From: Clostridia bacterium
GTDB taxonomy: Bacteria; Bacillota; Clostridia; Oscillospirales; CAG-272
DNA length: 33,106 bases
Reading direction: 5' to 3'
Assembly (NCBI GenBank): GCA_017463485.1
Contig: JAFTPD010000019.1
Location: 1 to 33,106, forward strand
Shown here: positions 1 to 33,106 of the stretch, piece by piece
How positions within the stretch are numbered: the first letter of the stretch is position 1
Layout: every line of letters begins with the position of its first letter
Program-made: the position numbers and the translations under genes
The notes under the pieces: generated by a model
What the model was told of the DNA's origin: nothing
Seen by the model: the letters and a program-made list of their open reading frames with translations, nothing else
Databases searched by the model: none

Positions 1-54
1 ACATACGGTAGATTCAATGATGCTGTAAAGTACATTGACCCCCGTAAGGAATAA
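1..54 (+). CDS. C-terminal end of a gene upstream of GGGtGRT (NifU-like by context)
   Basis: An open frame enters from the left edge and ends at the TAA at 52-54; the last residues read TYGRFNDAVKYIDPRKE. Only 17 codons are visible, so the product cannot be identified from sequence. GGGtGRT genes are commonly preceded by a small NifU-like iron-sulfur cluster scaffold gene, so that is the best guess, resting on context only. The stop lies 17 bases before the next start, so the two are probably co-transcribed. Confidence 0.5.
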   Translation, partial: TYGRFNDAVKYIDPRKE

Positions 55-71
55 TAAGGAGGTAGTGTATA

Positions 72-1070
72 ATGGCTAAGTTTGAAGGTTATGAAAGACG
101 CGAGGCGAAGATCCTTGCGGCTCTTAAGGAATATGGCATCAACTCCATCGACGAGTGTAAGGATATCTGCGACGCTTACGGCATCGACCCCTACAAGATC
201 GTTGAGGAAACTCAGCCCATCTGCTTCGAGAATGCAAAGTGGGCGTACACCGTAGGCGCGGCAATCGCTATCAAGAAGGGATGCAAGAAGGCATCCGACG
301 CGGCTGCAGCTATCGGTATCGGACTTCAGTCCTTCTGTATCCCCGGCTCCGTTGCTGAGAACCGTAAGGTTGGTCTTGGCCACGGTAACCTCGGCGCAAT
401 GCTCCTGTCTGAGGAGACCGAGTGCTTCTGCTTCCTCGCAGGTCACGAGTCCTTCGCAGCAGCAGAAGGTGCTATCAAGATCGCGCTTAACGCAAACAAG
501 GTTCGCGTAAAGCCCCTTCGCGTTATCCTCAACGGTCTTGGTAAGGACGCGGCTTATATCATCTCCCGTATCAACGGATTTACTTACGTTGAGACCGAGT
601 TCGACCCTTATACTGAGGAGGTTAAGGTTCTCTCCGAGAAGCCCTTCTCCAACGGTCCCAGAGCTGACGTTAAGTGCTACGGCTCCGATAGCGTTCCCGA
701 AGGCGTTGCGATCATGCGCCTTGAGAACGTAGGCGTTTCCATCACCGGTAACTCCACCAACCCCACAAGATTCCAGCACCCCGTTGCAGGAACCTATAAG
801 AAGTGGTGCCAGGAGAACGGCGTTAAGTACTTCTCCGTTGCATCCGGCGGCGGTACGGGTAGAACTCTGCATCCCGATAATATGGCTGCAGGTCCCGCTT
901 CCTACGGCATGACCGATACTCTCGGTAGAATGCACGGCGACGCTCAGTTCGCAGGCTCCTCCTCCGTTCCCGCTCACGTAGAGATGATGGGTCTCATCGG
1001 CGCAGGTAACAACCCCATGGTTGGTATGACTGTTGCTGTTGCAGTTGCGATTGAGGAAGCAAGCAAATAA
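72..1070 (+). CDS. GGGtGRT family protein
   Basis: A 332-residue protein with the family's name motif GGGTGRT at residues 259-265, inside SVASGGGTGRTLHPDN, and a glycine/alanine-rich C-terminus (GLIGAGNNPMVGMTVAVAVA). No signal peptide or membrane segment is seen. The family is conserved in anaerobes, usually beside a NifU-like Fe-S scaffold protein; its biochemical role is not established, and a link to Fe-S metabolism rests on that gene pairing. The start is well supported by AAGGAGG at 56-62, nine bases before the ATG. Codon use is strongly biased (many GTT, CTT, AAG, TCC codons), suggesting high expression. The promoter must lie upstream of the window. A hairpin array follows the stop. 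Confidence 0.93.
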   Translation: MAKFEGYERREAKILAALKEYGINSIDECKDICDAYGIDPYKIVEETQPICFENAKWAYTVGAAIAIKKGCKKASDAAAAIGIGLQSFCIPGSVAENRKVGLGHGNLGAMLLSEETECFCFLAGHESFAAAEGAIKIALNANKVRVKPLRVILNGLGKDAAYIISRINGFTYVETEFDPYTEEVKVLSEKPFSNGPRADVKCYGSDSVPEGVAIMRLENVGVSITGNSTNPTRFQHPVAGTYKKWCQENGVKYFSVASGGGTGRTLHPDNMAAGPASYGMTDTLGRMHGDAQFAGSSSVPAHVEMMGLIGAGNNPMVGMTVAVAVAIEEASK

Positions 1071-1090
1071 TTTGCGAGCAAATTATTTGC

Positions 1091-1264
1091 AATGAATTGC
1101 CCGTCGGGCATGAATTGGCTAACGCCATGAATTGCACCTGCGGTGCATGAATTTCCTTCGGCATTGATGTAGCGGGCAATTCAATTCATAGAGGTGGCGG
1201 AACGCCGCCGAGAAATCATGACGCAACGCGTCAATTCATGCAATCGAAGATTGCAAATCATCAA
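1091..1264. repeat. Array of small hairpins joined by ATGAATT / AATTCAT linkers
   Basis: Short perfect inverted repeats are strung together by a constant heptamer. Left part: ATGAATT before GCCCGTCGGGC (1099-1109), before GGCTAACGCC (1117-1126), before GCACCTGCGGTGC (1134-1146), and before a CCTTCGG unit. Right part, with the linker in opposite orientation (AATTCAT or AAATCAT): GGCGGAACGCCGCC, GACGCAACGCGTC, and GCAATCGAAGATTGC. Stem sequences differ from unit to unit while linkers are kept, and the linker flips near the middle, so the array itself has a rough two-fold symmetry. It lies in a 254-base gap between convergent genes, and no coding frame explains it. Confidence 0.8.
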
Positions 1265-1265
1265 T

Positions 1266-1316
1266 AAAAAAATAGACACACCGTTTCGGGTAAAACCGAT
1301 TTGGTGTGTCTGTTTT
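1266..1316 (-). terminator. Intrinsic terminator of the amino acid ABC operon
   Basis: AGACACACC (1274-1282) pairs with GGTGTGTCT (1303-1311). On the minus strand the stem is followed by TATTTTTTT, the usual U-tract, just after the ABC ATPase stop. The plus strand also has a short T-rich tail, so it may act in both directions. Confidence 0.85.
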
Positions 1317-1324
1317 GTGTTTAT

Positions 1325-2125
1325 TTACAGCACCTTCTGCAAGAACTGCACAAGTCTTGGGTCTTTGGGATTTGAGAAGAACTCCTCGGGGGGAGCTTCC
1401 TCCTTGACAACGCCATCGCACACGAACAGCACTCTGTCCGCGATTTCGCGTGCAAAGCCCATTTCGTGGGTGACGATAACCATTGTCATGCCGTCGTCGG
1501 CAAGCTCTTTCATCAGATCAAGCACCTCGCCCACCATTTCGGGGTCGAGGGCGGACGTGGGCTCGTCGAAAAGCATTACTTTGGGATTCATGGCAAGGGC
1601 GCGGATGATGGCGATACGCTGCTTTTGTCCGCCCGACAGGGTAGAGGGGTAAACGTCCGCCTTATCTGCAAGCCCGATACGTTCAAGCAGCTCAACGGCT
1701 TTTGCTCTCGCCTCCTCCTTTGTCATCAGCTTCAGCTGAACGGGAGCGAGCATAAGGTTTTCGAGCACGGTCAGGTTATTGAAAAGATTAAAATGCTGGA
1801 ACACCATACCCATGTCCTGACGGGCAAGGTTGATGTCAAGCCTGTTATCCTTTTCGTAATTGCGGATCGCCCGTCGGTCGGGCTTGCCGTTCCTTGTGAG
1901 TCCATTGTGGAGGGTCGGATCGACGGGGCTTATCAGCTTGCCGTCCATATATATCTCACCGCGGTCAGGCGTTACCATAAGGTTCATACAGCGAAGCAGG
2001 GTACTCTTACCGCTTCCCGAGGGTCCAATTATGACTACGCGCTCGCCGGGACGTATGTGGCAGTTGATGCCGCAGAGGATAGGTTGCTCCTCGAAGGTCT
2101 TGTATACGTTTTTAACGTCTATCAC
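1325..2125 (-). CDS. Polar amino acid ABC transporter, ATP-binding protein (GlnQ/HisP family)
   Basis: A 266-residue ABC ATPase that powers uptake of a polar amino acid at the membrane. Walker A is GPSGSGKST (34-42), the Q-loop Gln is 110, the signature LSGGQ is 163-167, Walker B is [12 protein letters not shown] from 183, and the switch His is 220. This pattern is typical of the amino acid importer subgroup. Family members are normally about 240 residues; the extra length is a charged insertion at about 65-98, between Walker A and the Q-loop. The start overlaps the permease gene by 14 bases, which implies translational coupling. It is the last gene of the operon before the terminator. Substrate cannot be told from the ATPase. 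Confidence 0.96.
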
Positions 2126-2807
2126 TTGCGCGCAGCCTCCTTTCGATAAGCTTGATGATTCCCGTTACCGCCAGCACCAGCACAAGGTAGATGAGCGCCA
2201 GCACAATGTATGGAATGATATACTCGTATGTGCTGTTTGCTATATTCTGCAAGGATTTCGTGATGTCCACGACGGTAATGAAGCTGACCACCGAGGTTTC
2301 CTTGAGCAGAGCTATAAACTCGTTTCCGAGGGTGGGAACGACGTTCTTTATCGCTTGCGGAAGCACTATTTTGAGCATAGTTTGTCCGTAATTCAGTCCC
2401 AGTGCGCGTCCCGCCTCGGTTTGTCCCGCATCAACCGACAGAATACCTCCGCGCATTATCTCGGATACGTAAGCGCCCGAGTTAAGTCCGAAGGCAAGGA
2501 TAGCCTCGGTGAGGATCGGAATGTGGAGTCCCAAAGCTGGGAATATAACGTAGTGGATGAGCAACAGCTGAACGACCATAGGCGTTCCGCGGAAAACAGC
2601 CACGTACACGTCGGTGACAGCCGACAAAAGCTTTGTTATCCAACCGTTTCTGGGGATTATCTTGCAAACCGCTAAGAGGCAACCGATCACAAGGCCGATA
2701 AGAAGACCGAAAACGGCTATAAGAGCGGTATTCTGGAGTCCTACAAGTATATTCTTGTAGCCCTCAAGCTCAACAAGCTGTCTGTAAAATATCTGCCAAG
2801 CGTTCAT
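2112..2807 (-). CDS. Polar amino acid ABC transporter, permease (HisM/GlnP family)
   Basis: A 231-residue inner-membrane permease with about five hydrophobic segments. The family-typical [14 protein letters not shown] stretch lies at about 74-87, and the EAA loop that docks the ATPase is [20 protein letters not shown] in the middle of the protein. Only one permease gene is present, so it probably works as a homodimer with two copies of the ATPase. It follows the substrate-binding protein by three bases and overlaps the ATPase by 14, so the three genes form one transcript. Length is normal for the family. Confidence 0.95.
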
Positions 2808-2810
2808 TTA

Positions 2811-3674
2811 TTACTTGTTGGTATTAGAGGCGATCATGATAGCGGGCTGCTTATCAAGAATAACAGCGTCGATCTTACCGTTGGAAAGGTCGAGGACAGC
2901 GAGAGCACCGGTGTCATAGCCGGAGGTGGTGAGATTAGTAAAGCCGTCGTAGCCGAATTCCTCGTTACCTGCGGAGAACATGTAGCCGGTAGTGCCGTTC
3001 TGTGCCCCTACATTGAAGGACTTGCCCTGCTTTTCCAGCGTTGCAACGATATCGTCAGCGCTCTTGCAGTTAGCAAATACCTCGTCGTCCTCGCGGACGA
3101 TCAGAACCTGAGCGGACTCATAGTATTCGGTGGTGAAGTCAACAGACTTGAGACGCTCCTCGTTGACCGTCATACCAGCCATACCGATATCTGCGTTGCC
3201 CTTCTGAACGGACAGGATAACAGCGTCAAAGTTCATGTCGTAGATGTAAAGAGTCTTGCCAAGCTTTTCTGCAAGCAGGGAAGCGATCTTCATATCAATG
3301 CCGGAGAGCTTGTTGCCCTCGTAATGCTCGAAGGGAGGGAAGTATGCGTTGGTAGCGACTACGAGGTAGTTATCTCTGTCAGCACCCGTAGGAACGGAGG
3401 ACACGGTGTTGGTGTAAGTAAAGTCTGCCGTGCCGTCAAAGAAAGAGTTGATGATCTTGTCAAGCTCGCCGTTTGCCTTGAGGTCTGCGAGCAGCTCGTT
3501 TGCAGCTTCCTTGAGCTCGGTGTTTTCTTTTGCAACTGCAAAAGCGTACTTTTCTGCGGTAAGCTCATACTCGGTAAATACCTTTACCTTAGCACCCGAG
3601 TTGCAGGATGCCATTGTGGATACGGCTGCTATGATCATGATCATAGCAAGTGCCAGGCTGATGATTCTTTTCAT
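2811..3674 (-). CDS. Amino acid ABC transporter substrate-binding lipoprotein, apparently circularly permuted
   Basis: A 287-residue extracytoplasmic receptor. A signal peptide (1-23) ends in a lipobox with Cys24 (STMASC). The order of the rest is unusual. Residues 30-79 (from VFTEYELTAEKYAFAVAKEN to DKIINSFF) match the segment that normally closes family-3 receptors, of the type EEEYAIAVKKGN...LKADGTYDKI. A linker (80-102) follows, then the normal mature N-terminus NYLVVATNAYFPPF at 102, and the protein ends at DAVILDKQPAIMIASNTNK, just where that C-terminal segment would normally begin. Order and identity are seen in the sequence; permutation is my reading. It is first in its operon, with AAGGAGA before the ATG and a strong promoter upstream. 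Confidence 0.92.
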   Translation of the reverse strand: MKRIISLALAMIMIIAAVSTMASCNSGAKVKVFTEYELTAEKYAFAVAKENTELKEAANELLADLKANGELDKIINSFFDGTADFTYTNTVSSVPTGADRDNYLVVATNAYFPPFEHYEGNKLSGIDMKIASLLAEKLGKTLYIYDMNFDAVILSVQKGNADIGMAGMTVNEERLKSVDFTTEYYESAQVLIVREDDEVFANCKSADDIVATLEKQGKSFNVGAQNGTTGYMFSAGNEEFGYDGFTNLTTSGYDTGALAVLDLSNGKIDAVILDKQPAIMIASNTNK

Positions 3675-3717
3675 GTTTTTTCTCCTTGAATGTATTATTA
3701 TTTAACAAACATTCACC

Positions 3718-3746
3718 ATTATACAACTATTATTCAGAAAAGTCAA
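3718..3746 (-). promoter_or_regulatory. Promoter of the amino acid ABC operon
   Basis: On the minus strand TTGACT (3741-3746) and TATAAT (3718-3723) are 17 bp apart, close to the sigma-A consensus. The leader to the ATG is about 35-40 bases and contains the RBS AAGGAGA (3681-3687). Confidence 0.85.
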
Positions 3747-3810
3747 GGGATTTTTCATTTAAATTATCTTGTTTTTGAGTATTGTATGGATCTGCCGAAT
3801 ATAATCATAC

Positions 3811-3831
3811 TCATCAAAACGGTATTGATGA
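3811..3831. other. Hairpin downstream of the GHL6-like gene
   Basis: TCATCAA (3811-3817) and TTGATGA (3825-3831) pair around a 7-base loop. It lies between the end of the glycoside hydrolase gene and the ABC operon promoter. No T-tract follows, so it may be a weak terminator or only an mRNA end-stabiliser. Nothing else was seen in 3747-3864. Confidence 0.35.
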
Positions 3832-3864
3832 ATATCTCTAAAATAAACTGGCGGCGGGGAATCT

Positions 3865-5811
3865 TTATTCAATTACCACCATCTGGTGACATTCAAATTG
3901 CGGAACTGTGGCTGTGAGAATACCGTTGGCTACGGAAAAATCCAGATCTACCCTTTGCGGTGCAAGATAGACTCGGCTTATTTTCCGCTTGCCGACATTT
4001 ACCTTCAGTTCAGTGTTGTGGATAGGTATGATATCTTCAATAACCTCAACGCCGTTCCCGCGCTTAACGGGGGAGGCGTAGAGCAAATGCGCCATCAATC
4101 GATTTTGCTGTTTTTGCTCTGTAAGGGTGAAAACACCTTGGGCAGGCAGGGAAGCGGTAGCGGATTTTCTGTCGCCCAGCAAAAGATCAAGCACGTGGCA
4201 TACTACTCGCTTGAGGATTATCATTCCGGAGGTTGCATAGTCGTCAAATATTCTCCATGAGATATAAATGCCGTCTTTGCCTCGGGTAATTCCGGGGCTT
4301 GTAGCACTCACGTTGCCCGGTGTGTGTCTGTGCGAGCAATACTTAAAAATACTGCGGTTAAAATAGGGGTCTACACGCAGGGCAAGCACCTCGCCGTCCG
4401 TCTCAATGGCAAAGCCCTTGGAGTACATGACGTAATCTGCACATTCCATATCCTCAATTTCAAAGCAGGGACGAAGGTAATCGGGATTGTAAGCATTTTG
4501 TCCGACGTATTTTGCGCCGAGATCAAATACGAAATTCTTTTTATCGCTGTCAAGACAGGACGTGCCGCTGGCGAGTATCTTACCGCCGCCGTCTACAAAT
4601 GCCTTTAGCTTATTGTAAAGCTGACCGTCTACGGGAATGTCATCGGGGATTATAATGACCTTATAGCCGCCAAAATCCGCCTCCGAGTCGATGACCTGAA
4701 ATAGATATCCGCCTTCAAGCAGGATGCGGCTGACACCGCTGTCGCTGGCGTCGTGCCATACCTTATTTTGTATTGACAGCAACGCGATATCAGCGATATT
4801 TGCAGCATCCTGAAGCCACGGCTCTTTTTCTTCAAGCTCGGAATACGCCGCACCGATAAGGGTATAGGTGGCGTTATCCATTTTTCCGCGAGGATGAAGC
4901 TGGTCGCCGATAGAGCATTTTGCGCCAAAGGCTGCCGAGAGAGCCACCTCGTACCGCAGAGCATTTTTGTGCTTGTAGCCTCCAAACTCACCCCACGCGC
5001 CGTGGAATTTTCCCGTCATGCCCAGGTAATCCATTCCCAATGTCTGTGCGTAAGCCGCCGAAAGAGGGAAATGGTCGTAGCCCCAACCGCCGGTAGGTAA
5101 GGACTCAAGCTCAAGATGAGAATTCATTCTCGCCAGATCGCGTCTGCCTCGAGTGATATGTCCCGAATTGTGGAATACGGGGAGTCCGGGCTTTACACTG
5201 TCAATGCAATCGCGGACGCGGCGGGTGTAATTTGCATATACCTTTTCTGCCTGCCGCGTGACAGCGTATGCGTCCGAGGGGTCGTCACCTGCCGCATATA
5301 TATCACGCAGACAGCTCTGACAGCAACAGGGGCGAACACCTACTATGTCAAGGAAAATTCCGTCAGCGTCGTAGTTTTCGACTACCTCGCGTATTTGCTC
5401 TAAAAGGTAGTCAAGGTAGGGGGTATTGAAGCAAAATGTCTGATGAAATCCGGGGTGAGCAAAATCAGGCGGCTTTATCTGTCCGTTTACGTAATCAAAG
5501 CGTAGCCAATCGGGATGGCTCTTCACCATATATGCATCAATTCCTGCGGACAGATAAACGGGTGTCTTAACACCTATTTCGTGTGCCGCCTCTATTTGCG
5601 CACCAAGCAGGTCAAAGTCAAGGTGGGGATGCATACAGCCCACCTTTGTAGGGTGATACGACATGCCGTGGTGGCATTTGGCAAATACCGTAATGGAATT
5701 GACGTGCCCCTTCTTTATCATTTCCTGAAAATTCTGCTTTGAAAAATCCTTTCCGATCTCCTCTATATGCTCGGAGGTGTGAAAATCAAGATGTACCTGT
5801 CTGTAATTCAT
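3865..5811 (-). CDS. GHL6-like putative glycoside hydrolase with beta-galactosidase-trimerisation-like domain
   Basis: A 648-residue protein with no signal peptide, so probably cytoplasmic. The N-terminal barrel opens with MNYRQVHLDFHTSEHIEEIG and carries TVFAKCHHGMSYHPTK, typical of the hypothetical glycosyl hydrolase 6 family. Strand end ADGIFLDIVG gives a likely catalytic Asp155, followed by a CCCQSC cluster also seen in this family. The middle (about 340-470; VIIIPDDIPVDGQ, FVDGGGKILASGTSC) resembles the trimerisation domain of GH42 enzymes. Substrate is unknown; alpha-fucosidase or beta-galactosidase-type activity is possible. I place the start at 5811 (AAAGGA seven bases upstream); an in-frame ATG at 5880 would add 23 residues with no family match. 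It is divergent from a GH127-like gene, suggesting shared use in plant or host glycan breakdown. Confidence 0.85.
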   Translation of the reverse strand: MNYRQVHLDFHTSEHIEEIGKDFSKQNFQEMIKKGHVNSITVFAKCHHGMSYHPTKVGCMHPHLDFDLLGAQIEAAHEIGVKTPVYLSAGIDAYMVKSHPDWLRFDYVNGQIKPPDFAHPGFHQTFCFNTPYLDYLLEQIREVVENYDADGIFLDIVGVRPCCCQSCLRDIYAAGDDPSDAYAVTRQAEKVYANYTRRVRDCIDSVKPGLPVFHNSGHITRGRRDLARMNSHLELESLPTGGWGYDHFPLSAAYAQTLGMDYLGMTGKFHGAWGEFGGYKHKNALRYEVALSAAFGAKCSIGDQLHPRGKMDNATYTLIGAAYSELEEKEPWLQDAANIADIALLSIQNKVWHDASDSGVSRILLEGGYLFQVIDSEADFGGYKVIIIPDDIPVDGQLYNKLKAFVDGGGKILASGTSCLDSDKKNFVFDLGAKYVGQNAYNPDYLRPCFEIEDMECADYVMYSKGFAIETDGEVLALRVDPYFNRSIFKYCSHRHTPGNVSATSPGITRGKDGIYISWRIFDDYATSGMIILKRVVCHVLDLLLGDRKSATASLPAQGVFTLTEQKQQNRLMAHLLYASPVKRGNGVEVIEDIIPIHNTELKVNVGKRKISRVYLAPQRVDLDFSVANGILTATVPQFECHQMVVIE

Positions 5812-5896
5812 GATTTTTCCTTTCATACTATTGGTTTTTCTGTGCTTTGATGCTCTGTATCCAAGAGCAAAACTCGCCAAACGACACTACAAGCTT

Positions 5897-5925
5897 ATTA
5901 TATAGGATAAAGCCGTTTTTTTCAA
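5897..5925 (-). promoter_or_regulatory. Promoter of the GHL6-like gene
   Basis: On the minus strand TTGAAA (5920-5925) and TATAAT (5897-5902) are separated by 17 bp. It supports the start at 5811, giving a leader of roughly 80 bases. It is divergent from the promoter at 6067-6095. Confidence 0.8.
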
Positions 5926-6063
5926 TACATTTTTTGCAATTTAATGTAAAATCCCGAAGTGGTTGACCATCTGCGGTTTTGTCATAGCGGAGGGTAGCCT
6001 ATATTTTAAAATTCTCTTCTGACAAAGCCTCGAAGGATATTTGTGCTTGAAGTGACAAAATAG

Positions 6064-6095
6064 TCCTTGACAGACAAGGAATTTTATGATACAAT
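6064..6095 (+). promoter_or_regulatory. Promoter of the GH127-like gene with a palindrome over the -35 box
   Basis: TTGACA (6067-6072) and TACAAT (6090-6095) are 17 bp apart. The -35 box lies in an inverted repeat, TCCTTG (6064-6069) and CAAGGA (6075-6080), with a 5-base centre, which could be an operator. The RBS AAAGGAGG at 6108-6115 sits seven bases before the ATG at 6123. Confidence 0.85.
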
Positions 6096-6122
6096 TATCT
6101 AAAACCCAAAGGAGGATGCACA

Positions 6123-7436
6123 ATGATATCAATTAACCGACTTGAGCTTGACGTAACCGAGCTTAGCGAGCGCATAGCTCTCAACCGTAACCGTTTGTAC
6201 GCACCGTACTATCAGATAGATCAAGTGTTCCATGAATTCAATACCGAGTGGCCGGGGGACAAGGAGGGTCGCGCCCTTCTTGCATTTGTTGACCACTATA
6301 AAATGACGGGGGATAAAAATCCTTGTATGGAGGCTATGCTCCGCGAGACTCCCAAGCATCTCAACGACAAAGGATATTTCGGTCCGGAGTACACGGGCGA
6401 GTACATATTTGAGCAGCAGCTTTCGGGACACTCCTGGATGCTCCGCGGACTTTGCGAGCATTACGAAGCGTTTGGCGACGATTTTTCAATGCAAACGCTC
6501 AAAAATATTACCGAAAATCTGTTCCTGCCCACGAAGGGCTATTACGGCACGTACCCCGTCAATCGCGAGCACGTGGATCAGGGCGGAGTAGGCGGAAACA
6601 GCACGGGTATAATTGACGGTTGGAAGCTTTCCACCGATATCGGCTGTGCATTTATGAGCGTTGACGGACTTTCCCACGTTTATAAGCTTACCCGCGACGA
6701 GCGCGTGCTTGAGCTTCTCGACGAAATGATAGAATTCTACGTTGCCATTGATAAGGTCGCTCTGCGCGTGCAGACTCACTGCACCCTTACCGCCGCTCGC
6801 GGTGCTGTAAGACTTTATCGCACTACCGGCAACGAAAAATACCTTGACGGCGCAAAGAAGATCTACGATCTTTACGTCCACGGCGGCGGAATGAGCGCGG
6901 TATATCAGAACCTTAACTGGTGGGGACGTCCCGATACGTGGACAGAGCCTTGCGCTATCGTAGACTCCCTTATCCTTGCAGGTGAGCTTTACCGCATCAC
7001 AGGGGATGAGGAATACCGCACCACGGCGGCTCGCGTATGGCACAACGGATTTGCGTCCGCACAGCGTCCCAACGGCGGCGCAGGACCCGACTGGATAGTC
7101 CTGCCCGATATCTGCGACAGCGTTGCCATCAAGTGGGACGAGGCGGCGTTCTGCTGCTCCATGAGATGGGCAGAGGGACTTTGGTATGCCTTTGAAAACA
7201 AAGACATTCTGTACGCCGAGCTTGAGCTTGACGAGAACGGCGAGCGAATTGTGCGCCGCGACAGAATGGGCAGATATATGTGCGGCGATATCATTTATTC
7301 CGAGCTTGTCGGCGGTGATATCGAGATAAAAGATCCTATTCTTGTGGACGGACGTAAGCTCTCGCCTATCGAAAAGTATTACCGCTTTGACCGAAAGACA
7401 CTGGATACCTTGAAGCAGAAGGTAATCTTTAACTGA
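6123..7436 (+). CDS. GH127-like (beta-L-arabinofuranosidase family) glycoside hydrolase, short form
   Basis: A 437-residue, probably cytoplasmic (alpha/alpha)6-type protein. Two signatures match GH127: [10 protein letters not shown] with Glu275 and Cys277, corresponding to the E-T-C-A zinc-ligand motif, and [13 protein letters not shown] with Cys344-Cys345, corresponding to the Cys pair that holds the nucleophile and the fourth ligand in characterised enzymes. Those enzymes release beta-L-arabinofuranose through a zinc-bound cysteine. Here the protein stops soon after the barrel, whereas GH127 enzymes are usually about 600-660 residues with C-terminal beta-sandwich domains, so substrate may differ. 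It leads an operon with methylglyoxal synthase 13 bases downstream and is divergent from the GHL6-like enzyme. Confidence 0.85.
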
Positions 7437-7449
7437 GAGGAAACGGAAT

Positions 7450-7839
7450 ATGAAAATAGCGCTTATTGCTCACGATAAGAAAAAGGCAGAAATTATCGAG
7501 CTTGCAAAGAAATACAGAGACGTTCTCGCAGAGCATGAGCTTTTTGCTACGGGCACAACGGGAACTATGGTAATGGGGGAGACCAAGCTGGATATCCACC
7601 GACTCAAAAGCGGACCGCTTGGCGGCGATCAGCAGATAGGCGCAATGCTTGCAAACGGTGAGCTTGATCTGATAATTTTTCTGCGCGACCCGCTCACGGC
7701 ACAGCCTCACGAGCCGGACGTATCCGCACTCCTTCGCCTTTGCGACGTACAAAAAATCCCGCTTGCCACCAACGTGTCCAGCGGAACGATAATGCTTGAA
7801 GCTCTCAAAAACAAGACCTTTTTCGGGCTGGTGAAATAA
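7450..7839 (+). CDS. mgsA: Methylglyoxal synthase
   Basis: A 129-residue cytoplasmic enzyme converting dihydroxyacetone phosphate to methylglyoxal and phosphate, a bypass used when sugar phosphates build up. Active-site residues line up with Escherichia coli MgsA at a constant offset of 11: His8, Asp9, Asp60 (catalytic, in GGDQQ), Asp80, His87 and Asp90. The ATGTTGT phosphate loop at 33-39 is also typical. Length is slightly short but complete. It lies 13 bases after the GH127-like gene with GAGGAAA before the ATG. Its place beside two sugar hydrolases suggests a safety valve for triose phosphate from the released sugars, which is inference. Confidence 0.96.
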
Positions 7840-7865
7840 CAAAGATCTCGGGTCGAAACCGCAAA

Positions 7866-7897
7866 AAGGGTAGAGAAGTTAAAAATTCTTTGCCCTT
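7866..7897 (+). other. Hairpin after mgsA
   Basis: As RNA, AAGGGTAGAGAA (7866-7877) pairs with TTCTTTGCCCTT (7886-7897) over 12 bp including two G-U pairs, with an 8-base loop. No T-tract follows. It may be a weak terminator of the GH127-mgsA operon or part of the leader of the next gene. Confidence 0.45.
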
Positions 7898-7930
7898 AGT
7901 ATACCAATCACTATAAAAAGGAGACTATCA

Positions 7931-8827
7931 ATGGCAAATTTTTCTACGCAGGGGCAGCTATCACAGCATAGTATTCTTGAACAGAAATACAAAACGTCGA
8001 GAATGAATCTGCTGCTTGTGGTTGTTTTCACGGCAATAAATTTGTTGCTGCTCGTAATAAATACAGACTTATACTTTCTGTTTTCCGCGTTTATTCCATA
8101 CTTTATAGCCAGCTTCGGGATGCTTGTGTGCGGACGCTTCCCTGAGGAGTATTATACGGACGACTTTGGGGGTATGACCTTCCTTGATGATTCCGTATTC
8201 GTCGTTCTGCTGGTAATTTCCGTAGTACTCACGCTACTCTACCTTCTGGCATGGCTTATGTCAAGCAAAAACCGTGTGGGCTGGCTCATTTTTGCACTTG
8301 TTTTCTTTGGCATTGACACGGTTGGAATGTTGGCTTTGAGCGGCATTACCATAGAGTCGGCTTTTGATATTTTATTCCACGCATGGGTGATATACTATCT
8401 TATTCTCGGAATCAGCGCTCACTATAAGCTCAAAAAGCTTCCTCCCGAGGAGAAAGAAGCGGTGGTCGACTGTGAAAATATCCTTCCGCTCGTTGAAGAG
8501 GTTGGAGAGGCTAAGCAAAATTCCGAGCCTGCCGTCGCAGAGCCGTCAAATTCTAATGCTATACGAGAAGCGGATAAGGACGTTAAGCACAGAGTTTTGC
8601 TTGAAAAACGCACGCTGAATTACGATATTTGCTACAGACGGGTAAAGCACACCAATGAGCTTATTGTAAACGGAAACGTATACGACGAGATCGAGGGTGT
8701 ATTTGAATACCCGCACACGCTGAAGGCGTGGGTGGACGGTCATTACATTTCGGCGGGCTATACAGGCACGCATAGCTTTATTTCCGTTGACGGAGAAAAT
8801 GTAGCAAAAAAATTGAGACTTATTTGA
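7931..8827 (+). CDS. Membrane protein with five predicted helices and a C-terminal soluble domain
   Basis: I do not recognise a family for this 298-residue protein. Hydrophobic segments lie at about 26-43, 46-68, 89-110, 116-137 and 147-165. An acidic, low-complexity linker (about 170-225) follows, then a small probably beta-rich domain (228-298) containing NELIVNGNVYDEIEGVFEYP and HSFISVDGENVAKKLRL. There is no signal peptide and no enzymatic motif. The start is supported by AAAAGGAG at 7916-7923, seven bases upstream of ATG. It stands alone between the mgsA operon and a convergent antiporter gene, ending at a shared terminator. Confidence 0.85.
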   Translation: MANFSTQGQLSQHSILEQKYKTSRMNLLLVVVFTAINLLLLVINTDLYFLFSAFIPYFIASFGMLVCGRFPEEYYTDDFGGMTFLDDSVFVVLLVISVVLTLLYLLAWLMSSKNRVGWLIFALVFFGIDTVGMLALSGITIESAFDILFHAWVIYYLILGISAHYKLKKLPPEEKEAVVDCENILPLVEEVGEAKQNSEPAVAEPSNSNAIREADKDVKHRVLLEKRTLNYDICYRRVKHTNELIVNGNVYDEIEGVFEYPHTLKAWVDGHYISAGYTGTHSFISVDGENVAKKLRLI

Positions 8828-8841
8828 TCAAAAAGGAAAAG

Positions 8842-8872
8842 GGGCTGTCGCAAATGCGACAGCCCGTATATT
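8842..8872. terminator. Bidirectional terminator between convergent genes
   Basis: GGGCTGTCGCA (8842-8852) pairs with TGCGACAGCCC (8855-8865), followed by a T-rich tail on the plus strand. On the minus strand the stem is followed by CTTTTCCTTTTTG. It can end both the membrane-protein gene and the antiporter gene. Confidence 0.85.
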
Positions 8873-10165
8873 TTATTTCTGGTGCTTTCCGAGCATCAGC
8901 TTTTTGTGCTCCTCACGGGCGCTCGTTTTGCCCTCGGGCTGTATCTCGCCCGCCTTGAGCAGAGATATTTTGGTTATCATAGGGCCTACAAGCTCGTAGA
9001 CAAGCACTGCAAAAAGCGTAATGTTTGCAACGATAAATCCGTCGGCACCAAGCTGCTCCGCCTTTATCGCCATGCCAAGCGCAACGCCCGCCTGCGGAAG
9101 CAAGGTAAAGCCGAGGTACTTGACAATGCTCTTGTCGCATCCCACGGCTCTCGAGCTGAGTGACGCGCCGAAATATTTACCCAAGGAGCGTGCGAGGATG
9201 TAAATAAGTCCGATACCGACGATAGCTAAGTCTGCAAATACCGAGAGCTGAAGCTCTGCACCGCTCAGCACAAAGAACATGATAAACAGGGGAGCCGTCC
9301 AGCGGTCAAGGCGATCCATAAGCTCCTCCGAAAAGTCGCAGGCGTTGCAGAACACCGTTCCAAGTATCATGCACACGAGCAGGGAGGAAAATCCTATATG
9401 TACGCCGCCGATCTCGAACTTTACCATTGAAAGCGCGACGGTCACAAGCACAAATGCCACCGACACAGACAGGCGCTTTGAGCGTGAGTGGAAAAATCTC
9501 TCCACAAAGGTAAACAGCATGCCCATGATAAATCCGAACGCGAGGGACAGCACAACCTCCAAAAGCGGCTCGACGGCGATAGAGATAACGTCAATGTGAT
9601 TTGTGTTGATGGCGTTGGCAATTCCAAAGGACACAGCGAACAGCACAAGTCCCACGGCGTCGTCAAGAGCAACTATGGGGAGAAGCAGATTTGTCAGCTT
9701 TCCCTTTGCTTTGTACTGTCTGACTACCATCAGCGTTGCCGCAGGAGCGGTGGCTGATGCGATCGCGCCAAGCACGATAGCGGCAGGGAGGGAGAGCTTG
9801 TCGGGCATGAGGAAATGCACGCCGATAAGTATTGCGTCCACAAGGACGGTGGTGAATACTGCCTGAACGATACCGATAACGGTTGCTTGCTTACCTATAT
9901 GCTTAAGATCGGACAAACGGAATTCGTTTCCGATAGAAAAGGCGATAAATCCGAGGGCAACGTCCGAAAACAGCGAGAAGGCTTTGACGTTTTCGTGACT
10001 CGTAAATCCGAGTCCGTCGATACCGAGTGCGCCGAGAACGTAAGGACCAACTAAAATTCCCGCAACGAGATACGCGGTGACTGCAGGAAGCTGGAACAGC
10101 TTTGCCACGCGGGATAAGAGCAGCCCTGCAAAGAGGGCTATTGATATACTTAAAAGAGCTTGCAT
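8873..10165 (-). CDS. CPA2-family cation:proton antiporter
   Basis: A 430-residue integral membrane protein of the Na+/H+ exchanger superfamily with about 12-13 helices and no C-terminal TrkA-N domain, unlike KefB/KefC. Motifs seen: LPAVTAYLVAGILVGP (about 26-41), FSIGNEFRLSDLK (76-88), ATAPAATL (138-145, in the place of the unwound helix-4 motif) and VALDDAVGL with Asp168-Asp169, the cation-binding pair of electrogenic antiporters. It probably exchanges Na+ or K+ for H+. The start has GGAGG five bases upstream. It is monocistronic with its own promoter. A Na+ role would fit with the Rnf complex in this window, but Rnf ion specificity is not visible. Confidence 0.92.
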   Translation of the reverse strand: MQALLSISIALFAGLLLSRVAKLFQLPAVTAYLVAGILVGPYVLGALGIDGLGFTSHENVKAFSLFSDVALGFIAFSIGNEFRLSDLKHIGKQATVIGIVQAVFTTVLVDAILIGVHFLMPDKLSLPAAIVLGAIASATAPAATLMVVRQYKAKGKLTNLLLPIVALDDAVGLVLFAVSFGIANAINTNHIDVISIAVEPLLEVVLSLAFGFIMGMLFTFVERFFHSRSKRLSVSVAFVLVTVALSMVKFEIGGVHIGFSSLLVCMILGTVFCNACDFSEELMDRLDRWTAPLFIMFFVLSGAELQLSVFADLAIVGIGLIYILARSLGKYFGASLSSRAVGCDKSIVKYLGFTLLPQAGVALGMAIKAEQLGADGFIVANITLFAVLVYELVGPMITKISLLKAGEIQPEGKTSAREEHKKLMLGKHQK

Positions 10166-10199
10166 AAGAACCTCCGAGGATGTTTAACTACAAGGACAG

Positions 10200-10228
10200 A
10201 TTATAGCACTTTCAAAATCAAAAGTCAA
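10200..10228 (-). promoter_or_regulatory. Promoter of the antiporter gene
   Basis: On the minus strand TTGACT (10223-10228) and TATAAT (10200-10205) are 17 bp apart, with a leader of about 30 bases. Between it and the divergent promoter (10229-10375) I see no gene or clear structure. Confidence 0.85.
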
Positions 10229-10375
10229 GAGAAAATTTGTATAATTATCACAAGTTTTTTGCGGTGCGCTTGGTAGAAAAGACGGAACGGAAGATTTGCT
10301 TTGCGGAGTAATGTTTCCCTTGGCAAATAAACAAATAATTCGGTGGGCAGAGCTCCGTATATATCACTATTATTC

Positions 10376-10404
10376 TTGACAAAATTCGCGCTGGGGAGTA
10401 TAAT
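10376..10404 (+). promoter_or_regulatory. Promoter of the helicase gene
   Basis: TTGACA (10376-10381) and TATAAT (10399-10404) with a 17-bp spacer. The RBS GGGAGG (10432-10437) is nine bases before the ATG at 10447. Confidence 0.88.
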
Positions 10405-10446
10405 TATATTATAGTTAACAATTCGTCCGAAGGGAGGATAGATCAA

Positions 10447-12963
10447 ATGAAATACAACCGAAAAGCGACCGAAATATCCTCCGACGGAGTGCTGGAGATA
10501 TCGGTGCGCGAGCTGTGTGAGCTTGCCTTCCGAGGCGGGGATATTGACAACAGATACCCCGCACATTCAAGATATCGCGCCTTTGCCGAAGGACAGGCGG
10601 CGCACCGTAAGCTGATGGAGTCACGCGGAGCGGGATATCACGCCGAGGTGGAGATGAAAAATATCTGCCGATACGGCGGCGTGACCTTCTCGGTCAGCGG
10701 CAGAGCCGACGGCATTTTTGCCGACAGCCTTGGCGGATTTGTGGTCGAGGAGATAAAATCGGTATCTGATATGTCCCGATTTGTAGGCGCGCGCGAGGCA
10801 GATATGGCTCAGCTTATCTGCTACGGCTATTTTCTGACCGTTAGTCGCGGCGTCGGTGTCGTTACGCTCCGACTCACCTATGTAGAGCGCTCGGAGGACG
10901 GTGAAGAGCTGTATAGCGACACTGTGATGAGTGCCGACGACCTCCAAAATGCATATCTCGGCATACTTGCGCGAGCATTGTTCCGCGCCGAGCAAATAAA
11001 ATATTCAAATACCGCGCTGCGCGACAAAGCCAAGCACGCGATTTTTCCCTACGGAGCTATCCGAGCGGCGCAGGAGGAAATGATAAAGGAGTGCTGGCAG
11101 GATATGCGGGCGGGGCAGATAGTGTTCGCCGGCGCACCAACGGGTATCGGCAAGACCATATCCACCCTCTATCCCGCCGTGCGCGTGTTCGGCGAGGGAA
11201 GGGCGGATAAAATATTCTACCTCACCGCAAAATCAAGCACAAGGCGGGAGGCATTTGCCGCCGCCGAGAGATTGAACGAGAGCGGAACGCCGCTTCGCAC
11301 CTGCGTTATCAGCTCGCGCGAATCATCTTGTATCAACGACGGCGCACGCCTTGCGGGACATAGTATATCACGTTGCTGTAATCCCGTGATGTGTCCCTTT
11401 GCAAGGGGATACTACGACCGTGCAGAGGGCATTATCCGCGAGCTGCTGTCAACCAAAAACGTATTCTCGGCAAAGGATATCCGCGATGCGGCGATAAAGG
11501 GCAAGGTCTGTCCCTACGAGCTGGCACTCGATTTGTCCGAATACTGCGAGATAGTAATATGCGACTATAACTATGCCTTCTCGCCCTCTGTCTATTTGCG
11601 TCGATATTTTGCCGACGGCATACCAAACACCGAGGGGCACAAGTATATTTTCCTTGTGGACGAGGCGCACAATCTCGTTGACAGAGCGAGAGATATGTAT
11701 TCGGGCTCACTCAGCCTGTCAGCCGTTTACCGTATGCGCGACGCATTTGCGGATTATGAAACCAGAGCCAAGGAATATATTTTCCCCGACGAGGACGCAC
11801 CCACGGATGCGCGGCTGAATTCGGGCACGTTCAATTCGATTATCGGTTGCCTTATGGGTATGGCGCGTCACTGCGACGAAAACAAGATGCAGGATGCGGA
11901 CGGAGTGACTCACGCCTTTTCGCTCATTCGTCAGCTTCCCGTAGAGCTTTGCGCTGCCGCCGAAGCGCTTGGTAAGATATGCGACGGCTGGCTACGCACC
12001 GAGGCGGGACACGAGCTGTACGGCGAGGTGGAAAAATTCGCCGCCGACTTGCGTACCTTCCGCATCGCCGGCGACTATTATGACGATAAATTCGTGACCT
12101 TTACACAGCTTGACGGGGAGGATATTACAGTAAGATATCAGTGCCTCGATCCGTCGGGAATAATGAAGCCGCTGCTTCACCGCGCACGATCCTGCCTGCT
12201 ATTTTCGGCGACTCTCACGCCCGCAGACTATTTCGCGGACATTCTCGGCGGCGGGGACGAGGCTGTCAAGGTTTCTTATCCGTCACCGTTTCCGCGCGAA
12301 AACCTTTGTCTTGTGGCGGTTGACGGAGTAAGCACGAGATACGAGGACAGAGATAAGTCCTCCCGCGCAATAGTTACCTATATCGCCGCAACCGTGTCGG
12401 CGAGGGTAGGAAACTATATCGTGTACTTCCCGTCGTATGGCTATATGGAAAAGGTACATTCGCTCTTTGTAAAGAAATATCCGAATGTCAAAACGGTGCT
12501 TCAACGCGCCAATATGACGTACTCCGAGCGGGAGGAATTTATTAATTCCTTCAAGCCCGACAGCAACAAGCTGCAGATAGGCTTTTGCGTGCTCGGCGGC
12601 TCCTTCTCCGAGGGTGTTGACCTGCCGGGTAAGGCGCTTATCGGTACTGTTATCGTAGGCGTGGGACTGCCCGGGCTGTCCAGCGAGCGCAATATCATGC
12701 GCGAGTATTTCGACTCCACCCGCGAGGGCAGGGGATACGACTACGCCTACACCTATCCGGGTATGAATAACGTCCTTCAAGCTGCGGGCAGAGTTATCCG
12801 ACGCGACGACGACAGAGGAATTGTCGTGCTTATCGACGACAGATACGCATCCGAGCGTTATTTGCCCCTCTATCCCGAGCATTGGAGAGGTAATATGTAC
12901 GCCGTGGGAGATCCTGCATCTCTGCGCGAGGTAGCGCTCAGATTTTGGGAGAACGAGGACTAA
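10447..12963 (+). CDS. XPD/DinG-type ATP-dependent DNA helicase with N-terminal RecB/Cas4-like nuclease domain
   Basis: An 838-residue superfamily-2 helicase, probably acting in DNA repair. The N-terminal domain (about 45-135) has a PD-(D/E)XK set: His53, Asp88 in GRADGI, Glu102-Ile-Lys104, and QLICYGY (Gln122...Tyr126), the RecB-nuclease motif. The helicase has Walker A GAPTGIGKT (229-237) and DEAH (405-408). Between them Cys295, Cys310/311, Cys316 and Cys355 are candidates for the XPD-type 4Fe-4S cluster. Motif VI is QAAGRVIRR near the C-terminus. The nuclease fused to the helicase suggests resection or nicking of unwound DNA. It is monocistronic with a strong promoter; a hairpin follows the stop. 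Confidence 0.93.
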   Translation: MKYNRKATEISSDGVLEISVRELCELAFRGGDIDNRYPAHSRYRAFAEGQAAHRKLMESRGAGYHAEVEMKNICRYGGVTFSVSGRADGIFADSLGGFVVEEIKSVSDMSRFVGAREADMAQLICYGYFLTVSRGVGVVTLRLTYVERSEDGEELYSDTVMSADDLQNAYLGILARALFRAEQIKYSNTALRDKAKHAIFPYGAIRAAQEEMIKECWQDMRAGQIVFAGAPTGIGKTISTLYPAVRVFGEGRADKIFYLTAKSSTRREAFAAAERLNESGTPLRTCVISSRESSCINDGARLAGHSISRCCNPVMCPFARGYYDRAEGIIRELLSTKNVFSAKDIRDAAIKGKVCPYELALDLSEYCEIVICDYNYAFSPSVYLRRYFADGIPNTEGHKYIFLVDEAHNLVDRARDMYSGSLSLSAVYRMRDAFADYETRAKEYIFPDEDAPTDARLNSGTFNSIIGCLMGMARHCDENKMQDADGVTHAFSLIRQLPVELCAAAEALGKICDGWLRTEAGHELYGEVEKFAADLRTFRIAGDYYDDKFVTFTQLDGEDITVRYQCLDPSGIMKPLLHRARSCLLFSATLTPADYFADILGGGDEAVKVSYPSPFPRENLCLVAVDGVSTRYEDRDKSSRAIVTYIAATVSARVGNYIVYFPSYGYMEKVHSLFVKKYPNVKTVLQRANMTYSEREEFINSFKPDSNKLQIGFCVLGGSFSEGVDLPGKALIGTVIVGVGLPGLSSERNIMREYFDSTREGRGYDYAYTYPGMNNVLQAAGRVIRRDDDRGIVVLIDDRYASERYLPLYPEHWRGNMYAVGDPASLREVALRFWENED

Positions 12964-12967
12964 ATTT

Positions 12968-12992
12968 TGCAAGTTCGAACTCTCGACTTGCA
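12968..12992. terminator. Weak terminator hairpin after the helicase gene
   Basis: TGCAAG (12968-12973) pairs with CTTGCA (12987-12992), with an additional inner TCGA/TCGA pair. The downstream sequence is AT-rich without a clean T-run, so termination may be inefficient. Confidence 0.4.
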
Positions 12993-13071
12993 TAAATTCA
13001 TTGATTTTTGCCTCAAAAACCCGAAAAAACGAAAAATAATGAATATTTTTTGCGGAATTTCAAAAATCCTC

Positions 13072-13100
13072 TTGCTTTTTTTGTAAAAGTGTGGTACAAT
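13072..13100 (+). promoter_or_regulatory. Promoter of the aminotransferase operon
   Basis: TTGCTT (13072-13077) and TACAAT (13095-13100) are 17 bp apart. An AAAGGAA Shine-Dalgarno precedes the ATG at 13144. Confidence 0.75.
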
Positions 13101-13143
13101 ACACGGCAGTGAACATTTTGTTTTTTGAAAGGAAGCAAACCCA

Positions 13144-14424
13144 ATGCAGTACAGTGTGATGAGCCGAGCCGAGCTGCTCGCCGAAAAAGCGGCAATGGAG
13201 GCGGCATACAGTGAATTTAAAAATCGCGGTCTTAAGCTGGATCTTTCCCGTGGAAAGCCCGGCGCAGATCAGCTTGATATAATGACAGGCATGCTCGATT
13301 GTCTGAGCAGTACGGAGGATTGCAAGACGGGCGGCGGATTTGATTGCCGCAATTACGGTCTGCTTGACGGTACTCCCGAGGCGAAGAAAATGTTTTCCGA
13401 GCTGCTCTCTATACCCGAGAAAAATCTGTTTATCGGCGGAAATTCATCCCTTAACCTTATGTACGACGCGGTGTCCCGTGCAATGCTCTACGGAGTGTGC
13501 GGCAGTACCCCGTGGTGCAAGCTTGATAAGGTGAAGTTCATCTGTCCCGTACCCGGCTATGACCGCCATTTCAAGATCTGCGAGTCCCTCGGTATTGAGA
13601 TGGTGACCGTGGATATGACTCCCGACGGCCCCGATATGGACGCGGTGGAGCGCCTTTGCGCCGCCGACGAGTCGGTAAAGGGAATATGGTGCTGTCCCAA
13701 ATACTCAAACCCCGACGGATATACCTATTCGGACGAAACGGTGGAAAGACTTGCAAAAATGCCTGCGGCGGCAAAGGATTTCAGAATTTTCTGGGATAAT
13801 GCCTACGTAGTGCACGACCTCTATACGGACAGAAGCGACAGACTCGCCGATATTTTTGAGGTGTGCAAAAAGTACGGCACAGAGGACAGAGTTTTCTATT
13901 TTGCCTCCACCTCAAAGATATCCTTCCCCGGCTCGGGCGTTGCAATTTTTGCTATGTCGGATGCTAATATGAAGCAGGCAATGTCGGTAATCGGCGCGCA
14001 GACCATCGGCTTTGATAAGCTCAATCAGATGCGACACGTCAAGTATTTCGGAAGTGCGGAGAATATTCTTCGCCACATGATGGAGCTGGCGGATATTATC
14101 CGTCCCAAGTTTGACGCAGTGAAGTCTATCCTTGCCCGTGACGTGGGCGAGCTTGGCTTTGCAAGATGGACCAACCCCAACGGCGGATATTTCATCAGCC
14201 TGTTTACCATGGAGGGCACGGCGAAGCGCGCTTACGAGCTTGCAAAGAGCGCGGGTGTGACGCTGACTACTGTCGGCGCAACGTACCCCTACGGAATCGA
14301 CCCCAACGACAGCAATATCCGTATTGCGCCCACCTATCCCTCGCTTGACGAGCTTGTGGTGGCTATGGAGGGACTTACCGTTTGCCTGCGTCTTGCGGCA
14401 CTTGAAAAGCTGTTGGCTGATTAA
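13144..14424 (+). CDS. PLP-dependent aspartate aminotransferase, subgroup Ic type
   Basis: A 426-residue cytoplasmic fold-type I aminotransferase. [13 protein letters not shown] (32-44) and [12 protein letters not shown] (70-81) are typical of the subgroup Ic aspartate aminotransferases, distinct from classical AspC. PLP residues: Asn189 in KYSNPDGYT, Asp218 and Tyr221 in [10 protein letters not shown], and the Schiff-base Lys258 in [12 protein letters not shown]. The substrate-carboxylate Arg lies in [10 protein letters not shown] near the C-terminus. The likely reaction interconverts aspartate and 2-oxoglutarate with oxaloacetate and glutamate. Full length. First gene of a likely three-gene operon; a GC-rich hairpin separates it from the second. 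Confidence 0.93.
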
Positions 14425-14439
14425 AAAATACAAACTTTC

Positions 14440-14470
14440 GGGGAGGGCGTCCTTATGTGATACCCTCCCC
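14440..14470 (+). other. GC-rich intercistronic hairpin
   Basis: GGGGAGGG (14440-14447) pairs with CCCTCCCC (14463-14470) around a 15-base loop, between the aminotransferase and radical SAM genes. No T-tract follows on the plus strand, so it more likely tunes mRNA stability or partial termination than ends transcription. Confidence 0.5.
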
Positions 14471-14494
14471 AAAATACAAGGAAGGGAACGCACT

Positions 14495-15466
14495 ATGCCC
14501 AAAAGTAAGCAAAGTGAGAGCAATCCGTTTGCTTTCAGCGACTCGAATAAGCGTTACTATACATACGATTATTGGCTCAAACAGACCTTCGGCGGCAAGT
14601 GCGCCAAAATTCCTCTTGACGCGGGCTTTACATGCCCGAATATCGACGGCAGATGCGGAGTGGGCGGATGTATCTATTGCTCGGGGCGGGGAAGCGGGGA
14701 CTTTGCACAGCTCCCGACCATGCCGCTTGACGAGCAGTACAGGACCACAAAAAGTCGATTGTCGCGCAAGTGGAGCGTGGAGCGGTGCATACCGTATTTT
14801 CAAGCGCACAGTAATACCTACGCGCCGCTTGACGTGCTGAAAAGCAGCTTTGAAGCCGCCCTCGGCTTTGAGGGCGTAGTGGGACTTAATATCGCCACGC
14901 GGGCGGATTGCCTGCCCGAGGACACGGTGAATTATCTTGCTGAGCTTGCAGAGCGTACAACGCTTACGGTGGAGCTTGGACTCCAAAGCTCAAACGACAC
15001 AACCGCCGAGCTTATCAACCGAGGACACAGCTTTGCGGATTTTGTGGACGGATATCGTCGCCTTAAGGCGGCAAGCGATAGGATCAACGTTTGTGTTCAT
15101 ATAATTTTCGGACTTCCCGACGAGAGAGAGGAGGATATGCTGCGCACCGTCCGTGACGTTGCAGAGCTGCACCCCGAGCAGGTGAAGATACATCTTTTGC
15201 ACGTCCTTCGCGGCACAAAAATGGCAGAGATGTACGAGCGCGGAGAGTATACGCCCATGGGGCGAGAGCAGTATATCCACCTTGTCGTCCGCGCCCTCGA
15301 GCTGTTGCCGCCCGATACGGTGGTGGCGCGTCTTACGGGTGACGGCATGGCAGACGACCTGCTCAGCCCCGATTGGAGTCGTAAAAAGGTGTCCGTCATC
15401 AACGATATCGACAAGCTGATGTACTCGGAGAACACGTGGCAGGGCAGACTTGCCGCCGAGAACTAA
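14495..15466 (+). CDS. TIGR01212/YhcC-family radical SAM protein
   Basis: A 323-residue cytoplasmic radical SAM enzyme. The cluster motif is C-x11-C-x2-C: Cys47, Cys59 and Cys62 in FTCPNIDGRCGVGGCIYC, with an extra Cys54 between them. This long-spaced motif and TFGGKCAKIPLDAGFTCPN are the hallmarks of the YhcC group, related to Elp3. LNIATRADCLPED, VELGLQSS and HIIFGLPDE are further conserved barrel strands. The substrate is unknown. The start is ATG 14495, with AAGGAAGGG upstream; a longer in-frame opening from 14324 overlaps the aminotransferase and lacks family similarity. The next gene starts 26 bases later. Confidence 0.93.
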   Translation: MPKSKQSESNPFAFSDSNKRYYTYDYWLKQTFGGKCAKIPLDAGFTCPNIDGRCGVGGCIYCSGRGSGDFAQLPTMPLDEQYRTTKSRLSRKWSVERCIPYFQAHSNTYAPLDVLKSSFEAALGFEGVVGLNIATRADCLPEDTVNYLAELAERTTLTVELGLQSSNDTTAELINRGHSFADFVDGYRRLKAASDRINVCVHIIFGLPDEREEDMLRTVRDVAELHPEQVKIHLLHVLRGTKMAEMYERGEYTPMGREQYIHLVVRALELLPPDTVVARLTGDGMADDLLSPDWSRKKVSVINDIDKLMYSENTWQGRLAAEN

Positions 15467-15492
15467 AAAATAAAACGTAAAGGAGAATTTCA

Positions 15493-16035
15493 ATGTCTGA
15501 ATTTTTGGCTTCCATACCACCCATTGCTGTGTGCTTTATTGTTTGCGCCGCAAAGATCATTGAGATAACTATACAATCCCTCAAAACCTGTATGATGGTA
15601 AAGGGGCAACGCATGAAGGCGGCGGCACTCGGATTTCTGGAGTGCTCGATATGGGGACTTGTGATCTCCACCATTATCAGCACTCTTGGAGATAATCTGT
15701 TCTTGCTGGCGTTTTATTGCATGGGCTACGCGACGGGACTGTTCCTCGGCTCGACGCTTGAGAGCAAGATCGCGCTTGGAACGTCGAATTTACAGCTTAT
15801 AGCCAACGACGAAAACACGGAATTGATCATTGGTTACCTCAAGGAAAACGGCAGAGGCTATACCGTTTTTGACGGACACGGCTCTACGGATAAGATGAAT
15901 ATGATACTTATCGTTTTGCCGCGCAGGGACGCGACGCGCGTTTTGAAGGAGATCCGCAGAATATGCCATAATAACGTGTTCGTGGTAGCCTCGGAGGTCA
16001 GCAAGCACGCAGGCGGCTACGGAATGGTAAAATAA
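15493..16035 (+). CDS. UPF0316 membrane protein (DUF5698/DUF2179, YebE-like)
   Basis: A 180-residue protein with three hydrophobic segments in the N-terminal half (about 8-25, 45-65 and 68-86) and a C-terminal soluble domain beginning near 110 (GYLKENGRGYTVFDGHGSTD, then LIVLPRRDATRVLKEIRR). The membrane part plus DUF2179 domain is the layout of the UPF0316 family, whose function is unknown; DUF2179 domains are seen at the C-terminus of several membrane proteins and may bind a small ligand. An AAAGGAG site precedes the ATG by about eight bases. Probably last of the aminotransferase operon. Its stop codon runs straight into the left copy of the inverted sequence at 16032-16063. Confidence 0.9.
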   Translation: MSEFLASIPPIAVCFIVCAAKIIEITIQSLKTCMMVKGQRMKAAALGFLECSIWGLVISTIISTLGDNLFLLAFYCMGYATGLFLGSTLESKIALGTSNLQLIANDENTELIIGYLKENGRGYTVFDGHGSTDKMNMILIVLPRRDATRVLKEIRRICHNNVFVVASEVSKHAGGYGMVK

Positions 16036-16063
16036 AAAACAAAAGGGTGACCGTCCGCTCTGC
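16032..16063 (+). repeat. Left copy of a long inverted repeat flanking the XRE gene
   Basis: ATAAAAAAC (16032-16040) followed by AAAAGGGTGACCG, a short variable part and CTCTGC (16041-16063). The inverted partner is at 17821-17851. This copy starts inside the stop codon of the UPF0316 gene. Confidence 0.75.
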
Positions 16064-16086
16064 ATCTTTAGCGGAGAAATAACTAA

Positions 16087-16119
16087 CACCACCAAGGAAT
16101 TTTCTTTGGTGGTGTTTTT
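16087..16119 (+). terminator. Intrinsic terminator of the aminotransferase operon
   Basis: CACCACCAA (16087-16095) pairs with TTGGTGGTG (16106-16114), followed by TTTTT. A smaller hairpin, TCCGCT/AGCGGA (16054-16075), precedes it. Confidence 0.9.
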
Positions 16120-16138
16120 CTATGGGCGATAGCTTGCC

Positions 16139-16292
16139 AAAGCCTCCCTCCGAGATGCCATCCGCGCGCGGATGCGGGGGACCGCGATAGCGGTGGAAGG
16201 AGCCTGCGTGACTTCGGAGTTTTGATAAACTTTATTGTAACGCGCTCTCCCTCAGTCGCCTACGGCGACAGCTCCATCCCGGAGGGAGCCTT
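16139..16292. mobile_element. MITE-like palindromic element, copy 1
   Basis: About 154 bp bounded by imperfect inverted ends, AAGCCTCCCTCCGAGA on the left and TCCCGGAGGGAGCCTT on the right. Inside are smaller palindromes, including GGGGACCGCGATAGCGGTGG (16177-16196), whose exact reverse complement occurs in the second element at 17759-17778. No coding frame. The remaining sequence to 16475 has no recognised feature apart from a few short hairpins. Confidence 0.65.
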
Positions 16293-16475
16293 ATATATAC
16301 CCGCACGATGCTGATAGTGGGTTCGGGCTTCTGCCCGATTTTGTGCGGTGGACCTCCACGCGCTATGCTTTCCCCGGACGCAAGCGTCGGAAAAATAGAA
16401 AATTCGCAATCGAATAACTGTACCTATGCTATCTTTTTTCAACTTCAAGTTAATACAAAGTTTCCTAACAATACC

Positions 16476-16503
16476 TTTACTGAAACTATTTTTATGCTAT
16501 AAT
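16476..16503 (+). promoter_or_regulatory. Promoter of the XRE regulator gene
   Basis: TATAAT at 16498-16503 with a weak -35 TTTACT (16476-16481) and a 16-bp spacer. The -10 box is perfect; the -35 is a guess. Confidence 0.6.
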
Positions 16504-16553
16504 ATAAGCAGAAGCAGACGTCGGCTTACTTTTATCTCAACGGAGGTATGATT

Positions 16554-17624
16554 ATGGAAATGACTATTGGTGCAAATATTAAGCGTTTGCGCACGGCAAA
16601 AAACATTACGCAGGAACAGCTTTCGGTGGCTATGAACGTTACCTGTGCGGCGGTTAGCAAGTGGGAAAGGGGAGAAACCTATCCCGACATTACGCTTTTG
16701 CAACCTCTCGCTTATTTCTTTGGAGTAACGCTTGACGAGCTTATGGGTTACAATCAAGAAAAGATCCAAGCAGAAATCGACGAAATAATTGCTTTGTATA
16801 GAAAGCATTGGAACGATAAAAAAGGTCGTGAAATTATCGTCAAGGCATACCACGATTATCCTAATGACTATTGGATTATGCATTACTATATGTGGAATAT
16901 TGGCGGTGACTTGGCTGATAACGATCCCGCCGTTTTGATTGAACACAAGGACGAATTTCGTGCCATCTGCGAAAAGATACTCGGCGGCTGCACCGAGGAA
17001 AGTCTACGGCTTGGTGCGTGGAATATGCGCGCGAAAATTCTTCATGCGGAAGGCAAAACTGAAGAAGCACTTGAGATTTACAAAATAAAATTCACCGATT
17101 GGTTTACCACAAGTGGTCAAAAAATCGAGCAGCTGTTTGCAAAAGACACAAGCGAATATTATTTCCACGTTCAAAAAAATATGTATGAGCTTATCGATTT
17201 CGCAGCAGATAAGCTCGGCAGAACCGTGTTTTTCAATCCTTCTCTCTCGATGAAAGAAAAGACAGAGCGTGCACTGAAATGTGGTGCTCTGATGCTAAAT
17301 GCATTTGAAGAAACCGGAGAAATATTCTTCCTTATGCTTGCGCGTTCTTTCCTTGGAAGAATGGAAAACGACCTTTGCTATCGTGGCGGAACGGATGAAC
17401 AGGTGATCGCAGTTATGGATAAAGAACTGTATGTGACAAAAAAGACGGAAGATATGAGAACGAAAGACGAAGCATTGAATCGTGCCTTTGACCGTTACGG
17501 CGAAACAAAAAGCAGAAATCTTTTCAAATTTAATCTTGATTATCGTGCCAATGCAAAGGGTGGCAGACGTGCCGAGCTTCTCAAAAATCCCGATTACAAA
17601 GCGGTTTTAGACAAGTATAAATAA
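16554..17624 (+). CDS. XRE-family transcriptional regulator with long C-terminal helical domain
   Basis: A 356-residue cytoplasmic protein. Residues 3-62 form a Cro/C1-type HTH: IGANIKRLRTAKNITQEQLS, then VTCAAVSKWERGETYPD (recognition helix) and LLQPLAYFFGVTLDELMGY. The remaining 290 residues are mostly helical and TPR-like (for example RAKILHAEGKTEEALEIYKI), suited to protein or ligand sensing. The first ATG (16548) is only one base from GGAGG (16542-16546), so I choose the second ATG (16554), seven bases away. The gene is AT-richer than its neighbours and sits alone between two MITE-like elements and flanking inverted repeats. Targets are unknown; no partner gene is adjacent. Confidence 0.9.
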   Translation: MEMTIGANIKRLRTAKNITQEQLSVAMNVTCAAVSKWERGETYPDITLLQPLAYFFGVTLDELMGYNQEKIQAEIDEIIALYRKHWNDKKGREIIVKAYHDYPNDYWIMHYYMWNIGGDLADNDPAVLIEHKDEFRAICEKILGGCTEESLRLGAWNMRAKILHAEGKTEEALEIYKIKFTDWFTTSGQKIEQLFAKDTSEYYFHVQKNMYELIDFAADKLGRTVFFNPSLSMKEKTERALKCGALMLNAFEETGEIFFLMLARSFLGRMENDLCYRGGTDEQVIAVMDKELYVTKKTEDMRTKDEALNRAFDRYGETKSRNLFKFNLDYRANAKGGRRAELLKNPDYKAVLDKYK

Positions 17625-17634
17625 TTTTCCTTTT

Positions 17635-17657
17635 GCCCCGCCTTGCGCGGGGCTTTT
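17635..17657 (+). terminator. Intrinsic terminator of the XRE gene
   Basis: GCCCCGC (17635-17641) pairs with GCGGGGC (17647-17653), 5-base loop, followed by TTTT. Confidence 0.88.
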
Positions 17658-17680
17658 CTTTGCTTTCTGCATAGCAAAAA

Positions 17681-17799
17681 AGCCTTCTCCTGTGGGAGAA
17701 GGTGGCAGCCGAAGACTGACGGATGAGGAGTCTTCTTGGTTTGCTTCAAACACCTCATCCACCGCTATCGCGGTCCCCCTTCCCCCGCTGGGGAAGGCT
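17681..17799. mobile_element. MITE-like palindromic element, copy 2
   Basis: About 119 bp with inverted ends AGCCTTCTCC and GGGGAAGGCT. Internal hairpins are CTTCTCC/GGAGAAG on the left and CCTTCCCC/GGGGAAGG on the right. It shares CCACCGCTATCGCGGTCCCC (17759-17778) with copy 1 in opposite orientation. For the convergent apbE transcript the right-hand hairpin could act as a 3' end structure. Confidence 0.65.
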
Positions 17800-17820
17800 A
17801 TTCAATTTGCCGCTAATTTT

Positions 17821-17851
17821 GCAGAGTCTCGGTCACCCTTTTGGTTTTTTA
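17821..17851 (-). repeat. Right copy of the inverted repeat flanking the XRE gene
   Basis: Reverse complement reads ATAAAAAACC, AAAAGGGTGACCG, a short variable part, then CTCTGC. It matches 16032-16063 except for one inserted base and a 3-4 base variable block. It begins inside the apbE stop codon. Confidence 0.75.
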
Positions 17852-18910
17852 TGGCGTGGTAGCGTATTTTTCAAATCCGCTTGAGTATCTTTTTGACCCG
17901 TCTGACATTATCCAAAGCGCGTCAACGCCTTCCAGACTCTCGACGAGTGCGAGACCCTTGTCAAACGGCATACAGAACAGGGCAGTGGACAGCGCGTCGC
18001 CGTCTGCCGAATTCTTGCAGACAACCGACACCGAAAGATACCCCTCGGCAGGGAGCAGTGTCTGCGGATCGATAATGTGATGATAATTCTTGCCGTCAAC
18101 CGTGTAATACCGTTGATACGAGCCGCTTGTAACGACGGATTCGCCCGCAAGCTGTAAATACTCGACGTAAGCCTCGTCCGACTCGGTGTTCGGGTTTTCA
18201 ATGCCAGCCAGCCATTTTTCACCGTTTGGCTTTGTTCCTACCGTGCGCACGTTGCCGCCCACGTTTATAACGTAGCCCGAAATCCCTTTCGCTTCAAGCT
18301 CTCGTGCTACCATTTCAACTGCGTACCCCTTGGCAACGGCTCCAACGTCAAGCGTTGTTTTGGGGTCAGAGATCCAGACCGTGGAATTTTCCTCGTCTAT
18401 CACGAGAGCATCGATGTTGGTATGCTCCGCCGCTTCGGTCAGCATATCCACAGGCGGCAGCTTAGCCTCCAACGGCTCATCCAAGCCCGCCGTGCGATAA
18501 TCGTGCCAGATAGACAGTACGCTTCCCATTGCGATATTCAGTTTGCCATCCGTCACACGGTACATTTCCTTCGCGTACAAAAGCATTTCTATGATGCGGT
18601 TGTCAACCGTTACCACGCGATGAACTCCGTACTTCAACTCGTTTACAGTGCAAAGATTTTCAATTCCCTCAAATCGGTGATAGATGGTAAACAGCCTGTG
18701 ATATTCGAAAAGAAGGTCAAGTATCTCGCCGCTCGTGCGGTCAAACGTCGCCTTGTCCTTTTCATATCCCGTTATTGTAGTAGCCGTGTCGAAATAATCG
18801 AAGGAGTGAGCAACGTATTTGCTTTTTTGCGTATTGCACGACGGAAGGATGAGGGAAGAGCAGAGTATGCAGGTCAGTAAAAGTATTGAGATAAGTTGTC
18901 GCTTTTTCAT
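17849..18910 (-). CDS. apbE: FAD:protein FMN transferase lipoprotein
   Basis: A 353-residue extracytoplasmic lipoprotein with signal peptide and lipobox LPSC (Cys25). ApbE moves FMN from FAD to a Thr in SGAT-type motifs of RnfG, RnfD and similar proteins, using Mg2+. Motifs seen: FDYFDTATTITGY (37-49), the flavin-binding stretch TLDVGAVAKGYAVEMV, INVGGNVRTVG, VVTSGSYQRYY and HHIIDPQTLLPA. Its substrates RnfG and RnfD are encoded upstream in the same direction. GGAGAA precedes the ATG, but only 17 bases separate the ATG from a terminator hairpin, so no own promoter fits and the gene probably depends on read-through. Confidence 0.95.
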   Translation of the reverse strand: MKKRQLISILLLTCILCSSLILPSCNTQKSKYVAHSFDYFDTATTITGYEKDKATFDRTSGEILDLLFEYHRLFTIYHRFEGIENLCTVNELKYGVHRVVTVDNRIIEMLLYAKEMYRVTDGKLNIAMGSVLSIWHDYRTAGLDEPLEAKLPPVDMLTEAAEHTNIDALVIDEENSTVWISDPKTTLDVGAVAKGYAVEMVARELEAKGISGYVINVGGNVRTVGTKPNGEKWLAGIENPNTESDEAYVEYLQLAGESVVTSGSYQRYYTVDGKNYHHIIDPQTLLPAEGYLSVSVVCKNSADGDALSTALFCMPFDKGLALVESLEGVDALWIMSDGSKRYSSGFEKYATTP

Positions 18911-18927
18911 TACTTCTCCATAAGGTC

Positions 18928-18953
18928 AAAAAGGGAGGAAATCCTCCCTTTTT
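18928..18953 (-). terminator. Terminator or attenuator between the tandem-repeat lipoprotein gene and apbE
   Basis: AAAAAGGGAGGA (18928-18939) pairs with TCCTCCCTTTTT (18942-18953), with a T-tract on the minus strand. It would end most transcription from the lipoprotein promoter, leaving apbE to read-through. Confidence 0.85.
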
Positions 18954-18962
18954 ATATATCGG

Positions 18963-19955
18963 TTATTTTATCTTGGATGCTGCTTTTACGAATCCGCTGA
19001 CGTCGATGGTGCATCCCGCTGACTGAAGGTCTGCGTTGCCCTTGGAGTCAGTGCCCATCAGCCCCTCGATTTCATTTGCGGTCTTGCCCACACAAGCAGC
19101 GTCAAACGCCGCCGCATGCTCATACCATTCCTTGGCAGAGCCGTAGGTGGGGTTCTTCATGCCGTAATCGTCGCCCTTCTGCTTTTTGGAGAGAAGCGTT
19201 TCGGGGGCGTTGAAGGTAGATGCGCCCGCGGTGTCAAAGGTAAAGGTCACCTCTACGCAATCGCTGACAGCCGCAACTACCTTGCCGTCTGCATTTACAG
19301 CCGCGGCAAAAACGGTGGTTTCGATCTTGTTCGTTCCGTCCTTGTCCTCATTTGCGTCAGTAGTGGTCTGCGCGGTGGAAACACCCAGCTTCAAGGTATC
19401 GTTCTTGGTGGCGTTGGACACGGTTGCGCCTGCAATAGCCTTTTCTATTGCCTTTGCGAATTCTGCAACGTAAATGGTGCAGCCTGCCTTGATAACCTCG
19501 TCAGTACCCTTTGCATTGTCTGCAACGAGCGCAGCGACCTCATTCGAGGTCTTGCCCACGATAAGAGTGCAGAAAGCGTCAGCCTGCTCGTACCACTCCT
19601 TGGTAGCCGTTCCGCCGTATGCTGGATTTGTCATGCCGTAGTCATTGCCCGACTCGTATTTTGTCTTGAAGGACGTCGTTGCAACTGCCTTACCCTCGGC
19701 GGTGTAGCCTACCTTGCTGTCGGCGCAATCAACGAATGCCTTGACTATTTTGCCATCGTCGTCCACCAGAACTGCGGCAACAGTAACGGTTGCCTGTCCC
19801 TGACCGTCCTTATCCTCGGTGGCGTCGGTTGCAGATGCCGTGGAATATACGCCAAGTCCCAGCTTGAGCGTCGCCGCCTTCGGCTCACAGCCGACAAGTG
19901 CGAAAATGGAGAGCATTATCGCACAAATCATAGTAACAGAAATGATTCTTTTCAT
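18963..19955 (-). CDS. Lipoprotein with two tandem FMN-binding-like repeats, associated with Rnf
   Basis: A 330-residue lipoprotein (start numbering from ATG 19955): signal peptide and lipobox ending LVGC. Two homologous domains of about 140 residues follow. Each begins TLKLG, has an aspartate-rich stretch (DATEDKDG, DANEDKDG), a strand ending DGKIVKAFVDC or DGKVVAAVSDC, then DYGM-NP-YG, KEWYE-A-AF, VGKT-NE and AGCTI. The layout resembles FMN-binding-domain surface lipoproteins, but no SGAT attachment motif is seen, so flavin binding is uncertain. A longer reading adds 12 residues upstream (19991); I prefer 19955, which has AAAGGAG correctly spaced. It has its own strong promoter, so it may be made in excess over the Rnf subunits. 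Confidence 0.85.
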   Translation of the reverse strand: MKRIISVTMICAIMLSIFALVGCEPKAATLKLGLGVYSTASATDATEDKDGQGQATVTVAAVLVDDDGKIVKAFVDCADSKVGYTAEGKAVATTSFKTKYESGNDYGMTNPAYGGTATKEWYEQADAFCTLIVGKTSNEVAALVADNAKGTDEVIKAGCTIYVAEFAKAIEKAIAGATVSNATKNDTLKLGVSTAQTTTDANEDKDGTNKIETTVFAAAVNADGKVVAAVSDCVEVTFTFDTAGASTFNAPETLLSKKQKGDDYGMKNPTYGSAKEWYEHAAAFDAACVGKTANEIEGLMGTDSKGNADLQSAGCTIDVSGFVKAASKIK

Positions 19956-19989
19956 TTTTTCTCCTTTGGTTTTGCCTATTTTTCGGTTC

Positions 19990-20019
19990 ATTATAACATA
20001 CAGTATGCGCGGATGTCAA
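19990..20019 (-). promoter_or_regulatory. Internal promoter of the tandem-repeat lipoprotein gene
   Basis: On the minus strand TTGACA (20014-20019) and TATAAT (19990-19995) with an 18-bp spacer, both boxes at consensus. It lies just past the Gx transporter stop, giving a leader under 40 bases. Confidence 0.82.
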
Positions 20020-20035
20020 CATAAATAGTCAAAAA

Positions 20036-20560
20036 TCACCGCAGCCGAAAAATTTTATCACTTGGAATTCGCTTTATTAAAAGTGTGCCGCTCATCCCTA
20101 CGAAAATTCCCGACACCGTACCCGTTACCGTCAAAACGAGCATATAAAATGCAATCTGCGGGGTGTCGAGGAGCAGGATAGCCACAAGTATCTGTCCGAG
20201 ATTGTGGGCAACGCCGCCCGCAACGCTGACGCCGACAGCTGACAGCTTATCCGTCCTTTTCAATATCGCCATTATCAGAAGGCTGAGAACGGCACCCGCG
20301 ACGCTGTAAGCAAGCGTCATGGTGTTTCCAAACAGTATGGATGAGAGGATAAGGCGCGTCGCAGACACGAGCGCCGCATATTTTACGTCAATGCAGTATA
20401 AAACGTAGATGATTACCACGTTTGGCAGTCCCATCTTGATACCCGGGACTGCGGCGTAGAGCGGGGGAAGTAAAAATTCAACGTAAGACAGTAAAAGTGC
20501 CAACGACGCGGCAAGCCCGACAAGCGCGATTTTTTTAGTGTTTGACCGTTTGTTTTTCAC
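20036..20560 (-). CDS. Gx transporter family protein (heptaprenyl diphosphate synthase component I-like)
   Basis: A 174-residue membrane protein with about five hydrophobic segments. AAVPGIKMGLPNVVIIY (about 36-52) is the family signature, and GGVAHNLGQILVA is also conserved. The family is similar to ECF-type S components and is often placed beside Rnf and NusG-domain-II genes; the old prenyl-synthase name is not well supported. Substrate is unknown. The start is GTG (20560) with GGGGGAG upstream. It follows the NusG-domain-II gene by 12 bases and is probably the last gene of the main Rnf transcript before a new promoter. Confidence 0.9.
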   Translation of the reverse strand: MKNKRSNTKKIALVGLAASLALLLSYVEFLLPPLYAAVPGIKMGLPNVVIIYVLYCIDVKYAALVSATRLILSSILFGNTMTLAYSVAGAVLSLLIMAILKRTDKLSAVGVSVAGGVAHNLGQILVAILLLDTPQIAFYMLVLTVTGTVSGIFVGMSGTLLIKRIPSDKIFRLR

Positions 20561-20572
20561 GTTGACTCCCCC

Positions 20573-20986
20573 TTATGCGATTATGTCAGGGGTGCTTTGG
20601 CTTTGAGTATGCACCTCGACGACTACCTTGTTCGGCAGACAGATAATGCTTTCTCCGCTGTGTCCGATAGGACGGTGTGAGGAGCATATTCCGTCGGGAC
20701 AGCTTGCTTCTCTGACGTAAGCCTTGCCGTCCTCAATAACCAAAATATTGTAGCCGTTGCCGTTTTTTATCTCCACGACTCTGTCCTCAGAAAGGGAGTA
20801 TTCGCCAAAAAGCTTGCCGTCAACGCCCACCGTAACCGTATCTCCCGTTACCCTGAATAAAAATAGCGCAAGTGCCGCTATCAGTACCAAAAGCAGGAGA
20901 GCGGATATGAGAATAATATCGTTTTTGACCTTTTTTGTCGCATCCAAGGCGCGAGCCTCGGTGCTTGCTTCCTTGTTCATGCGCAT
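20573..20986 (-). CDS. NusG domain II-containing membrane-anchored protein
   Basis: A 137-residue protein with one membrane helix at about 25-45 and an extracytoplasmic NusG domain II. Residues after 80 include REASCPDGICSSHRPI and GESIICLPNKVVVEV, the signature of this small family, with three Cys that might bind metal or form a disulfide. Family function is unknown, but it is a regular companion of Rnf and Gx transporter genes in Clostridia. Its ATG overlaps the rnfB stop as TGATG, which implies coupled translation. An ATG two codons later is an alternative start. Confidence 0.92.
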   Translation of the reverse strand: MRMNKEASTEARALDATKKVKNDIILISALLLLVLIAALALFLFRVTGDTVTVGVDGKLFGEYSLSEDRVVEIKNGNGYNILVIEDGKAYVREASCPDGICSSHRPIGHSGESIICLPNKVVVEVHTQSQSTPDIIA

Positions 20987-21819
20987 CAGGACAGACTGAA
21001 GCCTTCGGGCAGGTCGGGGAAGTGTACCTTTTTAAGACAGCCTGTGGGACAGCCCTCGGTGCATACACCGCAGCCCGTGCATTTGGTGTAATCGATCACA
21101 GCACAGTTGTCCTTGACCGCGATTGCCTGCTCGGGGCAGACCTTTTCGCATTTTTTACAGCCGATACAAGCGTTTTTGCACGCCTTGCGTGCGTCTGCCC
21201 CCTTGTCCTTACTGCTGCAGTAAACTACGGTTGCTGTCTCCTGCGGAATCATGGAGATTATGTGCTTGGGACATTCCTTGGCGCACATTCCGCAGCCTAC
21301 GCAACGAGCGGTATCCACTCTCGCGACACCGTTTTCAACCGAAATGGCGTGAGAGATGCAGACCCTTGCACAGTCACCGCACCCAAGACAGCCGTAAGTA
21401 CAGGATTTCGGTCCACCGTATATCATGGCGCGCGCCTTGCAGGACGCGATTCCGTCATACAGCGATTTGTCAAAGGTCGCATCGCAGACTCCGTTACAAT
21501 GCACGAATGCGACGACATCATGGGGCTCTTCTACCTCGACACCGAGTATCTCGCTCAGCTCGCGAGCAGTGTCGTCAGCGCCGGGAATACAAAGATTTGG
21601 CTTTGCGAGTCCCTTTGCAAGAGCCTCGGCGTAGTCGTTACAGCCCTTATAGCCGCAAGCACCGCAGTTGATACCGGGCAAAGCGGCTCTTATATTTTTT
21701 GCTTTTTCGTCCTCCTCGACTCCAAAGAAGCGAATAAACAGAGCAAGCAGTATTCCGAAGAGGAGGCCGACAGCTACGACGACGGCAAACGCCGTCAGAA
21801 TATCAATTAACATAGGCAT
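20986..21819 (-). CDS. rnfB: Rnf complex subunit RnfB, multi-cluster ferredoxin
   Basis: A 277-residue subunit that takes electrons from reduced ferredoxin. An N-terminal membrane helix (about 7-31) is followed by an Fe-S domain with Cys52, Cys55, Cys60 and Cys77 (NCGACGYKGC). Four CxxCxxCxxxC(P) motifs follow: Cys144-147-150-154, 173-176-179-183, 218-221-224-228 and 247-250-253-257, so up to five clusters in total, as in clostridial RnfB proteins. AAGGAGG lies seven bases before the ATG. It follows rnfA by 12 bases and overlaps the next gene by one base. Confidence 0.97.
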   Translation of the reverse strand: MPMLIDILTAFAVVVAVGLLFGILLALFIRFFGVEEDEKAKNIRAALPGINCGACGYKGCNDYAEALAKGLAKPNLCIPGADDTARELSEILGVEVEEPHDVVAFVHCNGVCDATFDKSLYDGIASCKARAMIYGGPKSCTYGCLGCGDCARVCISHAISVENGVARVDTARCVGCGMCAKECPKHIISMIPQETATVVYCSSKDKGADARKACKNACIGCKKCEKVCPEQAIAVKDNCAVIDYTKCTGCGVCTEGCPTGCLKKVHFPDLPEGFSLS

Positions 21820-21831
21820 AGAGCATCCTCC

Positions 21832-22431
21832 TTATGCAAAGAGATTGTCCACTATCCCCGCAAGTCCCATAAACGCAAGGGAAATGAAGGACGCGGCGAT
21901 AAGAGTGATAGCAACTCCGCGGAAGCTGTTTGGTACTTCATCCTCGTTAATTCTGGAGCGCAGACCCGAAAACAGTACCATAGCAAGCAAAAATCCGAGT
22001 CCGCACCCAAGCGAGCTGACTAAGGATTCCACAAAGTTGAACTTGTCGGTGATGTTGTTGATAGCAACGCCAAGCACCGCGCAGTTAGTGGTAATAAGAG
22101 GTAGGTAGACTCCAAGACCTTGATGCAAAGCGGGTGAGAATTTCTTGAGGATTATTTCAAGCATCTGCACAAGAGATGCTATAATGAGAATGAACACGAT
22201 AGTTTGCAGATATTCAAGTCCCAACGGCTCAAGCACGAAATACTGAATGGGCCACGTGACAAGAGTGGCAAGGAGCATTACCACTGTTACGGAAACACCC
22301 ATTCCCGCCGCCTGATCCAGCTTTTTGGAAACTCCGAGGAAGGGGCAGATTCCCAAAAATCTGCTAAGCACGTAGTTGTTGACCAGAACAGAGGACATAA
22401 GTATAATGACAAGACCCTTAAATCCGTCCAT
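21832..22431 (-). CDS. rnfA: Rnf complex subunit RnfA
   Basis: A 199-residue integral membrane subunit with six hydrophobic segments, homologous to RnfE and NqrE. VNNYVLSRFLGICPFLGVS (17-35) contains the conserved Cys29; TTNCAVLGVAINN (about 114-126) contains the second, Cys117. In characterised complexes these two Cys, with those of RnfE, hold a membrane-embedded Fe-S cluster that passes electrons across the membrane. The ATG follows the rnfE stop directly, so translation is coupled. Length is normal. Confidence 0.97.
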   Translation of the reverse strand: MDGFKGLVIILMSSVLVNNYVLSRFLGICPFLGVSKKLDQAAGMGVSVTVVMLLATLVTWPIQYFVLEPLGLEYLQTIVFILIIASLVQMLEIILKKFSPALHQGLGVYLPLITTNCAVLGVAINNITDKFNFVESLVSSLGCGLGFLLAMVLFSGLRSRINEDEVPNSFRGVAITLIAASFISLAFMGLAGIVDNLFA

Positions 22432-23121
22432 TTACGCTTCCTCCTTTCCGTCAGCACAGCCTTTAAGCTGACAATGTTCACTGCCGGGGCAGCCTGCGCA
22501 GGAGAATTCCTTTTTCTTTGGAGCTTTTCCGAGGGTTATGAAGCTGACAAGTGCGATCATAAGTCCAAAGACTACCATGCCGCCTGGAGCTTTAACAAAG
22601 AATTCGATCTTGTATTCCTCAAGGAAGGGAATAGCAATACCCGCAAAGCTTGCCGCACCCAACACCTCGCGCACGGTCGCGATAGCGCACAGCGCAAGTG
22701 TGAAGCCGATTCCCATACCAAGACCGTCAAGAGCAGACAGTCCCACAGAGTTTTTGCTTGCAAACATCTCGGCTCTGCCGAGGATTATGCAGTTTACTAC
22801 TATCAGTGCAAGATAAACGCCCAGCATTTCGTACAGCTCGGGGAGAAACGCCTGAACAAGCATTTGAACGACGGTTACAAATCCCGCGATAATAACTATA
22901 TAGCAGGGAATACGCACGTTGTCGGGAATGACCTTGCGCAGAAGGGAGATAAGCACGTTTGAGCATATCAGCACCGCAAGGGTAGCAATTCCCATGCCGA
23001 ATGCGCCGAAAACATTTGTAGTTGTGGCAAGAGTGGGGCAAGTTCCGAGTATCAGCACCAAAACGGGATTTTCTTTGATAATACCGTTTATCATCACTGA
23101 AAGACAGTTGTTTTTCTTCAT
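22432..23121 (-). CDS. rnfE: Rnf complex subunit RnfE
   Basis: A 229-residue integral membrane subunit, paralogue of RnfA with inverse topology. GIIKENPVLVLILGTCPTLA has the cluster-ligand Cys28, and IVVNCIILGRAE has Cys110. A Cys-rich tail (CAGCPGSEHCQLKGC at about 207-221) extends past the core; tails of this kind occur in some clostridial RnfE proteins, with unknown role. Its ATG overlaps the rnfG stop by four bases (ATGA). Works with RnfA, D and G in the membrane part of the ferredoxin:NAD+ oxidoreductase. Confidence 0.96.
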   Translation of the reverse strand: MKKNNCLSVMINGIIKENPVLVLILGTCPTLATTTNVFGAFGMGIATLAVLICSNVLISLLRKVIPDNVRIPCYIVIIAGFVTVVQMLVQAFLPELYEMLGVYLALIVVNCIILGRAEMFASKNSVGLSALDGLGMGIGFTLALCAIATVREVLGAASFAGIAIPFLEEYKIEFFVKAPGGMVVFGLMIALVSFITLGKAPKKKEFSCAGCPGSEHCQLKGCADGKEEA

Positions 23122-24311
23122 TGATTCTTGCCCTCCTCAAAAATTTTTACCGATTCAAACGCGCGCAAAATCGCTTTTTTATAGCCGTTTGTGGTAAGCG
23201 TTGCGCCGCTTATGGCGTCAATATCGTCGTAGTTTTCCTCGGTCTTGCCGTCAAACTGACCGTAGAAGGCTTCGTCCTCACAAGCCGAGCCTATACCTTC
23301 CGTTTCATTCTGGTAAACGGTGAGGCAATCTATGATCTTTCCTTGAGCGGTAAGTGAAACGCGGATAACTATATACTCGCCCGAGGCGGGGTGATATTCG
23401 TTGCCGCCCGTGATTCCGTAGCCTGCCGCCTTGATCTCGATAATATAATTGCCTGCCTCTGTCAGCTTAGCTGAAATAAGCTGTGACGGCAGTCCCGAGT
23501 GCGCCGATAGATCAATCTCGGTGGCAGTTGTGGCGTTTATAGCCGCCATCGCATTCTTGACGGCCTTTGCGTCTTCCTCAGAGCAATCGCTGAGTACTTT
23601 TCCGTTGGCATCAACGGCAATAAACTGCTCTCCGATAACGCATACTGCGCCCGACTTGTTGTCAGCGGTATAAATAGCGTCAATGCCTTCAACAACCTCC
23701 ACGAAGAAATGCTTTGTGAATTTGCCGTCAGCTTCGGGAAGTGCGGCAGAGAGATTGTCCTTTAGTATTTCCTCCTCGTCGCGAAGGTCAACGTCGCCAC
23801 CGCCGAGAATGACGACGGTATTCATAGCGTCCTTGACAGCCGCGAGATACGCCGCCGTCGTCTTGGTAGCACCTGCTACGGTATCAACGAGGTCAATGCT
23901 CGTGATATCCTTTCCCACCACGGCGGATGCAATGCTTTCAGCCGCAACACCTCCAATAGAAGGTGTTTCCGCCGAGGATATTATCTTGCTGCCCGTGACA
24001 GTGCCGTCAGCGGAAATTCCGCACATCATTACCATGCCCGAGGCGTAGCCCGTGGTGGTGAGCTTGATCACGTATCCGCCGTTGGATGCGCGGTATACCT
24101 CCGAAACGGTTGACGGGAGAGTATACGAGCTTATATCAACAAGCTCGAAATCCCCTCCGTCGGGAAGAACCTCAAGCAGCGCCGCGTTGGCTTTTTTCTG
24201 TTCGCTTTCAGCAATAATAGGCGCGGTTACAGCGTTAGCAAGTGCCAACAGTATAGATACTGCCGCGCAGATACAGACCAGAACCAAAACACTTTTTACA
24301 GATTTTTTCAT
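23118..24311 (-). CDS. rnfG: Rnf complex subunit RnfG with two FMN-binding domains
   Basis: A 397-residue subunit anchored by one N-terminal helix (about 8-29), with the rest outside the membrane. RnfG is usually about 180-220 residues with one FMN covalently attached to the Thr of SGAT. Here two FMN-binding domains are in tandem. Domain 1 has AETPSIGG (114-121) and DTVAGATKTT with Thr149; domain 2 has NETEGIGS (335-342) and DAISGATLTT with Thr371. Both Thr residues look usable by ApbE, though motif 1 has Ala in place of Ser. Duplication is seen directly; two flavins is inference. It overlaps rnfD by four bases and rnfE by four. Confidence 0.94.
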   Translation of the reverse strand: MKKSVKSVLVLVCICAAVSILLALANAVTAPIIAESEQKKANAALLEVLPDGGDFELVDISSYTLPSTVSEVYRASNGGYVIKLTTTGYASGMVMMCGISADGTVTGSKIISSAETPSIGGVAAESIASAVVGKDITSIDLVDTVAGATKTTAAYLAAVKDAMNTVVILGGGDVDLRDEEEILKDNLSAALPEADGKFTKHFFVEVVEGIDAIYTADNKSGAVCVIGEQFIAVDANGKVLSDCSEEDAKAVKNAMAAINATTATEIDLSAHSGLPSQLISAKLTEAGNYIIEIKAAGYGITGGNEYHPASGEYIVIRVSLTAQGKIIDCLTVYQNETEGIGSACEDEAFYGQFDGKTEENYDDIDAISGATLTTNGYKKAILRAFESVKIFEEGKNQ

Positions 24312-25171
24312 GCCTTTGTTCCTCCGAAAATCTTACGTGCAGTCAGCTTGTCAATATAAGGTGTCAGTATGTTCATAAACAGAATAGCGAAGGACACACC
24401 CTCGGGGTAAACACCGAAATAGCGGATAAGGAAGGTGATAAGTCCCGCGCCAAGACCGAAAATGATCTTGCCCCACGCGGTGGAGGGGGACGTGACGTAG
24501 TCGGTCGCCATAAAGATAGCACCGAGAAGAAGTCCGCCCGACAGAATAAGTCCGAGCGACCGCATAGCGTCAAAGCCTTCCATAAGGAACGAAAGCGCAA
24601 AAACGCTTCCCACAAACGCAACGGGAATGTGCCAGGTGATGATGCGTCGTATCAAAAGATACGCAAATCCGATAAGAAGCGCGAGAGCACAGGTCTCACC
24701 CAAAGCTCCGCCCGTCGTACCGAAAAACAGATCGCTAAGTGGCACCGATCCGCCATCCGCAAACAAAACGAGTGGAGTTGCGCCCGACGCAGTGTCAACG
24801 ATAACTGGAGCTGCCGCCGCAGCCATACTGCTAAACGAAATGAGCATAAATACTCTCGCGGTTATGGCTGGATTGACAAGATTGCAGCCGATACCGCCGA
24901 ACAGACATTTAACTATAATAATTGCAAACGCGCATCCGATCACGCATTGCCATATCGGAATATTTGCGGGGAGGTTGAGCGCCAAAAGCAATCCCGTGAC
25001 CGCCGCGCTGAGATCTCCCACGGTCTGTTCTTTTTTGGTTATTAAGTTGAAAAGTGCCTCAAACAGCACGCAGGACGCCACGCAAACCGCCACCACGAGC
25101 AAGGAGCGCCATCCGAATATAACGACGGCGGCAACGGTGGCGGGGAGCAACGCTATCAGTACATCGCGCAT
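24308..25171 (-). CDS. rnfD: Rnf complex subunit RnfD (5' end out of frame)
   Basis: An integral membrane subunit with a covalent FMN. The intact frame gives 287 residues with about nine hydrophobic segments; the FMN motif DTASGATPL has Thr132. GGIGCNLVNPAITARVF and FMATDYVTSPST are RnfD signatures. The frame begins at MRDVLIALLP, but RnfD proteins normally start 20-30 residues earlier, and no RBS precedes 25171. The missing N-terminus is found in another frame just upstream (see 25172-25236), so one base appears to be missing. If real, the gene makes a shortened protein or none; if a sequence error, the protein is normal. All other rnf genes are intact, which favours an error or a very recent change. 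Confidence 0.93.
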   Translation of the reverse strand: MRDVLIALLPATVAAVVIFGWRSLLVVAVCVASCVLFEALFNLITKKEQTVGDLSAAVTGLLLALNLPANIPIWQCVIGCAFAIIIVKCLFGGIGCNLVNPAITARVFMLISFSSMAAAAAPVIVDTASGATPLVLFADGGSVPLSDLFFGTTGGALGETCALALLIGFAYLLIRRIITWHIPVAFVGSVFALSFLMEGFDAMRSLGLILSGGLLLGAIFMATDYVTSPSTAWGKIIFGLGAGLITFLIRYFGVYPEGVSFAILFMNILTPYIDKLTARKIFGGTKA

Positions 25172-25236
25172 GATAGACGACGTGGATCTCCCACTGTGAA
25201 TGTGCGGCGACGAGGATAATGCAACAAATTATCCAT
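25172..25236 (-). other. Frameshifted original start of rnfD
   Basis: ATG at 25236 overlaps the rnfC stop as ATGGATAA, with AAGGAGG (25246-25252) nine bases upstream. It reads MDNLLH; then, after skipping one frame at CATTATCC (25221-25214), the sequence continues SSSPHIHSGRSTSSI directly into MRDVLIALLP. SSSPHI(R/H) followed by ST--IM is the usual RnfD N-terminus. Adding one base (for example CATTTATCC, His-Leu-Ser) restores a 310-residue protein. Confidence 0.85.
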
Positions 25237-26545
25237 TCTTAGATGCCTCCTTTACCTTTTCTTCCCTCAATAGCTGCTTTGAGAGGTTGTTGGTTTGAAC
25301 AAGCGGACGGTTTGCAGGGCAAATAAAGCTACAGCATCCGCACAGCATGCAAGTGTCTACCGACAAACTGCGAAGCGCGTCGATGTCCTTTTTGTTGTAA
25401 GCGCGAAGTATCTGCGCGGGCGCAAGTCCGAAGGGACAAGCATTTGTGCAAGCGCCGCAACGGATACACGCAGTAGTCTTTGGAAGCCTTGCCTCCTTCT
25501 CCGACAGCGCAATTATCGCATTGGTATTTTTGATTATCGGCATAGCAAGGTCGGGAACTGTAATTCCCATCATAGGACCGCCGTACAAAACCTTTTGCGG
25601 CTGGACAGTAAATCCTCCGCAAAGCCGGATAACGTCATTTATGGAAACACCGATAGGCGCGATAACATTTTGCGGAGTCTTTATTGAGCCGCCGTCAACA
25701 GTAACGCACTTTTTAACAAGCGGCATACCCGTTTTAAGATAGGAGCCGATAGCCGCGACCGTGGTGCAGTTGCAAACGATACAGCCGACGTCGATAGGCA
25801 ACTTGCCAGTGGGAATGACCTTTTTGGTGGTGTGATATACAAGTACCTTTTCACCACCCTGAGGATAAAGCTGAGGCAGGATCTTAACCTCCACACCCTC
25901 CATTCGCCCTGCCATTTTTTGCATGGAGCGAATAGCGTTCTTTTTGTTGCTCTCAATTCCGATAACGGTGCGCTTGACACCAAAATGCTTTTGCACGGCG
26001 CGAATGAAGTATTCCATATCGTCGGCGCGCTCCGTCATAGTATAGGAGTCGCTCGTGATATAAGGCTCGCATTCTGCTCCGTTTATAACAAATTCCTGAA
26101 TTCTGTCAGGATCAACGCTCCACTTGACGTGTGTCGGAAATCCCGCGCCGCCAAGACCGACAGCACCGCTGTTTCGAATAGCGTCGATCAGCTCCTCGCG
26201 GCTGTTTACGTCTGGAGCCTTTACCGATTCGCATACAGCCATCTCGCCGTCCGATTCAATAGTGATTGCGGGAACGGTAACACCCGAGGAGAGTAGAACG
26301 TCGGATATTTTCGTAACCTTTCCCGATACGCTCGCGTGAATAGGGGAGGAAACGAATCCGACTCCCTCCGCTATCACCTGACCTATGCAGACAACGTCGC
26401 CCACCTTGACCGTGGGCTTGGCGGGAGCGCCTATATGCATTGACGTTGGGATAGTTACCGATTTAATTTCTGTCAAACGTACAGCAAGCTTGTCAGCTGT
26501 GTTTTTTCTGTGAGGAACGTGAACTCCGTGCAGGGAAAAAGACAT
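25229..26545 (-). CDS. rnfC: Rnf complex subunit RnfC
   Basis: A 438-residue peripheral subunit, the NADH/NAD+ site. GLGGAGFPTHVK (130-141) is the nucleotide/flavin site, and NGAECEPYI (155-163) is conserved. Two 4Fe-4S clusters: Cys360-363-366-370 and Cys399-402-405-409. I take MSFSLHGVHVPHRK as the N-terminus; an upstream extension to 26632 is not family-like. The RBS is weak (AAAGG, 13 bases away), unlike the rest of the operon, so RnfC translation may be limited or regulated. It is the first rnf gene, after a good promoter, and overlaps the original rnfD start. Confidence 0.95.
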   Translation of the reverse strand: MSFSLHGVHVPHRKNTADKLAVRLTEIKSVTIPTSMHIGAPAKPTVKVGDVVCIGQVIAEGVGFVSSPIHASVSGKVTKISDVLLSSGVTVPAITIESDGEMAVCESVKAPDVNSREELIDAIRNSGAVGLGGAGFPTHVKWSVDPDRIQEFVINGAECEPYITSDSYTMTERADDMEYFIRAVQKHFGVKRTVIGIESNKKNAIRSMQKMAGRMEGVEVKILPQLYPQGGEKVLVYHTTKKVIPTGKLPIDVGCIVCNCTTVAAIGSYLKTGMPLVKKCVTVDGGSIKTPQNVIAPIGVSINDVIRLCGGFTVQPQKVLYGGPMMGITVPDLAMPIIKNTNAIIALSEKEARLPKTTACIRCGACTNACPFGLAPAQILRAYNKKDIDALRSLSVDTCMLCGCCSFICPANRPLVQTNNLSKQLLREEKVKEASKNG

Positions 26546-26603
26546 TTGATTTTCTACCTTTCTGCTTGTATTTATACATTTATCTACTTGCTTGTAACAC
26601 ATT

Positions 26604-26651
26604 TGTATCAGTGTATCAATATATTGTACCATTTAATTGCCCGTTTGTCAA
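26604..26651 (-). promoter_or_regulatory. Promoter of the rnf operon with adjacent direct repeat
   Basis: On the minus strand TTGACA (26646-26651) and TACAAT (26623-26628) are 17 bp apart. Just downstream, about the transcription start, TGATACA occurs twice with one base between (26612-26618 and 26604-26610), and a TGTTACA variant follows. This could be an operator. The leader to ATG 26545 is about 70 bases. Confidence 0.82.
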
Positions 26652-26727
26652 TAGAAATGTACATATTGATGGATTTTGGAATAATTTTTATAGTTTTATT
26701 GATAAATTATAACAAAATTGCTGTTAA

Positions 26728-26816
26728 TTCGCGCTATTTTGGATAATAGATACGGTCTGGATATGGTATACCTCAGATGATGAATACGACGGTATCTGTA
26801 CGACGAAAATTGGTAT
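26728..26816 (+). pseudogene. Decayed 5' part of the YD-repeat-like gene
   Basis: A short open frame contains YTSDDEYDG and then CTTKIGIW before a stop. The YD-type unit then continues in the frame of the next entry as WYLVRDNEYDSGG, so the two frames together make one repeat broken by a frameshift near 26806-26811. No signal peptide or RBS is found upstream; the gene's real start seems lost. Confidence 0.5.
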
Positions 26817-27755
26817 TTGGTAAGGGATAACGAATACGATTCTGGCGGCGAGCTTTGTGAGTATACCCTTTACGAAAACAATGAAAAAGGTCAGGCTATC
26901 AAGGTATCGTGGTATTTCGGCAACGGAGAATCGGACGGATTTAAAATTAACGAGTACAACGACCTCGACCAGATCTCCAAGACAAAATGGTATCTTCCGG
27001 ACGGAGAAGAGGACGGATATGCCACCTATGAATACGACGAGGACGGAAACAAGATAAAGATAATAGGCGTAGACAGCTCCGGTAATAAGTCCATAAGCGA
27101 ATACAACTCGGGGGGTATGCTCCTGCAACACAAGATAGAATGGGTTGAGGGCAACTTTGAGATAAGCGAATATGACGACAATGAAAACGAGATCCGTCGC
27201 ACCTTTGTGTGGGCTGACAGTAGTAAAAGTGTAGCAGAATACGAGTATGACGAAGACGGAAATAAAGCTAAGTCGGTCATACGCTACTACGACGAAAACG
27301 GCACGCATACCTACACTGACACTGAGCTTTACAATGAAAACGGGTACGTTGCAGTGTACGAGAGTATTGAGCATTTTCCCGATGCAGAGGACGTTATTAA
27401 CAAGTCTGTCTATGACCTTGACGGAGACGGTCTGATCATCAAGGAAACCTGCTATTACAACGGTGAGCTGGAGGAGATAATAAACTATACCTATAACGAA
27501 TACGGACAGGAGATATCCTCCGTCGAGGTGAATGCGGACGGAGAGACAGAATACACCACGAAAAGAGAGTATTACGACAACGGCAACATGAAAAGCTATA
27601 TAATATATTGTGGTGTCAGTGACGTCATGGAGGAAGAAACTTATTACTACGAATCCGGCGGCGTAAAAATTTGGAGGGTATACAACGTCGATGGTGAGTT
27701 GTCTTGGGAATACTTCTACGACGAGGACGGCAACACCATCGAGGAGCTCGATTAA
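26817..27755 (+). CDS. YD-repeat-like protein, 5'-truncated remnant
   Basis: A 312-residue frame starting at TTG without an RBS. It consists of about twelve degenerate repeats of roughly 20-25 residues around (N/Y)EY(D/N)--G---(K/S) and W/YY---G, such as YEYDEDGNKIK and YNEYGQEISSVEV. Such repeats resemble RHS/YD repeats and YwqK-type antitoxin repeats and form extended beta structures. It is very acidic, rich in Tyr, Glu and Asp, with no catalytic domain. Full proteins of this type usually begin with a signal peptide, missing here. The frameshifted piece just upstream supports decay. The frame could still be expressed, but I see no good start signal. Confidence 0.55.
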   Translation: MVRDNEYDSGGELCEYTLYENNEKGQAIKVSWYFGNGESDGFKINEYNDLDQISKTKWYLPDGEEDGYATYEYDEDGNKIKIIGVDSSGNKSISEYNSGGMLLQHKIEWVEGNFEISEYDDNENEIRRTFVWADSSKSVAEYEYDEDGNKAKSVIRYYDENGTHTYTDTELYNENGYVAVYESIEHFPDAEDVINKSVYDLDGDGLIIKETCYYNGELEEIINYTYNEYGQEISSVEVNADGETEYTTKREYYDNGNMKSYIIYCGVSDVMEEETYYYESGGVKIWRVYNVDGELSWEYFYDEDGNTIEELD

Positions 27756-27832
27756 GCTTTGCGGCAATGAAAATGTTAAATAAAAAGAGCCTGCGACGCA
27801 CAATGTACGCGCAGACATGAATTAAAACACCA

Positions 27833-27868
27833 AAGCGGTGAGCAGAAACGCCCACCGCTTACTTTTAT
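27833..27868. terminator. Bidirectional terminator between convergent genes
   Basis: AAGCGGTG (27833-27840) pairs with CACCGCTT (27853-27860), followed by ACTTTTATTA on the plus strand and TGGTGTTTT on the minus strand. It separates the YD-repeat remnant from the DUF6512 gene. Confidence 0.75.
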
Positions 27869-28392
27869 TATATCCCGTAAGTCCCCGTCAGCGGATCCTT
27901 GAAAATGCCTATTTGCGGAGTAGCAAAGGTAAATACCGCAAAGAGCAGGGCGATCACACCGAGGACGGCAAAAGCAATTTTCTGAGATCTGCATACCGTC
28001 GTTCCGTTGTTAAATTGCCGTGTTTCATAGAGATACGCAACCGCCGCTGAGATAAAGAAAATGGCAATATTTATCCAGTCGGGCGACCTGCCGATAACGC
28101 CGTTGTATGTGTAAAAAAGAACGGGAATCAACACAAGGCCGAGCAGTATTCCTTTTAGCTTGACGCACCAAAAATCCTCGCGCTCTTTAAAGAAAAAGCT
28201 TTGCACAATAGCGAAAATAAGCATAGGCCAAAATAACAGCTTCATGTGCTCCCAAGTCGATTCGTTCACGCCGGAGAAGGGCGCAACCAATACCGAGCCG
28301 CCCGTCCAATCGTACAAAAAGTGCAATACCGTGCCACCGAGTGACGTCACCGCAAAGCCGATAAGCTGCCAGAGGCTAATTGATCGTTTCAT
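27868..28392 (-). CDS. DUF6512 family membrane protein
   Basis: A 174-residue integral membrane protein with about five hydrophobic segments: 8-27, 50-66, 78-96, 104-122 and 137-157. The stretch GGTVLHFLYDWTGGSVLVAPFSGVNES (19-45, shown split here as GGTVLHFLYDW and APFSGVNESTWEHMKLLFWP) is characteristic of the DUF6512 family, whose function is unknown. It contains a conserved-looking His24 and an NESTWEH element that could bind metal. GGTGAG precedes the ATG. It stands alone, convergent with the YD-repeat remnant and divergent from the restriction gene. Confidence 0.85.
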   Translation of the reverse strand: MKRSISLWQLIGFAVTSLGGTVLHFLYDWTGGSVLVAPFSGVNESTWEHMKLLFWPMLIFAIVQSFFFKEREDFWCVKLKGILLGLVLIPVLFYTYNGVIGRSPDWINIAIFFISAAVAYLYETRQFNNGTTVCRSQKIAFAVLGVIALLFAVFTFATPQIGIFKDPLTGTYGI

Positions 28393-28475
28393 AATCTCAC
28401 CTGCAAAATGTTTTGTACGTTAAGTATATTCAGAAACACGGTGAACTATGCCGAGTAACTGAGCTCAAAAGCCTA

Positions 28476-28504
28476 TTGCAATTTAGAAAAAAATGTAGTA
28501 TAAT
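28476..28504 (+). promoter_or_regulatory. Promoter of the putative restriction endonuclease gene
   Basis: TTGCAA (28476-28481) and TATAAT (28499-28504) with a 17-bp spacer. The leader to the ATG at 28655 is about 145 bases, long for this window. It can fold GCGGCA/TGCCGC (near 28607-28637) just before the RBS GGAGG (28645-28649). Confidence 0.78.
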
Positions 28505-28654
28505 GTTTTGTAGGAGAATACTCTTGTGCGGCGGAAAATTGCGCAAACCGCAAGAAATCCTTAACACCGCTTATCGAGTGCGTGATTGATAGTAAAAACC
28601 GTCATGCGGCACGGTATAATAATTTGCCGCGCGGACGGCAGAACGGAGGTTAAT

Positions 28655-29704
28655 ATGTGTGAGATGTCTAAGATAATTAATTGCCTGAAAGCAAAAGGCA
28701 AAAGCTCGAAAGCTGTTGACATGGGCAAGCTGTCGCGGCTTTTTGAGGAGCTGAGGCTGATGGCAAAAGACTTTTTTGATAAATACGGCGTTGACGATAT
28801 TTATTCCAACAGTAAAATATATGAAATTTTAATAGCAAACCATTTCGGACATTATCTGATTCCGGGACACTCGGGCTCGCGTGATGCAAAGGATGAATAC
28901 GGTAATGAAATCGAATACAAGCACTACAAGGAATCAAGTAAAAACCACACCTGGACGTTCAACGATTTCACGGATGAAACGATTGAAAAGTTGCGCCGCT
29001 GCGAATACGTATACTTTGTTTACGTGGACGACGTTGACTGTCCATTCCCTGGGCAGATAAAATGGGCTTACATAGTAAAAGGCAGGGATATGTCCGAGTA
29101 TTTGGCTGAGGCCACACAGAAAATACGGAATAAGCGTAAGATGATTAACGTCTCTCCGAGACAGCTTGAATCCATTGGATACAGCAAAACGAGCTATCCC
29201 GATTTCGATTTGCGGCAAGGCACCTACGGTGAGGATCTTCAAAATATTATAAAAACGATAAGAAAAATCGAAAAAATTACAGGAGTTAAGGGCTTGCTTA
29301 CCAGCAATAAGCTGTGGGAGCTGATGGTAGGACTTGAGTTGAATCATACCGTGAACTCGGAGCAGGGCGGACGCGCAGGCGCGCATGATGCTTCGGACGC
29401 CGACGGCAATCTCTTTGAGTATAAGGTGTCCAAAACCCACAGCTGGAATTTTCAGGACATTTCGGAAAACGTGTTGAACAAGTACTATGATGACCACCGA
29501 ATCATTTTGGCGGTGGTGGATAAAACCGCGTTGCGCATCAAGGCGATATACAGCGCATCGCCCGAGAATACCGTGCCGCTTCTGAAAAGAAAGCTGAGAG
29601 AAAAAATTGCAAGCTATGAAGCGAGAGGGAAGGAGCTGCGAAGGCTTGAGGTTTCCTTGTCAAAAGGCGATTTGCGCTTGATAGATGCCGAAAGAATTTA
29701 TTAA
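28655..29704 (+). CDS. Putative restriction endonuclease with two tandem PD-(D/E)XK-like repeats
   Basis: A 349-residue protein with an internal duplication. Repeat 1: IYEILIANHFGH (Glu57), DAKDEYGNEIEYK (Asp77, Asp80, Glu87-x-Lys89), then HTWTFNDFTDE (98-108). Repeat 2: LWELMVGLELNH (Glu222), DASDADGNLFEYK (Asp245, Asp248, Glu255-x-Lys257), then HSWNFQDISE (262-271). Spaced Glu, Asp and Glu-x-Lys are the metal-binding set of PD-(D/E)XK nucleases, and both copies keep them. No known restriction enzyme family is recognised. I use ATG 28655, five bases after GGAGG. The convergent neighbour is a double-domain DNA methyltransferase, which is the main reason to call it a restriction enzyme. Confidence 0.75.
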   Translation: MCEMSKIINCLKAKGKSSKAVDMGKLSRLFEELRLMAKDFFDKYGVDDIYSNSKIYEILIANHFGHYLIPGHSGSRDAKDEYGNEIEYKHYKESSKNHTWTFNDFTDETIEKLRRCEYVYFVYVDDVDCPFPGQIKWAYIVKGRDMSEYLAEATQKIRNKRKMINVSPRQLESIGYSKTSYPDFDLRQGTYGEDLQNIIKTIRKIEKITGVKGLLTSNKLWELMVGLELNHTVNSEQGGRAGAHDASDADGNLFEYKVSKTHSWNFQDISENVLNKYYDDHRIILAVVDKTALRIKAIYSASPENTVPLLKRKLREKIASYEARGKELRRLEVSLSKGDLRLIDAERIY

Positions 29705-29705
29705 A

Positions 29706-29731
29706 GGGGCTGGCTCATTTAAGCCACCCCC
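29706..29731. terminator. Hairpin A after the endonuclease gene
   Basis: GGGG-C-TGGCT (29706-29715) pairs with AGCCA-C-CCCC (29722-29731), with one C-C mismatch, starting two bases after the stop. Its arm GGGCTGGCTCA-TT reappears in hairpin C on the other side of the gap. Confidence 0.6.
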
Positions 29732-29733
29732 CA

Positions 29734-29767
29734 TCGAAAATGGCGGCAAGGACACCGCCATTTTCGA
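29734..29767. terminator. Hairpin B, 13-bp perfect stem
   Basis: TCGAAAATGGCGG (29734-29746) pairs with CCGCCATTTTCGA (29755-29767) around an 8-base loop. A T-rich stretch follows at 29779-29815 on the plus strand. It probably ends transcription of the endonuclease gene. Confidence 0.7.
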
Positions 29768-29853
29768 AAACTTGAACATTTTCGACGTTTTTTGTGTGAA
29801 TTTTATATTTTTCAAGTGTCAAAACGGCGAATTTCATTCGTCGAGTTCGATTT

Positions 29854-29887
29854 CACGGGCTGGGTCACGTAAGTGAGCCAGCCCGTG
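29854..29887. terminator. Hairpin C after the methyltransferase gene
   Basis: CACGGGCTGG-G-TCAC (29854-29868) pairs with GTGA-G-CCAGCCCGTG (29873-29887), 14 pairs with one mismatch and a GTAA loop. It ends three bases beyond the methyltransferase stop and likely serves the minus-strand transcript. Confidence 0.7.
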
Positions 29888-29890
29888 CTG

Positions 29891-32761
29891 TTATTCATTG
29901 ATTGCCCAGAACCCTCCGGCTTCAATCCACAAAAGATGCTTGGTAAATATTTCGGTAAGATCGGAATAGCGTGAAGCACAATGCTCAAGCGCACGCGCTT
30001 TTATAATATACGAAAGCACGCCGTTATCGTAAAGCTGTGCGGTGGTAGCGCGTCCGTTATTGCTTCTAATTATGTTTTTGGCTATTTCGATTACTGCATC
30101 CTCGGAGAAGCTGAGTCCGTGGGAATGGGGAGAGGAATCCTTCTTAAAGAACAAAATGGCATCTCCGTTCATGGATTTTTTGGGGCTGACAATGTTCTTC
30201 AGTGTGGATTTGCCCTTGCTTACGTGGGTCAGACCTACGAATTGCAGAGAATTTTTTTCAAGCATGGAGATGAGGCTGTTCCAAATTCTCAAATTGGCAT
30301 CGTGGAAATAAAGGCAAAGATATTTTCCGTTTTTCAAGCAACGGGAAATTTGCACGAATGCCAAATTCATGTCCTCAAAATAATCCTTCTCGGTTTTTAC
30401 TCTGTCCTTGGTTCGGATTACTATGATTTCCTTCGAATATTCAATTTCGGTCTTGAGGAAGGGCTTGTATAGCTGCATGTATTCGGAGTAGATAACCTGA
30501 CCCATGTACGGAGGATCTGTGATAATAAGATCCACCGATTCGTCGGGCAGAGTGTCGGCTCCCACAAACTGCATACCCTCTTTAATAATCAGGTATCCGT
30601 TTTCGCGCAGATCAGAAAAGCTTTGTGCCTCAAAGCGATTCTCGGGCAGGGCTTTGTCGGCTGCGACAAGCGCATCCTGTGTCTTGGAGACCGATTTGGC
30701 GAATAATTTGAATACGTTTTTTTCGACACAGTCACGGTTAGGAGTCCAAAGCGGCCACTGCGAGCTGCTCTTAGGATCGGTAATTTTGCAAAGATGCATA
30801 ATTCCCACCAAAGAGTAGATATAGAGCGGATAAAATTCCGTCTCCTTTATTGTCTGTAATATCAAATCAATCGCCTTGATGTTTCGCTTTGTAAAAATAT
30901 CGTGCAGGGTTTCATTTTCTCTTACCGCTATTCTGGAGTCGGGAATCAAGCCTATATTTTCAAATTCGTCGAAAATGTCGTTATCAAATTTTGAAAATAA
31001 AGCAGAGTCTTTTTCATTGACATGCTTGATGTTTTTTTTGCAATAAGAGCATTTCGCAAAAACCGCATCAAGCAGCTTGCTTCCGTCCCGATTGTAGGAA
31101 AACATAGATTTATCAATAATGATTTCCATACCGCAGTTAGGACAAACGGTTTTATACAGCTCGGATTGGTATTTGGCAAGCCTTGAAAGCACACCCTTGG
31201 ATTCGCTAATAAAATCAGAAATGTTGTGCTTATCCAACAGAGTTTTCAGCAGAAAAATCGGATAGTCGTTTATTTCTATACCGACGGGACGCCTACGCTT
31301 GTTATTCGCAAGCGACTGCATAACGGTGACGCCCGAGCCCATAAACGGGTCGCATATAACATCACCCGTGCAGGATAATTTATCCAGCAAAATATCGCAA
31401 ATGTTATATGGCTTTTGCGACCAATACAGGTGCGAGTTGTATATGGGGGAGTTGTTGGTGCCTGTCGTTTCGTCAATGGCTCTGATTGCATTCTCAACGG
31501 CAGGATCGGCACTTCCTGACACGGATGCCTGAGGATTTCCGACGATTAGAAATTCATATACCTTTTTCGCTTGTGCGTTGCGGTTGTTACAGTGTGCAAA
31601 ATCAACCGACAGAGCCGAGGTCGCCGATTCTCCGTAGTATTCCTTGAAAAGACTTATCAGCTCGTCGATAGACATTGTATAGCGGTCGCTTTTTTCTACA
31701 TCCGTATTTATGGGATAAGCGTAGCTGAATACGAGTATCTTTTTATGCTCGGCACAGTATTTGATGAGCTTGCCGAGATCTCTTTTCGCCTTTCCAAATT
31801 GACTTAACGGGGATTGAAAACGGTTTTCGCGGTAAAGCCCCGCGCTGACCTTGCCTTTGGAAGAGCTTATGGCGGGATAGTCGTATTTCGTCACCGTCTC
31901 CAGCAAATGAAAGTAGCGGGAGTATTGCATGTCCGTATACGGTGGATCGGCATATATTAAATCCGCCGATTGAATAATGTCGGATGCAAGAAGCTCGTCC
32001 AGGGTTTGGTTGTAGCAACAGTTGTCAAAAGCGTTGGTTACGAAATCCGACGCGCAGAAATCGTCTGTCTTCTGCAAAAAGCAGTGCAGGATAGATTTTT
32101 CGCGGCGCTTGAGTAAAACACTGCTGTTTTTTTCAATGTTAAGCGGCTGCGCCATGTGTCCGTCTTTGGAAAAAACCGCTTCCTTCATGGCATAGTAAAG
32201 ACAACACATTAAAATGTCATATTCAGGTGTGCCCGCAAAATTTTCTATTGCACATCGAACTGAATCGATTTCCATGCTCTGATATAAACCAAAATAGTTG
32301 TTGCTGTAGTATGTTGTGAACAGCGAAAAATCTGAATCATGTACGCGCGATTCATAGCCGTCCTGCGTTACGGTTAAAAAATTCTTGTAAAAGGATACGA
32401 GTGAGGAAATATCCTTTGCTTGAATGTAATTCTGCTCTTGCTTATATTCGGGATATGCGGCGCACAGGGCGGACATATTTTTTTTGTAAAGAGCTTCAAA
32501 GTTTTCGCGAATATCAGAGAAGGAGAATGTCTTATTATTTTCCAATAACGCCCGAGCCATAGTGTAGCAGTATATTTCCGAATCGTTGCTGAGAATTCGG
32601 TAATTGCTTTTCAGACCGTAGCCGACGGCACCTGTGCCGCAAAAGATATCCAAAACCGTTTTGCCGGCAGGCAAGATATCCTCGACAGTCTTTTTTATGA
32701 AATCCAATAGACGCTTTTTGCTACCCGGATAGTTCAGTATAGTTAAGGTGTCGTTTCCCAT
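29891..32761 (-). CDS. Fused two-domain DNA methyltransferase with zinc ribbon
   Basis: A 956-residue protein with two SAM-dependent methyltransferase domains. Domain 1 (about 8-410) is like D12-class adenine methylases: NYPGSKKR (10-17), VLDIFCGTGAVG (36-47) and ADPPYTDMQYSRYFHLLETV (from 271). Domain 2 (about 440-875) has HLYWSQKPYNI, DPFMGSGV (471-478), an inserted zinc ribbon (Cys540, Cys543, Cys571, Cys574) and TDPPYMGQVIYSEYM (from 748), as in zinc-ribbon adenine methylases. Both catalytic DPPY motifs are intact. A C-terminal extension (880-956) follows. Two active domains in one chain is the arrangement used for asymmetric sites, as in M.FokI. Start at 32761 with AGAGGA upstream; convergent with the nuclease gene. 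Confidence 0.9.
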   Translation of the reverse strand: MGNDTLTILNYPGSKKRLLDFIKKTVEDILPAGKTVLDIFCGTGAVGYGLKSNYRILSNDSEIYCYTMARALLENNKTFSFSDIRENFEALYKKNMSALCAAYPEYKQEQNYIQAKDISSLVSFYKNFLTVTQDGYESRVHDSDFSLFTTYYSNNYFGLYQSMEIDSVRCAIENFAGTPEYDILMCCLYYAMKEAVFSKDGHMAQPLNIEKNSSVLLKRREKSILHCFLQKTDDFCASDFVTNAFDNCCYNQTLDELLASDIIQSADLIYADPPYTDMQYSRYFHLLETVTKYDYPAISSSKGKVSAGLYRENRFQSPLSQFGKAKRDLGKLIKYCAEHKKILVFSYAYPINTDVEKSDRYTMSIDELISLFKEYYGESATSALSVDFAHCNNRNAQAKKVYEFLIVGNPQASVSGSADPAVENAIRAIDETTGTNNSPIYNSHLYWSQKPYNICDILLDKLSCTGDVICDPFMGSGVTVMQSLANNKRRRPVGIEINDYPIFLLKTLLDKHNISDFISESKGVLSRLAKYQSELYKTVCPNCGMEIIIDKSMFSYNRDGSKLLDAVFAKCSYCKKNIKHVNEKDSALFSKFDNDIFDEFENIGLIPDSRIAVRENETLHDIFTKRNIKAIDLILQTIKETEFYPLYIYSLVGIMHLCKITDPKSSSQWPLWTPNRDCVEKNVFKLFAKSVSKTQDALVAADKALPENRFEAQSFSDLRENGYLIIKEGMQFVGADTLPDESVDLIITDPPYMGQVIYSEYMQLYKPFLKTEIEYSKEIIVIRTKDRVKTEKDYFEDMNLAFVQISRCLKNGKYLCLYFHDANLRIWNSLISMLEKNSLQFVGLTHVSKGKSTLKNIVSPKKSMNGDAILFFKKDSSPHSHGLSFSEDAVIEIAKNIIRSNNGRATTAQLYDNGVLSYIIKARALEHCASRYSDLTEIFTKHLLWIEAGGFWAINE

Positions 32762-32825
32762 CTACTTTTCCTCTCTCTGCGCTTGTCGCTTTGATTAATT
32801 CGCAAAATGATGCTGTTGGCTTTAG

Positions 32826-32869
32826 GGTATAATTAGATTAATTATACCACAAATATATGTAAATAGCAA
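32826..32869 (-). promoter_or_regulatory. Methyltransferase promoter with a perfect palindrome over the -10 box
   Basis: On the minus strand TTGCTA (32864-32869) and TATAAT (32841-32846) are 17 bp apart. GGTATAATTA (32826-32835) and TAATTATACC (32839-32848) form a perfect 10+10 inverted repeat with a 3-base centre covering the -10 box and the likely start point, a strong candidate operator. Confidence 0.82.
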
Positions 32870-32928
32870 GCCGTTTGTGGGATAATTTACAGTTTTTTTG
32901 CTTTATTTCCGCAGAGAACACTGTAAAG

Positions 32929-32975
32929 TGGGGCCTGGGTTACAAGACTTGAACTTGCGGCCTCAACCACCCCAA
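32929..32975 (-). other. tRNA 3'-end-like sequence, possible attachment site
   Basis: On the minus strand GCAAG, loop TTCAAGT, CTTGT (32958-32942) forms a T-arm with the standard T-loop, then a stretch ending in CCCCA. The 5' part, D-arm and a proper 7-base anticodon loop are absent. Such 3' fragments are left where integrases insert at tRNA genes. Confidence 0.35.
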
Positions 32976-33106
32976 CTGATTGATATATCTTTTTCTAGCC
33001 GTTTTTGCTTTTTCTAGCTCTTTCTGCTACGCAAAAACGGCTTTTTCATACTCTCGTGACATCTTGTCTCCGTGTGCTCCGGTTCTGTTTATGGTCAAAG
33101 ATGTGG
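32940..33106 (-). pseudogene. Interrupted frame at the right edge, possibly the 3' end of a mobile-element gene
   Basis: A minus-strand frame enters from the edge, reads TGAHGDKMSREYEKAVFA, meets TAG (33029-33027), and continues in the same frame as QKELEKAKTARKRYINQLG, ending in the tRNA-like sequence at TAA (32942-32940). The charged helical text on both sides of the TAG suggests one protein broken by a nonsense change. Too short to identify. Confidence 0.25.
32997..33046 (+). terminator. Terminator-like hairpin at the right edge
   Basis: AGCCGTTTTTGC (32997-33008) pairs with GCAAAAACGGCT (33031-33042) over 12 bp with a 22-base loop, followed by TTTTC on the plus strand. Confidence 0.5.

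Follow-up and report, generated by a model that had tools for sequence, protein, structure and literature searches.

PvuII is a Type IIP restriction endonuclease that cuts at CAG|CTG. An engineered single-chain PvuII (PDB 3ksk) reportedly goes back to Simoncsits et al. 2001. PvuII is a blunt cutter (PMC11347163, in the excerpts available), and PvuII-orthologous systems have been surveyed; in the available parts of that survey, fusions to the C protein are described and joined PvuII appears only as a synthetic construct (PMC3850674). As far as the accessible portions of the papers go, no natural tandem PvuII was found in the open-licence literature searched. What defines Type IIT enzymes, in the accessible text of PMC4081073, is a pair of catalytic sites that differ from each other, whether on a single chain or split over two, with single-chain examples listed; they have two methyltransferases, separate or joined, and cut an asymmetric sequence within or very near it. 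Among them, AciI is a single-chain nuclease with two catalytic domains, accompanied by a composite M1~M2 methyltransferase and a control protein, C.AciI (PMC4081073). MhoVII of Mycoplasma hominis is described, in the passages at hand, as fused unlike methyltransferases acting on GATG/CATC (PMC12898733).

Here we describe two convergent candidate restriction-modification genes at one end of the window, that is, the whole stretch of DNA analysed, a contig of 33,106 bases from a 1.74-Mb genome that is 91% complete. The nuclease gene (28655..29704, plus strand; ORF, Pfam, profile, and predicted fold) encodes 349 aa with two PvuII-like repeats in one chain. Its open frame on the plus strand extends over 28586..29704 and would give 372 aa from a TTG start, or 349 aa from the ATG at 28655, ahead of which is a ribosome-binding-site-like GGAGGT (28645..28650, plus strand). 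The fused double DNA methyltransferase gene (29891..32761, minus strand; ORF, Pfam, and PADLOC) encodes 956 aa; upstream of its start, 345 bases of the contig remain. Judging from homology and modelling, the two genes are likely to make up a restriction-modification system akin to Type IIT, in which a naturally occurring pseudo-dimer of PvuII, all in one chain, acts as the nuclease, a reading to which we give a probability of roughly 0.74. The remaining window genes that were scanned look like ordinary chromosomal ones (Rnf complex, ApbE, transporters, glycosidases, and a helicase). At 26817-27755 there is a 312-aa frame with YD/RHS-like repeats (the PF05593 match is weak and below cut-off), overlapped by a 364-aa antisense frame.

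The initial annotation had noticed two aligned repeats in the 349-residue protein, and three comparisons bore this out: BLASTP of half against half (E=8e-11), a comparison with 200 shuffles (z=15), and profile-profile alignment with hhalign (98.4%, E=9.1e-15). Repeat 1 spans about residues 22-165 (28718..29149, plus strand) and carries E57, D77, and E87-x-K89; it matched PF09225 at 8.5e-6 and phrog_28628 at 1.4e-13, and hhalign placed it with the PvuII homologue of a Ruegeria phage at 95.5%. Repeat 2 spans about residues 190-345 (29222..29689, plus strand), was assigned through its hhalign match to repeat 1 (98.4%, E=9e-15), and carries E222, D245, and E255-x-K257, so that Glu, Asp, and Glu-x-Lys stand at 57/77/87-89 and 222/245/255-257 as claimed. 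Three tandem nucleases are now at hand: the window protein, one on a Zambryskibacteria contig (L002), and one on MT836948.1 (L003), a human faecal scaffold deposited as phage, in which the nuclease is truncated by the end of the record. The two relatives are 47-53% identical to the window protein in one comparison, and 52% (L002) and 45% (L003) in another. All eight catalytic residues (E57, D77, E87, K89, E222, D245, E255, and K257) were invariant in the three sequences, and none of the three has lost the Asp or Glu-Lys whose loss from one repeat in homologues would, by the annotation, have counted against it. The chain thus has two different catalytic sites, the defining trait of Type IIT, as far as two full residue sets in the sequence and the prediction can tell. 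The trailing H(T/S)W-F-D motif that had been described is present in the window protein as HTWTFND (98-104) and HSWNFQD (262-268); the second His is Tyr in the faecal homologue, with W, F, and D kept.

The nuclease belongs to the PvuII family according to Pfam, the profile match to 3ksk, and the predicted fold, and the remark of the initial annotation that it recognised no named restriction family is not supported. What else that reading proposed, a restriction-modification system in which each strand has its own nuclease active site and its own methyltransferase domain and the target is probably asymmetric, is supported by homology and not by activity. PF09225 was above cut-off in all three tandem proteins (window 26.3 bits against a cut-off of 25; 29 and 37.5 bits for the relatives), but when the genome was searched in six frames the window protein scored 20.7 bits, below cut-off. 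The phrog_28628 match of the window nuclease runs via repeat 1, and the same family holds the Ruegeria phage PvuII and a single-domain PvuII from another genome of the phylum (G304). Searched alone against the PDB, the window protein reached PvuII only at E of about 0.01. A profile made from the three sequences found 3ksk as its best match at E=1e-6, a value that sums two stretches, one for each PvuII copy of that entry; the best single stretch reached 3.5e-4 over positions 10-236 of 327, from repeat 1 through the second Glu-x-Lys, and single PvuII chains matched the same profile at 0.029 or worse. A profile of repeat 2 alone matched 3ksk at 1.8e-4, by way of two copies that scored 11.4 bits, and its matches to single PvuII chains were no better than 0.27. 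Repeat 2 aligned to the Ruegeria phage PvuII by hhalign at 72.5% (E=3e-5) and gave z=1.7 with the G304 PvuII, and a PHROG scan of the repeat by itself yielded no PvuII family. These sequence comparisons suggest that repeat 1 is clearly of the PvuII family and that repeat 2, taken alone, is a weak PvuII relative, which is counted as PvuII mainly because of its homology to repeat 1. A FokI-type cleavage domain was considered and rejected; the four Pfam matches (E up to 1) included PvuII and none to a FokI family. A PvuII-type system consists of a single-domain chain and one partner methyltransferase. Since this locus has a tandem chain and two methyltransferase domains, it encodes a PvuII-family nuclease but is not a PvuII-type system.

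The convergent 956-residue protein had been said to contain two unlike methyltransferase domains, each with DPPY, and the motifs were indeed found at residues 272-275 and 749-752. M1 is a D12-class domain covering about residues 1-410 (31532..32761, minus strand; PF02086 at 2e-21, best stretch 11-298). M2 covers about residues 428-956 (29894..31480, minus strand; PADLOC and Pfam), with DPFMGSG at 471-477 followed by DPPY, and the PADLOC Type II methyltransferase model PDLC03319 matched it over 444-941 at 6.5e-25. PF01555 matched the whole 956-aa protein at 4.9e-20, its best stretch being 328-499. M1 and M2 have little in common beyond the DPPY stretch (best BLASTP E=0.002). Inside M2, between DPFMGSG and DPPY, the Cys pairs CPNC...CSYC (residues 540-574; 31040..31144, minus strand) form a zinc-ribbon-like insert, for which the zinc-ribbon match is weak and below cut-off; the pairs are only partly retained in the faecal homologue. 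A PDB sequence search gave no match with M1 and short matches only with M2, N4-cytosine enzymes among them; M2 would probably mark adenine, but these matches make that base less certain. The nuclease is thus accompanied by two methyltransferases, here joined, as Type IIT systems are. Single methyltransferase halves have plasmid relatives in nine records. Of the six whose neighbours were examined, two have nucleases of the BglII/BstYI family next to them and a third has one of the LlaJI family; they said nothing on the specificity of this system, and we set them aside.

We considered whether the enzyme might cut a palindrome as a Type IIP enzyme does. Its halves would then be functionally alike, the chain would be a fused homodimer, and one methyltransferase domain would be redundant or serve another site. 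The PvuII family is homodimeric and palindromic, and the engineered single-chain PvuII works as a monomer, according to the available part of PMC3857828, which both fit such an enzyme. However, the two halves of the window protein are 32% identical to each other (28-33% within the three loci) and 49-56% identical to their counterparts in the relatives, four residues are missing from repeat 2 right after Glu-x-Lys, and at least two methyltransferase domains are present in all three loci (fused in two, separate in one). We therefore regard a palindromic cutter as unlikely. A strand-biased or nicking enzyme, in which one half only recognises or holds the DNA and the other cuts efficiently, appears more improbable still: according to the consulted text of PMC4081073, marked strand preference can occur in single-chain two-site enzymes, but the catalytic residues of both halves are kept in every one of the three tandem nucleases.

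The tertiary structure of the whole nuclease chain was predicted by AlphaFold2 with two sequences. The five models had pLDDT values of 81.4, 80.6, 76.5, 65.6, and 41.3, the last two being poor. In the best model (pTM 0.79) helices and strands follow one another similarly in the two halves. Modelled by itself, repeat 2 was only fair (pLDDT 74.5, pTM 0.67). In a Foldseek search with the whole chain, considering the best 50 of 339 matches (E up to 10), ranks 1-12 were all PvuII chains, the first two from 3ksk, and 21 matches were at or below 0.001, the last nine of them (ranks 13-21) to BisI-family enzymes. The rank 1 match to 3ksk (1.5e-15) covered 343 columns with TM 0.54 and rmsd 6.3 A, and because this whole-chain fit is loose, the packing of the halves may differ from that in 3ksk. 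Where a single nuclease fold, or none, would have spoken against the initial annotation, the predicted whole chain matched single-chain PvuII. That the protein is instead a BisI-like modification-dependent nuclease, adjoined by chance by the methyltransferases of another system, is the least probable of the alternatives, for although the BisI-family enzymes NhoI and Eco15I stand at Foldseek ranks 13-22 and, of the canonical Type II enzymes, PvuII is named as the one most closely related to them (PMC11347163, in the part available), the PvuII chains rank ahead of them, both repeats have Glu-x-Lys in all three tandem nucleases and not the Gln-x-Lys published, in the excerpts available, for NhoI and Eco15I, and methyltransferases of differing kinds are linked to the nuclease in all three loci.

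The preferred reading, a Type IIT-like system, is favoured by the two or more methyltransferase domains of each tandem locus, against one beside the single-domain PvuII of G304. The faecal scaffold encodes a fused methyltransferase 39% identical to that of the window over nearly its whole length, and in the Zambryskibacteria contig the nuclease is flanked by two separate N6_N4-type methyltransferases with DPPY. Each domain of the two fused proteins, like each of the two separate enzymes, has DPPY. The faecal scaffold also encodes a methyltransferase-Mrr fusion of 797 aa, with DFPY and not DPPY, and a helix-turn-helix protein, both located between the nuclease and the fused methyltransferase (845-3701 of L003). 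The five proteins scanned on this scaffold gave restriction-modification, helix-turn-helix, and DUF4365 matches, and no phage structural gene was among them. SPPF is the motif usual for N4-cytosine enzymes such as M.PvuII. In G304 the single-domain PvuII faces one methyltransferase, which has SPPF. The single-domain PvuII homologue of the Ruegeria phage (L004, 2935-3504) is found in the vicinity of replication genes, and none of the six annotated features considered there is a methyltransferase. One methyltransferase domain for each nuclease domain is therefore not a strict rule, given the third methyltransferase-like gene of the faecal scaffold and none seen by the phage PvuII.

A tree was built from the six repeats of the three loci and two single PvuII sequences. 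Repeat 2 of the three loci formed one clade (100/100), and the six tandem repeats were separated from the single PvuII sequences (100/100), indicating that the tandem is older than the split of the three loci. A clade of repeat 1 was recovered in just 28% of the bootstrap trees, and the branch leading to one of the single PvuII sequences was long. The repeat-2 regions of the Zambryskibacteria protein (189-325 aa; L002:3283-4290; 5.3e-7) and of the faecal protein match phrog_35715, an unnamed phage family of 181 positions, among whose members repeat 2 may have single-domain relatives.

Tandem nucleases were rare in the genomes searched. The tandem profile found only the own genome in overlapping samples of 398 phylum, 394 order, and 391 class genomes, as did the window nuclease as a single query in 196 family genomes and the phrog_28628 profile in 146 family genomes. 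PF09225 matched two of the 398 phylum genomes, the own genome included. A single-protein scan of genome contigs, which finds close relatives only, yielded one relative from 39 candidate stretches. In IMG/VR, neither the nuclease alignment (65 stretches) nor the faecal nuclease (5 stretches) led to a relative; the methyltransferase alignment (251 stretches) led to a single locus (L024), a separate methyltransferase frame of 284 aa, which was set aside. Among plasmids, the window nuclease had one weak match in an unannotated region (E=0.2), and the Zambryskibacteria protein had none at E up to 0.01. Among phages, the former matched MT836948.1 and, weakly, two others, one of them annotated as PvuII, and the latter matched MT836948.1 alone. 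Of 12 genomes of the genus searched at 1e-10, the own genome alone had the fused methyltransferase and the 11 others gave no match, whereas a neighbouring gene (DUF6512) occurs in six of the 12, own included; the nuclease-methyltransferase pair therefore looks acquired.

The outer limits of the initial annotation, 28476 and 32869, fall on promoter-like sites found by a consensus scan: TTGCAA-17-TATAAT upstream of the nuclease gene (28476..28504, plus strand), a consensus match and not functional evidence, and TTGCTA-17-TATAAT upstream of the methyltransferase gene (32841..32869, minus strand). Since the scan found 12 such sites and 9.2 were expected in shuffles, they are weak evidence. An exact palindrome with 10-bp arms, GGTATAATTA-GAT-TAATTATACC (32826..32848), lies over the -10 element of the methyltransferase promoter-like site; in 28381-33106, a single other exact palindrome has arms of at least 9. 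The palindrome over the -10 element is possibly an operator. By eye, it has no counterpart upstream of the faecal homologue.

The space between the two stop codons (29706-29886) is occupied by a 181-bp dispersed repeat. Its own genome has 13 matches to it, eight of them near-full copies at 78-100% identity, and two of the 11 other genus genomes have four near-full copies each. The predicted consensus fold of the eight repeat copies has 61 pairs, eight of which show pair-preserving changes on both sides, and an Rfam scan of the window found no family at its cut-off. From its sequence, the element is probably a structured or MITE-like repeat family. Within it, between the convergent genes, is a hairpin with a 13-bp stem (29734..29767), possibly a two-way terminator.

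In the proposed mechanism, one chain would embrace the DNA roughly like two PvuII subunits. Each half would read one half-site and cut one strand within the site, probably leaving blunt or nearly blunt ends; since PvuII is a blunt cutter and single-chain PvuII is a monomer, one chain would carry one active site for each strand. An asymmetric site is suggested both by the divergence of the halves, including the four residues missing after the Glu-x-Lys of repeat 2, and by the presence of two methyltransferases that are unlike each other; with such a site each strand would need its own methyltransferase. M1 would mark one strand and M2 the other, probably at adenine, and incoming DNA without the marks would be cut. 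If both DPPY domains mark adenine, the site should have an adenine in each strand. CACGTC, the site of BmgBI, is an example that fits two adenine marks and a blunt cut, although it is a guess.

If this is correct, the locus is an apparent natural counterpart of a designed enzyme. On balance we slightly favour a broader scenario in which internal duplication within the PvuII family produced a lineage of naturally occurring single-chain pseudo-dimers whose targets shifted from palindromes to asymmetric sites, with the nuclease remaining recognisable, the methyltransferase pair being exchanged, and the halves being separately mutable to give strand-specific nickases. The locus would then allow one to study how symmetric cutters turn asymmetric, by duplicating, letting their halves diverge, and acquiring a second methyltransferase. 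Should the enzyme be active, it might serve as a small asymmetric cutter that leaves blunt or near-blunt ends, and two strand-specific nickases might be derived from it.

Compared with AciI, as described in the accessible text, the locus is alike in its two-domain single-chain nuclease and double methyltransferase, R.AciI being likened here by description and not by sequence; it differs in that a control protein is named for AciI, while none was identified here among the larger frames. One of AciI, BmgBI, BsrBI, and BssSI, whose sequences lie outside our comparison, could already be such an enzyme. MhoVII, in the passages at hand, resembles the locus in its methyltransferases, two fused adenine enzymes of distinct classes that modify both strands of a non-palindromic motif, but its domain order is YhdJ-type and then D12. 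BbvCI also has an asymmetric site, one active site for each strand, and related halves (about 27%), but in the available part of PMC6326814 it consists of two chains in a tetramer, and its single-chain form is artificial. PvuII shares the nuclease family and the active-site Asp and Glu-x-Lys; unlike the window nuclease it is single-domain, and its G304 relative faces one SPPF methyltransferase. The single-chain PvuII of 3KSK, the top match by both the three-sequence profile and the predicted fold, likewise has two PvuII domains per chain, but it is engineered and symmetric, whereas the window nuclease is natural, with halves 32% identical and differing stretches after the active site. Since the plan is known from Type IIT enzymes such as AciI and the nuclease family from PvuII, it is only their combination that we did not find in the accessible portions of the literature searched.
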